64,000 nucleotides of DNA from Wenzhouxiangellaceae bacterium (GCA_007695005.1 REEQ01000066.1:1-64000), one strand, 5' to 3'; positions 1 to 64,000 are shown, numbered from the stretch's first letter. Numbers and translations: made by a program. The notes: generated by a model from the sequence alone, not told the origin.

Positions 1-1973
1 TTGATTTGTACACCACAACAACCGATGCCAGCGGCGCCTACCAGTTGACGGTGCCCATGGGCGGCCTCGCTGAAGTCCAGATTGTGCTTGAAGCCGCCGG
101 CCCTGACCATGCCCCGACTCGCTTCGGGGGTGCACCGGAAGTCTTGTGCTACTTCGCCTGTGGCGCCGGCGACGGGTTCTTCACCCTGGAGCCGGGCGAT
201 GTGCTGGTCGATCACGACCTCGAACTCGAACCCGGCGGCCGCCTTGCCGGCACGGTGACGGCCGCAGATACTTCGGACGGTCTGCAGGGTGCCGGCGTGA
301 TTGTTTATTCCGGCACTGAGGGTCTGGAGTTTTCTCAGCTATGGTTCGCCGCCCTGACCGATGCAGATGGCCACTGGGAGCTGCCGCTGGCCCTGCCGGC
401 CGGGGACTATCACCTGATCGCCAACGCTTTTTCCAGCGGCAATTACGTCGCCCGGGCCTGGAACAGCCTCGACTGCCAGACCGGGACCTGCCCGATCCTG
501 GGTACCGACACCGTTGCCGTGACGGCCGGTAATGTGACCACTGGCATCGACTTCACACTACGGCCGGGTGCGTCGATTTCGGGCACGCTGTTGCCCGATG
601 ACGACCTGCGCGTCGTGCGCGTGGTTGATGGCTCCGGCCTCATCCTCGAAACCATTCCCCTCCTGCCTGGCCAGTCCGAATGGGCGCTGGACCAGCTCGG
701 CGGCGGCAGCTATTACCTGGAGCTTGGTCCCTCAATGGCAGGCAGCGGATCGCTGGTCAGGCGACTGCACAATGGCTTGCCCTGTCCGTTTGCCGGCTGC
801 GAGCGTGCCAGCGGCCCGCCCATCTCCGTGCCCCAGGGCGGCAGCCTGAGTGGCGTGGACATCACCTTGACCGAAGGCGGGCAGCTCCAGGGCGAGCTGA
901 TCGATGCGGCGACCGGCCTGCCGCCTGAATTCGACATGAGCACCAATCCCGGCGTGACGACAATGAACATCATCAATGCCGATGGCACGGTGGTTGGTGG
1001 TGGCTCCATCGAGATTGTCGATGGCCAGGTCATCATCCCGCCGACCGCGGCAGTACCGCCGGGCGAGTATTATCTTCGCACCTACATGAGCTGGTTTGGC
1101 GAGGGGCTAGGGTACAACAGCCTACCTACTGATCTGGCTACCTTGCCGGGCTACGCTGATGCCGCGTTTCCCGATGTCGCCTGCGCCGGCCAGGGCTGCG
1201 ACCTGGGCGCTGCACAGACGGTCAGCTTTTCGGCTGGAGAGATCACGAGCGTCACCATCTCGATCGAGCGTGGCTCGAACGTTTCCGGCATCGTGCTCGA
1301 CGATGACTCCGGCGAGCCGATCGTCGCCGCTCATGTCAATCTGATCGACGCGGCTGGTCAGCGACTGGCCGTCACCCGCACCAATGCCGACGGCGAATTC
1401 TTCTTCGGCGCCTTCCCGGCCGGCAGCTATTTTCTGCGCACCAGCATGTCGTCGCGATCCGGGCCCGGCGTCAGTCCCCGTCAGTTCCCTTACTTTGATC
1501 GTATCCACGGCAGCAGCGAAAACTGCTCGGAGCTGCTTTGTGATCCCGGCGATGCCACGCCCCTGGTCCTGGACGGGGACACTGATCTTGAGGGAATCGA
1601 GTTTCGGGTCACCGAAGGTCCGGTGATCAGCGGCCGTATCTTCGATCAATTTACCGGCGCCCCCATCAATCGCGGCCAGGTTGCCGTCTTCAACGAGACC
1701 GGTGTGCTGGTCGGTCGCTATGCGCTGGATTTCTTCACCGGCGCCTACCAGACCACCGCACTTGCCCCCGGCACCTACTCGATCGAACCCCTGGTGTCAC
1801 CGGCCTTCTTCGCTATCCCGGGCAGTGCGGGTGCAGCGAACGCTGCAGGTCATCTGCGCTCGTCAGGCAGCCTGACGGTCGTTGTCGAAGAAGTCGATGT
1901 TGAAGCCAATGTCAGCGTGATCGACCAGGCCATCGACCGGATCTTCCGCAGCCGGTTCATCGAGGCGGAATAG
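1..1973 (+). CDS. Large secreted/surface protein with repeated carboxypeptidase-regulatory-like (beta-sandwich) modules; 5' end truncated by window edge
   Basis: Frame is open to the left edge (gat-ttg-tac), so the TTG at 6 is probably not the true start. Repeated motifs such as SGIVLDDDSGEPIVAAHVNLIDAAGQ..TNADGEFFFGAFPAGSYFLRT and SGRIFDQFTGAPINRGQVAVFNETG; C-terminus DRIFRSRFIEAE. Confidence 0.75.
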   Translation, partial: DLYTTTTDASGAYQLTVPMGGLAEVQIVLEAAGPDHAPTRFGGAPEVLCYFACGAGDGFFTLEPGDVLVDHDLELEPGGRLAGTVTAADTSDGLQGAGVIVYSGTEGLEFSQLWFAALTDADGHWELPLALPAGDYHLIANAFSSGNYVARAWNSLDCQTGTCPILGTDTVAVTAGNVTTGIDFTLRPGASISGTLLPDDDLRVVRVVDGSGLILETIPLLPGQSEWALDQLGGGSYYLELGPSMAGSGSLVRRLHNGLPCPFAGCERASGPPISVPQGGSLSGVDITLTEGGQLQGELIDAATGLPPEFDMSTNPGVTTMNIINADGTVVGGGSIEIVDGQVIIPPTAAVPPGEYYLRTYMSWFGEGLGYNSLPTDLATLPGYADAAFPDVACAGQGCDLGAAQTVSFSAGEITSVTISIERGSNVSGIVLDDDSGEPIVAAHVNLIDAAGQRLAVTRTNADGEFFFGAFPAGSYFLRTSMSSRSGPGVSPRQFPYFDRIHGSSENCSELLCDPGDATPLVLDGDTDLEGIEFRVTEGPVISGRIFDQFTGAPINRGQVAVFNETGVLVGRYALDFFTGAYQTTALAPGTYSIEPLVSPAFFAIPGSAGAANAAGHLRSSGSLTVVVEEVDVEANVSVIDQAIDRIFRSRFIEAE

Positions 1974-2117
1974 GCTCTTGCCAAGGAAAGGGTCGCGCCG
2001 GCGCGTTAGCTCTTGATGTCGCCGAAGTGCACTGACTACGTTTTTTCTGTTGAAGAGGCGGCAATTGCTGCCAGCGTCGATTAACGAATTCCAGAAGTGC
2101 TTGTGAGGAGACCCAGG

Positions 2118-3044
2118 ATGACTATTGCGACCCGAGTGTTTCTTGCCCTACTGTTGGGCGGTATCTCGATTGCTCAAAGTAGCGCCCATTCAACGACTAC
2201 CAGTCCGGACGCGACATCGGACAAACCCCTGATGCTGGCCAGCCAGGCGCGCACCCCGACCAGCCCGCCGCAGGCTGACCCGGCCAGCGTTCAGATGACC
2301 ACGGATGTCACCCGCATCCCGCAGGGTGCCTTTATCGAGGGTTCGCGCTTGAACGCGCGCCAGCTTAGAGCCTTGCGCGGTGCCGGCATTTCAACGGCCC
2401 GCGATTTGCTCGAGGCCGAGCCCGTGGCACTTGGGCGCCTGCTGGACATTCAACCTCGCCAGGCCAGCATGGCCCAGGATCGACTGCGCGGGTACGTCAT
2501 GCAGCGTTCTCCGGCATCTCGCCCGGCATCCCCCGAGGCAGCCCCGACGGGCCGGTTCGGGATGAACAGCTCGGTACGCGAAATACCCAGCGGCTCCTTT
2601 ATCGATAGCGGCCGGCTCCGCAACACGCAGATCAGCGCACTGGAAGGCGCGGGCATCAACACGGTGCGGGATTTGCTCGATGCCGAGCCGGTTGCCCTGG
2701 GGCGCCTGTTGGGCATTCAGCCCCGCCAGGCCAGCATGGCCCAGCAACGGCTGCAGACCCATTTGCAGGAGAATCGCACACCGGCGTCCCGTCCGGCAGC
2801 GTCGACTGGCAGGTTTGGATTGAACAGCTCGGTACGCGAAATACCCGGCGACTCCTTTGTTGACGGCGGCCGACTCCGTAACACGCAGATCAGCGCCCTG
2901 GAAGGCGCCGGTATCAACACGGTGCGGGACCTGCTTGGCGCGGAGCCTGTGGCGCTGGGGCGCCTGTTGGGTATCCAGCCCCGCCAGGCCAGCATGGCCC
3001 AGCAGCGGCTGCAGACCTACATGCGCGAAAACCGATCACCGTGA
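2118..3044 (+). CDS. Secreted protein with three tandem helix-hairpin-helix-like repeats
   Basis: GAGGAG RBS before ATG 2118; signal-peptide-like MTIATRVFLALLLGGISIAQSSAHS; repeated unit ISALEGAGINTVRDLLDAEPVALGRLLGIQPRQASMAQQRLQ. Confidence 0.75.
   Translation: MTIATRVFLALLLGGISIAQSSAHSTTTSPDATSDKPLMLASQARTPTSPPQADPASVQMTTDVTRIPQGAFIEGSRLNARQLRALRGAGISTARDLLEAEPVALGRLLDIQPRQASMAQDRLRGYVMQRSPASRPASPEAAPTGRFGMNSSVREIPSGSFIDSGRLRNTQISALEGAGINTVRDLLDAEPVALGRLLGIQPRQASMAQQRLQTHLQENRTPASRPAASTGRFGLNSSVREIPGDSFVDGGRLRNTQISALEGAGINTVRDLLGAEPVALGRLLGIQPRQASMAQQRLQTYMRENRSP
2563..3020 (+). repeat. Intragenic 258-bp (86 codon) tandem repeat, last two copies nearly identical at DNA level
   Basis: tgaacagctcggtacgcgaaataccc recurs at 2563 and 2821, followed by near-identical sequence through atggcccagca(a/g)cggctgcagacc. 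Confidence 0.85.
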
Positions 3045-3119
3045 TCCGTTCCGGATGGATTTCAGTTCAGCACCAGACCGACACGGATTGCATAGTCACC
3101 TGACCGGGAGACACAGACC

Positions 3120-4871
3120 ATGCCAAAGTTATTGATTCTGCTGCCACTGCTGTGGTTGGCCACCGCTGCAATGGCAGCACCCATTACCTACCAGGGCCAG
3201 CTTCAGGACCAATCCGGCCCCTACACCGGAACGATCGACATGACCTTTCGGCTGTTCGATAGCGCATCCGGAGGAGGCCAGATCGGCAATACGGTGAGCA
3301 TCGCCGCAGTTTCGGTTGAGAGTGGACTTTTTCAGGTCGAGCTTGATTTCGGCAGCGAGGTTTTCTCGCAGGGGCCGCGCTATCTTGAGGTTGAAGTCGG
3401 AGAGTCGGTGCTCAATCTGCGCCAACCCATAACGCCAGCGCCAATGGCCTTGAATGTCATCAATCTGCCGGATACCGGAGACACCCTGGCTGAACTTTCT
3501 TGCCTTACCGGAGAGGTTCCGAAATGGGATGGCAGCGCCTGGGTATGTGCCGAGGACGAGGACACACAGTTCATTGCCGGTGAAGGCCTGCAACTCTCCG
3601 GTACCAGCTTAAGTCTCGATGCCGGGTTTACCGATGGGCGCTACTGGAAACTGGGCGGCAATTCCGGGATCGACTCGACGGAAAAGGTGTTGGGTACGAC
3701 CGATTTCAGCGCCGTGGAGATACATGTTGACGGCCTCCGCGCATTCAGGGTCGAGCCGTCAAGTTCCTCAAGTCAGGAGCCGAACCTGATCGGCGGCCAC
3801 GAAAGCAATGCGGTGCTCGGTGGGGCCACTCGCGGAGCAACCATCGCAGGCGGTGGCGGGCTGGACAACGATAACGCCAACGTGGTTTCTGGGAGCTGGG
3901 GATTCATTGGTGGGGGGCTTAACAATTTTGTCCAGGGTATTCACGGCGTTGTCAGCGGAGGCGCTTCCAACAAGGCTCTTGGTCTGGCTTCGACTGTGGG
4001 TGGTGGAACTTCCAACGAGGCTTCAGGAATGCGTTCGGTTGTTTCCGGCGGCTTTGGCAACGAAGCGCAGAATCAATCGGCAACGGTTCCAGGAGGAAGC
4101 TTCAATCGAGCTGAAGGTGAATACAGCTTCGCCGCGGGACTTCGAGCGCGCGCACTTCACAGAAGCACCTTTGTATGGGCGGGCCTGGATTCCACCGACG
4201 ATGTTTCCTCTACTGGCAGTCACCAGTTCCTGATCGCAGCCAGCGGCGGAGTCGGGATCAATACCCAGGAGCCACAGTTTGAGTTGGACGTGGACGGGAC
4301 GATCCGGGGCGGAACAGTGAGATCGACCGGTCAGGTCTTGGCCGGGGGAACCTTGTTCGTGCAAACGCTCGGCTCGGTCAATGGCACGCAGGAACTATGC
4401 CGGGTGCCGCCAACGGGGCTGATCACGACCTGTTCTTCCAGCAGCCTGCGCTACAAGCATGAGGTCGAAGACTTTGATCTTTCCTGGGAGCAGGTTCTGG
4501 CCCTGCGTCCGGTCAGCTATCGCTTTATCGAAGACGATCAGCCCGACATCGGATTGATCGCCGAGGAGTTGGCCGAGGTCGATGAGCGGCTGGTGGTCTT
4601 CGACGAGCAGGGTCGCCCCGACAGTATTCGCTACGGCCGCCTGTCGGTACTGCTATTGGCGGCACTGCAAGAGCGCGAGAACGCCCGTAGGGACGCACTT
4701 GAGGCCCAGGCGGCGCAGAATGCAAATATGCAGGCGCGTATGAGTCAGCTGGAAGCCGAAAACGCCAAGCTGCGTCAACTGGCCGAGCGCAACACCGAGC
4801 TGGAAGATCGCCTGGCGCGCCTTGAGGGCTTGCTTGTTGACGATGGCCAGTTCGCCTGGACGGTGCAATAA
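3120..4871 (+). CDS. Secreted protein with YadA-head-like repeats and C-terminal peptidase S74 (intramolecular chaperone) domain plus coiled coil
   Basis: Signal peptide MPKLLILLPLLWLATAAMAA; VVSGGASNKALGLASTVGGGTSNEASGMRSVVSGGFGNEA repeats; SSSSLRYKHEVEDFDLSWEQVLALRPVSYRF..IGLIAEELAEV typical of S74. Confidence 0.85.
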   Translation: MPKLLILLPLLWLATAAMAAPITYQGQLQDQSGPYTGTIDMTFRLFDSASGGGQIGNTVSIAAVSVESGLFQVELDFGSEVFSQGPRYLEVEVGESVLNLRQPITPAPMALNVINLPDTGDTLAELSCLTGEVPKWDGSAWVCAEDEDTQFIAGEGLQLSGTSLSLDAGFTDGRYWKLGGNSGIDSTEKVLGTTDFSAVEIHVDGLRAFRVEPSSSSSQEPNLIGGHESNAVLGGATRGATIAGGGGLDNDNANVVSGSWGFIGGGLNNFVQGIHGVVSGGASNKALGLASTVGGGTSNEASGMRSVVSGGFGNEAQNQSATVPGGSFNRAEGEYSFAAGLRARALHRSTFVWAGLDSTDDVSSTGSHQFLIAASGGVGINTQEPQFELDVDGTIRGGTVRSTGQVLAGGTLFVQTLGSVNGTQELCRVPPTGLITTCSSSSLRYKHEVEDFDLSWEQVLALRPVSYRFIEDDQPDIGLIAEELAEVDERLVVFDEQGRPDSIRYGRLSVLLLAALQERENARRDALEAQAAQNANMQARMSQLEAENAKLRQLAERNTELEDRLARLEGLLVDDGQFAWTVQ

Positions 4872-4944
4872 GAAGTCGACTCCGACTGCTGATGGCATGG
4901 GCCGGAGCAGCCGTTCGGATCGAGTGTGTGGCCGAGCGGATGCG

Positions 4945-5523
4945 TCAGCCCGATGCGTTGTCCTGCAGCTCGAAACGCAGCCAGGCATTGGCGCGTTTGA
5001 GCTGGCGCTGGACGGTGCGCCGGGAGACCCCCAGGATGTCGGCAATGTCGTCCGTGCTCAGGCCTGCGTAGAAGCGGGCGGCGACCAGTTCGGCGAGATC
5101 CTCGTCCGTCTGCCCAAGACGTTCGATGGCTTGTTCTACGTCGAGGATGCGTCCGGCATCAATGCAGGCGTCAGCGACCTGTTGTTCATCCAGTTCGACA
5201 TGGATGGCATCGCCGCCACGCTTGTCGGCAAGACGACGGCGGGCGTGGTCGACGATGATCTGGCGCATGGCCAGCGACATCACCCGCATCAGGTGGCTGC
5301 GGTCGTGGATGGCAGCGTCATCGTGACGAAAGACCTTGAGGAAGGCCTCGTGGACCAGGGCGGTGGTTCGCAGGGTTTCGCCGCCCTTGAATCCCTGACG
5401 CTGGTGCCGGGCAAGGCGGTGGATATCGTCATAGACCAGTCGCGCCAGCCGGTCCAGCGCATCCGGCGACTCGCCGAGATGCTCAAGCAGCTGGGTCACC
5501 TGTTGTTGTTCATCGATACTCAC
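4945..5523 (-). CDS. RNA polymerase sigma factor, ECF subfamily (TIGR02999-like)
   Basis: LRTTALVHEAFLKV, RSHLMRVMSLAMRQIIVDHARRRLADKRGG, GLSTDDIADILGVSRRTVQRQLKRANAWLR. Confidence 0.85.
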   Translation of the reverse strand: MSIDEQQQVTQLLEHLGESPDALDRLARLVYDDIHRLARHQRQGFKGGETLRTTALVHEAFLKVFRHDDAAIHDRSHLMRVMSLAMRQIIVDHARRRLADKRGGDAIHVELDEQQVADACIDAGRILDVEQAIERLGQTDEDLAELVAARFYAGLSTDDIADILGVSRRTVQRQLKRANAWLRFELQDNASG

Positions 5524-5540
5524 CGCTGCAGCTTAACCCG

Positions 5541-7265
5541 TCAGGCCCGCGCGGCCTTCACCTGCTCGAACCAGCCGATGATTTCCTCGACCGGAATTTC
5601 CCGACCCTCGCCGCCGCGCCGACGGTATTCGACCACGCCGGTGTCGAGGCCGCGATCACCAATGATCAGGTGATGGGGTATGCCGATCAGCTCGGCGTCG
5701 GCAAACATCACCCCGGGGCGCAGCGGACGATCATCCAGCAGCACGTCCAGCCCGGCGGACTTGAGCTGCCCATAAAGCTGATCTGCCAGCTCGCGCACCC
5801 GGTGCGACTTCTTCGCATTCATCGGTAGCACAACGACGTCAAACGGTGCCATCGGCTCAGGCCAGATGATGCCCTTGTCATCGTGGTTCTGCTCGATGGC
5901 GGCGGCAACAATGCGTGATACACCAATCCCGTAGCAGCCCATGGCCGGATGAATGCCGCGGCCGCTCTCATCCATGACGACGGCGTTCATGGCCTCGGAG
6001 TACTTGCTTCCGAGCTGAAAGATATGGCCTACCTCGATGCCGCGAATCAGTTCCAGCGTGCCGGAGCCATCGGCGGCGGGGTCGCCGCTGACGACATTGC
6101 GCAGGTCACAGACCTCCGGCAGGGGCAGGTCGCGCTCCCAGTTGATGCCGAAATAGTGCTTGCCGTCGATGTTGGCGCCGGCCGAGAAGTCACTCATCAG
6201 GGCGACCTGGCGGTCGACGACGCAGGGGATGGGCAGCTTGATCGGGCCCAGGCTGCCGGGTCCGGCACCAATCGCCTTGCGGATTTCTTCTTCGCTGGCC
6301 ATGCGCAGCGGAGCGGCGACCGCGGGCAGCTTTTCAGCCTTGATCGCATTGAGCTCGTGGTCACCGCGCACCAGCAGGGCGATGAAGTCAGTGTCGGCTT
6401 CATCACTGGCTGCGACCACCAGTGTCTTGACCGTCTTCTCGATCGGCTGCTGGAACTGTTCGACCAGGTCGGCAATGCTGCGCGCGTTCGGGGTGTCGAC
6501 CAGGCGCAGCGCTTCGGTGGCTGCGGCCCGCTCGCCCTGAGCTACTGCCTCGGCCTGTTCGACGTTGGCGGCATAGCTGCTCTCGGGGACGTGGGCAATC
6601 AGGTCCTCGCCGGAGTCTGCCAGCACATGAAACTCGTGGCTGACGGCGCCGCCGATGGCGCCGGAGTCGGCGGTGACCGCCTTGAAGTGCAGCTGCAGGC
6701 GTTCGAAGATGCGGCTGTAGGTGGTGTACATGAGCTGGTAGAACCGGCCCAGGCAGTCGTCATCGAGATGGAAGGAGTAGCCGTCCTTCATCAGGAACTC
6801 GCGCGCCCGCATGACGCCGAAGCGCGGCCGGATTTCATCGCGAAACTTGGTCTGGATCTGGTAAAAGCAGATCGGCAGTTGCTTGTATGAGCGCACCTCG
6901 CCGCGGGCAAAGTCGGTGATCACTTCCTCGTGAGTCGGACCGAAGGCGAACTCCCGTCCGGCGCGGTCAGCCATTTTCAACAACAGCGGGCCGAAATCTT
7001 CCCAGCGCCCCGTCTCCTGCCACAGCTCGGCAGGCTGGACCGATGGCATCAGCATTTCCAGGCAGCCGGCGGCATCCATTTCTTCGCGTACCACTTGCTC
7101 GACCTTGCGCAGCACCCGCAGGCCCAGCGGCGTCCATGTGTAGACACCCGAGGTCAGCTTGCGGATCATGCCGGCGCGCAGCATCAGCTGATGGGAGACG
7201 ATTTCAGCATCAGCGGGCACTTCCCGCTGAGTAACTAGATGAAAAGCAGAGGTCTTCATGGTCAA
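5541..7265 (-). CDS. proS: Prolyl-tRNA synthetase
   Basis: [54 protein letters not shown]; class II aaRS motifs [27 protein letters not shown]; YbaK-type editing domain. MKTSA at 7259 is an alternative start. Confidence 0.97.
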
Positions 7266-7392
7266 GTGTGGACTGGCGCGAGTAAACCTCGCATTCTAGC
7301 CCGCATGCCTGCCAATTACATGCGCTCGAGCGACCCTGAGCCAGGCCCTTGCATTTACTTCTTCCGGCCGGCCAGCAGACAGCTGAGTTCCA

Positions 7393-7839
7393 TCAGCACC
7401 ACTCGTCGATGAAATCCTGAGTTTCGGCGATCATGCGCTGGCGATCCTCTTCGTCCAGCATTCTTTCTTCACCGCTCTCGGACTGCAGCAGAATACGGGT
7501 GCGCTGGGTCAGCCACATCATGTTCTGGCGCGCCTGCTCGCAGCGCTCGGCGATCAATTCCGGGTCAGGCTGCCGCTCGCTCAGCACAGGCAGTTCAGGC
7601 GGTTGCATCACGGGTGCCGCTTCGGCCTGTTCAGCCGGCGTTTCGGTCGCTCGGCTGGTCGGCCCGGCGCCGCGCGCGCCGGTGGCGATGCGCTCGTAGT
7701 CAACACCCTCCGGTGGATGGGCCGAGTAGTGCGTGACCCCGTATTCGTCGACCCACTTGTAAATGGCGTCGCCGGCCATGGCGGGCGACGAGTTCAAAGC
7801 CAGGAAGATGAAGGATGCGAGCAGGACCAGGCGAATCAT
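7393..7839 (-). CDS. DUF4124 domain-containing secreted protein
   Basis: Signal peptide then AGDAIYKWVDEYGVTHYSAHPPEG, the DUF4124 signature. Confidence 0.85.
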   Translation of the reverse strand: MIRLVLLASFIFLALNSSPAMAGDAIYKWVDEYGVTHYSAHPPEGVDYERIATGARGAGPTSRATETPAEQAEAAPVMQPPELPVLSERQPDPELIAERCEQARQNMMWLTQRTRILLQSESGEERMLDEEDRQRMIAETQDFIDEWC

Positions 7840-7970
7840 GGTGCGATGACCTCCGGGGCGATAAAGAGAAAACCTGATCTGTGACTGTGCCTCAAACTGG
7901 CGCGCGGAGCAAGTGGTCCGGTTCCGATGCTATTCTTTCCTACCGAATACTTCAGTCGCCAGGCACAACC

Positions 7971-8756
7971 ATGTCCGACAACTCCAATCAGCGGCGACCG
8001 GCGCGGGGCGCATATTTGCTGCCCAATGCCTTGACCACGCTGGCCTTGATGGCCGGTTTCTACGCAATCGTGGCAGCGATCGGCGGGCAACCGGTGGCGG
8101 CCTGTATCGCCATTCTGGTCGCCGGGCTGCTGGACGGCGTCGATGGGCGGGTAGCCCGGCTGACCAATACCCAGTCCGACTTCGGGGTCCAGTACGACAG
8201 CCTCTCTGACATGGTGTCGTTCGGAATCGCACCGGCAGTGCTGGTCTATTCCTGGTCACTGCACACCCTCGGCAACCAGGAAAACGTGGCCGAGGCCCTG
8301 AGCTGGCTGGCGGCGTTCTTTTTTTCCGCCTGCGCTGCGCTGCGCCTGGCCCGCTTCAATACCCAGGCCGGTGTCGCCGACAAGGCCTACTTCCAGGGCC
8401 TTGCCAGTCCGGCTGCCGCCGGCACTATCCTGGCTACCGTCTGGTTCAGTGTCAGTCGCGATATCGAGCCCGAGCAGGTTGCCTGGCCCTTGCTGGTGCT
8501 GACGCTGGTACTGGGAACGCTGATGGTGTCGCGCGTTCGCTATTTCAGCTTCAAGGCCTGGCCGGTCAGCGATCGGGTTCCCTTCGCCTGGATCTTTCTG
8601 CTGCTGGTCATCCTGGTGCTGCTGGCTGTGGACCCGCCGGCGGTCCTGTTCACCATCGGCCTGGTCTATGTCCTGTCGGGCATATTGATGACCGCTCGCG
8701 GACGCTACCAGCAGCGTCTGCGACGGCGCCGGGAGCGACGCGATGACGCGCCTTGA
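7971..8756 (+). CDS. pssA: CDP-diacylglycerol--serine O-phosphatidyltransferase
   Basis: LLDGVDGRVARLTNTQSDFGVQYDSLSDMVSFGIAPA (CDP-alcohol phosphotransferase motif), multiple TM segments. Confidence 0.93.
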   Translation: MSDNSNQRRPARGAYLLPNALTTLALMAGFYAIVAAIGGQPVAACIAILVAGLLDGVDGRVARLTNTQSDFGVQYDSLSDMVSFGIAPAVLVYSWSLHTLGNQENVAEALSWLAAFFFSACAALRLARFNTQAGVADKAYFQGLASPAAAGTILATVWFSVSRDIEPEQVAWPLLVLTLVLGTLMVSRVRYFSFKAWPVSDRVPFAWIFLLLVILVLLAVDPPAVLFTIGLVYVLSGILMTARGRYQQRLRRRRERRDDAP

Positions 8757-9204
8757 CCCGGCCGCCCGCTCGCGACTGGCGGCGATGGGTATCTCGATCT
8801 GGGAGCGTCGGGTCGATGCTGCCAAGGCAGCAGCGGCCGCCAGCGCCGCAGGCAGTCGTGCAGAGCCGGCAGCGCGCGTCCGGCTGGCCTCGGGGGAAGG
8901 TGACTGGCTGCTGGTCCAGCGCCAGCCCTGGCGCGGTGATGCCGACGGCATCGTTAATGACCTGCGGGCCTGGATCGGGCCAGCGCGCTGCCGCTTTGGC
9001 CAGTGGGTGATCGACTCTCAGTCCGGTGAAGATGGTCCTGAGTTGAGCGATCGAGGCGTGCGCCATATCTTGTCGTTCGGGCCGGCGCCCGGTACTGATT
9101 GGCCGGGTCTCATCGAAACCTCGGCACTGGCAGAGCTGGCAGCTGACTGGCGCGCTCGACGGGCACTGTGGCAGCTGTTGGCGCCGGTGCTGGCCCGGTC
9201 CTGA
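8743..9204 (+). CDS. holD: Candidate divergent DNA polymerase III psi subunit (HolD-like)
   Basis: N-term RLAAMGISIWERR and C-term LAADWRARRALWQLL resemble E. coli HolD (LQQLGITQWSLRR; ..ARAALWQ) from memory; directly upstream of rimI as in E. coli holD-rimI. Confidence 0.6.
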   Translation: MTRLDPAARSRLAAMGISIWERRVDAAKAAAAASAAGSRAEPAARVRLASGEGDWLLVQRQPWRGDADGIVNDLRAWIGPARCRFGQWVIDSQSGEDGPELSDRGVRHILSFGPAPGTDWPGLIETSALAELAADWRARRALWQLLAPVLARS

Positions 9205-9206
9205 GC

Positions 9207-9683
9207 ATGGTTGCCGTTCTCTCGCCCAAGATCCGCATCCGGGCCATGCAGCGCTCCGACCTGGACGCTGTATGTGCGATCGAGTCCGACAGTTATCCGT
9301 TCCCATGGAGCCGAGGCATTTTCTCCGACTGTCTGCGCGTCGGCTATCGCTGTCTGGTGCTGGACCGTGACTTTGATGTGGCGGGTTACGCGGTGGCATC
9401 GCTGGCCCTGGACGAGGGCCACCTGCTCAATCTTTGCATCGACAGCTCGCACCGTCGCCAGGGGCTGGCAGGCTTGCTGCTGCACCAGGTCATGATGGAT
9501 GCCCGGGTGGCCGGCATGGCGCGCGTATTTCTTGAGGTCCGGCCATCCAACCCCGGCGCGATTGCCCTGTACCAGGCCAGCGGGTTCCGACAGATCGGTC
9601 GCAGGCCCGGTTATTACCCGGCTTATGAAGGGCGCGAGGACGCGCTGGTCATGGTCTGCCATGTCGAGGATTACCGTTCGTGA
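9207..9683 (+). CDS. rimI: Ribosomal protein S18-alanine N-acetyltransferase
   Basis: IRAMQRSDLDAVCAIESDSYPFPWSRGIFSDCL..YRCLVL; RRQGLAGLLLHQVM; FLEVRPSNPGAIALYQASGFRQIGRRPGYYP. Confidence 0.92.
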   Translation: MVAVLSPKIRIRAMQRSDLDAVCAIESDSYPFPWSRGIFSDCLRVGYRCLVLDRDFDVAGYAVASLALDEGHLLNLCIDSSHRRQGLAGLLLHQVMMDARVAGMARVFLEVRPSNPGAIALYQASGFRQIGRRPGYYPAYEGREDALVMVCHVEDYRS

Positions 9684-10633
9684 GCACGACGTTGCGAGTG
9701 GCTGCGGCCCAGATCGCGCCGGTCTGGCTGGATCGCAAAGCAAGTCTTGAACGGGTTGTCGAGCAGGTCGAGCAGGCGGCGGTATCCGGGGTGGAGCTGG
9801 TGGCTTTTGGCGAAACCCTGGTGCCTGGTTATCCGTTCTGGGTTGAACGCACCGATGGCGCCCGCTTCAACTCACCCCTGCAAAAGGATCTCTACGCTCA
9901 TTACGTGGACCAGGCCGTGTCGATCGAGCGCGGTGATCTTGACGTCCTCTGCGAGGCGGCTCGTCGCAACGCCATTGCTGTGGTGCTTGGCGCGCTCGAG
10001 CGCCCCGTCGAGCGCGGCGAGAGCGTCTATGCAAGCGCGATCAGCATCGGCCCGGACGGGACCATTGCCGCCTGTCAGCGCAAGCTCATGCCCACCCACG
10101 AAGAGCGCCTGGTCTGGGCCACAGGTGATGGCCATGGCCTGCGCACGCATCGCGTCGGCCCGTTCACGGTCGGCTGCCTGAACTGCTGGGAGAACTGGAT
10201 GCCGCTGGCCAGAGCCAGCCTCTATGGACAGGGAGAGAACCTCCATGTCGCGATCTGGCCGGGCAGCGATCGCCTGACCCGCGACATTACCCGCTTCATC
10301 GCCCAGGAAGGTCGCTGCTTCGTTCTGTCGGCCAGCGGTCTGATGCGGCGCGAGGATTTGCCGAACGATCTCCCGCACCGGGCGCGCCTGCAGCAGGCGG
10401 TCGATGACATGCCCTGGGCCAATGGCGGCTCCTGCCTGGCCGGCCCGGATGGCCGCTGGCTGATCGAGCCTGCCGTCAATCAGCAGGGCCTGCTGATTGC
10501 CGACATCGATCTGCGCGAGGTGCGTCGTGCCCGGCACAATTTCGACCCGGCCGGTCACTATGCCCGCCCGGATGTCCTGACCTTGACGGTCAACCGTCGT
10601 CGCCAGCAAACCACCCATCTGGAAGATCCGTAG
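9680..10633 (+). CDS. Nitrilase/carbon-nitrogen hydrolase
   Basis: Catalytic Glu-Lys-Cys context: FGETLVPGYPFW, RKLMPTHEERLVW, GCLNCWENWMPLAR. Confidence 0.88.
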   Translation: MSTTLRVAAAQIAPVWLDRKASLERVVEQVEQAAVSGVELVAFGETLVPGYPFWVERTDGARFNSPLQKDLYAHYVDQAVSIERGDLDVLCEAARRNAIAVVLGALERPVERGESVYASAISIGPDGTIAACQRKLMPTHEERLVWATGDGHGLRTHRVGPFTVGCLNCWENWMPLARASLYGQGENLHVAIWPGSDRLTRDITRFIAQEGRCFVLSASGLMRREDLPNDLPHRARLQQAVDDMPWANGGSCLAGPDGRWLIEPAVNQQGLLIADIDLREVRRARHNFDPAGHYARPDVLTLTVNRRRQQTTHLEDP

Positions 10634-10778
10634 CTCGTCGGGGCAGTGTGGCTCGGGGGACGGGCGGGAAGCTGGAAGCCGTCTTCGGGGAAGCGACGAG
10701 CGCGTGCCCCGATGCTCCATGTTCGCCCTGTCGGATGACTGGGAACGCGCGTCCAGAGTCAATCCCGGAACCGAGCCG

Positions 10779-12092
10779 CTACAGCCCGATCATGAACAGG
10801 CCCAGGCAGAGAACAAGTCCGGCCAGCGGCACGATCACGGTTAGCGCGCCCATGGGTGCGTAGGCAGCGGCATGGGTTTCCTTGCAAATGGCGCGGATGG
10901 TGGTGACCACGTAGCCATTGTGCGGCAGTGAATCGAGCGCGCCGGAAGAGATGGCGACGACACGGTGCAGCTGATCGGGGTCGACACCCTGATCCAGATA
11001 GTGCGGCCCCAGGATCGGCAGGGCAATAGCCTGTCCGCCGGAGGCGGAGCCGGTCATGGCGGCGATGGCTGATACCGCTACGGCCGCAGAAACCAGCCCC
11101 GAGCCCGGCAGTGCCGTCACCCAGACCACCGCCGCGTCGAACGCCGGCGACACCCTTGCAACCGTGCCGAAGCCAACCACCGCCGCCGTATTGCCAATGG
11201 CGATCAGCGCTCCGGTGCCGCCTTCGGTCATGGCCTCGCCCGGCTGATGCAGATGACGGATGTTGATCAGGGCGGCACCAAAGCAGCCCGCGAGCAGGGC
11301 AATGATCAGGGCCGAGGTGCCGAGCTGGTCATGGGTGGTGAAGGAGATGCCCAGCACCAGGCCAAGCGGAATCAGGGCCAGTGCCGGATGCGGCAGGTCT
11401 TCGCGCTGACCTTCGGGATCATCGGCTCGGGCGTGGAACATCTCGCCCCGGGCCACTGCCCGGCGCAGCATCCAGCGCAGCCACAGGTACCCGCTGACGG
11501 CCATGAAGATGGCCACCACCAGGCTGGCTTCCCAGGCTGCCAGCGGGCTGGTGCCCAGGTGCTCGACCGGAATCCAGTTCTGGATTTCCGGCGAGCCCGC
11601 CGAGGTCATGGTGAAGGTAACCGAGCCGAAAGCCAGCGTTGCCGGTATGAAGCGGCGCGGCAGATTGGCACCGCGAAACAGGGCCAGGGCCATGGGGTAG
11701 ACCGAAAAGGCGACCACGAACAGGCTGACGCCGCCATAGGTCAGGACGGCGCAGGCCAGAACCACGGCCAGGGCGGCGCGATCGGTGCCAAGCCGGGTGA
11801 TGATCCAGCGCGAAACGCTGTCGGCGCCGCCGGAGGACTCCATCAGCTTGCCGAACAGGGAGCCGAACAGGAAGACGAAAAACCAGGAGGCGATGAAGCC
11901 GGTAAAGCCATTCATGTACTGGGTGACGAGGTTGACTCCGTCCTCGCCGGCCAGTGGCGGCAGCAGCGGTACACCGGCGGTCAGGGCCACGATCAGCGCA
12001 CACAGCGGGGTCGCCACGAACAGGCTCATGCCGCGCATGGTCAGGTAGATAAGCAGGGCCAGGGCCCCGAGCAGGCCGAATAGGCTGAGCAT
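10779..12092 (-). CDS. GntP-family permease
   Basis: MLSLFGLLGALALLIYLTMRGMSLFVATPLCALIVAL..; long hydrophobic protein with GntP-like IASSWFF/SLFGKLMESSGGA; start chosen at MLSLFG. Confidence 0.8.
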   Translation of the reverse strand: MLSLFGLLGALALLIYLTMRGMSLFVATPLCALIVALTAGVPLLPPLAGEDGVNLVTQYMNGFTGFIASWFFVFLFGSLFGKLMESSGGADSVSRWIITRLGTDRAALAVVLACAVLTYGGVSLFVVAFSVYPMALALFRGANLPRRFIPATLAFGSVTFTMTSAGSPEIQNWIPVEHLGTSPLAAWEASLVVAIFMAVSGYLWLRWMLRRAVARGEMFHARADDPEGQREDLPHPALALIPLGLVLGISFTTHDQLGTSALIIALLAGCFGAALINIRHLHQPGEAMTEGGTGALIAIGNTAAVVGFGTVARVSPAFDAAVVWVTALPGSGLVSAAVAVSAIAAMTGSASGGQAIALPILGPHYLDQGVDPDQLHRVVAISSGALDSLPHNGYVVTTIRAICKETHAAAYAPMGALTVIVPLAGLVLCLGLFMIGL

Positions 12093-12159
12093 GATGTTGC
12101 CCGCGTGTTCCTTAAAAAACCGGGCTCCATGGTCGCCGCGCGCGACCGTGACCGGGAAC

Positions 12160-12173
12160 TGTACCAAGGTACA
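12160..12173. promoter_or_regulatory. Candidate operator dyad TGTACC-AA-GGTACA between divergent GntP permease and TonB receptor genes
   Basis: Perfect 6-bp arms around AA; extended dyad aact-gtacc aa ggtac-aagtt with one bulged base. Confidence 0.4.
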
Positions 12174-12260
12174 AGTTACAGCGCGCCGGCATTCAGTCAC
12201 TCTGGCCGTCGAGAGGGACGCCCCCGCAGCCACAACAAATATCAAGATCACGGAGCGCAT

Positions 12261-14636
12261 ATGGATACTGCACGATTTTCCGCACTGAGCCTGGCCATCG
12301 CCATGGCCTTGAGCACCGGCCTGGCTGCCCAGACCGACCGGCCCGAAGATGACCGCGACGACCGCGACCTGTCGAACGTGCCGGTCGATGTGATCCAGGT
12401 AACCGCCCGTCGGCGCGAAGAGTCGGAGCTGGATGTGCCGATTTCAATGACCGCCCTGTCCGGCCAGGACCTGGCAGACGTGGGCGCCCAGGACATTACC
12501 TTTCTCAAGCAGGTGGTGCCGAATACCACCCTGGAAGTCTCGCGCGGTACCAGTAACACCTTGACCGCATTCATCCGCGGCGTCGGTCAGCAGGATCCGG
12601 TGGCCGGCTTTGAGGCTGGTGTCGGCATTTACATCGATGATGTCTTTCTCAACCGTCCCCAGGGTGCCGTGCTCGATATCTTCGATGTCGAGCGGATCGA
12701 GGTGCTGCGTGGCCCGCAGGGCACCCTGTATGGACGAAACACCATTGGCGGGGCGGTCAAGTTCGTTACCCGACGGCTGGGGCGCGAGCCGGCCGCCCGC
12801 ATCCGCGGCAACCTTGGCAGCTATTCGCAGCGCGACCTGATTGTCTCCGGCGAACTGCCGATGGGTGAAACCGCTGCCGTCGGCGCGGCCATTGCCAGCT
12901 TCAATCGGGATGGTTTCGGCAGTAACCTGACCACCGGCAAGGACAATTACGACAAGGACGTGCTGGCCGCCCGCGCCAGTGTCGAGTGGACGCCCACGGA
13001 CAACAGCTTTATTCGTCTCGGCGGCGACTACTTCAAGGATGACTCCAACCCGATTGGTGGCCATCGCCTGATCCCGGGGCTCTTCTCCGGCGCGCCGGTG
13101 CTGGACAATGTCTATGACTCGCGCGGCGGACAGACCGGCAAGAATTTCACCGAAGCCTGGGGGGTAAGCCTGCTGGCCGAGGTCGATTTCGCCCCCGGCT
13201 GGCAGTTCAAGAGCATCACGGCCTACCGGGAAAACGAGAACATCCAGCAGATTGATTTCGATGCGCTGCCGGCGGTGGATCTCGACGTCGCCACGATTTA
13301 CGACAGCGATCAGTTCAGCCAGGAATTCCAGGTCAACTTCACCACCGACCGGGCCGCCGGTGTCGCCGGCTTCTACTACCTGAACGCCAACGCTTTCGGA
13401 CCCTTCGACGTGCGCCTGTTCGAAACCGGCAACCTGATCGGGGCGCCCGGGCTCAACGCCTTCACCAAGGGGGATGTGGACACCAATACCTGGTCGCTGT
13501 TTGCCGATGTCAGCTTTGACCTGGCGGCCTGGTTCGATCTGAATACCGGCCTGGAACTGTCGGTCGGCGGCCGCTACACCAGCGACAAGCGATCTTCCCG
13601 CGTGCTCCGGCAGAACCTGCTTGGCGCTTCGGAGTTTTTTGGCGGTGACCCGATTGTCCTGGCCACGACGTCGGACTTTGACGGTTCGGACACCTTCACC
13701 CAGTTCACCCCGCGGGTCAGCCTGGCCTGGAAGCCCACGCCGGACCAGAACCTCTATGTTTCCTACTCCCAGGGCTTCAAGGGCGGCGGTTTCGATCCGC
13801 GTGGTCTGACTACCCTGGCACCGGGTCGCGACGGCAACCCGCCGACCGAGGAAGACATCTTCGAGTTCATGCGCTTCGGACCGGAAACCGTGGACTCCTA
13901 CGAAATCGGCCTCAAGTCGCGTTGGCTCAACGGCAGGATCAATACCAGCCTGGCCTTCTTCTACAGCGACTACACCGATATCCAGGTGCCGGGATCGATC
14001 GGCGCCGACACGACCGGCGACGGCATTGCCGATACCTTTGCGGGTGTGACAACCAATGCCGGGGCCGCCACGGTCAAGGGCTTCGAGTTCGAAATGAGCG
14101 CGATTCTGGCCCAAAGCATGCTCGCTTCCGGCGATGCGCTGACCCTGGCCACCGCCATTGGTTATGTCGATGCCGGCTACGATGAATTCATTACTGCCGT
14201 TGCCAACCCGGCCACGGGCGAAACCGCGCTGGAGGATGTGTCGGATCAGCGTGTCATCCAGAACACGCCGAAGTGGACGGCTCATGCCAACCTGCGCTAT
14301 GACTGGCCGGTGGAATGGTTCGGTCAGGATGGCAATGTCTCGATCATCGGTGCCTGGTCGTATCGATCCAAGACCAACCAGTTTGAAATCCCATCGGCCT
14401 TTCTCGACCAGCCCTCCTACTCACTGTATGACCTGAGCCTGGTCTGGCGGCGTGCCGACAACCGCTACGAGATCGGTCTGCATGGTCGCAATCTCAGCGA
14501 TCGGCAATACAAGGTCTCCGGCTACGTGTTCGCCACCCCGGACGGCTCAGCTTCGACCCTGGGTCTGGAGGGTGTGATGAATGCTTTCTACGGTCCGCCG
14601 CGGACAATCACCCTGACCGGCCAGATCAACTTCTGA
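12261..14636 (+). CDS. TonB-dependent outer membrane receptor
   Basis: Signal peptide; VDVIQVTARRREESELDVPISMTALSGQDL plug; VERIEVLRGPQGTLYGRNTIGGAVKFVTRRLG; beta-barrel C-terminus GPPRTITLTGQINF. Confidence 0.93.
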   Translation: MDTARFSALSLAIAMALSTGLAAQTDRPEDDRDDRDLSNVPVDVIQVTARRREESELDVPISMTALSGQDLADVGAQDITFLKQVVPNTTLEVSRGTSNTLTAFIRGVGQQDPVAGFEAGVGIYIDDVFLNRPQGAVLDIFDVERIEVLRGPQGTLYGRNTIGGAVKFVTRRLGREPAARIRGNLGSYSQRDLIVSGELPMGETAAVGAAIASFNRDGFGSNLTTGKDNYDKDVLAARASVEWTPTDNSFIRLGGDYFKDDSNPIGGHRLIPGLFSGAPVLDNVYDSRGGQTGKNFTEAWGVSLLAEVDFAPGWQFKSITAYRENENIQQIDFDALPAVDLDVATIYDSDQFSQEFQVNFTTDRAAGVAGFYYLNANAFGPFDVRLFETGNLIGAPGLNAFTKGDVDTNTWSLFADVSFDLAAWFDLNTGLELSVGGRYTSDKRSSRVLRQNLLGASEFFGGDPIVLATTSDFDGSDTFTQFTPRVSLAWKPTPDQNLYVSYSQGFKGGGFDPRGLTTLAPGRDGNPPTEEDIFEFMRFGPETVDSYEIGLKSRWLNGRINTSLAFFYSDYTDIQVPGSIGADTTGDGIADTFAGVTTNAGAATVKGFEFEMSAILAQSMLASGDALTLATAIGYVDAGYDEFITAVANPATGETALEDVSDQRVIQNTPKWTAHANLRYDWPVEWFGQDGNVSIIGAWSYRSKTNQFEIPSAFLDQPSYSLYDLSLVWRRADNRYEIGLHGRNLSDRQYKVSGYVFATPDGSASTLGLEGVMNAFYGPPRTITLTGQINF

Positions 14637-14665
14637 TTCCTTGCCGTTCGTTCGGCTCTCCATCG

Positions 14666-14703
14666 CCGGGCTCGAGTCCAGTACTCAAGCCCGGTTTTCT
14701 TTG
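14666..14703 (+). terminator. Rho-independent terminator downstream of TonB receptor
   Basis: CCGGGCTCGAG-tccagta-CTCAAGCCCGG (10/11 paired) followed by TTTTCTTT. Confidence 0.85.
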
Positions 14704-14721
14704 GCGTAGTACCATGCGCCG

Positions 14722-17700
14722 GTGCTGAGCTTGTCTACTGCAACCATCCTCCTGGCCGGGCTGGCGTGGCTGGGCCTGCTGTTTGCAGTGGCAGTCTATG
14801 GCGAGCGTGGCCGGACGCTGACTGGCCGTCTCTGGCCGCTGATTTATTCGCTGTCCCTGGCGGTCTATTGCACGGCCTGGACCTTCTACGGAACGACCAC
14901 CCAGGCGGCCCGCTTCGGCTGGCCGATACCGCCCACTTTCATCGGCACCATCGCCTTGTTTCTGCTCGGCTTTCCGTTTCTGCTCAGGCTGGTTCGCCTG
15001 AGCAAGGCCGAGAATTCGACCAGCATCGCCGACTTCATTGCCACCCGCTTCGGCAAATCGTCCGTTCTGGCCGCCACGGTTACGGCTGTGGCGATGCTGG
15101 GCATTGTTCCCTACATCGCCCTGCAGCTGAAGGCTGTGGCGATGAGCTTCAGCGCGCTGACTGCAGTTGATGCTGCCCAGGCGGAGCTGACCACCTGGCT
15201 GGACCTGGCCTTTTACGTGGCCCTGTTCATGGCCGTGTTCGCGATGCTGTTCGGGACCCGGCGTGCATCGGCCCGGGAGCATAATCGTGGCCTGGTGCTG
15301 GCCATGGCCTTCGAGTCCCTGCTCAAATTGACCGCGATGCTCGCCCTCGGCGCCTTTGTCCTGTTCGGCCTGTTCGGCGGGCCGATGGAATTGGTCGCGG
15401 CTACCGAGCGACCGGCTTTTGGCAATGTCGACAGTTTCATAACCCTGGCGCTGCTCGGTGCGTTGGCCATGTTCACCCTGCCGCACCAGTTTCATATCGG
15501 CGTGGTCGAGTGCCGGGCCGAGGCGCATTTGCGTGCCGCGCGCTGGCTGTTCCCCCTGTTTCTGGTGCTGATCAGCCTGCCGATCGTGCCCCTGGCCCTG
15601 GCCGGCAATGCCCTGCTCGCCGATCAGGGGACAGCGCCCGATCTCTACGTGCTGATGCTGCCGCTGGCCGAAGGGCGCGATTCCCTGGCCTTGTTCGCCT
15701 TTCTTGGCGGCCTGAGCGCGGCCACGGGCATGGTCATCCTGGCCTCGCTGACCCTGTCGATCATGATTGGCAATCACTGGCTGACGCCGGCCCTGGTCAA
15801 TCAGGGCTGGTCACGGGTCAGTCAGCGCGGCATTCCCGTTCGCCTGCAGCGCCGGATCGGCATCGGCGTGGTCATGCTGCTGGCCTACATCTACGGCCGA
15901 CTGGTCGGTACCGCCGAAGCTCTTGCCGATATCGGTGCGCTGAGCTTCTCCGGCCTGGCTCAGCTTGGCCCGGCGGTGGTGTTGGCAGTTTATCGTCCCG
16001 GGCTGCCTGCCCGGGCCGTGCTTGCCGGCTTGCTTGCCGGCGTCGGGGTCTGGGGCTATGTGCTGTTCTTGCCCTTGTTGACGGGTGCAGGCTGGGTCAG
16101 CGAAGGGCCGTTTGGCTGGTCCATGTTGGCACCCGCGCAGTTGTTCGGTCTTGGCGGTCTGGATCAGCTCAGTCGCGCCGTGCTGGTCAGCCTGCTGGTC
16201 AATGTCATGGTTACCCTGCTGCTGGCCCGCTATCTGCCGCGGGTGCGGCCAGCCGGCCCGGCAACGCGCATCGATCCGGCTATCCTGAGCCAGCTTGCCG
16301 CCCGCTTTCTGCCGGAGCAGCGGGTTGGCATGCTGTTCGACGGCGCGGCTGATTCGCAGAGCCTGGAGTCGCGCCTGGAACTGGAGCTGGCCGCGGTGGT
16401 GGGGTCGGCCTCTGCACGCCTGCTGCTGGATGCGGCGCGCGCCCGCACGCCGGCACCGCTGGAGACCGTGGCCGACCTGGTGGGCGAAGCGGCAGCGCGG
16501 GCCAGGTTTTCGCAGGAGGTGTTGTCGGGGGCACTGGAGAACATGAGCCAGGGCGTTTGCGTGGTCGATCGCGACATGCGCCTGGTGGCGTGGAACAGCG
16601 CCTATCTGGCCCTGTTCGACTATCCCGACGAGTTGATCCGGGTCGGCCGGCCAGTGGCTGATCTGTTGCGTCACAACGCCCTGCGCGGGCTGATGGGTAA
16701 GGGCGATATCGAGTCGAAGATCCGGCGACGCCTGGACCACAAGAAGGCCGGCTCGCGGCACCGGGTGGAACGACGCTGGTTCGACGGGCGGATCATTGAG
16801 ATCCGCGGCAACCCGATGCCGGGCGGCGGATTCGTTGCCACCTTTACCGATGTCACGGCCTTTCGGCAAACGGCCGAGGAGCTGCGCCAGATCAACGAGA
16901 CCCTGGAGCAGCGGGTGGCGCTGCGGACCGGGGAGTTGGAGCAGGCGAAGCTGCATGCCGAGCGGGCGTCTGAGGCCAAGACCCGGTTCCTGGCCGCGGT
17001 CAGCCACGATCTGGTACAGCCGCTGAACGCCGCGCAACTGCTCACCCACTCGCTGTCCGGCCGGGTGGCGGAGAGACCAGAGGCCGAAGCGCTGCGTCAG
17101 ATCTCGGGAGCACTGTCAGCAACCGAGAACCTGCTCGAGGGCTTGCTGGATATTTCGCGCCTGGATGCCGGCGGGCTGGAGCCGCGGATCAGTCGCTTCC
17201 CGCTCGGTGAGCTGTTCGACCAGCTGCATGGCGAGTTTCGCCTGATGGCCGAAGAGCGCGGATTGAGCCTGCGCCGGGTTGGCACCTCGGTTTGGGTGCA
17301 GACGGACCCGCAGCTGCTGCGCCGGATCCTGCAGAACTTCTTGTCCAACGCCGTGCGCTATACCGACAGTGGTCGCATTCTGATCGGCTGCCGGCGACGA
17401 GGCAGCGATGTCCTGGTCGGTGTCTGGGACACCGGGCCGGGCATCGCGACTGCCGACCAGGCCAGCATCTTCGAAGAGTTCCGCCGCCTCGACAAGAACC
17501 GGCACGCGCCGGGCCTGGGTCTGGGCCTGGCCATCGCCGACCGCATGGCCAGTCTGCTGGATCACCCGCTCAGCCTGGTCAGCCGTCCCGGTCACGGGAC
17601 CTTTTTTGGCGTCACCGTGCCGGCCAGCGCGGCCGGTCGAGTTCGCAGCGCGCCTGATCAGTCGGACGCCGCCAGCCCGGCCGGGCGCGCACTGGTGGTG

Positions 17701-18039
17701 GACAATGACCCCTCGATGCTGACCTCGCTGGTCTCCCTGCTTGGCGGCTGGGGCTACACGGTCAGTGCTGCAGCCAGTGCTGACGAGGCGCGCCGGCATT
17801 GGCAGCGAACCGGCGCTGACCTGTTGCTGGTCGACTACCACCTCGATCATGATCAGACCGGTCTTGATGTGGTTGAGCTGCTGCGCAGCGCAGGCTGTCG
17901 CGCGCCGACCATCATGATCAGCGCTGACCATGCGGCAGAGGTTCGGCAGGCGGCACGAGCGGCCGGCTGCGAATTCCTCCACAAGCCGTTGCGGCCGCTG
18001 GCCTTGAAGTCTCTGCTGCGACGGCTGGTTCGACCTTAG
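14722..18039 (+). CDS. Hybrid sensor histidine kinase with N-terminal sodium:solute symporter-like module (CbrA-type), PAS, HisKA, HATPase, receiver
   Basis: About 13 TM symporter-like N-term; FLAAVSHDLVQPLNAAQLL H-box; LQNFLSNAVRYTDSGRILIG; APGLGLGLAIADRMA; C-term receiver ALVVDNDPSMLTSL..LLLVDYHLD. Confidence 0.9.
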   Translation: MLSLSTATILLAGLAWLGLLFAVAVYGERGRTLTGRLWPLIYSLSLAVYCTAWTFYGTTTQAARFGWPIPPTFIGTIALFLLGFPFLLRLVRLSKAENSTSIADFIATRFGKSSVLAATVTAVAMLGIVPYIALQLKAVAMSFSALTAVDAAQAELTTWLDLAFYVALFMAVFAMLFGTRRASAREHNRGLVLAMAFESLLKLTAMLALGAFVLFGLFGGPMELVAATERPAFGNVDSFITLALLGALAMFTLPHQFHIGVVECRAEAHLRAARWLFPLFLVLISLPIVPLALAGNALLADQGTAPDLYVLMLPLAEGRDSLALFAFLGGLSAATGMVILASLTLSIMIGNHWLTPALVNQGWSRVSQRGIPVRLQRRIGIGVVMLLAYIYGRLVGTAEALADIGALSFSGLAQLGPAVVLAVYRPGLPARAVLAGLLAGVGVWGYVLFLPLLTGAGWVSEGPFGWSMLAPAQLFGLGGLDQLSRAVLVSLLVNVMVTLLLARYLPRVRPAGPATRIDPAILSQLAARFLPEQRVGMLFDGAADSQSLESRLELELAAVVGSASARLLLDAARARTPAPLETVADLVGEAAARARFSQEVLSGALENMSQGVCVVDRDMRLVAWNSAYLALFDYPDELIRVGRPVADLLRHNALRGLMGKGDIESKIRRRLDHKKAGSRHRVERRWFDGRIIEIRGNPMPGGGFVATFTDVTAFRQTAEELRQINETLEQRVALRTGELEQAKLHAERASEAKTRFLAAVSHDLVQPLNAAQLLTHSLSGRVAERPEAEALRQISGALSATENLLEGLLDISRLDAGGLEPRISRFPLGELFDQLHGEFRLMAEERGLSLRRVGTSVWVQTDPQLLRRILQNFLSNAVRYTDSGRILIGCRRRGSDVLVGVWDTGPGIATADQASIFEEFRRLDKNRHAPGLGLGLAIADRMASLLDHPLSLVSRPGHGTFFGVTVPASAAGRVRSAPDQSDAASPAGRALVVDNDPSMLTSLVSLLGGWGYTVSAAASADEARRHWQRTGADLLLVDYHLDHDQTGLDVVELLRSAGCRAPTIMISADHAAEVRQAARAAGCEFLHKPLRPLALKSLLRRLVRP

Positions 18040-18057
18040 CCCCAGCCCGAGCGGCCG

Positions 18058-19395
18058 TCACTGAGCCGACGGTTCGACCTGCGGCCCGGTCTGAAAACGC
18101 AGCGTTGGCACGTGACGCAGGACCTCGTCGTAGTGCGCTTCGACCTTTGCCATCCGTACCCTTCCGAGAAACCCGGAGTAGGCCAGGTAGCTGACCAGAA
18201 AGCGGCGATCGGACGCCCAGCCGGGAAGAAAGCGCGGTGCATCCAGCAACCCCATGTCGGCCAGTTCGGCCAGTACCGGCACATCCTCAAGATCCAGCTT
18301 GCCGCAGAACAACAGCATCAGGATATCGGCCCGCCCGGCGGCGACGACCGAACGCAGGAAGTCATGCACCCGCAGCAGGCCGTCGAGATAGACCAGGTCC
18401 TTGGTGAAGGGCGCTCCGCCCTTAATGGGGCCGCCGCGAAACACGCGCCGGGTCTGCTCGAATGCCGCCTTGCGCTGGACCAGTGCGGTTTCCTTGTCGG
18501 CATCGCCATCGCGCTCGCGGATGCGGTCGAGGAAGTGATGGTAGACCTGAAGAAAGTCGGCGCCATCGCTGGCCATCTGGATACCCAGTACGCGGTCGGC
18601 CAGGCGGCTGAGCCGGTCCAGGTCCATGCAGCCGGTAATGAACTCGGCAAACACCGCCAGCCCTTCCTGGGTGCGGGTGGTCCCGGGATGGCTGGCGGCC
18701 AGGATGGGCAAAGCCTGCTGGGCGCGTCCGTTCAGGCTGGTGGTGACATGAATGCCGGCTTCGTGATGAACCAGCTGTTCGATGTCCCGATCAGTGAAGC
18801 GGGCGGTTGAGCGAATCCGGATGCGCTCTGGCCCGGCCGTAGCGTTGGCCGACAGGTTGTCGACCAGCTCCACCGATGGAGCCTGGTCGCCGAAAAAGCG
18901 CGCCGCCGCCTGGCGCATGCGCGCAGCCACCTCCTCGGCGCCAACCTGCGGCAGATCCGGCGCACCCAGGTCGACATGGCTAAGCTGGTCGATGATCCGT
19001 CGCAGTCGCCGGGCCAGCTCCAGCGGCGTGCGGTCGGAGTCGGCCAGTCTTTCCGACGGTGCGCCGTAGAGCTGGCGCGAGCAGTGATGAAATCCAGGCT
19101 CCCCGATCTGGCGAACCATGCGGCTGGCCAGGTCGATGCGCTCGGCGATTCGTTCGAACCAGGGCTGCGCGGGACCGGCCCGGGCAATCAGCGGTCGCGC
19201 CTGGGCCAGGGCCAGGTCAACTCCGCTGGTATCGGCACTCGGATAGCTGACCTGGGGCAGCTCACGGTCGCCCTGGGCCAGGAAGCGATCACGCACCGAC
19301 AAGGGCCAGGCCAGCAGGCCGAGGATGCGCAGCGGCTGTTCGGCTGCGCGCAGCGCTCTTGCTGCAGCTGTAATTGAGGCATGGCTATCGGTCAC
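18058..19395 (-). CDS. QEGLA-motif (flavohemoglobin expression-modulating / MATCAP-like) putative metallo-carboxypeptidase
   Basis: HHEAGIHVTTSLNGRAQ and TRTQEGLAVFAEFITG hallmark motifs. Confidence 0.85.
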   Translation of the reverse strand: MTDSHASITAAARALRAAEQPLRILGLLAWPLSVRDRFLAQGDRELPQVSYPSADTSGVDLALAQARPLIARAGPAQPWFERIAERIDLASRMVRQIGEPGFHHCSRQLYGAPSERLADSDRTPLELARRLRRIIDQLSHVDLGAPDLPQVGAEEVAARMRQAAARFFGDQAPSVELVDNLSANATAGPERIRIRSTARFTDRDIEQLVHHEAGIHVTTSLNGRAQQALPILAASHPGTTRTQEGLAVFAEFITGCMDLDRLSRLADRVLGIQMASDGADFLQVYHHFLDRIRERDGDADKETALVQRKAAFEQTRRVFRGGPIKGGAPFTKDLVYLDGLLRVHDFLRSVVAAGRADILMLLFCGKLDLEDVPVLAELADMGLLDAPRFLPGWASDRRFLVSYLAYSGFLGRVRMAKVEAHYDEVLRHVPTLRFQTGPQVEPSAQ

Positions 19396-19494
19396 GGCTG
19401 GTTTTCTCCTCGCGCGGCGGCTGGTAGCAGAGCGCCGACCGAGCCCGGCAGCAAGGGCCGGCCGCCTGCCAAAACAGCATGGGTTCCAAAAGCG

Positions 19495-19500
19495 TATAAT
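19495..19500 (+). promoter_or_regulatory. Possible sigma70 -10 box (TATAAT) upstream of oleA
   Basis: Exact TATAAT 46 bp upstream of the ATG; no convincing -35. Confidence 0.4.
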
Positions 19501-19545
19501 AGAGCGTTATTTTTGCCGAATACTTAACGCGAGCTTCAACGCCCT

Positions 19546-20562
19546 ATGCTTTTCAACAACGTCGTCATCAAATCCGTTGCTCACATCGAGCCCCCGCATC
19601 GCATCACCAGCGAGGAGGTCGCCGAGCGGCTTGCACCGACGCTGAAAAAGCTGCATGTGCCGGGTAACCCCCTGATTGACCTGGCCGGAATCATGGAACG
19701 ACGTTTCTGGGATGAAGGCATGATGCCGTCCGACGGCGCTACCCTGGCTGCGCGCGAAGCCCTGGCCCAGGCCGATATCGATCCAAAGCAGATCGGCATT
19801 CTGATCAACACCTCGGTCTCGCGTGACTTCCTTGAGCCCTCGACCGCCTGCATGGTGCACGGCAACCTGAAGCTGACCGACACCTGCGAAAGCTTCGATG
19901 TCGGCAACGCCTGCCTGGCCTTCATCAATGGCATGAATATCGCCGGCCAGATGCTCGAGCGCGGACAAATTGACTATGCCTTGATCGTCAACGGCGAAAA
20001 CAGCCGTGAAATCAACGATATCACCATCGACCGCCTGCTCCAGCCCGGGGTTACCCGCAAGCAGTTCAAGGCCGAGTTCGCCAGCCTGACCCTCGGCTCC
20101 GGTTCGGCGGCCATGGTCATGTCGCGTGCCGACCTCGAACCGGATGGCCACCAGTACAAGGGCGGTGTCGCCCGCGCTGCGACCCAGTTCAACAATCTTT
20201 GTCGCGGCTGGAATCATCAGATGTGGACTGATACCAAGAGTCTGCTGCGTGAGGGCATGAAGCTGGCCAGCATGACCTTTATCGCCGCCCGAACTGTCAT
20301 GGGCTGGGTCGTGCAGGAGCTTGATCATGTCGTCATTCACCAGGTTTCCAAGGCCCACACGGATTCTTTCGTGCGCGCATTCGGCGCTGATCCGGCCAAG
20401 GTTTACCGCATCTTCCCGTTTCTGGGCAACATCGGGCCGGCGTCCATTCCCACCGTGATGTCGCGTCTGATCCAGGAAGGCCGGACCCAGCGTGGCGATC
20501 GCATGGCCCTGATGGGGATTGGATCGGGCCTCAATTGCGCCATGGCCGAGGTGGTCTGGTAA
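19546..20562 (+). CDS. oleA: 3-oxoacyl-ACP synthase III family protein, OleA-like (head-to-head acyl-CoA condensation)
   Basis: Thiolase-fold DTCESFDVGNACLAFINGMNIAG, HQVSKAHTDSFVRAFG, GSGLNCAMAEVVW; immediately followed by OleB-type hydrolase. Confidence 0.85.
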   Translation: MLFNNVVIKSVAHIEPPHRITSEEVAERLAPTLKKLHVPGNPLIDLAGIMERRFWDEGMMPSDGATLAAREALAQADIDPKQIGILINTSVSRDFLEPSTACMVHGNLKLTDTCESFDVGNACLAFINGMNIAGQMLERGQIDYALIVNGENSREINDITIDRLLQPGVTRKQFKAEFASLTLGSGSAAMVMSRADLEPDGHQYKGGVARAATQFNNLCRGWNHQMWTDTKSLLREGMKLASMTFIAARTVMGWVVQELDHVVIHQVSKAHTDSFVRAFGADPAKVYRIFPFLGNIGPASIPTVMSRLIQEGRTQRGDRMALMGIGSGLNCAMAEVVW

Positions 20563-20654
20563 CGACAGGAAAGGGCTCGGTTCTCAGGGTTCAGGACGAT
20601 TTCCTGACCCTGGAACCTTGGTCCTTGATCCATGCACCTTGAGCCTTCCTTACC

Positions 20655-21536
20655 GTGTTTTCTTCCGACCTCTACCCCTTCGCCAGCCACTTCCACGAGC
20701 AGGCTGACGGTCATCGGCTGCATTACCTCGATGAAGGTGATGCTGCGGCCCCGCCCGTGGTCATGGTCCACGGCAACCCGACCTGGTCCTTTTACTACCG
20801 TGAGGTGATCAAGGGTCTGGCCGACAGCCACCGCTGCCTGGTGCCCGACCATATCGGCATGGGGCTTTCGGATCGCCCCGGCGACGATGAATACCGCTAT
20901 ACCCTTGCCAGCCGGCTAGACGACCTGGGCCACTGGCTGGACACAGTCGAACCGACTCGGCCGGTGGACCTGGTGGTGCATGACTGGGGTGGGGCAATTG
21001 GCCTGTCCTGGGCGGTGCGCAATATTGAGCGCGTGCGGCGCGTGGTCCTGCTCAATACCTGGGCGTTCAATATCCCGACGCATGAAAGCTTGCCGGCTTC
21101 GTTGCGATTTGCTCGCACTGGCCTGGGCGGCTTTTTGATCAACCGGTTCAACGCCTTCTCCGGTCTGGCCGTGCGCATGGCCACCGAGCGCCGCCTGGCC
21201 AGGGAGGTCGCCAGCGGCCTGGTCGCACCTTACCTGGGCAGTCCGAAGCAGCGCCTGGCCACGCTGCGCTTTGTCCAGGATATCCCGCTAAGTGAAAAAG
21301 ACCCGGCCTGGTCCGTGCTGGCTGAAACCGAACGGCGTCTGGGCCAGCTGGCTGCCAGACCGGTGCTCATCGCCTGGGGGGCAAAGGATTTCGTGTTCAA
21401 CGACAAGGTCCTCTCTATCTGGCGCGAACGCCTCCCCGAAGCCCGGCTCGAATACCTGGAAGACGCCGGCCACTACGTCCTTGAAGACGCCGCCGACCGC
21501 ATCGTCCCCTGGATCCGCAGCTTCCTGGCAGACTGA
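20655..21536 (+). CDS. oleB: Alpha/beta hydrolase, OleB-like (beta-lactone decarboxylase / haloalkane dehalogenase superfamily)
   Basis: VVMVHGNPTWSFYYREVIKGL, VVHDWGGAIGLSWA, LLNTWAFN, DAGHYVLEDA; synteny with oleA. Confidence 0.82.
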   Translation: MFSSDLYPFASHFHEQADGHRLHYLDEGDAAAPPVVMVHGNPTWSFYYREVIKGLADSHRCLVPDHIGMGLSDRPGDDEYRYTLASRLDDLGHWLDTVEPTRPVDLVVHDWGGAIGLSWAVRNIERVRRVVLLNTWAFNIPTHESLPASLRFARTGLGGFLINRFNAFSGLAVRMATERRLAREVASGLVAPYLGSPKQRLATLRFVQDIPLSEKDPAWSVLAETERRLGQLAARPVLIAWGAKDFVFNDKVLSIWRERLPEARLEYLEDAGHYVLEDAADRIVPWIRSFLAD

Positions 21537-21547
21537 TTGGTCTGCGC

Positions 21548-22753
21548 TCAAGCGCCCACCGCTTTCCCTTTTCCCCTCTCCCTTTTCCCGCCCTTCAATA
21601 CCATCGGTATCGTCAGCATGGTGCTGGCCGCCGCCATCAGCAACAGGGCGGTGAAAATCTCGGCGCTGATCACCTCGCGGTCGAGCAGGATGTTGGCGAA
21701 GATGATCATGATCAGGGCCTTGGTCTGCAGCAGCCAGCCGACCACGCGCGCCTCACCGGGCGGCCAGCCCAGTATTCTGCCAGCGATGGCCACACCGCCA
21801 AGCTTGCCGATCACTGCCGCGGCCAGCAATGCCGCAGCGATCACCAACACCGCTATCCCGCCCATTTCCCACTCGGTGCGAAGGCCGGTTGAGAGGAAGA
21901 ACACCGGCATCATGATCAGCAGCAGGATATGACGCAAGCGGTCGAGCTGCTCCTGGCCCAGCCACTTGCTTTCGATCACGGCACCGGCCAGAAAAGCGCC
22001 AACCATGTAGTGCAGACCAGCCCAGTCGGCGGCCAGGGCGCACAGGGCCAGCCAGACCAGGGCGACAAACCAGCGATCCGCCATTGGCAGGCGCGGCAGG
22101 CCGCGGCGCATCGCCAGGGTGGCAACGACAAAACCACTGATAAAGGTGGCCTGCTTGCCCAGACGCTCGTAGTCGAGCAGGATCAGGGCCAGCACGCCCC
22201 AGATCGCAATGTCGTCGAGGCTGGCATAGCGCAGCACCCGCTGGCCCAGCGGCCGGCGCAGAATATCGAGCTTTTCCATCAGCAGGATCAGTATCGGCAG
22301 CGCGGTGACCGAGCAGGCCATACCAATACCGGCCACGAATTGCCATGGCTGGGCCGCCGGTCCCATCCAGTCGACGTTGTGCATGAGCAGGAAAATGCCG
22401 ACGGCGGCGCCCATGACAATGGGCAACAGCAGGGCGAAGCCGGCCGTGACCAGGCTGTCGCGGCGATTTACCCAGGCCTGCGGCAGATCCAGTTCCAGCC
22501 CGGCTAACCAGACAAACAGGATTACACCCCAGGTGGCGATGCCGCCCAGCATGAGGATGACTTCGGCGGTGAATACCGACTGGTAGGCCTGGGGAAAGAC
22601 GGCGCCCAGCAGCCCGGGCCCGAGCGCGATCCCGGTCAGGATCTGGACAACCACCAGCGGTGCCCAGCGTTCAGTCCGACCCAGCCGCCAGATCAGGTAG
22701 GGAACCGCGAGAACGATTGCCAGCGCCAGCAGCAGACTTTCGGTGGTGGTCAT
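21548..22753 (-). CDS. Cation:proton antiporter (CPA2/Kef-type)
   Basis: Polytopic; GVILFVWLAGLELDLPQAW, LRYASLDDIAIWGVLALILL, HYMVGAFLAGAVIESKW. Confidence 0.87.
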   Translation of the reverse strand: MTTTESLLLALAIVLAVPYLIWRLGRTERWAPLVVVQILTGIALGPGLLGAVFPQAYQSVFTAEVILMLGGIATWGVILFVWLAGLELDLPQAWVNRRDSLVTAGFALLLPIVMGAAVGIFLLMHNVDWMGPAAQPWQFVAGIGMACSVTALPILILLMEKLDILRRPLGQRVLRYASLDDIAIWGVLALILLDYERLGKQATFISGFVVATLAMRRGLPRLPMADRWFVALVWLALCALAADWAGLHYMVGAFLAGAVIESKWLGQEQLDRLRHILLLIMMPVFFLSTGLRTEWEMGGIAVLVIAAALLAAAVIGKLGGVAIAGRILGWPPGEARVVGWLLQTKALIMIIFANILLDREVISAEIFTALLLMAAASTMLTIPMVLKGGKRERGKGKAVGA

Positions 22754-22884
22754 GGTGCCGGTATCTTGTCAGAGCCGCGCATGATAGTCGACCGGTGGCA
22801 GTGGGTTGGCAGAAAATCGGCCCGAATCACGATTGTGGGATGACAGCGCGATGTGCGCGCGCCATAGTGACGGGAGACGGTTGA

Positions 22885-24246
22885 ATGAAGAATCGGCTGG
22901 TATGGATCCTTGCCGCGTGCGGCCTGCTGAGCGGGGCGCTGATCGCGCCGGCAATGGCCCAGAAGGTCTGGACAGGCAGCATGGACGAGGACTGGCAGCT
23001 TGCTGGCAACTGGAACCCCAGCGGCGTTCCTGCGGCCAGCGATCCGGTCGTGATCGACGGACCTGAGGGTACTACCTGGCCCCGTTTGGAGCAGGCGACC
23101 GGGCTGGCGCAGAGCCTGGTCCTGGGGCAGGCCCAGCGTGGCCGGTTGACCCTGGGCCAGACTGCAGTGCTGACGGCTCAATCCCTGTTGCTGGCCGAGC
23201 AGGCCGGCAGTGATGCCGAGCTGGTCATCGAAGGCGTGGTTGGTGGCCAGCTCGACCTGCCTGCCGTGATCGGTGGCAGTGGCGATGCGCGGCTGGTGTT
23301 TCGGCACAACCAGTCAAACTACGAATTCCGGCGGCCATCCGGAACGCCGGTCGATACCAGCGGCAGCCTGATGCTGGTGCAGGACCAGTTTTTCGCGACC
23401 CGCCTGCTGGGCCAGCACAGCCACACCGGCGGGACCCGGGTAAGACGCGGTGATCTAGACCTGTTCGGCGGGCAGCTGATCCATCCTGCGGTTGCCCTGG
23501 AGGTAGCTCCGGAGGCGTTTGATATCGGTGCTCTTTTTATCCGCAACGGCGCGCAGGCCGATGTCGGTCCTACGCTTGTTGCCGGCGCATCGGGCAGCTT
23601 TGCCAATCTTCAGGTTGGCCCGAACACAACGCTGGATATCAATGGTCTGCTGGCGGCCGGGGTCTCGGGCACGGCCTTTGTTGATGCCACCGGAGGCGTA
23701 CTGACTGCGCAAGCGGTCAGCCTGGGCAGCAATCTGCCCGAGTCCGGGCAGGCGCAACTGAACGTGCTGGGCGCCTCCGGCCGGGTCTTCGTCAGCGGAG
23801 ATGTCGATCTGGGCGGTCCAGCCGGTCTTGCCCGATATGCCATATCCAGCGGCGGTCAGTCAGAAATCGGCGGTGATCTGCGCGTAGGAGTTGGCGCTGG
23901 CGGCAGGGCCGAGCTGGCGCTGGGCGTAGTGGCCAGCCTGACCGTTGACGGTCAGCTTGGCCTGGACAACCTGGCGACATTGCATTTGGAGATCGATACC
24001 TTCAGCCACCCCGTGATCCAGGTCGCCAGCGTGTTGATCGCGCCCGGAGCCGCTCTGCAAGTGCCCGATCCGACCGATCCACCCGATCCGGGCAGCAGTT
24101 TCGTCGTGCTGGAGGCGCCTGGCGGGATCAGCGGCACATTCGGCACCGTCAGCCTGCCGGTTGGCTGGTCCCTGATACAGGAGTCCACCCGCCTGCTGGT
24201 GGCGCTTGCCCTCGCCGACGAGATCTTCGCTGACCGATTCGAGTAG
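22885..24246 (+). CDS. Secreted autotransporter-passenger-like protein with C-terminal DEIFADRFE tail
   Basis: Signal peptide MKNRLVWILAACGLLSGALIAPAMAQ; KVWTGSMDEDWQLAGNWNPSGVPAASDPVVIDG, typical of T5SS/PEP-CTERM-associated repeat proteins. Confidence 0.75.
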   Translation: MKNRLVWILAACGLLSGALIAPAMAQKVWTGSMDEDWQLAGNWNPSGVPAASDPVVIDGPEGTTWPRLEQATGLAQSLVLGQAQRGRLTLGQTAVLTAQSLLLAEQAGSDAELVIEGVVGGQLDLPAVIGGSGDARLVFRHNQSNYEFRRPSGTPVDTSGSLMLVQDQFFATRLLGQHSHTGGTRVRRGDLDLFGGQLIHPAVALEVAPEAFDIGALFIRNGAQADVGPTLVAGASGSFANLQVGPNTTLDINGLLAAGVSGTAFVDATGGVLTAQAVSLGSNLPESGQAQLNVLGASGRVFVSGDVDLGGPAGLARYAISSGGQSEIGGDLRVGVGAGGRAELALGVVASLTVDGQLGLDNLATLHLEIDTFSHPVIQVASVLIAPGAALQVPDPTDPPDPGSSFVVLEAPGGISGTFGTVSLPVGWSLIQESTRLLVALALADEIFADRFE

Positions 24247-24333
24247 CGCCGAGCTGGCTGCCTGTCAGGCTGTCGCGTACCTGGCAGAGGCGACTGTCGG
24301 AACGTGGAAATGTTGAAATCAAGAGCGTTCCTG

Positions 24334-25812
24334 TTACGCCCGGTGTCGGTTTGCCCGCAGGTGCCCCGACAGCGGAATCAGGAACGAGGCCAGGGCCAGC
24401 AGAATCAGGATCAAGGTCAGCGGCCGGGTAAAGAACACACTGAAGCCATCCATCATGATGGCGCGGCGGAAGTTGGTCTCGGCAATACTGCCCAAAACCA
24501 GTCCCAGAATCACCGGCGCCAGGGGATAACCGTAGCGACGCAGGATCCAGCCCAGCAGACCGAAGCCCAAGCAGGCAAAGACATCGAACAGCGAGTTTCT
24601 GACCGCATAGGAACCGATCAGCGCCATCATCGTGATCAGCACATACAGCAACTCTTTCGGAATATGGGCGACCATCACCCACAGCCGGCCGCCGGCCATG
24701 CCCACGATCAGCAGCACGAACTGGGCAATCAGCATGGCTGCGAAAATGGCGTAGATCATGTCGGGATTGCGGATGAACAGCTGCGGACCTGGGGTCAGGT
24801 CGTGGATCATCATCGCCCCGATCAGCACCGCCGTTGTGGCGCTGCCAGGAATCCCCAAGGCCAGCAGCGGCACCATTGCCCCGCCGACCGAGCCTGAATC
24901 TGCCGCCTCCGAGGCCGTCACCCCCTCGGGGCTGCCCTGGCCGAACTGCTCGGGCTCGCGGCTGAAGCGCTTGGCCAGACCATAGCTGATGAACGAGCCG
25001 ATGGTCGCGCCGGCGCCCGGAAAGACGCCGACCAGGGTGCCGATGGCGCCTGAGCGCAGGGTCACCCACTTCAGCTTCCAGTAGTGGGCAAATCGCGGCC
25101 AGCGATCGGTGACCTTGCCCAGCTTTTCCAGCCGCATCTCGCCTTTCTCGATACCGCGAAACACCTCGCTCAGGGCAAAGATGCCGATCAGCGCCGGGAT
25201 CAACATGAAGCCGTCAGACAGCGCCGTCTTGTCGAAAGTGAAGCGCTCGGCCCCCGAGATCGGATCGGTGCCGACGGTGGCAATCAGCAGGCCGACCATC
25301 ATCGCGATAAAGGCCTTGCCCCAGTTGTCGCCGGCCAGGGTGGCGATGGTGGCCATACCGAACAGGGCAAAGGCGAAGTATTCGGAAGGGTGGAAGCGCA
25401 CCGCGGCGGCGGCCAGCGGCACCGAGAACAGGATCAGGATCAGGGTGCCGAACATGCCGCCCACCGATGAGGCGACGATGGAGGTGCCCAGGGCGGTGGC
25501 CGGTTTGCCCTGGCGGGTCAGGGCAAAGCCGTCGATCGCCGTGACCACCGCCGAGGGTGTGCCGGGCGCGTTGACCATGATGCCGGTGATCGAGCCGCCG
25601 TAGCTGGAACCGATATAGATGCCGACCAGCAGGATCAGGGCCAGGGTCGGAGACATCCCGTAGGTGAACGGTACCATCAGGGCTACGCCCATGGACGGCG
25701 ACAGGCCGGGCATGGCGCCAATCAGAATACCCAGGACAATGCCGGCAACAATGGTCAGCAGCGGCACCAGCGCGACGACCGTGCCCAGTCCCCCGAACAA
25801 GGATTCAATCAT
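24334..25812 (-). CDS. tctA: Tripartite tricarboxylate transporter large permease, TctA family
   Basis: IGAMPGLSPSMGVALMVPFTYGMSPTLALILLVGIYIGSSYGGSITGIMVNAPGTPSAVVTAIDGF. Confidence 0.93.
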   Translation of the reverse strand: MIESLFGGLGTVVALVPLLTIVAGIVLGILIGAMPGLSPSMGVALMVPFTYGMSPTLALILLVGIYIGSSYGGSITGIMVNAPGTPSAVVTAIDGFALTRQGKPATALGTSIVASSVGGMFGTLILILFSVPLAAAAVRFHPSEYFAFALFGMATIATLAGDNWGKAFIAMMVGLLIATVGTDPISGAERFTFDKTALSDGFMLIPALIGIFALSEVFRGIEKGEMRLEKLGKVTDRWPRFAHYWKLKWVTLRSGAIGTLVGVFPGAGATIGSFISYGLAKRFSREPEQFGQGSPEGVTASEAADSGSVGGAMVPLLALGIPGSATTAVLIGAMMIHDLTPGPQLFIRNPDMIYAIFAAMLIAQFVLLIVGMAGGRLWVMVAHIPKELLYVLITMMALIGSYAVRNSLFDVFACLGFGLLGWILRRYGYPLAPVILGLVLGSIAETNFRRAIMMDGFSVFFTRPLTLILILLALASFLIPLSGHLRANRHRA

Positions 25813-25815
25813 CGC

Positions 25816-27417
25816 CTACCAGAACCCGCGCGGCAGATCGACGTGCAGCAGGCGCTGGAACACGAACTCCGAAAACAGCAGCCAGGAAACGGTGAGTCCG
25901 GCGATCACCACCAGCCGGCGGTAGCCCAGGTACCAGATCAGGGTAGGCATGTAGATCAGGGAGGCCAGCAGGTAACCCAGTGCCGGGATCAGCAGCAGGT
26001 AAGCCAGGAACAGGCCGACGGTAGCCAGCATGCGGCCGGTATGCAGGCTCTGATCCGGCTCCGGATTGTTGCGCAGGCAGGCCCAGACCTGCCAGGCCGC
26101 CAGCGGCAGCAGCACCGCAATCCACAGTCGCGGCACACCGCCAGGCCCGATCGGGTCGACCGGGTTGGCCGACGGCAAGGCCAGGCTCATCAGCAGCAGG
26201 ATCAGGCCGGCGGCAGACAAGGCGCTCAGCAGCGCCAGCTCGCCGGCCCGCATGCGACCGGTGCGACGGGGCAGCACCAGGGCGATGCCGGCGACCAGGG
26301 CTGCGGCCGTGCCGATGGCACCGAACAAGCCGTTGCCCTGGCTGAGGCGGCGCAGTCCCGCAGCCGATTCGGCTTCCTCGGGCAGCAGCTGCAGCTCGGC
26401 CAGGTAGCGCCGGAACTCCTCGCGATCACGCTGGACCACGCGCTGGAAATCAGCATGCGAGCGGTAGCGCAGGTTGACGGCCTCGTGCTGCCAGGAACTG
26501 ACCCAGCGTGGATCATGCAGTACCTGCCGGATCAAGGCGCTGTACCAGGCATGAATCTCGTCCGACACGCCCTTGCGGAACGCAAAGCCGCGCCAGATCA
26601 GCTCGTCCTCCAGGCCTTCGATGCCCAGCTCGGCAAAGGTCGGCGCATCAGGGAATTCGCGCAGGCGATTGTCGGCAGCGACCACGACTACCCGCAGCCG
26701 GTCGGAGGTCAGCGCGTCGCGTGGATTGCCCAGATAGGCCGTGCCCAGGCCGCCGAGCAGCGCGGCAACGGCTTCGCCACCGCTGCCATAGGGAATCCAG
26801 CGCATGTCGATGCCAGCCCGTTCGGCCATCTTGACTCCGGAAATATGCTTCACACCACCAATGTCCACCCCCAGCCAGCGCTGGTCACGCTGGCCGTTTG
26901 CGACAAGCAGTTCCTGCCAGTTGCGCGGACCTTCTTCCTTGTTGGTGATCAGCACATGGGCGTTGTCCATGATGTAGGAATGCCAGTGGATGCGATCGAT
27001 CAGATCCTCGCGTCCGCTGGCCACCATCTTGGAAATATTGGATCGGGTGACGGCCAGGAAGCGGTGCCCGTCAGCCGGCTCGCGCAGGGCTTCCTCGAAG
27101 GCGACGATGCCGCCACCGCCGGGGCGATTGATGACTGCAAATGGGTGGTCTGCTACTTCCTGGGCGATGCGTGCAAAGCGCCGTGCGGTGACATCGATCA
27201 GGCCACCCGGACTGGTGTAGACGATCAGTCGAATCGGTTGACTGGGGAAGCCGTCCAACTCGGGCAGTGTCGACGGCGGCCAGTCTTCGGCCAGCACAGC
27301 CGTATTCAGAACGGCCCCGAGGGCTAGAGCCGCCAGGAGACGCAGGGCGAGCCCTGATATAGAGAAAGCGCGAGGCATAGAATTCGGGCGCTGGCGAGCC
27401 TTGAGCGAGCCAATCAC
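25816..27417 (-). CDS. Fusion protein: Bug/TctC-type substrate-binding domain + TctB-like small permease
   Basis: N-terminal half FPSQPIRLIVYTSPGGLIDVTARRFA..VINRPGGGGIVAFEEAL (Bug family); C-terminal half about 4-5 TM TctB-like; a single uninterrupted ORF. Confidence 0.85.
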   Translation of the reverse strand: MIGSLKARQRPNSMPRAFSISGLALRLLAALALGAVLNTAVLAEDWPPSTLPELDGFPSQPIRLIVYTSPGGLIDVTARRFARIAQEVADHPFAVINRPGGGGIVAFEEALREPADGHRFLAVTRSNISKMVASGREDLIDRIHWHSYIMDNAHVLITNKEEGPRNWQELLVANGQRDQRWLGVDIGGVKHISGVKMAERAGIDMRWIPYGSGGEAVAALLGGLGTAYLGNPRDALTSDRLRVVVVAADNRLREFPDAPTFAELGIEGLEDELIWRGFAFRKGVSDEIHAWYSALIRQVLHDPRWVSSWQHEAVNLRYRSHADFQRVVQRDREEFRRYLAELQLLPEEAESAAGLRRLSQGNGLFGAIGTAAALVAGIALVLPRRTGRMRAGELALLSALSAAGLILLLMSLALPSANPVDPIGPGGVPRLWIAVLLPLAAWQVWACLRNNPEPDQSLHTGRMLATVGLFLAYLLLIPALGYLLASLIYMPTLIWYLGYRRLVVIAGLTVSWLLFSEFVFQRLLHVDLPRGFW

Positions 27418-27670
27418 GCAACTTATCAGGCAAATGTTACCGATTTATTGCAGTGGCCGCTGGCGGCGCATTGACCGAGCGCGAGGTCGCAACCCAAGCC
27501 ACCTGCAAACAGGCTCCAATGCCTCTCAGCGCTGCGGTCTGGCGCCGAAACAGCCTCAGGAAGCACCGATGGCACCGAAGGTAACGAAATGCTCGCTTCC
27601 CCACTTTGGGGTCTCCGGGTTAATGAGCTGGCAGGTATGTGAATCGTATTCAGCCGCAGCGTGCCCTGGG

Positions 27671-28711
27671 TTACTGCCAGGGGTTGCAGTCGTAGCCTGC
27701 GATTCGGAACTCGCCGCGGTTGCCTTCGAGCACCCCCATGCCCAGGCCGATCGGAGCAAAGTCGTAGCCAAGCAGGATGTTGTTGCAGTCCAGCGGCTCG
27801 ATGATGATGCTGCCCACTTCCTCGACGCTGATGTCGGATGGATTGAACACGCCTGGCCCCAGGCCGAAGAACTCGCCGCCGGTGATGCGCAGCAGGCCCA
27901 TTTCCACGCCCGGGAATCCGGGCGGCTCGCCGCCGGTGTTGGCAACCAGCCAGGTCGGCTCGCCATTGAGGTAGGTGAAGAAAATGGCAAAAATGAAGTT
28001 GGTATCGTCGACCAGTTCGCCGACGATCAGCTGCAGTCCGGTGGACGGAATGCCGTCGAAGGTAAATTGCCCGGACATCCGCCCGTGCAGACGGGGTATG
28101 TCCTGGGGCGGGTCGAGTTGCATAGAGTAAGGCTCGACATCGATGATGGTCCAGGCATTGTCGATGTGCGGGGAGAACGCGGTCCAGCTCAGCTCCAGAG
28201 TGAACAGGCCGTTATAGTCTTCCGGCGCAAACAGGCCGCTGCCGTCGGCAGACAGCGCATCGACACCCAGAATGAAGGTTTCACCGGCCGTGGTCACCAC
28301 ATCACCGGTGGCGCCAACGTTGCCGGAGGCAGGTAGGCGCTGCAGCTGGGCCTGATGCTCCGGAAATTCCACTGTGCCGGCCTCGGCCCAGACCTGGGGC
28401 ACCAGCACCGGAAACTGACCGCTGACTTTTTGCAGCCGTACCAGCACCACCGACATGCCGGGATCAAAGCAGCCGCTGCGCCAGACCGTGACCCGGATTC
28501 GCGCATCCTTGTTCAAGCTGCCGATGCTGGGTACCGAAATGACTTCGTTGAACAACTGGTTGTCCGAGCTCGACGGTGCGGTCGGCAGGCTCCTGGCCAG
28601 ACAGCCCGGCGGGTAGGGGGTATGCAGGATGTCGGTCAGGACATTGATTTCGCCGCTCGCGGCGGCGCGGCCGGAGGCCAGAACAAGCAGGAGCAACATC
28701 ACACGGCGCAT
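27671..28711 (-). CDS. Secreted protein of unknown function
   Basis: Signal peptide MRRVMLLLLVLASGRAAA at 28711; C-terminal module FAIFFTYLNGEPTWLVANTGG. Confidence 0.65.
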   Translation of the reverse strand: MRRVMLLLLVLASGRAAASGEINVLTDILHTPYPPGCLARSLPTAPSSSDNQLFNEVISVPSIGSLNKDARIRVTVWRSGCFDPGMSVVLVRLQKVSGQFPVLVPQVWAEAGTVEFPEHQAQLQRLPASGNVGATGDVVTTAGETFILGVDALSADGSGLFAPEDYNGLFTLELSWTAFSPHIDNAWTIIDVEPYSMQLDPPQDIPRLHGRMSGQFTFDGIPSTGLQLIVGELVDDTNFIFAIFFTYLNGEPTWLVANTGGEPPGFPGVEMGLLRITGGEFFGLGPGVFNPSDISVEEVGSIIIEPLDCNNILLGYDFAPIGLGMGVLEGNRGEFRIAGYDCNPWQ

Positions 28712-28867
28712 GGCAAACAGTCTCGCGAGGATTTCCCGGCATTTTAGCCGCCCTTGCTGACCGGGACCTGAATCAACGGAAAGGCGGCAGCCGGTGCAGG
28801 GCCAGTCTGCCGGCAATCAGTCCATCGGATACAATGGCGCGTTTGACTCACCGGAGTAATCTCAGGT

Positions 28868-29608
28868 ATGGCCGGTCATAGCAAATGGGCCAATATCCAG
28901 CATCGCAAGAAGGCGCAGGACGCCAAGCGCGGCAAGATTTTCACCCGCCTGATTCGCGAGATCAGCGTCGCCGCCCGTGAGGGGGGCGGTGATCCCGATG
29001 CCAATCCACGCCTGCGACTGGCGATGGACCGGGCCAACGCGGCCAACGTGCCCAAGGACAATATCGAACGGGCGATCAAGAAAGCCATCGGCGAACTCGA
29101 TGGTGCCAGCTACGAGGAAATCCGCTATGAAGGCTATGCCCCGGGCGGCGTTGCGGTAATGGTCGACTGCCTGACCGACAACCGCAACCGCACGGTCGCG
29201 GCCGTGCGCCATGCCTTCACCAAGCACGGTGGCAATCTGGGCACCGATGGCTCGGTCGGCTACCTGTTCGAGAAAAAAGGGGTGATCACCTTTGCGCCGG
29301 GGACTGACGAAGACCAGGTCATGGAAATCGCCCTGGAAGCCGGTGCCGAGGATATCGTCGCCGATGAGGACGGCAGCATCGAGGTGCTGACCGCAGCGGA
29401 GGATTTCGAGGCCGTGCGCGATGCGCTGCGCGCTGCCGGCCTGCAGGCCGAGCAGGGTGAGATCACCCAGCGTGCCAGTACCTTGATCGAGGTCGATGTC
29501 GAGACCGGGCAGAAACTGCTTAAATTCCTCGACATGCTCGAAGACCTGGATGATACCCAAGACGTGTGGTCGAACGCCGAGATACCGTCCGAGGCTTACG
29601 CGGATTGA
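28868..29608 (+). CDS. yebC: YebC/PmpR family DNA-binding regulatory protein
   Basis: [32 protein letters not shown]. Confidence 0.97.
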
Positions 29609-30096
29609 TGCGTATCCTCGGCCTGGATCCGGGCTCGCGGGTGACCGGTGTCGGTATCATCGACGGTGAGCGCCTGATTCATGCCGAGGATCTCAAGCTC
29701 GGCGATGGGCCCTTGCCGGAGCGCCTGGGGCTGATTTTTTCGCGGCTGAAGGTGATCATCGCCGACTACCAGCCGCAGGTGGCGGCAGTGGAGACAGTGT
29801 TCATGAGCCGCAACGCCCAATCGGCAATCAAGCTGGGCCAGGCGCGCGGCGCTGCCATCTGCGCTGCCGTGGCCGCTGGCCTCGAAGTTCACGAATATGC
29901 ACCACGGGCGATCAAGCAGGCCCTGGTCGGCCGCGGCGGGGCGGCCAAGGAGCAGGTTCAGCACATGACCCGGATTCTTCTGAAAATTGATCAGCGCCTG
30001 GGTGCGGATGCCTCCGATGCCCTGGCCGTCGCTCTCTGCCACCACCATACCGCCCAGACCAATCGACGTCTGCCGGCAGGAATCGTGCTGCGATGA
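29608..30096 (+). CDS. ruvC: Crossover junction endodeoxyribonuclease RuvC
   Basis: [54 protein letters not shown]. Confidence 0.96.
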
Positions 30097-30674
30097 TTGT
30101 CCAGCTGAAAGGCACCCTGATCAGCAAGCGCCCGCCGCTGCTGGCGGTGGACGTCCACGGTGTCGGCTACGAGGTCGAGGCCCCGTTGAGCGTCTTTGAC
30201 CAGCTCCCAGCTGTCGGCGAGCCAGTGACCCTGCTGACCCAGATGATCGTGCGTGAGGACTCGCAGACGCTCTACGGTTTCAGTCGTGAGTCCGACCGCG
30301 CCCTGTTCCGTGAACTGCTCAAGATATCCGGTGTCGGCCCGCGCCTGGCCCTGGCGATACTCTCAGGCGTCAGCGGCAATGACTTCGCCCTGATGGTAGA
30401 GGCCGGCGATGCCCAGGCGCTGACCCGTCTGCCCGGCATTGGCAAGAAAACCGCCGAACGCCTGATCCTGGAGATGCGCGGGCGGCTGCCGGAGCAGGAG
30501 GGCGGTAGCGCGGTCACGGGAGCGGGTGATGCCGCGGCCGAAGCGCGCGCGGCCCTGGCCGCGCTGGGATACTCGGCGGCGGAAGCTTTGAAAATGGTCC
30601 GAGCGGTGGCCAACCAGGACCAGTCTGCCGAGGCCCTGATACGTGCCGCCCTGAAGCAGAAGATGAGTGGGTAG
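30093..30674 (+). CDS. ruvA: Holliday junction helicase subunit RuvA
   Basis: [53 protein letters not shown]. Confidence 0.96.
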
Positions 30675-30680
30675 GGACGC

Positions 30681-31709
30681 ATGGAAGAACGCCTGATCAC
30701 CGCCGCTACCCAGCCGGAAGAGGCGCGCATCGAGGCCACTCTGCGGCCCGGGCGGCTGGCTGAGTACATCGGCCAGCCGGTGATGAAGGAGCGGCTGGAA
30801 ATTTACCTCGAGTCCGCCCGGCGTCGCCACGAGGCCCTGGATCATGTCCTGATCTTTGGCCCGCCGGGCCTGGGCAAAACCACCCTGGCCCACGTGATTG
30901 CCGCCGAGATGGGCAGTCAGTTACGCCAGACATCCGGTCCGGTACTGGAGCGGGCCGGTGATCTGGCCGCGCTGCTGACCAACCTGGAGCCCGGTGATGT
31001 CTTGTTCGTTGACGAGATCCACCGCCTGAGCCCCGTGGTCGAGGAAGTGCTGTACCCGGCCATGGAGGATTACCGCATTGACATCATCATCGGCGAAGGT
31101 CCGGCGGCGCGCTCCATCCAGCTCGACCTGCCGCGTTTTACCCTGGTAGGCGCTACCACCCGCGCCGGCCTGCTGACCTCACCGCTGCGCGATCGCTTCG
31201 GCATCGTCGAGCGCCTGGAATTCTATGCCCCCGATGATCTGGCCCGAATCGTCAGCCGTTCGGCCGGCATTCTCGGTATCGAGTGCGAGCGAGAGGGCGC
31301 GGCCGAGATTGCCCGCCGTGCCCGCGGCACGCCGCGCATTGCCAATCGACTGCTGCGGCGCGTGCGTGACTTCGCCCAGGTCAGGGCCGAGGGTCGAATT
31401 GCCGAAGACGTCGCCCGCCAGGCCCTGGAGATGATGCAGGTCGACAAGCGCGGTTTCGATACCATGGACAGGCGATTGCTCCAGGTGCTGATCGAACACT
31501 TCAGTGGGGGTCCGGTCGGCGTCGAAAGCCTGGCTGCGTCCCTGTCCGAGGAGCGCGGCACGATCGAGGATGTGATCGAGCCCTACCTGATCCAGGAAGG
31601 CTATCTGGTTCGCACTGCCCGCGGCCGCATGGCCACCCCCAAGGCCTGGCAGCATCTGGGCTTGAAGCCGCCGGATGGGACGGGGATAGGGGACCTGTTC
31701 TCAGGGTAA
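30681..31709 (+). CDS. ruvB: Holliday junction helicase RuvB
   Basis: [58 protein letters not shown]. Confidence 0.97.
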
Positions 31710-31788
31710 AGCCGGGACGATGTGAGCGGGGAGACGGAAGAGGATGGTTGATATCGAGCCGCATTCACCACCAACAGAAGAAATCACC

Positions 31789-32199
31789 ATGAAATACCGG
31801 GTTTACTGGGAAGATACCGACGCCGGCGGAGTGGTTTACCACGCCCGCTACCTGGCCTTTTTCGAACGGGCACGCTCCGACTGGCTGCTGGCGCTGGGCT
31901 ATCCCCAGGTTGAACTGAAGAACAGGCTCAACCGCCTGTTCGCGGTCAGCCGGATGGATACCCACTTCATCAGCCCGGCACGCCTGGAAGATGAACTTGA
32001 GGTCTCGGTCGTCGTCGAACAGGTTCGGCCAGCCTCGGTTTATTTCAGTCAGACTATTCACCGTGTTGCCGACGGCGAACTGCTGGCCCGGGCCGATGTC
32101 CGGGCGGTTTGCCTGGCAGCCGATACTTTTCGGCCGGCGCGGGCGCCGGCCGTATTGTTCGAAGCCATCCGACATTTACAACGGGAAACGATTTCATGA
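31789..32199 (+). CDS. ybgC: Tol-Pal-associated acyl-CoA thioesterase
   Basis: YRVYWEDTDAGGVVYHARYLAFFERARSDWL. Confidence 0.93.
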   Translation: MKYRVYWEDTDAGGVVYHARYLAFFERARSDWLLALGYPQVELKNRLNRLFAVSRMDTHFISPARLEDELEVSVVVEQVRPASVYFSQTIHRVADGELLARADVRAVCLAADTFRPARAPAVLFEAIRHLQRETIS

Positions 32200-32888
32200 A
32201 TTCATCGCAAATGGGCATCTGGGAGCTGATCCTGGAGGCCAGTCTGCTGGTGCAGGGCGTCATGGCCCTGCTGGTGCTGGCCTCGCTGGCCTCGTGGATG
32301 GTGATATTCCGCAAGCGCCAGCAGCTGGGCCGGGCCGAGAAGCGCGCGCGTGACTTCGAAGAGAAGTTCTGGTCAGGTGCCGACCTGAACCAGCTTTATG
32401 ACAAGGTCGCCGGCAACGCTGCCGGGCGCGAGGGTATCGAATCGATTTTCGAGGCGGGCTTCCGCGAGTTCTCGCGCCTGCGCGAAGAGCGCCACCTGCA
32501 CCCCGACACCCTGACCAACGGCGCCCAGCGCGCCATGCGGGTGACCCTGACCCGGGAGATGGAGCGCCTGGAACATCATCTGAGTTTTCTGGCTACGGTC
32601 GGCTCGGTCAGCCCCTACGTTGGTCTGTTCGGTACCGTCTGGGGGATCATGAACTCCTTCCGCGGCCTGGCTGGCGCTCACCAGGCGACCATCGCCATGG
32701 TAGCCCCGGGCATTGCCGAGGCTCTCATCGCCACCGCCATGGGCCTGTTCGCAGCCATCCCGGCAGTGGTCGCCTTCAACAAGTATTCATCCCAGGTCGA
32801 GCGCCTGGAAATGCGCTACGACAATTTCAAGGAAGAGTTCGCCGCCATTCTGCACCGCCAGGCCCGTCGCCTGAGCGAAAAGGCCTGA
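32196..32888 (+). CDS. tolQ: TolQ
   Basis: LFGTVWGIMNSFRGLAGAHQATIAMVAPGIAEALIATAMGLFAAIPAVVAFNK. Confidence 0.96.
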   Translation: MNSSQMGIWELILEASLLVQGVMALLVLASLASWMVIFRKRQQLGRAEKRARDFEEKFWSGADLNQLYDKVAGNAAGREGIESIFEAGFREFSRLREERHLHPDTLTNGAQRAMRVTLTREMERLEHHLSFLATVGSVSPYVGLFGTVWGIMNSFRGLAGAHQATIAMVAPGIAEALIATAMGLFAAIPAVVAFNKYSSQVERLEMRYDNFKEEFAAILHRQARRLSEKA

Positions 32889-32894
32889 TTCGTC

Positions 32895-33320
32895 ATGTCC
32901 GAGCATTACATCAGGCGCCGGCGCAAGCGCATGTCGGAAATGAACGTCGTGCCCTATATCGACGTCATGCTGGTGCTGCTGGTCATCTTCATGATCACCG
33001 CGCCGCTGATGAACCTGGGCGTGGAAATCGACCTGCCGCAGGCCACCGCAGAGCCGCTCAGCGACCAGGGTGATCCGCTGATGGTTACCGTGACCCGCAA
33101 CGGCGATTTCTTTCTCGATACCGGCGATCAGCCGCAGCTCGTGGATGGTGAGACACTGGTCAGCACGATCGCTGCCATTGCCGCCCGCAACCCGGATCTG
33201 CAAGTGCTGGTCGGCGGTGATCGCGACGCAGCCTACCAGCACATCTACGCCGCCATGGTCTACCTGCAGCGCGCCGGTGTGCCGTCGGTCGGGCTGATCG
33301 GTGATCCGGACGAAGACTGA
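32895..33320 (+). CDS. tolR: TolR
   Basis: MSEMNVVPYIDVMLVLLVIFMITAPL. Confidence 0.96.
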   Translation: MSEHYIRRRRKRMSEMNVVPYIDVMLVLLVIFMITAPLMNLGVEIDLPQATAEPLSDQGDPLMVTVTRNGDFFLDTGDQPQLVDGETLVSTIAAIAARNPDLQVLVGGDRDAAYQHIYAAMVYLQRAGVPSVGLIGDPDED

Positions 33321-33336
33321 CCAACCGCCGACCGGC

Positions 33337-34302
33337 ATGGCCGACATGATCTCCCCCCAGCGCAAACAGGCATTGAAGGATGGCCTGCAGGCTTTCGGCC
33401 TGGCCGTGGCCGTGCACCTGGCCTTTGGCTTGCTGCTGTTCATCGGTGCCTGGGACTGGCCGCGCTTTGATCCACCCGATCCGCCGGTGCGGGTAACCCT
33501 GGTTGATATGGGGCCGATGGTTGAGCAGCGGCGCGCTGATGAGGCTGAGCGCCAGGCCGAACAGGAGCGTCAGCGCCAGGCCGAGCAGGAACGCCAGCGC
33601 CAGGTTGAGCAGGAGCGTCAGGCCGAACAGGCTCGCCGCGAGGAAGAGCAGCGTCGCCAGGAGGCCGAACGCCAGCGCGAGGCTGAACGTCAGCGTGAGA
33701 TCGAACGTCGCGAGCGTGAGCTGGCCGAGCGCCGCGCCGAGCAGGAGCGCCGCCAGGCCGAACTGGAGCGCCAGCGCAGGGCCGACGAGGAGCGTCGCCA
33801 GGCCGAGGAAGAACGCCGTCGCCAGGAAGAGGCCCGCCAGCGTGAGTTGGAAGAATTGCGCCGCCAGCGCGAGGAAGCGCAGCGTCGCCGCGAGGAAGAA
33901 GAGCGTCGCATGGCCGAGCTTGCCGAGCGTCGCGCTGCTGACGATGCCGAGCGCCAGGCTCGGGAGGAAGCAGAGCGCTTGCGCCTGGCCGCCGAGCAGG
34001 CGGCCGAAGAGGGGCGCCGCGCGACCCTTCGAGAGGAATACATCAGCACGATCCGCGAGTTGGTCCGGCGCAACTGGAACCGACCGCCGACCACTCGCCC
34101 AGGCGTACTGTGCCGGGTGCGCGTGGTCCAGATTCCCGGCGGGGAAATAATTGCCGCCGAAATTGTCCGACCCTGCAACGCTGACGAAGCGACCCGCCGA
34201 TCCATAGTCGCTGCGGTCATGCGGGTCGGCGAACTTCCCTACCGAGGTTATGAGAGTGTATTTGCCAGAGAAATTGATTTCGACTTCCGCTTCGACGGTT
34301 GA
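33337..34302 (+). CDS. tolA: TolA
   Basis: Single N-term TM, long Glu/Arg/Gln/Ala-rich helical linker, C-terminal domain with RNWNRPPTTRPG; between tolR and tolB. Alternative GTG start at 33301. Confidence 0.92.
   Translation: MADMISPQRKQALKDGLQAFGLAVAVHLAFGLLLFIGAWDWPRFDPPDPPVRVTLVDMGPMVEQRRADEAERQAEQERQRQAEQERQRQVEQERQAEQARREEEQRRQEAERQREAERQREIERRERELAERRAEQERRQAELERQRRADEERRQAEEERRRQEEARQRELEELRRQREEAQRRREEEERRMAELAERRAADDAERQAREEAERLRLAAEQAAEEGRRATLREEYISTIRELVRRNWNRPPTTRPGVLCRVRVVQIPGGEIIAAEIVRPCNADEATRRSIVAAVMRVGELPYRGYESVFAREIDFDFRFDG
33530..34020 (+). repeat. Low-complexity coding repeat (TolA domain II)
   Basis: Repeated cgccaggccgagcaggagcg-type units encoding (E/Q/A/R)n heptad-like linker. 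Confidence 0.8.
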
Positions 34303-35611
34303 ACGGGCTCGGCGCCTGGTCCTGCTGGTCCTGCTGCTGGCCTTGCTGCCTGCATCGGTCTGGGCACAGCTTCGCATCGAGATTGTCGACGGCGTTGAAG
34401 GCGCCATGCCGATTGCGGTGGTGCCGTTTGCCTGGGACTCCAGCGAGCCGGCGCCGGCCACCGGTGTGGCCGAGATCATCAGTGCCAACCTGCGCCGCTC
34501 GGGTCTGTTCGATCCAATGGCCGAGCGTGACATGATTGATCGGCCGACCCGGCCGCCGGAAGTCAGGTTCGGAAGCTGGCGCCTGCTGCGGGTTGACCAC
34601 GTGGTGGTCGGTCGGGTGACTGACGGACCGGATGGCTGGGGCCAGGAGATCGAATACCACTTGCTCGATGTGCATACCGGCCGAATTCTGTTGTCGCAGG
34701 CGATGCCGGTAGCGCCGGGCGATCTGCGTTTCGGCGCCCACCGCGTCAGCGACGCTGTCTATGAAGCCCTGATCGGTATCCCCGGTGCCTTTGCTACCCG
34801 CATCGCCTACGTGGTCGTGACTGGGCTGGGCAGCGGCGACGAGGTCTTCGAACTGGTCGTGGCCGACGCCGATGGTCACAATCCGCAGACCATCGTCCGC
34901 AACACCCAGCCGATCCTGTCGCCGGCCTGGTCGCCGGATGGTCGTCGCCTGGCCTATGTCTCATTCGCAACCGGTCGCTCCAACATCATTGTCCAGGACC
35001 TGTTTACCGGGCAAATGCGCACGGTAAGCTCCGAGCGAGGCATCAACGGCGCACCGGCCTGGTCGCCGGACGGGCGCGAGCTGGCGGTCAGCCTGTCTCG
35101 CGGCGGCAGCCCGGATATCTGGGTGATCAACGTCGATGGCGAATCCCGACCGCGTCAGCTCACCCATCATTGGTCAATCAACACCGAGGCTGCCTGGTCG
35201 CACGATGGACGCCACATCTATTTCACATCCGACCGGGCCGGAAGGCCGCAGGTGTTCCGGATGGATCGCAACGGCGACAATGTAAGCCGAGTCACCAACG
35301 AGGGTCGCTACAACGCCCGCCCCAGCCTGGCCAACCGGGACCGGCTAATGGCCGTGGTGTACAGCGATGGCGATAATGATTTCCGCATTGCCATCCATGA
35401 TCGCGAAACGGAGCGTTTGCGTGTATTATCTGACGGCCGGCTGGACGAGTCGCCAAGTTTCGCGCCGAACGGCAGCATGGTTTTGTACGCTGCGCGCCAG
35501 GATGGTCGCGGCGTGCTTGCTGCTGTCTCGGCCGATGGCAGGGTAAGACAGCGACTCGTGGTGAGTGAAGGCGATGTACGGGAGCCGGCCTGGTCGCCAA
35601 TAATTCGATAA
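34250..35611 (+). CDS. tolB: TolB
   Basis: WDYSSxPD beta-propeller repeats SPAWSPDGRRLAYVS, GAPAWSPDGRELAVSLS; signal peptide. Confidence 0.95.
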   Translation: MRVYLPEKLISTSASTVERARRLVLLVLLLALLPASVWAQLRIEIVDGVEGAMPIAVVPFAWDSSEPAPATGVAEIISANLRRSGLFDPMAERDMIDRPTRPPEVRFGSWRLLRVDHVVVGRVTDGPDGWGQEIEYHLLDVHTGRILLSQAMPVAPGDLRFGAHRVSDAVYEALIGIPGAFATRIAYVVVTGLGSGDEVFELVVADADGHNPQTIVRNTQPILSPAWSPDGRRLAYVSFATGRSNIIVQDLFTGQMRTVSSERGINGAPAWSPDGRELAVSLSRGGSPDIWVINVDGESRPRQLTHHWSINTEAAWSHDGRHIYFTSDRAGRPQVFRMDRNGDNVSRVTNEGRYNARPSLANRDRLMAVVYSDGDNDFRIAIHDRETERLRVLSDGRLDESPSFAPNGSMVLYAARQDGRGVLAAVSADGRVRQRLVVSEGDVREPAWSPIIR

Positions 35612-35649
35612 ATGCCCCCAATCAACACCTGTGAAATCGTGGAGGTTTC

Positions 35650-36180
35650 ATGAACACTGTAATGCGTTTTGCTGCCCTTGTGATGATGGCTGCGCTGATT
35701 GCCGCCTGCGCCAGGGAAGTGACCCCGGAGCCGGCGCCGCCCGAGCCGACTCCGCCGCGCCCGGCTGAGCGCCCGGTCGAGACCGAACGTCTCGATCCGC
35801 GTGACTTCACCGACGCCCGCAACCTGGACAACCCGGACAGCCTGCTGAGCCAGCGTGTCATTTACTTTGAATTTGACCGCTCGAATGTACGCGCCCAGTA
35901 CCGTCCGATCGTTGACGCCCACGCCGCCTATCTGCGGGCCAATCCCTCGGCTCGTGTCATTCTCGAAGGCCACACTGACGAGCGCGGTTCGCGCGAGTAC
36001 AACTTGGGCTTGGGCGAGCGTCGTGGTAACTCCGTGTACGAAATCCTGCGTGCCTCCAACGTGCCGTCTCGCCAGATCGAAGTGGTGAGCTACGGTGAGG
36101 AGCGTCCGGTCTGCCGCCAGAGCAATGAAGATTGCTGGCAGCGCAACCGGCGCACGGAGATCGTCTACACCGCACGCTGA
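35650..36180 (+). CDS. pal: Peptidoglycan-associated lipoprotein
   Basis: Lipobox LIAAC; OmpA-like RVILEGHTDERGSREYNLGLGERRGNSV. Confidence 0.95.
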   Translation: MNTVMRFAALVMMAALIAACAREVTPEPAPPEPTPPRPAERPVETERLDPRDFTDARNLDNPDSLLSQRVIYFEFDRSNVRAQYRPIVDAHAAYLRANPSARVILEGHTDERGSREYNLGLGERRGNSVYEILRASNVPSRQIEVVSYGEERPVCRQSNEDCWQRNRRTEIVYTAR

Positions 36181-36181
36181 C

Positions 36182-37024
36182 ATGGCTGGTCTGGCAAACC
36201 ATCGCATGTTTCTGCCCGGCATGGCGGCCTTGATATTGGCCGCCATGCCGCTTTCCGTTCCGGCCCAGGATGGCGGTGACGCCATGCTGGTGGTGCGGGT
36301 GCAGGAGCTGCTGGAAGAGATTCGTGAGCTGCGTGGCATGGTTGAAAGCCAGGCTCGTGAAATCGAGAACCTGCGCCGTCGTCAGCGCGACCAGTATCTG
36401 GATCTTGACCAGCGACTGCAGCAGCTGGGGCGTGACGGCACTGCTGTCATCGGCCTGCCTGATGCGCAGCCGGAGGCCCGGGAGATGGTCGACAGCGTAC
36501 GTCCGATCGCGCCCGTGGCCGAGATGCCGCGAGCCGATGTCCCGGAGGTGCGCGCTCCGATCGAGGCCGATTTCGAGGTCACCACATTGCCGGCACCGGC
36601 CGGGAGCGGGCCACGCGACCTCGGGACGCCTTCGGCCGAGGAGCAGGCTGCCTATGATCGGGCCTTCCGGGCGCTGCGTGAAACCCGTTACGCTGATGCC
36701 GCTGAGCTCTTTGCCAGCTTTCTCGACCAGTTTCCGGATTCAGTCTATGCACCCAACGCGCAATACTGGCTGGCCGAGACCTACTACGTCACCCGCGATT
36801 TCAATACCGCGCTGGGACTGTTCAATCAGCTGCTCGATCGCTATCCCGGCAGCAACAAGGAAGGCGATGCACTGTTGAAGATCGGTTTCAGCCACTTCGA
36901 GCTTCGCCAATGGAGCGAGGCGAGAGCGGCGCTTGAGCAGGTCCGCGCGCAGCATCCGAATACGACCCTGGCCCGTCTGGCCGAGGGGCGTTTGCGGGAT
37001 ATGCGACTGGCAGGGCACTTTTGA
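36182..37024 (+). CDS. cpoB: Cell division coordinator CpoB (YbgF)
   Basis: N-term coiled coil, TPRs YDRAFRALRETRYADAAELFASFLDQFPDSVYAPNAQYWLAETYY; position after pal. Confidence 0.92.
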   Translation: MAGLANHRMFLPGMAALILAAMPLSVPAQDGGDAMLVVRVQELLEEIRELRGMVESQAREIENLRRRQRDQYLDLDQRLQQLGRDGTAVIGLPDAQPEAREMVDSVRPIAPVAEMPRADVPEVRAPIEADFEVTTLPAPAGSGPRDLGTPSAEEQAAYDRAFRALRETRYADAAELFASFLDQFPDSVYAPNAQYWLAETYYVTRDFNTALGLFNQLLDRYPGSNKEGDALLKIGFSHFELRQWSEARAALEQVRAQHPNTTLARLAEGRLRDMRLAGHF

Positions 37025-37102
37025 AGCGCTGACGCGCTTCGGCAAGCGGGTAGAGGGAAGAAGGAAGAGGGCGGTTCGTCGCTTTCTCTCAGGTAAGCGT
37101 GC

Positions 37103-37747
37103 ATGTCTGACGACCGTCTGAAAATCACCGAGATTTTTGCCTCCATTCAGGGGGAGTCGGACCTGGTGGGGTGGCCTACGGTGTTTGTGCGGCTGACCGG
37201 TTGTCCGCTACGATGCCGCTGGTGTGATACGCCGTATTCCTTCCATGGCGGGCAGTGGTTCGAGTTCGATGCGATCGTCGATGAAGTTCGGCGGCTGGGG
37301 CCAAAGCGTGTCTGTGTAACGGGCGGAGAGCCGCTGGCGCAGAAGCGTTGTCTGGCATTGCTGACACGCCTCTGCGACGAGGGTTTCACCGTATCACTGG
37401 AAACCAGCGGTGCGATTTCCGTTGCCGAGGTCGACCCTCGGGTCATCAAGGTCGTTGATTTCAAGGCGCCCGGGTCGGCCGAGATGGATCGCAACCTGTG
37501 GGCCAATATCGACCATCTTCAGCCGCATGACCAGATCAAGATCGTGATTGCCGATCGCGCGGATTTCGACTGGGCCATGGCCGAGTCGAGAACGCGCAAG
37601 CTGGATCGCTGGCAACTGTTGTTTTCACCGGTCTGGAATGAGTTGCAGCCAGGCGAGCTGGCCGCCTGGATTCTCGAGACGCGCGCGCCGGTGCGTCTGC
37701 AGGTGCAATTGCACAAGTATCTTTGGGGTGAAGAGCCCGGTCGTTGA
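37103..37747 (+). CDS. queE: 7-carboxy-7-deazaguanine synthase
   Basis: IFASIQGESDLVGWPTVFVRLTGCPLRCRWCDTPYSF radical SAM CxxxCxxC variant. Confidence 0.93.
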   Translation: MSDDRLKITEIFASIQGESDLVGWPTVFVRLTGCPLRCRWCDTPYSFHGGQWFEFDAIVDEVRRLGPKRVCVTGGEPLAQKRCLALLTRLCDEGFTVSLETSGAISVAEVDPRVIKVVDFKAPGSAEMDRNLWANIDHLQPHDQIKIVIADRADFDWAMAESRTRKLDRWQLLFSPVWNELQPGELAAWILETRAPVRLQVQLHKYLWGEEPGR

Positions 37748-37870
37748 GCTCGGTGGGCTCTGCAGGAAACGGCTCTCGCCCGAGCCCAGGGCCACCAGGC
37801 CGATTCGTGTGAACAACCGGGGCGCGATAGAATCAAACGAGATCAAAATCTGGATGGAGTCACGAACAAC

Positions 37871-38674
37871 ATGGATTTGAGCCGCACACTTGACCAGGTA
37901 CGCAAGGCGGTTGCCGAGGCCGGCGCCAAGATCCTCGAGATCTACGCCGACCCGCGCCGGTTTGATACCGAAACAAAGGATGATGACAGCCCGCTGACAG
38001 CCGCTGACGTGGCCGCCAACAAGATGCTGGTGGCACGCTTGCGCGAAATCGCGCCGGACATTCCGATCCTGTCCGAAGAGTCAAAGCAGGCGCCCTGGCA
38101 TGAACGCAGGCACTGGCAGCAATGCTGGGTGGTCGATCCGCTGGACGGGACCAAGGAGTTTCTCAAGCGCAACGACGAATTCACCGTCAACGTCGCCCTG
38201 GTTCGCGATCACAAGCCGGTGCTGGGGGTGGTCTATGCGCCGGCTCTGCAACGCTGGTACTTCGCTGCGCGCCATGAAGGCGCCTGGCGACAGCACGGTG
38301 GCAAGGTCATCGAGCGCATCCACGTTGCCGAGAAGGTGCATGATCGACCATGGCGCGTGGTTGGCAGCCGTTCCCACAATACGGCTGCAGTGGACGCCTT
38401 TGTCGAAGCTCTGGGCGATGCCGAAATGCTGGCCATGGGCTCGTCCCTCAAACTTTGCCTGGTTGCTGATGGCAGCGCCGATGTCTATCCCCGTCTGGGG
38501 CCGACCAGCGAGTGGGATACGGCTGCGGCACAGGCCGTGGTTGAGGAGGCGGGCGGGCAGGTCTTGAATGCCGAGACCGGAGAGCCACTGACCTACAATG
38601 CGCGCGAGTCCATTCTCAACCCGCACTTCATTGTTTGTGCCAAGGCTGCTGACCCGGCCTGGTTCGGGCGCTGA
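37871..38674 (+). CDS. cysQ: 3'(2'),5'-bisphosphate nucleotidase
   Basis: LSEESKQAPWHERRHWQQCWVVDPLDGTKEFLKRNDEFTVNVAL. Confidence 0.93.
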   Translation: MDLSRTLDQVRKAVAEAGAKILEIYADPRRFDTETKDDDSPLTAADVAANKMLVARLREIAPDIPILSEESKQAPWHERRHWQQCWVVDPLDGTKEFLKRNDEFTVNVALVRDHKPVLGVVYAPALQRWYFAARHEGAWRQHGGKVIERIHVAEKVHDRPWRVVGSRSHNTAAVDAFVEALGDAEMLAMGSSLKLCLVADGSADVYPRLGPTSEWDTAAAQAVVEEAGGQVLNAETGEPLTYNARESILNPHFIVCAKAADPAWFGR

Positions 38675-38805
38675 GTCTGCCGCCGGCTCGGCGGCCATCG
38701 GCTGGGGAGCATGAGTGGATGCCATAGATCAGGAAGCTTGGGCGATCTGCCAGATTGCTCTGATGTGATCTACATGCCTCCGGGTCAATAACTGCTAGAG
38801 TATTT

Positions 38806-39759
38806 TTGTCTTTGCGTGCGGGGAACCCCGGTATGTCTGTTGCCAGCCAAGGCGCGGCTACGCGCATGAGCCACCTGGCCATGCTTGAAGCCGAAGCCAT
38901 CCACATCATTCGCGAGGTGGCTGCCGAGTTCACTCGGCCGGTCATGCTGTATTCGGTCGGCAAGGACTCCGGCGTCATGCTGCATCTGGCTCGCAAGGCC
39001 TTTTATCCTGCGCCGCCGCCGTTTCCGTTGCTGCACGTCGACACGACCTGGAAGTTTCGGGCGATGTACGAGTTCCGCGACCGCATTGCCGCCGAAGTCG
39101 GCATGGAGTTGCTGGTCCATATCAATCAGGATGGGGTAGCCCAGGGCGTTGGCCCCTTCAGCCACGGCTCCAGGGTCCATACCGACATCATGAAGACCCA
39201 GTCGCTGAAGCAGGCGCTGGACAAGTACGGCTTCGATGCCGCTTTTGGCGGAGCGCGCCGTGACGAGGAGCGCTCCCGGGCCAAGGAACGGGTGTTCTCG
39301 TTCCGCGACCGCCAGCATGCCTGGGACCCGAAAAACCAGCGCCCCGAGCTGTGGAACCTGTACAACGGCCGGGTTCAGAAGGGCGAATCGATCCGGGTGT
39401 TCCCGCTGTCGAACTGGACCGAGCTGGACATCTGGCAGTACATCTACCAGGAAGACATCCCCATGGTGCCGCTGTATTTTGCCGCTGAGCGCCCCGTGGT
39501 CGAGCGCGACGGCATGCTGCTGATGGTCGATGATGGCCGCATTCCCTTGCAGCCGGGCGAGCGTCCCAGGCCGCGCATGGTCCGCTTCCGCACCCTGGGC
39601 TGCTGGCCGCTGACCGGCGCGGTCGAATCCACCGCGACCACCTTGCTGGATGTGATCGAAGAAACCATTCAGGTCAAGCACTCCGAGCGCCAGGGGCGGG
39701 CCATCGATCAGGACGTCGGTGCCTCGATGGAAGAGAAGAAACGTCAAGGGTATTTTTGA
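38806..39759 (+). CDS. cysD: Sulfate adenylyltransferase subunit 2
   Basis: [42 protein letters not shown]. Confidence 0.96.
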
Positions 39760-39867
39760 AAGAGCGGGGAGTGGGAGAAGGGAAAAGGGCAAAGACGAGC
39801 GTTCCTCCCGACCATCCAGAAGCCGCCAGCCGCATTCCGCAAACCTTAAACCGCAAAGCTTTTCCTT

Positions 39868-41757
39868 ATGTCGATAGAGACCCTGCTTCAGGAACATGCC
39901 GAGAAAGACCTGCTCCGCTTCATTACCTGCGGTTCCGTGGATGATGGCAAGTCGACGCTGATCGGGCGTTTGCTGTTTGATTCGCGCCAGGTCTACGAAG
40001 ACCAGCTGTCGGCGGTCGAGCGTGATTCGCGCAAGTGGGGCACCCAGGGCGAAGCCACCGATCTGGCCTTGCTGGTCGATGGTTTGCAATCCGAGCGCGA
40101 GCAAGGCATCACGATCGATGTCGCCTATCGCTATTTTTCGACTCCGACTCGCAAGTTCATCATTGCCGATACGCCTGGCCATGAGCAGTACACCCGCAAC
40201 ATGGCGACCGGCGCATCAACGGCCGATGCCGCCGTGATTCTGGTCGATGCGCGAAGAGGCTTGCAGACTCAGACCCGACGTCACAGCTTCATCGTTTCCC
40301 TGCTGGGCATCGAGCAAGTGGTGGTCGCGATCAACAAGATGGACCTGGTCGACTACGATCAGGCACGCTTCGAGAACATCTGCGCAGACTACCAGGCCTT
40401 TGCCGACAAGCTGGATTTCGCCGCCATTCACTGTTTGCCGGTGGTTGCCCTGCATGGCGACAACATGCTTGAGCAGTCAGATCGCATGCCCTGGTACCAG
40501 GGCCCACCGCTGCTTGGCTTGCTGGAGAGCCTGCCGACCCGGCAGCAGCGCAGCGACGGCCAGTTCCGCTTTCCTGTTCAGTACGTCAATCGCCACAGCT
40601 CGGACTTTCGCGGCTTTGCCGGTACCGTTGCCAGCGGGCAGATTGAATTAGGCGAGCGCGTCATGGTCGTGCCTTCCGGGCGCCAGACCGAAGTGGCGGG
40701 GATTGTCTGTTTCGACGGCAACCGCGAGCGGGCCACGGCTGGTGAAGCAGTGACCCTGACCCTGACCGATGAAATCGACATCAGCCGCGGCGATATGCTG
40801 GTGCGCCCCGATGCCCGTCCGCGGGTGGCCGAGGCATTGGATGCCCGGGTCGTCTGGATGGTTGATCAGCCGCTGCTGACCGGTCGCCAGTACGACATCA
40901 AGCTCGGCACCCGCACCATGTCGGCCACGCCCGAACTGATCCACCACCGGATCGATGTCAACACCCTCGAGCATCAGCATGTCGAGCAGCTTGATCTGAA
41001 TGAAATCGCACTGGTCCGCTGGCGGCTGAGCGCGCCTGCCGCCTTCGACAGCTATCGCACCTGCCCGGCAACCGGTGCCTTTGTCATCATCGACCGGATC
41101 AGCAACCTGACCGTAGGTGCCGGCATGGTCGTGCGGCCGGTGACCGACAGCCTTGCGGACAAGTCGCAGAACGTGGTCTGGCACGAGCATCGCATTGCCA
41201 AGAGCCAGCGCGCCGGTCAGAAGTCCCAGCGCCCGGCCGTGCTCTGGTTTACCGGCCTGTCCGGGGCGGGCAAGTCCTCGGTGGCCAATGCCCTGGAAAT
41301 GGCCTTGTTCCAGCGCGGGTATCACTCCTACCTGCTCGATGGCGACAACGTCCGTCACGGACTCAACCGCGACCTGGGTTTCACTGATGAAGACCGGGTC
41401 GAGAATATTCGCCGCATCGGCGAAGTGGCCAGGTTGATGGCTGATGCCGGGCTGGTGGTCTTGAGCGCCTTCATTTCCCCGTTCCGCGCGGACAGGGCGA
41501 TGGTCCGGGAATTGATGGAGCCAGGCGAATTCGTCGAAATCCATGTCCAGGCCAGCCTTGAGACCTGCGAAAGCCGCGACCCCAAGGGTTTGTACGCTCG
41601 CGCCCGCGCCGGCGCCATCCGCAACTTCACCGGCATCGACTCCCCCTACGAAGCCCCGGAGAAGCCCGAGGTCATCCTGGATACCGAAACCCTGTCCATC
41701 GAGGAATGCGTGGATGTCCTCCTCGACTACCTGAAGAGCCGCCGCATCCTGGTTTAG
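39868..41757 (+). CDS. cysNC: Bifunctional sulfate adenylyltransferase subunit 1 / adenylylsulfate kinase
   Basis: GTPase [40 protein letters not shown]-terminal APS kinase [18 protein letters not shown]. Confidence 0.96.
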
Positions 41758-41844
41758 TGATCGCTCAAGCCTTGCATGAACCCCGATCCGGACAGACTGC
41801 CATAGGGTGCTTCGCCGCCGGCACAGTGGCTCCCGAAGGGCCGC

Positions 41845-41998
41845 CGCACAAGCGCCGTGGGCAGGGCAGGCGAAGCCGCATGGCGGTATTCGCGAAGCGA
41901 ATGAAGCCTTGCGAGCGTAGCCGTTGCCCGTGTTGCACTCGCTTGAATTGGCGACGGCCAGTCCTGCGCTCGCGCGCCTTGCCCACAACGCTTGTGCG
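41845..41998. repeat. Unannotated inverted-repeat element, 23-bp termini, about 154 bp
   Basis: CGCACAAGCGCCGTGGGCAGGGC (41845-41867) vs inverse of 41976-41998 (CGCACAAGCGTTGTGGGCAAGGC): 20/23 match; internal hairpin ATTCGC-gaa-GCGAAT at 41888-41902. Confidence 0.65.
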
Positions 41999-42055
41999 AC
42001 GGCTGAGCGTTACCGTGTTGCCGCGTGGACCACTAGGGTGGCGAATAAGGCAGGT

Positions 42056-42682
42056 TTAGAGAAACTGGCCGAGAACGGGTTCGACTTCGAAGCGCTGGCG
42101 GAACAGTTCATCTGGATCGATGACCTGGATCAGGACCGGCAATATCAGCTCCAGCGGATCGTCCAGGCCGCTCAGCGTCAGGCTGATCTGATGCAGAAAA
42201 GCCGTGTTGAACTCGCTGTCGGCATCGGCGCTGAGGATGATCTTGATCCGCTTGGCGGAGCCCGTCGCAATCTCCCCATGCTCCGACTCCAGCGCGATCT
42301 GGCTGCCATCGGCGCGAGTCTGGCGCGCCGTCAGGCTGACCGCTGCATCGCCATTGTTCTCAATCAGCAGCCAGGCATGGGCGCGACGACCCGGCGGCAG
42401 GTCGGCGGTAATGACTGCTTCACCGGCGGTGGAACAGTTGACTTGTTCGCCCAGCTCGGCACCGCGGCCGACGCTGACCACGACCGGCAGCTGGCTGGAG
42501 GCGGCCAGCACACAGCTTGCCGGCGATGGCGGTGACGGCGGGTCTGGTGCCGGTCGGCCTGAACCGCGCTGCTGGGCACCGGGGCTGGCAGAAGCCAGCA
42601 GCATGCATCCAGCAAGGGCAATCGGTCCGAACGAAAACAGTGCGCGCATGGAGTAGGTGGTAAGGGGTCTTCGATTCAGCAA
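42056..42682 (-). CDS. Secreted protein of unknown function with near-C-terminal DELFRQRFE motif
   Basis: Signal-like ALFSFGPIALAGCMLLASASPGAQ; C-term VIDPDELFRQRFEVEPVLGQFL. Confidence 0.6.
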   Translation of the reverse strand: MLNRRPLTTYSMRALFSFGPIALAGCMLLASASPGAQQRGSGRPAPDPPSPPSPASCVLAASSQLPVVVSVGRGAELGEQVNCSTAGEAVITADLPPGRRAHAWLLIENNGDAAVSLTARQTRADGSQIALESEHGEIATGSAKRIKIILSADADSEFNTAFLHQISLTLSGLDDPLELILPVLIQVIDPDELFRQRFEVEPVLGQFL

Positions 42683-42768
42683 CTAGTGTAGTGCCTTGCG
42701 CGATCAATGTGAAACGCAAGCCTGATGTACCATCCACCCTCAAGTATTCTGGATCAGGCGCCGACCCC

Positions 42769-43338
42769 ATGGCCGATGAAAAGCTGAATCAGGTCAATGA
42801 GCTGCTGAAGCGCTTTTCCGAGGGTGATGAGACCGGGCTGTATGATCTGTTGCCCATGGTTTACCAGGAACTTCGGGCAATGGCCGGTCGCCAACTGGCC
42901 GCGCAGGGGCGCGATCATACCCTGCAGGCCACGGCGCTGATCAACGAGGCCTATCTGCGCCTGGCCCATCAGGAGTATCACAGCTGGGAAGACAGGCGGC
43001 AGTTTCTGCTGGTGGCTGCGACGGTGATGCGTCGGGTGTTGGTCGATTACGCGCGCGGGCGGAATGCGGCCAAGCGCCCGCAGTCCAACCTGCGCATCGA
43101 TATCGAGACCGATGATCTGGGCGGGGATTTCGGGCCTGACCTGCTTGCTCTCGACCAGGTGCTCGAACAGCTGGCCGAGGTCGACGAGCGTCAGGCGCGG
43201 ATTGTCGAGCTGCGCTACTTTGCCGGCTTGAGCATCCACGAAACGGCCGAAGCGCTGGAGGTGTCCGACCGCACGGTCGTGCGTGAATGGCGAATGGCCC
43301 TGGCCTGGCTCAAGCGTCGTTTGAGTACCGGCGAATAA
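42769..43338 (+). CDS. RNA polymerase sigma factor, ECF subfamily (TIGR02999-like)
   Basis: LQATALINEAYLRLAHQEYHSWEDRRQFLLVAATVMRRVLVDYARGRNAAKR; LSIHETAEALEVSDRTVVREWRMALAWLKRRL. Confidence 0.9.
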   Translation: MADEKLNQVNELLKRFSEGDETGLYDLLPMVYQELRAMAGRQLAAQGRDHTLQATALINEAYLRLAHQEYHSWEDRRQFLLVAATVMRRVLVDYARGRNAAKRPQSNLRIDIETDDLGGDFGPDLLALDQVLEQLAEVDERQARIVELRYFAGLSIHETAEALEVSDRTVVREWRMALAWLKRRLSTGE

Positions 43339-43353
43339 TGGGCACTGGGGCGA

Positions 43354-45813
43354 TCAGGGCGACCCCAGCGCTCTCTCAACCTCGGCCAGGCGGCCACCAA
43401 TGACGGCTTCCAGGTCCGGGCGCTGCAGCTCGCTGCCGGACTGCAGCAAGACCAGGGCGCGCCGGTAGCTTTCAGCGGCCTGATCCAGCTGCCCCTGCAG
43501 TACCAGAGAGCTGCCAAGGATATCCAGGCCCGAGACCAGGTAGACCACCTCGACACCACCGATCCGGTCCGCCCGCGCTTCCAGGTCGGGAAGAATGTCG
43601 CTGATCAATGCTTCCGCGCTGGCCGGTTCGCCCTGGCGCAGGTGCAAGGCGGCAAGATTCGCGATCGACAGGCGGTACAGGTAGTGGTCGCGTCCGGCGA
43701 CGTCCTCGATCATCCGAGCCGAGGCACTGAACGCGGCCATGCTGTCATCATTGCGGCCGACGCGGGACAGGGCAACGCCGAGATTGCCGATGGTGTTGGC
43801 AAGGCGTTGGCTGGGGCCAATCAGGCGTTCGTGATCGCTGATCAAGTCCTGGTAAAGCTCGACCGCCCGTTCCGCATCGCTGGGTAGCAGGGCAGTGGCG
43901 TAGACGTAGCGGCCACGCAGCCGGCGCGGATCACCACTTTCATAGATTGATTCAGCCAGTGTCTGCGCGCGCCGGGCCGTCGCCAGCGCCTGGTCGCTGT
44001 CTCCCTGGAAAACCAGGGCCCCGACCAGGGCAGCGAGCGCTTCGAACAAGAGCTCCCGGCTGACGGCGTCCGGTCGGCGCTCAAGATCTTCGACGATCGA
44101 CTCCAGTCCCGCAATGCTCGTGGCCAGCGGCTGCTCGAGGATATTGGCCTGGTTGCGCAGCAGTCGAATCCGGGTCCGCAAGGCCTCCTGTTCATGGTTC
44201 AGTGCCGCCTGTTCAAACAGGGTCATCGCCTGGCGATCGGCGGCGATCGCCTCGGATGCGCGGCCGGCCGAATCCAGCGCTGCACCAATTTCGGCCTGAA
44301 TCAGCGCCAGCTCGCGCAGGCTGCCGGCAGTTGCGGGGCGGGACTGTGCCTCCTCCAACAGCGGCAGCGCTTGTTCGCCCAGGCCAAGCGCATTGTAGGC
44401 CCGCCCCAGGGTCAGATACATCGAGCTCATCACGGCCGGGTTCTCGCCGGCTGCGCTGACCAGCTTGCTGGTGCCCAGGTCGAGAATTTCGCGCACCGTT
44501 ACCTCGTTGCCGCGCGAGGGCAGCGAATCGGCACCGGCCAGCAGTTCGCTCATGAACTCGGTCACGGCTTCGGCCCGGTCGCGCTCCCACGCAATGCGTT
44601 GCAGCTGGGATTCGCGGTCAAGCATGAAGACAACAAGCACGGTGGCAGCAAGCAGGGCGGCGACCACCGACCAGCGGTGGCGCCAGCTCAGTCGCCTGAC
44701 CCGATACAGGGCCTGGCCGCGACGGGCCTGAACCGGCAGCTGCTTGAGAAAGCGCTGCAAGTCTTCGGCCAGTTCGCGCACCGAACCATAGCGCTGCTCG
44801 GCATCGCGGCGCAGCGCCTTGAGGACGATGGCATCGAGGTCGGTCGACACCGAAGGTTGGCCACGTTCGCGCGCAGCGCGCGACGGCGGCTTGATTTCGC
44901 CGGCGAGGATTGCCGAGGGCATCAGGTGCGGGCTGCCGATCTCGTCGAACGGGCGTGCGCCGCTGAGCAGTTCATACAGCACCACGCCCAATGAATACAC
45001 ATCGGTGGCGGTGGTCAGGTCACCGTTTTCGATCTGTTCGGGACTGGCATAGGCCAGGGTCAGCGCCGTATCGCGAGTTCGGGTCAGGGTCTCCAGGTCC
45101 TGATCCGGCACCAGCAGGCGGGCGATGCCGAAGTCCAGCAGCCTGGGTTCGCCTTCATCCGTGACCAGGATATTGCTGGGCTTGAGATCGCGGTGGATCA
45201 CCATGTGGCGATGCGCGTAGTCGACCGCCTCGCAGACCTTCAAAAACAACTCGATTCTGCCGCGGACGTCAACCTGCCGGGTCTGGCACCATTCATCGAT
45301 GCGGATGCCGTCGATGTACTCGGTCGCGAGAAAGGGCCGGCCCTCCGCGGTCAGGCCGCCGTCGACCAGGCGGGCAATATTGGGGTGGTTCAGGCGCGAC
45401 AGGATCTGTCGCTCGGTCGCCAGGCGCCGGGCCAGGCTGGCATCATTGCTTTCAGTCACCTGGAGCAGCTTCAGCGCCACTTGCTGGCCGATATCGCTGC
45501 GCTCGGCGAGGTAAACCACGCTCATCCCGCCCTCGCCCAGCCGCCGCAGCAGACGGTAATCGCGCGGCAGCGGGACTTTCAGCGAGACTTCGCTCAACAC
45601 CTGCTGAGCGGTGGCCTGAAACTGTTCGGGCAGGTCATCGTCGCTGGCGTCCTCGGCAGCGCTGATCAGCCAGCGCACTTCTTCCATCAGCGCCGCATCG
45701 CCAGCGCAGGCCTTCGTCAGCCACTCATCACGACCAGACGGTGGCTGGTCCAGGGCTTCCATGGCCAGTGTCTTGGCTCGACGGTAGGTCTGGGTGGCGT
45801 CACTGGTGCTCAT
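43354..45813 (-). CDS. Serine/threonine protein kinase with C-terminal TPR region
   Basis: YRLLRRLGEGGMSVVYLAERSDIGQQVALKLLQ; VIHRDLKPSNILVTDEGEPRLLDFGIARLL; single TM then TPR-like repeats. Confidence 0.92.
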   Translation of the reverse strand: MSTSDATQTYRRAKTLAMEALDQPPSGRDEWLTKACAGDAALMEEVRWLISAAEDASDDDLPEQFQATAQQVLSEVSLKVPLPRDYRLLRRLGEGGMSVVYLAERSDIGQQVALKLLQVTESNDASLARRLATERQILSRLNHPNIARLVDGGLTAEGRPFLATEYIDGIRIDEWCQTRQVDVRGRIELFLKVCEAVDYAHRHMVIHRDLKPSNILVTDEGEPRLLDFGIARLLVPDQDLETLTRTRDTALTLAYASPEQIENGDLTTATDVYSLGVVLYELLSGARPFDEIGSPHLMPSAILAGEIKPPSRAARERGQPSVSTDLDAIVLKALRRDAEQRYGSVRELAEDLQRFLKQLPVQARRGQALYRVRRLSWRHRWSVVAALLAATVLVVFMLDRESQLQRIAWERDRAEAVTEFMSELLAGADSLPSRGNEVTVREILDLGTSKLVSAAGENPAVMSSMYLTLGRAYNALGLGEQALPLLEEAQSRPATAGSLRELALIQAEIGAALDSAGRASEAIAADRQAMTLFEQAALNHEQEALRTRIRLLRNQANILEQPLATSIAGLESIVEDLERRPDAVSRELLFEALAALVGALVFQGDSDQALATARRAQTLAESIYESGDPRRLRGRYVYATALLPSDAERAVELYQDLISDHERLIGPSQRLANTIGNLGVALSRVGRNDDSMAAFSASARMIEDVAGRDHYLYRLSIANLAALHLRQGEPASAEALISDILPDLEARADRIGGVEVVYLVSGLDILGSSLVLQGQLDQAAESYRRALVLLQSGSELQRPDLEAVIGGRLAEVERALGSP

Positions 45814-45961
45814 GGGAGAAAGCTGTGTACATGAGGCCAGTCAGATTACGCTATTCTCACTGCCCGTGCAGCGCCAGGCGACAGCGCGAGCCGGAGCTGC
45901 GCGCGCTGTCTGCAGGCCTCGCCAGCGTGTCGTTTCGACCCAATGCCGAACAGGAGGTGAC

Positions 45962-47032
45962 GTGAGCAAGCAAGACCTTGTCGACCAGCCGCGCGCAACG
46001 CGCGAAGAAGATCAGTTTGACCTGGCGGCCGTGGATGCCTGGTTGAAGCGCCATGTCGAAGGGCTCGATGGATTGCCAGAGCTGGCCCAGTTCTCCAAGG
46101 GAGCGTCCAACCTGACCTACCGCCTGCGCTATCCCGGCCGTGATCTCATCCTGCGCCGTCCACCTCCGGGTACCAAGGCGAAATCGGCTCACAACATGGT
46201 CCGCGAGCATGACATCCAGCAAGCGCTGAAGGCCGTCTATCCCTACGTCCCCGAGATGCTGGCGCTGTGCACCGACGAGGCGATCATTGGCAGTGACTTC
46301 TACGTCATGGAGCGGATCGAGGGAATTATCCTGCGAGCCAATCTGCCGCCCGGCCTGAGCCTGGAGGTCGGGCAGGCCGGCGAGCTGTGCCGGTCGGCCA
46401 TTGATCGCTTGATCGAACTGCATTCCGTGGACGTCGAAAAAGCTGGCCTTGAGCGCCTGGGCAAGGGAGAAGGCTACAACCGTCGCCAGATCGAGGGCTG
46501 GTCGGGACGGTTTCGCAAGGCCAGAACCTGGAACGTGTTGTCAGGGCGCTATGTCATGGACTGGCTCGCCGAGCATATTCCCGACGAAGTTGCGATCCGC
46601 GTCATCCACGGCGACTTCCGCTTCGACAACCTGGTGCTCGATGCATCGGATCCGATGAAGATCATTGGCGTGCTGGACTGGGAGCTGGCCACCCTGGGAG
46701 ATCCGCTGATGGACCTGGGCAACTCTCTGGCCTACTGGGTGCAGGCTGATGATGATCGATTCTTTCGTGGTTTCCGGCGCCAGCCCACACATATACCCGG
46801 GATGATGAAGCGCGCCGAAGTTGTTGAATATTATTGTGATCGTATGAGCTTGCGGCCGGACAACTGGGCCTTTTACGAGGTCTACGGCCTGTTTCGCCTG
46901 GCCGTCATCGCCCAGCAGATCTATTACCGTTATCATCACCGCCAGACCAGAAACCCGGCCTTCCGCCACCTGTGGCTGGCGGTCAACTACCTGCTCTGGC
47001 GCTGCCGCCGCATCATCCGCAGCCAGGCTTGA
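45962..47032 (+). CDS. Phosphotransferase (APH/ACAD10-like) family protein
   Basis: AGGAGGTGAC RBS then GTG; LAQFSKGASNLTYRLRYPGRDLILRRPPPG; VIHGDFRFDNLVLDASDPMKIIGVLDWELATLGDPLMDLG. Confidence 0.9.
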   Translation: MSKQDLVDQPRATREEDQFDLAAVDAWLKRHVEGLDGLPELAQFSKGASNLTYRLRYPGRDLILRRPPPGTKAKSAHNMVREHDIQQALKAVYPYVPEMLALCTDEAIIGSDFYVMERIEGIILRANLPPGLSLEVGQAGELCRSAIDRLIELHSVDVEKAGLERLGKGEGYNRRQIEGWSGRFRKARTWNVLSGRYVMDWLAEHIPDEVAIRVIHGDFRFDNLVLDASDPMKIIGVLDWELATLGDPLMDLGNSLAYWVQADDDRFFRGFRRQPTHIPGMMKRAEVVEYYCDRMSLRPDNWAFYEVYGLFRLAVIAQQIYYRYHHRQTRNPAFRHLWLAVNYLLWRCRRIIRSQA

Positions 47033-47202
47033 GGCTTTGCCGGATCAATGGCAAAGGGACAGGAGCCAAAAAGAACACAGCAAACACGGAAGCACTGATT
47101 GAGAATTTTCCTGGTTTCCATGGCTCCAGCAGTCTTTGCAACAGGCAGAAAACGTATCTGCAAGTTTCGGTTTTTTACAGGGTGTGAACGTGGAGAAGAT
47201 TC

Positions 47203-47790
47203 ATGATGAGTGGTGAGACGGTGTTTTCCAATCGGGGGGTGGATGCAACAGAGTTGCCGGATTACCGTGATGTGGCGCTGAAGCCGGTGGTGGCAGCTTA
47301 CCTGCCGCATGCGCTGCTGACCACCGGGGGGTTCTGGGCCGTGGTGGTGTTGATTGCTCTGGTCGCACCGCGGCTGCCTTTTGTTGAACTCGACCTTGGC
47401 TGGTGGCCGGCGCTGGCGCTGGTGCCGGCGGTCTGGTTCACCGTGCTGAGCTGGATGGATGCGCGGCGGCGCGGCTGGGCGCTGCGCGAGCATGATCTGA
47501 TCTATCGCTCAGGCGTGATCTGGCGCAAGACCGTGGTCGTGCCGTTTGCCCGCATCCAGCATGTAGAGACCGCCAGCGGACCGCTGGAGCGCTGGTTCGG
47601 GCTGATGCGGGTCAAGTGCTTTACCGCTGGCGGCATGATGGCAGACCTCACTGTCGAGGGGCTCGACGAGGCTCTGGCCCAGCAAGTGCGCCAGTACCTG
47701 CTCGAACAGATTCGCGATGACGTCGAGCCGGAATCGCCCCCGGCCGGGGCAGTGACCAACAGGACCGAGGACGACCCGGACCATGGCTGA
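47203..47790 (+). CDS. Bacterial PH (bPH2/DUF304) domain membrane protein, YdbS-like
   Basis: REHDLIYRSGVIWRKTVVVPFARIQHVETASGPLERWFGLMRVKCFTAGG. Confidence 0.85.
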   Translation: MMSGETVFSNRGVDATELPDYRDVALKPVVAAYLPHALLTTGGFWAVVVLIALVAPRLPFVELDLGWWPALALVPAVWFTVLSWMDARRRGWALREHDLIYRSGVIWRKTVVVPFARIQHVETASGPLERWFGLMRVKCFTAGGMMADLTVEGLDEALAQQVRQYLLEQIRDDVEPESPPAGAVTNRTEDDPDHG

Positions 47791-49291
47791 AGCCGAGTGG
47801 CAGCGCCTGGCGCCGCTGGCGCTGGTGTTTCTGATTCTCAAGGGTTCGCAGAAGTTCGTTCGCGAGAACCTGTTTCTGTTCGTCGGAGCTGGAGCCGGCG
47901 CGGCCTTCCTGGACTGGATTGGTCCGCGCGAGCTGCTGCTTGGGCTGCTCGCCGTGCTGTTGATCATCCTCGCCAGCGCCATGATCTACCACCGCCGCTT
48001 TCGTTTTCGGCTGGAAGAAGATGCGGTCAGGGTCCGACGCGGTCTGCTGGTTCGCCGCGAGCTGAGAATCCGCTTTGGCCGGGTGCAGAACATTCAGCTT
48101 GGCCAGCCATTCTATTTCCGGCCCTTCGGCCTGGTGCGTTTCAGCCTGGAAACGCCGGGTGCCGCTGAGAAAGAGGTAGAGCTGCCGGGTATCCCGATGG
48201 CCCTGGCCGAGCAGATGCGTGACCGTATTGCCGGGGTGGCCGAACCGGCGCCTGACTGCGAGCACCTGGAAGCTGCTGCTGATGATGAGATCGTTTCGAT
48301 ACCAGCTGAAAGCGAGCAGCTGCTGTTCGCCGTTACCAGCTGGCGACTTTTCGTGCATGGCCTGAGCAGTAATCAGATCTGGTTGCTGGTCGGTGCTTTT
48401 GTCTATCTGTTTGGCACCTTCTCGGAGCGCGCATTGCGTCGCCTGTCCGATACGGAAATGTATGAGACTGTATCCGGCACCGCTGCCAGCGGTCCCTGGC
48501 TGTGGGTGGCCCTGGTCATCCTGATTGCTGCCGGCCTGTTCATCCTGTCTGGTCTGCTGGCGCTGGTGCGTTTTCACGGATTCCGCCTGCTTGATCGAAA
48601 GGGAAGGGTGGTCGGAAGCGGTGGCCTCCTCGACCGGCGCGAGCAAACCGTGCGCCGGACCAAGATCACCGGTCTGACCCTTCGCCAGACCGCGCTGGGC
48701 CGGCTCTGGGGAGCCTGGTACCTGATGGTGCGCCAGACCACCAGCGGCGCCAACGAGGTTGATTACACCCGTCAGGGTTTCGTCGTGCCCGGCTTGAGCA
48801 GGGAAGATATGGGCCTGGTCGGTGATCTGGTGACCGGCTGGCAGGTGCCCGAGTCTTTCTCCCCGATCAGCGCCCGCTATCGCCAGCGCTACTGGTTGTT
48901 CAACCTGCTGCTGTTCCTGCCGGCGCTGATTGCGCTGTCAACTTGGTTGGGCCAGGGTCACTTTGTTGTCGTGCTGGTGGGCCTGGCGCTGGCCCTGGCT
49001 ACACTGCTGACCCACTTGCGCTATCGGCGCTGGGGTTGGTCGCTGAATGGCTACCAGCTATGGGTGCGTCAGGGCCTGCTCGGTCACAGCCTGGAAGTAT
49101 TCGAAATCGACCGCGTCCAGCAGACCCAGATCACCCAAAGCCCTTACCAGCGTCGCCATGATCTGGCCAGTCTGAATCTGGTTTTGCCCCAGGGCAGTGT
49201 CAGTATTCCGTTCTTGCCGTTGGAAGAGGCGGCGGCTTTGGCCAACCAGGCGCTGTATGCGGCGGAAACGTCAATGATGCACAGGGTTTGA
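47783..49291 (+). CDS. Bacterial PH (bPH2/DUF304) domain membrane protein, YdbT-like
   Basis: Three bPH2-like modules, e.g. VRVRRGLLVRRELRIRFGRVQNIQLGQPFYFRPFGLVRFSLETPG; 8-bp overlap with preceding gene. Confidence 0.85.
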   Translation: MAEAEWQRLAPLALVFLILKGSQKFVRENLFLFVGAGAGAAFLDWIGPRELLLGLLAVLLIILASAMIYHRRFRFRLEEDAVRVRRGLLVRRELRIRFGRVQNIQLGQPFYFRPFGLVRFSLETPGAAEKEVELPGIPMALAEQMRDRIAGVAEPAPDCEHLEAAADDEIVSIPAESEQLLFAVTSWRLFVHGLSSNQIWLLVGAFVYLFGTFSERALRRLSDTEMYETVSGTAASGPWLWVALVILIAAGLFILSGLLALVRFHGFRLLDRKGRVVGSGGLLDRREQTVRRTKITGLTLRQTALGRLWGAWYLMVRQTTSGANEVDYTRQGFVVPGLSREDMGLVGDLVTGWQVPESFSPISARYRQRYWLFNLLLFLPALIALSTWLGQGHFVVVLVGLALALATLLTHLRYRRWGWSLNGYQLWVRQGLLGHSLEVFEIDRVQQTQITQSPYQRRHDLASLNLVLPQGSVSIPFLPLEEAAALANQALYAAETSMMHRV

Positions 49292-49345
49292 GGCGGGGAA
49301 GGGAAAAGGGAGAGGAAAAGTCCTCTCTCCTCTTCCTTCTTGCTG
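49291..49345. terminator. Candidate hairpin between convergent genes (purine tract / pyrimidine tract)
   Basis: gggagaggaaaagtcctctctcc: GAGAGGA/TCCTCTC arms around aaag. Confidence 0.4.
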
Positions 49346-49348
49346 CCC

Positions 49349-50527
49349 TCAGACCCGTTCGAAAATGCCGGCGGCGCCCATGCCGGTGCCGATGCACATC
49401 GTCACCATGCCATAGCGCTGCTCGCGGCGCTGCAGGCCGTGAATCAGCTTGGCGGCGAGGATGGCGCCAGTGGCGCCCAGCGGGTGGCCCAGGGCGATCG
49501 CACCGCCCAGCGGGTTGACCTTGGCCGGGTCCAGTTCCACCGTGCGCATCACCGCAAGCGCTTGCGCCGCGAAGGCTTCATTAAGCTCGATCCAGTCCAG
49601 GTCGTCCTTGGCAATGCCGGTCTGCGTGCAGACCTTCGGAATGGCCTCGATCGGACCAATGCCCATGACTTCCGGACGCACGCCGGCGACGGAAAAGCCG
49701 CGGAATACGGCCAGCGGCTTCAGATTCAGTTCCTTGACCACGCGCTCCGAGACCAGGATCAGGGCGGCGGCGCCGTCGGACATCTGCGAGCTGGTGCCGG
49801 CGGTGACGCTGCCCTTGGCATCGAACACGGTTCTGAGCTTGCCCAGGGCTTCGGGCGTGGTGTCGCGGCGCGGGCCTTCGTCGGTGTCGACCACGAACTC
49901 ACGCACCTGGATGGTGCCGTCGGCGCCGGGCACCCGGCTGGTGACGGTGACCGGACGAATCTCGGTGAATTCGCCGCCGTCGATGGCGGCGATCGCCTTC
50001 TGGTGGCTCTGGTAAGCGAACTGGTCCTGGTCCTCGCGGCTGACTTTCCACTCGCTGGCCACCTTTTCGGCGGTAATGCCCATGCCATAGGCAATGGCGA
50101 CATTCTCGTCGGTAAAGGCCTTGGGGTTCATCGCCACCTTGTGGCCCATCATCGGCACCATGGTCATGGTTTCGGTGCCGGCGGCAATCATCACGTCGGC
50201 TTCGCCCAGGCGAATCCGGTCGGCGGCCATGGCAATGGTCTGCAGCCCGGAGGAGCAGAAGCGGTTGACCGTCACGCCCGGCACGTTGTCGGGCAGGCCG
50301 GCCAGCAGCACGCCAATGCGGGCCACGTTCATGCCTTGCTCGGCCTCGGGCATGGCACAGCCGACGATCACGTCTTCGACCCGGGCCGGGTCCAGTTCCG
50401 GTACCTCGGCCAGGGCCGATTTCAGGGCGTGGGCGAGCAGGTCGTCCGGGCGGAAATTGCGAAAGCCACCCTTGAACGCCCGGGCAACGGGGGTTCGGAC
50501 GGCGGCTACGATGTATGCGTCACTCAT
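49349..50527 (-). CDS. fadA: Acetyl-CoA C-acyltransferase (thiolase)
   Basis: VNRFCSSGLQTIAMAADRI; NPLGGAIALGHPLGATGAILAAKLIHGL; CIGTGMGAAGIFE. Confidence 0.94.
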   Translation of the reverse strand: MSDAYIVAAVRTPVARAFKGGFRNFRPDDLLAHALKSALAEVPELDPARVEDVIVGCAMPEAEQGMNVARIGVLLAGLPDNVPGVTVNRFCSSGLQTIAMAADRIRLGEADVMIAAGTETMTMVPMMGHKVAMNPKAFTDENVAIAYGMGITAEKVASEWKVSREDQDQFAYQSHQKAIAAIDGGEFTEIRPVTVTSRVPGADGTIQVREFVVDTDEGPRRDTTPEALGKLRTVFDAKGSVTAGTSSQMSDGAAALILVSERVVKELNLKPLAVFRGFSVAGVRPEVMGIGPIEAIPKVCTQTGIAKDDLDWIELNEAFAAQALAVMRTVELDPAKVNPLGGAIALGHPLGATGAILAAKLIHGLQRREQRYGMVTMCIGTGMGAAGIFERV

Positions 50528-50560
50528 TTTTTCAGGATCCTCGAAAAGTTTGAATTCTTT

Positions 50561-50623
50561 CGGTTTACGGGTTCCGGCAGACGGTTTCCGAAAAAACGGC
50601 CGGAAACCGGTAACCGGAAACCG
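50561..50623. repeat. Intergenic inverted-repeat cluster (CGGTTTCCG / CGGAAACCG) between fadB and fadA
   Basis: CGGTTTCCG 50582-50590; CGGAAACCG 50601-50609 and 50615-50623; CGGTTTACGGGTTCCGG 50561-50577 pairs 14/17 with CCGGAAACCGGTAACCG. Confidence 0.7.
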
Positions 50624-50624
50624 A

Positions 50625-52994
50625 TCAATTCCGCAACGGCTTGCCTGTCTTCAGCATATGCCCGATCCGCTCCTGCGTCTTCGGCATGGCACACAGTTCC
50701 AGGAAGTGCTCGCGCTCCAGGTGGTGCAGCCAGTCTTCGTTGACCGGGGTGCCGCGGTCGATTTCGCCGCCGCAGATCACGGTGGCGATGCGGCTGCCGA
50801 TTTCGAAGTCATGCTCGGAGATGAAGTGGCCTTCGAGCATGTTGACCAGCAACATCTTCAGCGTGGCCACGCCGACATCGCCGGCGGCCGGGATGGTGCG
50901 CCCGGCAAGATCCGGGCGGTAGCCGGCCGCGCTCAGGCCGCGGACCAGGCCGTGGGCCGCATGCAGCAGCTCGTGTTCGTGCATCACGACCAGGTCTTCC
51001 GGCCGCAGGTAACCCATCTCTTTCGCCTCCAGCGCTGAACTCGAGACCTGCCCCATGGCTACCTGCTTGTAACGCTTCTCCAGCAGCGGGAAGGTATCGC
51101 CGGCAGCCGTGTCGGCGTTGATCTGCATCGCCAGGGTGGCCAGGCCGCCGCCGCCGGGCAGCAGGCCGACGCCGGCTTCGACCAGGCCCATGTAGCTTTC
51201 CAGGTGGGCGACGCGACGGCTGGCGTGCATGGCCAGCTCCAGGCCACCGCCCAGGGCAAGACCGCGCACCGCGGCAACCGATGGTACGGCCGCGTAGCGC
51301 AGGCGCAGGTTGACGGCCTGGAAGCCGCTGACCAGGGCGCGAACGCTGTCGAAATCACCGCGCTGAATGGCTTCGGCTGCGGCTTTCAGGTTGGCACCGG
51401 CGGAGAAGGGGCCCTGCGGCTGCCAGATCACCAGGCCGTCGAAGCCGGCCTCGGCCTTGTCCAGGGCAGCGTTCAGGCCGTCGACGACGCCGTTGTCGAT
51501 CACGCCCATCTTGGTCTTCAGGCTGGCGATCAGGACATCATCGTGCAGGGTCCAGAGTCTGATGGCATCGGTCTCAAAGACGGTCTGGCCGTCATGGCTG
51601 GCCTCGCCGAACAGGCGCACCGGCTGGTACTGGCGCTGGTAGACGGCCAGGTCCGGGCGCGGGCTGACTTCGTTGGTGGCACCTGAATAGGAACCGCCCG
51701 GGCCGTGCACGCCCTCGACATCGCCGACCCATTTCGGCAGGACCACATCGACCTCGGCCTTGCCGGACTCGACATCGTCCTCGATCAGGCAGGCCACCTT
51801 GCGCCAGCCGGCGGCCTGCCACTGTTCGAACGGGCCCATCTTCCAGCCGTAGCCCCAGCGCATCGCCAGGTCGATCTCGCGGGCTGATTCGGCGATCGCC
51901 GCCAGGTGGTGGGCGCAATAGTGGAACAGGTCGCGGTGGATGGCCCACAGGAACTCGGTTTCCGGATACTCGCACTTGGCCAGCTCGGCCAGCTTTTCGC
52001 CCGGATCCTTGATTGCCAGCACCGCCTTGACCTCGTCGCGGACACTGTAGTCGGTGCTGCGGTAATCGCCGGTCTCGGGATCGAAAACCTTGATCTCACG
52101 CCCTTCCTTGCGGAATACGCCGGCCCCGGCCTTCTGGCCCAGGGCGCCGGCCTCAACCAGCTTCGCCAGCCACTCGGGTGCCTTGAACAGGTGGTGCCAG
52201 GGGTCGTCGGCGAGCTTGGCGTCCATGGTCTTGATGACGTTGGCCATGGTGTCCAGGCCGACCACGTCGGCCAAGCGGAAGGTCGCTGACTTCGGCCGCC
52301 CGATTGCAGGCCCGGTCAGGGCATCGACGGTATCGAAGCCCAGCCCCAGGCGCTGGGCATGGTGCATGGTCGACCACATCGTGAACACGCCCACCCGGTT
52401 GGCGATGAAGTTGGCCGTATCGCGGCAGCGGACCACGCCCTTGCCCAGGTTTTTGGTGAGGAAGTCTTCGAGCAGATCCATGACCGCGCCGTCGGTGCCC
52501 TCATGCGGGATCAGTTCGACCAAGTGCATGTAGCGCGGCGGATTGAAGAAGTGCACCCCGCAGAAGCGGGATTTCAGCGCATCGGGCACGACGCCGGCCA
52601 GCTCGTTGATCGACAGGCCGGAGGTGTTGGTGACGAAAAAGGCATCGGCATGGATGTGCGGGCCGATCTTTTCATACAGCGATTTCTTGATATCCATCCG
52701 CTCGACGATGGCTTCGATGATGAAGTCGCACTGGGCAAGCTGCTCCAGGTCATCATCGAAGTTGCGCGCGGTAATGAACTGGGCCAGGTCCTTGCCGGCC
52801 AGCGGCGCGGGCTTGAGCTTGAGCAGGTTCTGAATGCCGCCTGCGGCGATCTTGCTGCGCTGCTTGTCGTCGCTGGGCAGATCATAGAGATCAACGGGAA
52901 TGCCGGCGGCGGTCAGGTGGGCGGCAATCTGCGCCCCCATCACCCCGGAACCGAGCACAGCGGCACGGCGTACACGAAGTTTCTGGTCAGTCAT
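50625..52994 (-). CDS. fadB: 3-hydroxyacyl-CoA dehydrogenase / enoyl-CoA hydratase
   Basis: RRAAVLGSGVMGAQIAAHLTAAGIPVDLYD; CGVHFFNPPRYMHLVELI; C-terminal crotonase GLALGGGLELAMHASRRVAHLESYMGLVEAGVGLLPGGGG. Confidence 0.93.
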   Translation of the reverse strand: MTDQKLRVRRAAVLGSGVMGAQIAAHLTAAGIPVDLYDLPSDDKQRSKIAAGGIQNLLKLKPAPLAGKDLAQFITARNFDDDLEQLAQCDFIIEAIVERMDIKKSLYEKIGPHIHADAFFVTNTSGLSINELAGVVPDALKSRFCGVHFFNPPRYMHLVELIPHEGTDGAVMDLLEDFLTKNLGKGVVRCRDTANFIANRVGVFTMWSTMHHAQRLGLGFDTVDALTGPAIGRPKSATFRLADVVGLDTMANVIKTMDAKLADDPWHHLFKAPEWLAKLVEAGALGQKAGAGVFRKEGREIKVFDPETGDYRSTDYSVRDEVKAVLAIKDPGEKLAELAKCEYPETEFLWAIHRDLFHYCAHHLAAIAESAREIDLAMRWGYGWKMGPFEQWQAAGWRKVACLIEDDVESGKAEVDVVLPKWVGDVEGVHGPGGSYSGATNEVSPRPDLAVYQRQYQPVRLFGEASHDGQTVFETDAIRLWTLHDDVLIASLKTKMGVIDNGVVDGLNAALDKAEAGFDGLVIWQPQGPFSAGANLKAAAEAIQRGDFDSVRALVSGFQAVNLRLRYAAVPSVAAVRGLALGGGLELAMHASRRVAHLESYMGLVEAGVGLLPGGGGLATLAMQINADTAAGDTFPLLEKRYKQVAMGQVSSSALEAKEMGYLRPEDLVVMHEHELLHAAHGLVRGLSAAGYRPDLAGRTIPAAGDVGVATLKMLLVNMLEGHFISEHDFEIGSRIATVICGGEIDRGTPVNEDWLHHLEREHFLELCAMPKTQERIGHMLKTGKPLRN

Positions 52995-53036
52995 GAATCA
53001 TCCTTGGTTTTCATCGGAATCGGTTAAATGCTCTCT

Positions 53037-53218
53037 CGCGCAGAGGCGCCAAGAAAATCTTTTTGAATGAAGACTTTTCCTTCCGTTGCGCGTCTGCGTC
53101 TCTCATCAAGCAGATCAATCACGTATTGTTTTGAAAAAATCCCACCGCAAAGACGCCAGGTTCACGAAGAAAAAATACCTTCGCTTTCCTACCTTCGCGT
53201 TCTTCGCGTCTTCGCGGT
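53037..53218. repeat. Two adjacent related inverted-repeat elements between fadE and fadB
   Basis: CGCAGAGGCGC (53039-53049)/GCGCGTCTGCG (53088-53098) and ACCGCAAAGACGC (53144-53156)/GCGTCTTCGCGGT (53206-53218); inner cttcgcgt repeats. Confidence 0.75.
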
Positions 53219-53228
53219 TGGTTGTCTT

Positions 53229-55673
53229 TTAGCTAGCCTCGGCCAGGACCGGGCGCTGTGGTTCGCTGCTGTTGGCGAGTTCCTCGGGGGTAAACTCGTC
53301 GACGGCGATCACCCGGGCGCTCAGTTCCTGCGCGCGGATCAGGTCGGCGGCTTGCTCCTCGCTGATCACGCCGGCTTCGACCGCCTTGCGGGTCAGGGTG
53401 TTGACGTTGGTTGGGCTGGGTACGGCCTTGAGCGCATTGCGGATGGCATGTTCGGCCGGCTCGGCCTTGAGGACGGCATCGAAGGCCTTCAGTACGATGC
53501 CGGTGCCGTCTTCTTCCTGTGACATGAAGCAGCCGGCAATCAGGCGCTCGCGAGTTGGCGATTTTTCCAGCAGCAGGCGGGCAATCTTGTGCCCGGTGCG
53601 GTCGTCAGACTTGTTGTGCACGCGGCCCCAGGGGAAGCAGACAACGCGCAGTACACGGCCCAGGGCCCGGATCGGGAAGTTACGGTACACGCCGTGCAGG
53701 GCCTCTTCAACCTGGTGCAGGCTGTCCTCGACCGAGAACTTGACCAGCGGCAGGTCTGCGGCCGGCCGGCCGTCATCTTCCCAGCGGCGCAGGATGCTGG
53801 AGGCCATGTACAGGTGGGCCAGGGCATCGGCGAAACGCCCAGACAGCTTTTCGGCAAACTTGAACCTGCCACCCAGGATCAGCAGAGCGAGGTCGGCAGT
53901 CAGGGTGAAGGCCGAGCTCAAGCGGTTGACGCGACGGTAGTAGCGGGCGGTTGGGCCGGACACCGGGCTTGCGCTCAGGCCGCCGCCGGTCAGACCAAGC
54001 AGGGGGGTGCGCACAGTGTTGGAGATCAGGAAGCCGACATGGCCCCAGAGCGCGGCATCAAAGGCCTTCAGGTCATTGTCCTGCGCGGCCAGCATTTCCT
54101 TCAGCAGGTAGGGGTGGCAGCGGATCGCGCCCTGGCCGAACACGATCATCGAGCGGGTCAGGATGTTGGCACCTTCCACCGTAATCGACACTGGCAGGGC
54201 CTGGTAGCCCAGCGACAGATAGTTGCCCGGACCCTCGACCACGGCCTTGCCGCCATGCACGTCCATGGCGTCGTTGACTACCCGCCGGTTGGCTTCGGTC
54301 AAGTAGGCCTTGAGAATGGCTGACAGTACCACCGGCTTGTGGCCGGCATCGAGTGCGGCCAGGGTCAGCTTGTGGGCCGCTTCCATCCGGTAGGCTTCGG
54401 CGCCGATCCGGGCCAGCGGCTCTTCGATGCCTTCGAAATAGCCAATCGGCTGCTTGAACTGGTAGCGAATTCGCGCATAGGCGCCGGTCATCGCCGAGCA
54501 GGCCTTGCCGCCAGCCACACCCTGGGCGGGCAGGGAAATGGCCCGACCGGCAGCCAGGCAGTGCATCAGCATGCGCCAGCCCTGGCCAATGCGCTCCTTG
54601 CCACCGATTACCCAGTCCATGGGAATGAATACATCCTTGCCGCGGGTCGGGCCGTTCATGAACAGCGAGCCGCCGGGCAGGTGCCGGTTGCCGATTTCCA
54701 CGCCCGGCGTGGATGTCGGGATCAGGGCGCAGGTAATGCCCAGATGCTCCTTGTCGCCCAGCAGGCCCTCGGGATCGCGGGTCTTGAAGGCCAGTCCGAG
54801 TACGGTCGCCACCGGCGCCAGGGTGATATAGCGCTTGTCCCAGGTCACGCGCAGGCCGAGAACTTCCTTGCCATCGACGACTTTCTTGCAGACCACGCCT
54901 TCATCGGGCATGGAAGCAGCGTCGGAACCGGCCTGGGGTGAGGTCAGGGCAAAGCACGGAATCTCCTCGCCGCGAGCCAGTCGAGGCAGGTAGTGGTTTT
55001 TCTGATCGTCCGTGCCGAAGTGCATCAAAAGCTCGCCGGGGCCGAGCGAGTTCGGCACCATCACCGACACGGCCGCCGTCAGGCTGCGGGTGGAAATCTT
55101 GGTCACGGCGGCTGCATTGCCCTGGGCCGAAAATTCCAGCCCGCCGTACTGCTTCGGAATGATCATGCTCAAGAAGCGCTTGTCGCGGATGAACTGCCAG
55201 ACTTCCGGCGGCAGATCCTTCAGTTCGCGGTTGATCTTCCAGTCATCGAGCATCTTGCACAGCTCTTCAACCGGGCCATCAACAAAGGCCTGTTCTTCTG
55301 CGCTCAAGGCAGGCGCAGGCTGATCGAACAACACCTTCCAGTTCGGCTTGCCGCTGAACAGCTCGGCATCCCACCACACCGTGCCAGCATCCAGCGCTTC
55401 CTTTTCGGTGGCAGACATGGCCGGCAGCACGCCCTTGAACCAGTTGAACAGAGGTTTCGAGAGCACCGAGCGACGTAGCGGCGTGACGGTAAAGAACAGC
55501 AAAACGGCGGTGGCGGCCAGTAGTACCAGGTCAAGCTGCCACGCCGATGGCAGCCAGAACAAGGCAGCGCAGCTCAAGCCGGCGGACAGCAAGGTGGCCA
55601 GCCACAGGGGTGCCCTGAACCAGGCCAGAGTGAGCAGGCCGAGGACGAGAACGACAAGAACGGTGAGCGTCAT
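53229..55673 (-). CDS. fadE: Acyl-CoA dehydrogenase, FadE type (membrane-anchored)
   Basis: N-term TM, EEIPCFALTSPQAGSDAASMPDEGVV, KRYITLAPVATVLGLAFKTRDPEGLLG; DUF1974-like C-term. Confidence 0.95.
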   Translation of the reverse strand: MTLTVLVVLVLGLLTLAWFRAPLWLATLLSAGLSCAALFWLPSAWQLDLVLLAATAVLLFFTVTPLRRSVLSKPLFNWFKGVLPAMSATEKEALDAGTVWWDAELFSGKPNWKVLFDQPAPALSAEEQAFVDGPVEELCKMLDDWKINRELKDLPPEVWQFIRDKRFLSMIIPKQYGGLEFSAQGNAAAVTKISTRSLTAAVSVMVPNSLGPGELLMHFGTDDQKNHYLPRLARGEEIPCFALTSPQAGSDAASMPDEGVVCKKVVDGKEVLGLRVTWDKRYITLAPVATVLGLAFKTRDPEGLLGDKEHLGITCALIPTSTPGVEIGNRHLPGGSLFMNGPTRGKDVFIPMDWVIGGKERIGQGWRMLMHCLAAGRAISLPAQGVAGGKACSAMTGAYARIRYQFKQPIGYFEGIEEPLARIGAEAYRMEAAHKLTLAALDAGHKPVVLSAILKAYLTEANRRVVNDAMDVHGGKAVVEGPGNYLSLGYQALPVSITVEGANILTRSMIVFGQGAIRCHPYLLKEMLAAQDNDLKAFDAALWGHVGFLISNTVRTPLLGLTGGGLSASPVSGPTARYYRRVNRLSSAFTLTADLALLILGGRFKFAEKLSGRFADALAHLYMASSILRRWEDDGRPAADLPLVKFSVEDSLHQVEEALHGVYRNFPIRALGRVLRVVCFPWGRVHNKSDDRTGHKIARLLLEKSPTRERLIAGCFMSQEEDGTGIVLKAFDAVLKAEPAEHAIRNALKAVPSPTNVNTLTRKAVEAGVISEEQAADLIRAQELSARVIAVDEFTPEELANSSEPQRPVLAEAS

Positions 55674-56314
55674 GGGTGGATCTCCAGGGTGCGAACAGCA
55701 CCAGGCTTGGTGCGGGAAGAAATGGCCTTGCGCAGGCCGGCAGCGGCGAAACGGACCAGATCAGCAGCGATCTCGCGGCCGTCGCTGACTTCGCATTCGG
55801 CCATCGTGTAAGTCAATGCGCCAACAATGAAATCCAGCTGCCGGCGCAGGTCGCGCTCGTGCAGACCGGGCAGGGCTTCGGCGATGGCACGGGCGAAGCG
55901 CTGCATGACATGAGCGTACTCGGCGCTGAGCGCCCTGTGCAGCTGCTCATCCCGGTCAGCCAGCGCCCGCATCAAGATGCGCATGAAGCGATGGCCGGCA
56001 TCAGCGCTGCCGTGAGTAAAAGCCAATGCGGGTACTACGAAAGCCTCCAGCACCGCTTCCAGCTGCGGCGGCTTGCCTTGCGCCAGTGCCTGTTCCAGCT
56101 GGACCAGGCGGGCCCGGTTCAGGGCATCCAGTCGGCGCCGGAAGACCGCCAGTATCAGCGCCTGCTTGGAGCCAAAGTGATAGTTGACGGCCGCCAGGTT
56201 GACCTCGGCAGCCTGGGTAATCTGCCGCAACGAGGTCGCGTGGAAGCCCTCTTCAGCAAACAGCTGTTCAGCGCTGTCCAGAATGCGATCGCAGGTTGAA
56301 GTGGCCTGATTCAA
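55670..56314 (-). CDS. TetR-family regulator, PsrA-like
   Basis: CDRILDSAEQLFAEEGFHATSLRQITQAAEVNLAAVNYHFGSKQALI; 4-bp overlap with fadE. Confidence 0.88.
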   Translation of the reverse strand: MNQATSTCDRILDSAEQLFAEEGFHATSLRQITQAAEVNLAAVNYHFGSKQALILAVFRRRLDALNRARLVQLEQALAQGKPPQLEAVLEAFVVPALAFTHGSADAGHRFMRILMRALADRDEQLHRALSAEYAHVMQRFARAIAEALPGLHERDLRRQLDFIVGALTYTMAECEVSDGREIAADLVRFAAAGLRKAISSRTKPGAVRTLEIHP

Positions 56315-56329
56315 ATCAAACGTTCGATT

Positions 56330-56343
56330 GAAACGAGTGTTTG
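56330..56343 (-). promoter_or_regulatory. PsrA-type operator GAAAC-N4-GTTTG upstream of TetR/fadE
   Basis: GAAACGAGTGTTTG; matches PsrA consensus (G/C)AAAC(N2-4)GTTT(G/C). Confidence 0.65.
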
Positions 56344-56409
56344 AATGTTAGCACCATACGGTACCGAATGCAATCAGGTTCCCGCCTGCCGATGGGCATC
56401 AGCAGGCAC

Positions 56410-56928
56410 TCATGGCTGGCAGTCGAGGCCGACTTCCTCCCGGCTTACCCGCGGCCGCCCGGGATTGGAAACGATGACCGAGTTCGGCGTGCCGCGGCCG
56501 TTTTTACTGCAGACCCGGATGGTCAGATTGGTGCCGTAGGCGCCGCCCATCGGCTGGAAGCGAACCCGATAGCGCCCGCCGGAGTGCATCAACATGCGTG
56601 GATCGGGCTGCACCACGCGCAGCAGGTCAGATTCGCCGGCAGGTTGACCGCTGCGTTCGGCGTCGACAAATACAATGAAGCCCTGGTCCCAGCGATTGCC
56701 TGAGCAGCGCAGTCCATTGGGGCTGGGGCAGGCTGACACGAAGGTGGCGCGGGTCACTGCTTCATTGCGCGCATAGTTCAGATGGGTGACGAGCTGGTTC
56801 GATGCGTTGATGATTCTTTGCTGCTCGATGAAACCCTGCATGCCGGGCGCCGCAATGCTGCTCAATATCGCCAGTATCGACAGCCCGATGATCAGTTCGA
56901 TCAGACTCCAGCCGCTCTGTGCTTTCAT
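56410..56928 (-). CDS. GspH/FimT-family type IV pseudopilin
   Basis: MKAQSGWSLIELIIGLSILAILSSIAAPGMQGFIEQQRI N-methylation motif; ARNEAVTRATFVSACPSPNGLRC. Confidence 0.9.
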   Translation of the reverse strand: MKAQSGWSLIELIIGLSILAILSSIAAPGMQGFIEQQRIINASNQLVTHLNYARNEAVTRATFVSACPSPNGLRCSGNRWDQGFIVFVDAERSGQPAGESDLLRVVQPDPRMLMHSGGRYRVRFQPMGGAYGTNLTIRVCSKNGRGTPNSVIVSNPGRPRVSREEVGLDCQP

Positions 56929-57104
56929 GAATTCCCTCCAGTTCGGACAAGTGACAGGTGCTGCCAGTATGGAAACCGGGGGCGGCGGCTTGCATCGGGC
57001 GGCTTGCCCGTCAGAGCGTGAGAAAATGACCATGGCAGCGCTGGGAAAAGAGTGGGTTCACGATCAGTTCACCGCGGCGGCATGTAATACTGAGCGCCGT
57101 TTCC

Positions 57105-58034
57105 ATGGAGCTATGCATGTCCGCCTCGCGCAGCTTGACCGCCTGGTTCAGGACTGATACCGAACTACCCGATGGCGCCGATGACAAGCGCGTCGACTGG
57201 CTCAGGATCCTGCCGTTCATCGGCTTGCATCTGGCTTGTCTTGCCGTCTTTCTGGTCGGCTGGTCATGGACCGCCCTGGTCGTGTTTGCGCTCAGCTATC
57301 TGGTGCGAATGTTCGCGATCACGGCCTTCTACCATCGCTACTTCGCCCATCGCAGCTTTCGGGTATCGCGGCCGGTGCAGTTTGTTTTTGCCGTGATCGG
57401 CGCCAGCGCCACCCAGCGCGGACCGCTATGGTGGGCAGCGCATCATCGCCATCACCACAAGGTTGCCGACCGCCCGGAAGACCCGCACGCCCCCCGGCAT
57501 GGTTTCCTCTGGTCGCACATGGGCTGGTTTCTCAGCCGCCGCCATTTCGCCACCGACCACAGCCAGATTCCTGACCTGCAGCGCTACCCGGAGCTGCGCT
57601 GGCTGGATCGCTTCGACCTGCTGGTGCCGGTTGTTTTTGCTGCGGCCCTGTACGGGCTTGGTGCGTTGCTTGAGCGGTTTGCACCGGGCTTGGGCACCAA
57701 TGGGTGGCAGCTCCTGGTCTGGGGCTATTTTCTTGCGACGGTGGTTTTGATCCACGTGACCCTGACGATCAACTCGCTGGCCCACGTCTGGGGGCGGCGG
57801 CGCTACGCCACCCGTGACGACAGCCGCAATAACTGGTTTCTCGCCTTGCTGACTCTGGGCGAAGGCTGGCACAACAACCATCATCATTTCCCCGGTTCAG
57901 CACGTCAGGGTTTCTACTGGTGGGAGATCGACATCAGCTTCTACGTGCTTAAATTGATGAGCTGGGTCGGGCTGGTCCATGATCTCAAGGCGGTGCCAGC
58001 GGCGATCCGCGACTCGCGCCGGATCTCGCGATGA
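57105..58034 (+). CDS. Acyl-CoA desaturase (membrane di-iron)
   Basis: Histidine boxes HRYFAH, HHRHHH, GEGWHNNHHHF. Confidence 0.92.
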   Translation: MELCMSASRSLTAWFRTDTELPDGADDKRVDWLRILPFIGLHLACLAVFLVGWSWTALVVFALSYLVRMFAITAFYHRYFAHRSFRVSRPVQFVFAVIGASATQRGPLWWAAHHRHHHKVADRPEDPHAPRHGFLWSHMGWFLSRRHFATDHSQIPDLQRYPELRWLDRFDLLVPVVFAAALYGLGALLERFAPGLGTNGWQLLVWGYFLATVVLIHVTLTINSLAHVWGRRRYATRDDSRNNWFLALLTLGEGWHNNHHHFPGSARQGFYWWEIDISFYVLKLMSWVGLVHDLKAVPAAIRDSRRISR

Positions 58035-59287
58035 AACTGGCCGTGGTTGGTGGCGGGGTGTCGGGCCTGTATGCGGCCTGGCACCTGTCGAAGCAGCATG
58101 AGGTCATTGTGCTTGAAGCCGATCGTCGACTGGGCGGTCATGCCGACACCCACCAGGTGCAGGAGCAAGGTCGCACTATCGCTGTCGACAGCGGCTTTAT
58201 TGTCTTCAACGAAGTGCATTACCCGCTGTTTGCGGCCTGGTTGCAGGCCCTGGGGATCAGTTGGCACGACTCGGACATGAGCTTCTCCGTCTCCGACAGC
58301 GCCAGCGGGCTCGAATACAACGCCACCAATCTCGACCGCTTGTTCTGCCAGCGACGAAACTTGCTGCGGCCCCGCTTCCTGGGCCTGGTTCGAGACATGG
58401 TCCGCTTCTACCGCCAGGCGCCGGACCTGCTGACTGCGGTCGACGAGCATCAGACCCTGGCGCAATGGTTGTCGGGCAGCGGTCTTGGCCGCAGTTTCGC
58501 CGAGTTGCACCTGCTGCCCATGGCGTCGGCCCTGTGGTCGGCGCCCATGGGCCAGGTCGGCGAGTTTCCCATGCGACATTTGCTGGCCTTCATGGACAAT
58601 CACGGCATGCTGACGCTGGGCAAGCGACCGCCCTGGCGCACGGTCAACGGCGGCAGTGCTCGCTATGTCGAAGCTGCGGCCAGGACAATTGGGCGCATCG
58701 AAACAGCAACGCCGGTTCGATCGATCCGGCGCCTGCCGGATCGTGTCGAGGTCGTCACAGACCAGGATGCGCTGGTGGTCGATGGCGTGATCCTGGCCTG
58801 TCACTCCGACCAGGCTTTGGCCCTGCTTGCCGACCCGAACCGTGCCGAGCGCGAAGTGCTGGGCGCGATTGCCTATCAGCCCAACGAGGTTGCCCTGCAC
58901 ACAGACACCCGCGTCTTGCCCCGCCATCCTCGGGCCTGGGCGGCCTGGAACGTGCGCCGTGACCGACATGACAGGGAGCGCTGCCGGGTGTCTTATTACA
59001 TGAACAGCCTGCAAAAACTTGACTGCGCCCGGGACTATATCGTCTCGCTGAACCAGACCGAGCTGATCGACCCGGCCCGGATCATAGCCACGCGCAGCTA
59101 CCAGCATCCTGTTTTTACCACCGCAGCAGTCCGGGCACAACAGCGTTGGGATGAGATCAACGGGCCCCAACGGACCTGGTATTGCGGTGCCTGGTGGGGC
59201 TGGGGTTTTCATGAAGACGGTGTCCGCAGCGCGCGTCGCGTGGTTGACGCCATCGAGGCGGCCGATCGACGGGCGCTGGCCGCGTGA
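58031..59287 (+). CDS. FAD-dependent amine-oxidase-like oxidoreductase (COG2907-type)
   Basis: MKLAVVGGGVSGLYAAWHLSKQHEVIVLEADRRLGGHADTHQV; TWYCGAWWGWGFHEDGVRSA. Confidence 0.9.
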   Translation: MKLAVVGGGVSGLYAAWHLSKQHEVIVLEADRRLGGHADTHQVQEQGRTIAVDSGFIVFNEVHYPLFAAWLQALGISWHDSDMSFSVSDSASGLEYNATNLDRLFCQRRNLLRPRFLGLVRDMVRFYRQAPDLLTAVDEHQTLAQWLSGSGLGRSFAELHLLPMASALWSAPMGQVGEFPMRHLLAFMDNHGMLTLGKRPPWRTVNGGSARYVEAAARTIGRIETATPVRSIRRLPDRVEVVTDQDALVVDGVILACHSDQALALLADPNRAEREVLGAIAYQPNEVALHTDTRVLPRHPRAWAAWNVRRDRHDRERCRVSYYMNSLQKLDCARDYIVSLNQTELIDPARIIATRSYQHPVFTTAAVRAQQRWDEINGPQRTWYCGAWWGWGFHEDGVRSARRVVDAIEAADRRALAA

Positions 59288-60060
59288 CCGGCGCTGCCTG
59301 GCTGGCCGGCGACGCGGCCTTCGCACGCGGCCAGGTCTGGCATCGTCGCTCCGGTCCGCGTCCGCATGCATTTCGCTATCGGCTGTATTTCAGTGTTCTC
59401 GACCTAGATCGGCTGGATCAGGTGTTCGCGCGCAGCCGCCTGTGGTCACTGGAGCGCAGTAATCTGGTCTGCTTTCGTCGCAATGACTTTCTGGGGCCGC
59501 AGCATCTCGGCGTGGCCGAGGCCGTTCGCGAACGAGTGGCATCGCTTGCCGGCCATCGGCCGCAGGGCCGGATTCTGCTGTTGACCCACCTCAGGCAGTG
59601 GGGCATGTGTTTCAATCCGGTCAGTTTTTATCTTTGCCTCGGTTCGGAAGGGCCGGAGTTTATTGTCGCCGAGATTCACAATACGCCCTGGAACGAGCGT
59701 CACGCCTATGTGCTCGACTGCAGGGAGCAGCGGGGGCCGGACTATCGCTTTCAGTTCTCCAAGCGTTTTCATGTTTCGCCCTTCCTGCCCATGGACATGG
59801 ACTATGACTGGCGTTTTCGCTTTGAGCCCGATGCGTTGCTTGTTCACATGGCGGTGACCGACCGCGGCTCAGAATCCTTTCGCGCTGGAATGAAACTGGC
59901 GTTGGAGCCCATGACCAGAGCCGCGATGCGGCGCATGCCGTTGATCTTTCCGCTGATGACACTGCGTGTAGTGACCGGCATTTACTGGCAGGCACTGCGC
60001 CTGTGGCTGAAGCGAACGCCGTTTTATACCCATCCGGACAAGGAGCCTGAAGTCTCGTGA
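59284..60060 (+). CDS. DUF1365 family protein
   Basis: GQVWHRRSGPRPHAFRYRLYFSVLDLDRL; LLTHLRQWGMCFNPVSFYLC; FHVSPFLPMDMDYDW. Confidence 0.9.
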   Translation: MTGAAWLAGDAAFARGQVWHRRSGPRPHAFRYRLYFSVLDLDRLDQVFARSRLWSLERSNLVCFRRNDFLGPQHLGVAEAVRERVASLAGHRPQGRILLLTHLRQWGMCFNPVSFYLCLGSEGPEFIVAEIHNTPWNERHAYVLDCREQRGPDYRFQFSKRFHVSPFLPMDMDYDWRFRFEPDALLVHMAVTDRGSESFRAGMKLALEPMTRAAMRRMPLIFPLMTLRVVTGIYWQALRLWLKRTPFYTHPDKEPEVS

Positions 60061-61331
60061 ACACTGCAACCAAGCGCATCTCTGCTGACCCCAGCGCTGC
60101 CGGCAAGCGCATGGATCGCTGGCTGCGCGATCGTGTGCTGGCGCGGATGAGCGGCATCAGTGATGGGCGCCTGCTGATCCGCGATGCCTCGGGTGAGCAC
60201 AGCCTCGGGCCTGGCGGCGGACTCGAGGCTCAGGTTCAGGTCAATGATATGGGTTTCTGGCGCCTGCTCGCCACCGGCGGCAGTGTCGGTGCTGCCGAGG
60301 CGTACATGGCTGGTCTTTGGGACAGCCCTGATCTGGTTGCGGTCATCCGCGTTCTGGCCCGCAACCGCGACGCCCTGAACCAGGTGGACGAAGGCAGCGC
60401 GCGTCTGAGTGGGCTGCTGCTCAAGCCCTGGCATGCCTTCAATCGCAACAACCTGGTTGGCAGCCGACGCAACATCGCCGCCCATTACGATCTGGGCAAT
60501 GCCTTCTTCGCCAGCTGGCTGGATCAGCGCATGATGTACTCCAGTGCACTGTTCCAGACAGCAGATGAAAGTCTGGAGCAGGCGCAGCTCAACAAGCTCG
60601 ATCGCATCTGCCGCAAGCTCGCCCTCAAACCCGATGATCACCTGCTGGAAATCGGCACCGGCTGGGGCGGGCTGGCCATCCATGCTGCCGCGCACTACGG
60701 CTGCCGGGTGACCACAACCACCATTTCCCGCGAACAGTTCGACCATGCCGCCGCCGCCGTCGCCGAGGCCGACCTCGGCGATCGCGTCGAGCTGTTGCTG
60801 AAAGATTATCGGGATCTGCAAGGGCGGTATGACAAGCTCGTTTCGGTGGAGATGATCGAAGCGGTGGGACATCACTACCTCGACACCTACCTGGCGCGTA
60901 TCGAGCAGCTGCTCAAGCCTTCCGGTCTGGCCCTGCTGCAGGCGATCACGATCGAAGATTTCCGATTTGCCAATGCTTGCAAAAGCGTGGACTTCATCAA
61001 GCGCTACATATTTCCCGGCAGCTTCATCCCGTCGGTTAGCGTCATTACCGGCGCCATGGCCCGCGCGACCCGGCTGGGCTTGATCGAGCTGGCCGATTTC
61101 GGAGCAAGCTACGCCTTGACCCTGAAACATTGGCGCGAACGCTTCGAGGCTGCCTGGGAGGATATTCGGGCGATGGGCTTCGATGAGGTGTTCAGGCGTC
61201 GCTGGCGCTACTATCTGGCCTACTGCGAAGGCGGCTTCCATGAGCGCGCGATCAGCGATGTTCACCTGCTGCTGGCCGGGCCGGACTATCGACCGGCAGC
61301 CTCGACCGGCCTGACCGGGGGTGCGCTGTGA
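60057..61331 (+). CDS. Cyclopropane-fatty-acyl-phospholipid synthase family methyltransferase
   Basis: AHYDLGNAFFASWLDQRMMYSSALF; HLLEIGTGWGGLAIHAAAHYGCRVTTTTIS; VSVEMIEAVGHHYLDTYLARIEQLLKPSG. Confidence 0.93.
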   Translation: MNTATKRISADPSAAGKRMDRWLRDRVLARMSGISDGRLLIRDASGEHSLGPGGGLEAQVQVNDMGFWRLLATGGSVGAAEAYMAGLWDSPDLVAVIRVLARNRDALNQVDEGSARLSGLLLKPWHAFNRNNLVGSRRNIAAHYDLGNAFFASWLDQRMMYSSALFQTADESLEQAQLNKLDRICRKLALKPDDHLLEIGTGWGGLAIHAAAHYGCRVTTTTISREQFDHAAAAVAEADLGDRVELLLKDYRDLQGRYDKLVSVEMIEAVGHHYLDTYLARIEQLLKPSGLALLQAITIEDFRFANACKSVDFIKRYIFPGSFIPSVSVITGAMARATRLGLIELADFGASYALTLKHWRERFEAAWEDIRAMGFDEVFRRRWRYYLAYCEGGFHERAISDVHLLLAGPDYRPAASTGLTGGAL

Positions 61332-61885
61332 ATCCCGCCTTTGTTGTCAACCAGGGGCTGTTCCAGCTCAGCTGGCCGGCCTGCGTGATCGGGGCGGCCT
61401 ACGGCTGGTTGTGGGGCGCGGTTGCCGTGGTCGGTGCGCTGGCGATCTGGCAGCTGCACCCGGCCAATCGCCATCCGCTGGACTTGTCGATGATCGGTAT
61501 CTGTCTCACCCTGGGCCTGGTCCTGGACAGCGCCTGGATCCAGCTGGGCCTGCTCAGCTTCGCCGTGCCCTGGCCCTGGCCCGGCGTTGCTCCGGCCTGG
61601 ATCATGCTGCTGTGGCTGGCGCTGGCCCTGGTGATCAATCACTCCATGGGCCTGTTCAGGCAGCGCCTGCTGCTGATCGGTGTCCTTGGCGGTATCGGCT
61701 CACCGATGTCCTACTACGCGGGATCGCGCTTCGGCGCAGTCGAGTGGCTCGCCCCGGCCTGGCAGGTGGTGCTGGCCACCGGGCTGAGCTGGGCGCTGGT
61801 ATTGCCGCTGCTGTTCTGGATTGCGCGTTCCCACGAGCATGCCCGGGCCGGCTCGGCATCTGTCCAAGGAGTACAGCAACCGTGA
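61328..61885 (+). CDS. DUF2878 family membrane protein
   Basis: About 180-aa polytopic protein, HSMGLFRQRLLLIGVLGGIGSPMSYYAGSRFGAV; position between Cfa-like genes. Confidence 0.82.
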   Translation: MNPAFVVNQGLFQLSWPACVIGAAYGWLWGAVAVVGALAIWQLHPANRHPLDLSMIGICLTLGLVLDSAWIQLGLLSFAVPWPWPGVAPAWIMLLWLALALVINHSMGLFRQRLLLIGVLGGIGSPMSYYAGSRFGAVEWLAPAWQVVLATGLSWALVLPLLFWIARSHEHARAGSASVQGVQQP

Positions 61886-62907
61886 ATGCCATTGACCTGG
61901 CCGAACGCGGCCTGGCACCTGACTTCCTGATCCGCGCCGGGATCCGGCGTCTGCTGCGACGACGGCTGGCTGATGAAGCTGATCGAGACCCGGAGCGCCG
62001 CGCCCAGCGCACGCAGGCGCTGATGGACGAGCTGGCTCGTTCGGCCATTGCCATCGAGACTGACGCGGCCAATGAACAACACTACGAAGTGCCGGCCGAA
62101 TTTTACCGCCTGGCGCTGGGCGCTCATCTGAAGTATTCCAGCGCACTTTGGCGCGAAGATACCGCCAGCCTGGATCAGGCCGAAGCCGACATGCTGGCCG
62201 CCTCCTGCGAGCAGGCCGAACTGGCCAATGGTCAACGCATCCTGGAGCTGGGCTGTGGCTGGGGCTCGCTGAGCCTGTGGATGGCTGCCAACTACCCGGA
62301 CAGCCAGATCACCTCCGTCTCCAACTCGGCATCACAGCGGGCCTGGATTGAATCCCGCGCGCTGGACCTGGGCCTGCACAACCTGAGCGTGCTGACTTGT
62401 GACGTCAATCAGCTGCGGCTTGACGAGCGCTTCGACCGCGTTGTGTCGGTGGAGATGTTTGAACACGTTCGCAACTATCGGGAGCTGATGCGTCGCATCG
62501 CCGGTTGGTTGAAACCTGACGGCAAGCTGTTCGTGCACATCTTTTGTCACCGTTACCTGGCCTACCCCTTTGAGACCGAGGGTGCCGGCAACTGGATGGG
62601 TCGCTATTTCTTCACCGGCGGCTTGATGCCCGCGGCCGACACGCTGCTACACTTTCAGGATGACATGGCCCTGGAAAACCGCAAGCTCTATGCCGGTACG
62701 CACTATGCACGCACCGCCCGCGCATGGCTGGACAACATCGATCGGCGAGCGGGTCAGGCACGCCAGGTCATGGCTGACCTGCATGGCGACGAGGGCGATC
62801 GCTGGTTGCAGCGTTGGCGCATGTTCTTCATGGCTTGCGAAGAGCTGTTTGCCTTTGATGGCGGCAACGCCTGGCTGGTGGCGCACTATCGATTCCGACG
62901 GCGCTAA
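61882..62907 (+). CDS. Cfa/coclaurine N-methyltransferase-like SAM-dependent methyltransferase
   Basis: GTG start in GTGA overlap; EQHYEVPAEFYRLALGAHLKYSSALW; RILELGCGWGSLSLWMAANYP; GRYFFTGGLMPAADTLLHFQDDM..GTHYARTARAWLDNID. The listed ORF 61321-62907 is an over-extended start. Confidence 0.88.
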   Translation: MNAIDLAERGLAPDFLIRAGIRRLLRRRLADEADRDPERRAQRTQALMDELARSAIAIETDAANEQHYEVPAEFYRLALGAHLKYSSALWREDTASLDQAEADMLAASCEQAELANGQRILELGCGWGSLSLWMAANYPDSQITSVSNSASQRAWIESRALDLGLHNLSVLTCDVNQLRLDERFDRVVSVEMFEHVRNYRELMRRIAGWLKPDGKLFVHIFCHRYLAYPFETEGAGNWMGRYFFTGGLMPAADTLLHFQDDMALENRKLYAGTHYARTARAWLDNIDRRAGQARQVMADLHGDEGDRWLQRWRMFFMACEELFAFDGGNAWLVAHYRFRRR

Positions 62908-62913
62908 CCGCGA

Positions 62914-64000
62914 ATGAGGTTTCGACGACGCCGATATCGGGATGGGCTGAACAGCAAGCTCATTCGGGTATTCGTTCTGCAGGTGCTGGCGATCTCGGTG
63001 GCCACCGTGCTGGGTGTCTATGGTGCTGCTCTGGTCGTTGAGCGGGTGCTGGTGCAGGAAGCGCTCAACGGCGAGGCCGAGCATTTCTGGGAGCGCTACC
63101 GCAAAGACAACAGCTTTCCGCTGCCCAACACCAACAACCTGCGTGGTTACATGGCCCAGCGCAGTGATTTTTCCGGCGTGCCGGAATGGTTGCGTGATGA
63201 GGCGCCGGGCTTTCGCCGGGTTCGTGAGGCGCCCCAGTCCGAGCCCGTGGTACATGTCTCAGACCGCGGCGGTGATCGCCTCTACCTTGTATTTGACGAG
63301 GTGCAGGTGTCGGCGCTGGCCTTTTATTTCGGTATCGCCCCGCTCACCGGCGTTTTGCTGCTGATCTACCTGCTGACCTGGCTGGGCTATCTGATGTCGC
63401 GCCGGGCCGTGTCCACGGTTATCCTGCTGGCCGAGCAGGTCCGCAATTACGACTTCCAGTCGGGTCAGTTCGAGCAGTTCACCCTGGATGATTTCGGTGA
63501 TCCGAACGACACCGAAGTCATTGCCCTGATCACCGCCTTCAACCAGTTCATCCAGCGGCTTGAATCGTTCATCCAGCGCGAGCGCAACTTTACCCGTAAT
63601 GCCAGTCATGAACTGCGCACGCCGCTGGCGGTGGTCAAGGCCAACCTGGAGCTTTTGTCGCGTTTCGACGAGCCGGAGCGCCGCCAGCGAGTCGTTGACC
63701 GCATGGCCCGTACTGTCCGCGACATGGAGTCGCTGGTCGAAACCCTGCTGATCCTCGCCCGCGAGTCGGAGTCGAAGCTGTCGCAGACATCGGTGGTCCT
63801 GAACGACCTGCTCGCCGAGCTGCTGGACCAGGTCAAGCGTGCCGTGCCGCGTGAGAATGTCACCACCAGTATCGAAGCCACCGGCCTGGTCGAAGTCGAG
63901 GCGCCGGAGCGGGTGCTGGCCATTGTGTTCACCAATCTGCTGCGCAATGCCATGACCTACACCGAGCAAGGCTCGGTCGATGTTCTGATCGACCGCAACG
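62914..64000 (+). CDS. Sensor histidine kinase, 3' truncated by window edge
   Basis: My translation from ATG 62914: MRFRRRRYRDGLNSKLIRVFVLQVLAISVATVLG..RERNFTRNASHELRTPLAVVKANLELL..FTNLLRNAMTYTEQGS; absent from ORF track because no stop lies in the window. Confidence 0.88.
   Translation, partial: MRFRRRRYRDGLNSKLIRVFVLQVLAISVATVLGVYGAALVVERVLVQEALNGEAEHFWERYRKDNSFPLPNTNNLRGYMAQRSDFSGVPEWLRDEAPGFRRVREAPQSEPVVHVSDRGGDRLYLVFDEVQVSALAFYFGIAPLTGVLLLIYLLTWLGYLMSRRAVSTVILLAEQVRNYDFQSGQFEQFTLDDFGDPNDTEVIALITAFNQFIQRLESFIQRERNFTRNASHELRTPLAVVKANLELLSRFDEPERRQRVVDRMARTVRDMESLVETLLILARESESKLSQTSVVLNDLLAELLDQVKRAVPRENVTTSIEATGLVEVEAPERVLAIVFTNLLRNAMTYTEQGSVDVLIDRN

Follow-up and report, generated by a model that had tools for sequence, protein, structure and literature searches.

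A probable two-component-controlled operon for dimethyl furan fatty acid synthesis in a Wenzhouxiangellaceae bacterium

In a 64,000-nucleotide stretch of genomic DNA from a Wenzhouxiangellaceae bacterium (hereafter the window), we identify what is probably a dedicated dimethyl furan fatty acid (FuFA) operon under the control of a two-component system. Judging by sequence homology, this single operon very probably carries the whole of the known pathway that leads from unsaturated membrane fatty acids to antioxidant dimethyl-furan fatty acids, and we put the probability that its product is a dimethyl furan fatty acid on membrane phospholipids, formed through the steps proposed below, at about 0.75. 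On the best prediction the pathway itself is a known one, here complete and under separate regulation in an arrangement that is new. An initial annotation had described a lipid-modification operon, had counted furan-type lipids among its candidate products and had drawn the connection to the Ufa proteins, all of which agrees with the presence here of homologues of the four FuFA enzymes, UfaD, UfaO, UfaM and FufM. Since all four are present, the product it had called not yet assigned can be narrowed: furan lipids stay on its list, which was too open in leaving cyclopropane, methyl-branched and conjugated products equally possible.

A conserved operon of tightly linked genes

The features of the locus are as follows.

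57057-57072, plus strand: direct repeat TTCAC-N6-TTCAC with an 11-bp period, TTCACGATCAGTTCAC, a candidate OmpR/PhoB-type activator site
57085-57090, plus strand: candidate -10 box TAATAC, 12 bp after the repeat (consensus match only)
57117-58034, plus strand: membrane fatty acid desaturase (PF00487, 1e-20; HX4H, two HXXHH and NSLAH motifs), first placed from 57105
58031-59287, plus strand: UfaD homologue, a COG2907-type FAD enzyme predicted to desaturate a methylated acyl chain (identity, Pfam)
59284-60060, plus strand: UfaO homologue, DUF1365, a predicted furan-ring oxygenase (PF07103, 1.7e-78, 264 bits)
60057-61331, plus strand: UfaM homologue, a predicted SAM-dependent methylase of a cis double bond (clade support 100/100, signature residues, identity)
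61328-61885, plus strand: DUF2878 small membrane protein (PF11086, 1.3e-35; all-helical model, pLDDT 94.5)
61882-62907, plus strand: FufM homologue, a second methylase predicted to convert monomethyl- to dimethyl-furan (clade support 100/100, identity)
62914-64000, plus strand, continuing to contig position 64242: histidine kinase of 442 aa, the last linked gene (HisKA and HATPase_c)

The first six genes, initially placed at 57105-62907, are plus-strand open reading frames, each with one terminal stop and with GC content by codon position of the coding type. Their Pfam assignments, in gene order, are PF00487 desaturase, Amino_oxidase/NAD_binding_8, PF07103 DUF1365, PF02353 CMAS, PF11086 DUF2878 and PF02353 CMAS. 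At each of the five junctions the overlap is exactly 4 bp, with ATGA at 58031-58034 and GTGA at the overlaps that begin at 59284, 60057, 61328 and 61882. These reading frames and junctions bear out the initial annotation, coordinates included, save for the start of the desaturase. Position 57117, which has GGAG upstream, is the likelier start, because relatives begin at the equivalent methionine (MSASRSLTAWF from 57117, compared with MSLKRSLTAWF and MTAKRSLASWF in relatives). The annotated extent holds for the six genes but not for an end at 62907, since the histidine kinase gene begins 6 bp after FufM and runs past the end of the window.

When the junctions were compared among order-level relatives, with start codons picked automatically, the gap at junctions 1-4 did not exceed 20 bp in 26/28, 29/31, 30/32 and 25/29 loci, respectively, and was exactly -4 in 18, 9, 20 and 18. 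As short gaps are general and the exact -4 overlap is much less so, the size of the overlap is ordinary and tight linkage is the conserved feature; this linkage is not due to chance. The order desaturase-UfaD-UfaO-UfaM-DUF2878-FufM is kept in loci of the same genus, family and order, and the kinase is the next gene after FufM in genus and family loci. In many other members of the order DUF2878 and FufM stand about 800 bp apart, with a DUF1295 gene in the interval, so that the arrangement conserved across an order is desaturase-UfaD-UfaO-UfaM-DUF2878-(DUF1295)-FufM. DUF1295 often directly precedes FufM in alphaproteobacteria as well, while in the window's genus its homologues lie elsewhere in the genome and none is in the operon. 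A search of the open literature, with most subscription journals outside its reach, returned no description of this arrangement, its linked two-component system or the TTCAC repeat. Closely downstream of the histidine kinase, the contig carries a mevalonate-pathway operon.

Homologues of the four furan fatty acid enzymes

As reference sequences we used Rhodopseudomonas homologues (from G505 and G487) in place of the very CGA009 or R. sphaeroides proteins that were assayed. G505 and G487 have just two CMAS genes each: the one beside UfaD-UfaO fits RPA2571-2569, and the other, distant and preceded by DUF1295, fits RPA0923/RPA0924 by elimination, because RPA0924 is 26% identical to UfaM (PMC7380195). 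Against these references the window's UfaD homologue is 38-41% identical over its full length (about 420 columns), and the next match to the UfaD query in the genome reaches 29%. The UfaO homologue is 33-34% identical and has the motif NTPW where the tested type has NTFG. The initial annotation had treated DUF1365 as merely co-occurring with such genes; the co-occurrence stands, and the family itself is that of the furan-forming oxygenase UfaO (PMC7380195). A confident model of the window protein (pLDDT 92.9) comprises a beta-barrel and a long C-terminal helix. Its matches in the PDB were weak calycin- or nitrobindin-like barrels (best E 9e-4, TM 0.28), with no known oxygenase fold among them, so no cofactor could be read from the model.

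A maximum-likelihood tree of 86 CMAS proteins puts the first methyltransferase inside a 50-row clade (100/100 support) with Rhodopseudomonas UfaM, and E. coli Cfa, the Cfa-type proteins of Rhodopseudomonas and a canonical Cfa from the same genus all fall outside it. At the positions equivalent to 139, 240, 266 and 269 of E. coli Cfa, members of the UfaM clade have S, A, Q and T almost without exception, where Cfa members have C, H, H and G. The window protein is 44-45% identical to Rhodopseudomonas UfaM and 38% identical to E. coli Cfa; on tree and signature positions we rejected a canonical Cfa identity for 60057-61331. In E. coli Cfa the catalytic bicarbonate is held by Glu239, His266 and Tyr317 (PMC11387697), and of the bicarbonate-site residues C139, E239, H266 and Y317 the window protein keeps the glutamate and the tyrosine and carries C139S and H266Q. 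We dropped these two changes as proof of a non-cyclopropane product: because the cotton enzymes GhCPS1 and GhCPS2 carry both and yield cyclopropane, the S/Q signature marks the clade and not the product (PMC3132707).

In the same tree the second methyltransferase is placed with Rhodopseudomonas FufM at 100/100 support, and its identity to that protein is 45-47% versus 28-30% to UfaM or Cfa. It had been annotated as CNMT-like with no further role, a label in keeping with the plant N-methyltransferases that are its best solved relatives, CNMT among them (6gkv, E=3e-68); by tree and identity it belongs to the FufM group. FufM of R. palustris makes dimethyl furan (PMC7380195), and an Arabidopsis homologue, AT4G33110, is FUFM1/LIME1 (PMC10940516). 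The placement of both methyltransferases in non-lipid clades, which the initial annotation had named as evidence that would count against it, did not occur when the tree was run.

The operon encodes two further proteins besides these enzymes. The best solved relatives of the desaturase are the acyl-CoA desaturases 4ymk and 4zyo, and its histidine boxes are intact. DUF2878, which probably sits in the membrane, gave a confident helical model, for which no fold match was found in the PDB at E<=0.001.

Co-occurrence of FufM and UfaO

In a phylum sample of 349 genomes, with FufM called at E<=1e-35 and UfaO at E<=1e-10, FufM was found in 25 genomes, UfaO in 124 and both in 23. UfaO was thus present in 23/25 genomes with FufM and in 101/324 others (Fisher p=1.6e-9), and in an alphaproteobacterial family sample the corresponding figures were 30/31 and 28/89 (p=4.7e-11), both p-values ignoring relatedness. 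One of the two exceptions in the phylum sample (G175) proved by HMM search to have DUF1365, making it the 24th genome with both; the other (G093) lacks both UfaO and UfaD although it has FufM, and counts against the furan reading. FufM presence is therefore nested within UfaO presence. In four members of the genus (G023, G007, G020, G004), whose UfaD is only 40-42% identical to that of the window, FufM is separated from UfaD and UfaO, which lie on another contig or piece of the assembly. We had considered the FufM-only loci of G023 and G007 as counter-examples and dismissed them, UfaD and UfaO being present elsewhere in both genomes. The pathway partners are separable, yet are retained together in the genome, which is more telling than the p-values.

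A linked histidine kinase and an upstream direct repeat

Neither the in-operon histidine kinase nor the direct repeat upstream of the desaturase was mentioned in the initial annotation. Near the operon in relatives there is also a gene for an OmpR-type response regulator. Allowing one mismatch or fewer, TTCAC-N6-TTCAC has a single match in the window, and exact copies number 3 in the whole genome and 2-8 per genome among the genomes scanned. A relaxed form, TTCAC-N6-TT(C/G)A(C/T), lies within 150 bp upstream of the desaturase in 16/18 genus and family loci versus 0.0085 expected from shuffles; among spacings from 0 to 15, the repeat occurs in these 18 loci at spacing 6 only. TAAT, as in the candidate -10 box, is found at the same spacing from the repeat in several relatives. 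Direct repeats with an 11-bp period just upstream of a -10 box are typical for activators of the OmpR/PhoB family. The linked kinase and OmpR-type regulator probably turn on the operon through the TTCAC-N6-TTCAC repeat, the match of regulator to site being our inference. In 4/6 genomes one other copy of the repeat precedes an operon of DUF3429, an ABC ATPase, an FtsX-type permease and CrtC/lipocalin.

Proposed pathway and alternatives

Work on the Rhodobacter and Rhodopseudomonas enzymes has shown that cis-vaccenate in phospholipid is first methylated by UfaM and then desaturated by UfaD, after which UfaO adds an O2-derived oxygen to give the furan and FufM supplies the second methyl group (PMC7380195). 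If these activities carry over by homology, the desaturase would supply or top up a cis-monounsaturated acyl chain, whose double bond UfaM would methylate with SAM to give a methyl-trans-monoene. The flavoprotein UfaD would desaturate this to a methylated conjugated diene, UfaO (DUF1365) would close the ring with O2 to yield a monomethyl furan, and FufM would place the second methyl on the ring. DUF2878 would probably help in the membrane by holding substrate or enzymes. A more elaborate version of this scheme is possible, though doubtful: the operon's own desaturase may cause the furan to be built elsewhere along the chain, with a delta-9 or iso-branched monoene, say, as the starting point in place of cis-vaccenate, giving a dimethyl furan unreported from bacteria, with DUF2878 replacing DUF1295 as the membrane partner of FufM, and with the operon co-controlled with the DUF3429-ABC-CrtC-lipocalin operon by a dedicated two-component system that senses a membrane or oxidative signal.

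Besides G093, the 33-34% identity of UfaO with its NTPW motif and the plant S/Q enzymes that make cyclopropane (PMC3132707) weigh against a furan product. The CMAS/FAD pair might be plant-like and make cyclopropane or other methylated, non-furan acyl chains, with DUF1365 and the second methylase in other roles. The cotton proteins, each an N-terminal oxidase joined to a CPS domain with C139S and H266Q, lend this some support, as do some cyclic fatty acids seen on expression of Halomonas UfaM; the 11-methyloctadec-12-enoate that a Halomonas UfaM gave in E. coli speaks for the furan reading instead (PMC12089945). We nevertheless consider it quite unlikely, given that conservation of the operon extends to UfaO and FufM and that FufM tracks UfaO across the phylum, that relatives in the same genus carry a separate canonical Cfa with an intact C139/H266 site, and that Agrobacterium oxidase and CPS homologues yielded no cyclopropane in yeast (PMC3132707). 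It is very unlikely, in our view, that the pathway stops at the monomethyl furan and that the product of the FufM-like gene N-methylates a lipid headgroup or small amine, like plant coclaurine N-methyltransferase: the structural resemblance to CNMT speaks for such a role, but the protein shares one fully supported clade with Rhodopseudomonas FufM, from a family with furan methylase activity, and the nesting of FufM within UfaO presence also argues against it.

A further alternative concerns control and is compatible with the furan product. As in Rhodobacter, the operon could answer to an ECF sigma factor-ChrR singlet-oxygen system, with the TTCAC repeat belonging to another element. The genome does contain an ECF sigma-ChrR cupin pair, and the RpoE regulon of R. 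sphaeroides includes RSP_1090/91, which lie beside rpoE-chrR (PMC7074977). By eye we had spotted a TGATC-N18-TAA-like string in the window, a candidate that we rejected for want of conservation: the Rhodobacter-type site GATC-N17-20-TAA has a loose match in the window and is found in none of the relatives' upstream regions. The element that is conserved is the TTCAC repeat at its fixed spacing, and the gene linked to the operon is a histidine kinase, which makes sigma-ChrR control unlikely.

Furan fatty acids are potent antioxidants of fish, plants and microbes. With all the enzymes in one compact operon that is conserved across an order, a cassette for their heterologous production is ready to hand. 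The locus further suggests that DUF2878 and DUF1295 are partners in the pathway, and it offers a regulon and a sensor kinase through which the control of furan lipid synthesis could be tested in organisms other than phototrophs.

Comparison with known systems

One of the closest known systems is the UfaM/UfaD/UfaO and FufM set of R. sphaeroides (RSP2144, RSP1091, RSP1090) and R. palustris (RPA2569-2571, RPA0924; PMC7380195), whose four homologues are all found here and whose UfaD-UfaO-UfaM order in Rhodopseudomonas is the same as in the window. In contrast to these systems, the window has FufM in the same operon, together with an added desaturase and DUF2878; its genus lacks DUF1295 next to FufM, and the linked kinase and TTCAC repeat stand in place of a conserved ECF sigma-ChrR site. 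Among gammaproteobacteria, Aeromonas AXA69_RS13645-13670 clusters COG2907, DUF1365, Cfa-like and DUF2878 genes like the window, with a SnoaL/NTF2-like gene nearby, as in the window's relatives (PMC10012899), and in Halomonas ufaD, ufaO and ufaM are consecutive (PMC12089945). For these clusters, and for that of Vibrio VC1123, a DUF2878 gene annotated under the MerR-type PhrR (PMC12971978), the papers give SDR and SnoaL genes as partners, with neither FufM nor a desaturase among them.

In the plant CPS/UFAMD proteins (cotton GhCPS1-3, Arabidopsis AT3G23510) a UfaD-like domain is fused to a UfaM-like one, whereas the two are unfused in the window; the fused Arabidopsis UFAMD protein is on lipid droplets, and plants have separate UfaO-like (DUF1365, AT1G30130) and FufM-like (AT4G33110) proteins. 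GhCPS1 and GhCPS2 share the S/Q active-site changes of the window's UfaM, yet their product is cyclopropane (PMC3132707). E. coli Cfa, finally, is a member of the same CMAS superfamily that lies outside the UfaM clade, and its C139, H240, H266 and G269 are replaced by S, A, Q and T in the window's UfaM.

Methyltransferase genes and possible partners of FufM

Searching the whole genome, we found two genes of the CMAS methyltransferase family, both inside the furan operon; as the assembly is 91% complete, the absence of further CMAS genes is not certain. The close relatives G026 and G017 additionally carry a canonical Cfa.

In the phylum-sample genome G093, where a FufM homologue is present, UfaO and UfaD were searched for and neither was found; this homologue is possibly an orphan FufM or may have another function. 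In many distantly related genomes the FufM gene is directly preceded by DUF1295, and this position suggests that DUF1295 is an unrecognised partner in furan methylation.

L097, L100, L117, L177 and order-level loci L049-L061: DUF1295 immediately before FufM

Flanking genes and a possible regulon

Window 50625-56314, minus strand (oxidation genes): fatty acid oxidation genes and PsrA-like TetR repressor, adjoining the furan operon
L033:15064-20000 (contig C75 positions 64249-69184, outside the window): mevalonate-pathway operon, immediately 3' of the histidine kinase gene
G000:C11 (L252:5825-6852), elsewhere in the genome: ECF sigma factor-ChrR cupin pair
L248:7107-11951; also L249, L250 and L251: repeat-preceded DUF3429-ABC ATPase-FtsX permease-CrtC/lipocalin operon

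The oxidation genes are 3-hydroxyacyl-CoA dehydrogenase/enoyl-CoA hydratase-like and acyl-CoA dehydrogenase-like, both by sequence reading alone, and the adjacent repressor scores under the NCBIfam cut-off. The mevalonate operon, whose linkage to the kinase recurs in many members of the genus, encodes diphosphomevalonate decarboxylase and a GHMP kinase, as well as a NUDIX isomerase and a 768-aa protein in which HMG-CoA reductase is fused to a kinase of the GHMP (mevalonate-type) family. The sigma factor-cupin pair of this genome has no evident link to the furan operon.

The TTCAC-N6-TTCAC repeat also lies upstream of the DUF3429-ABC ATPase-FtsX permease-CrtC/lipocalin operon in four genomes, and that operon may belong to the regulon as its second member besides the furan operon.
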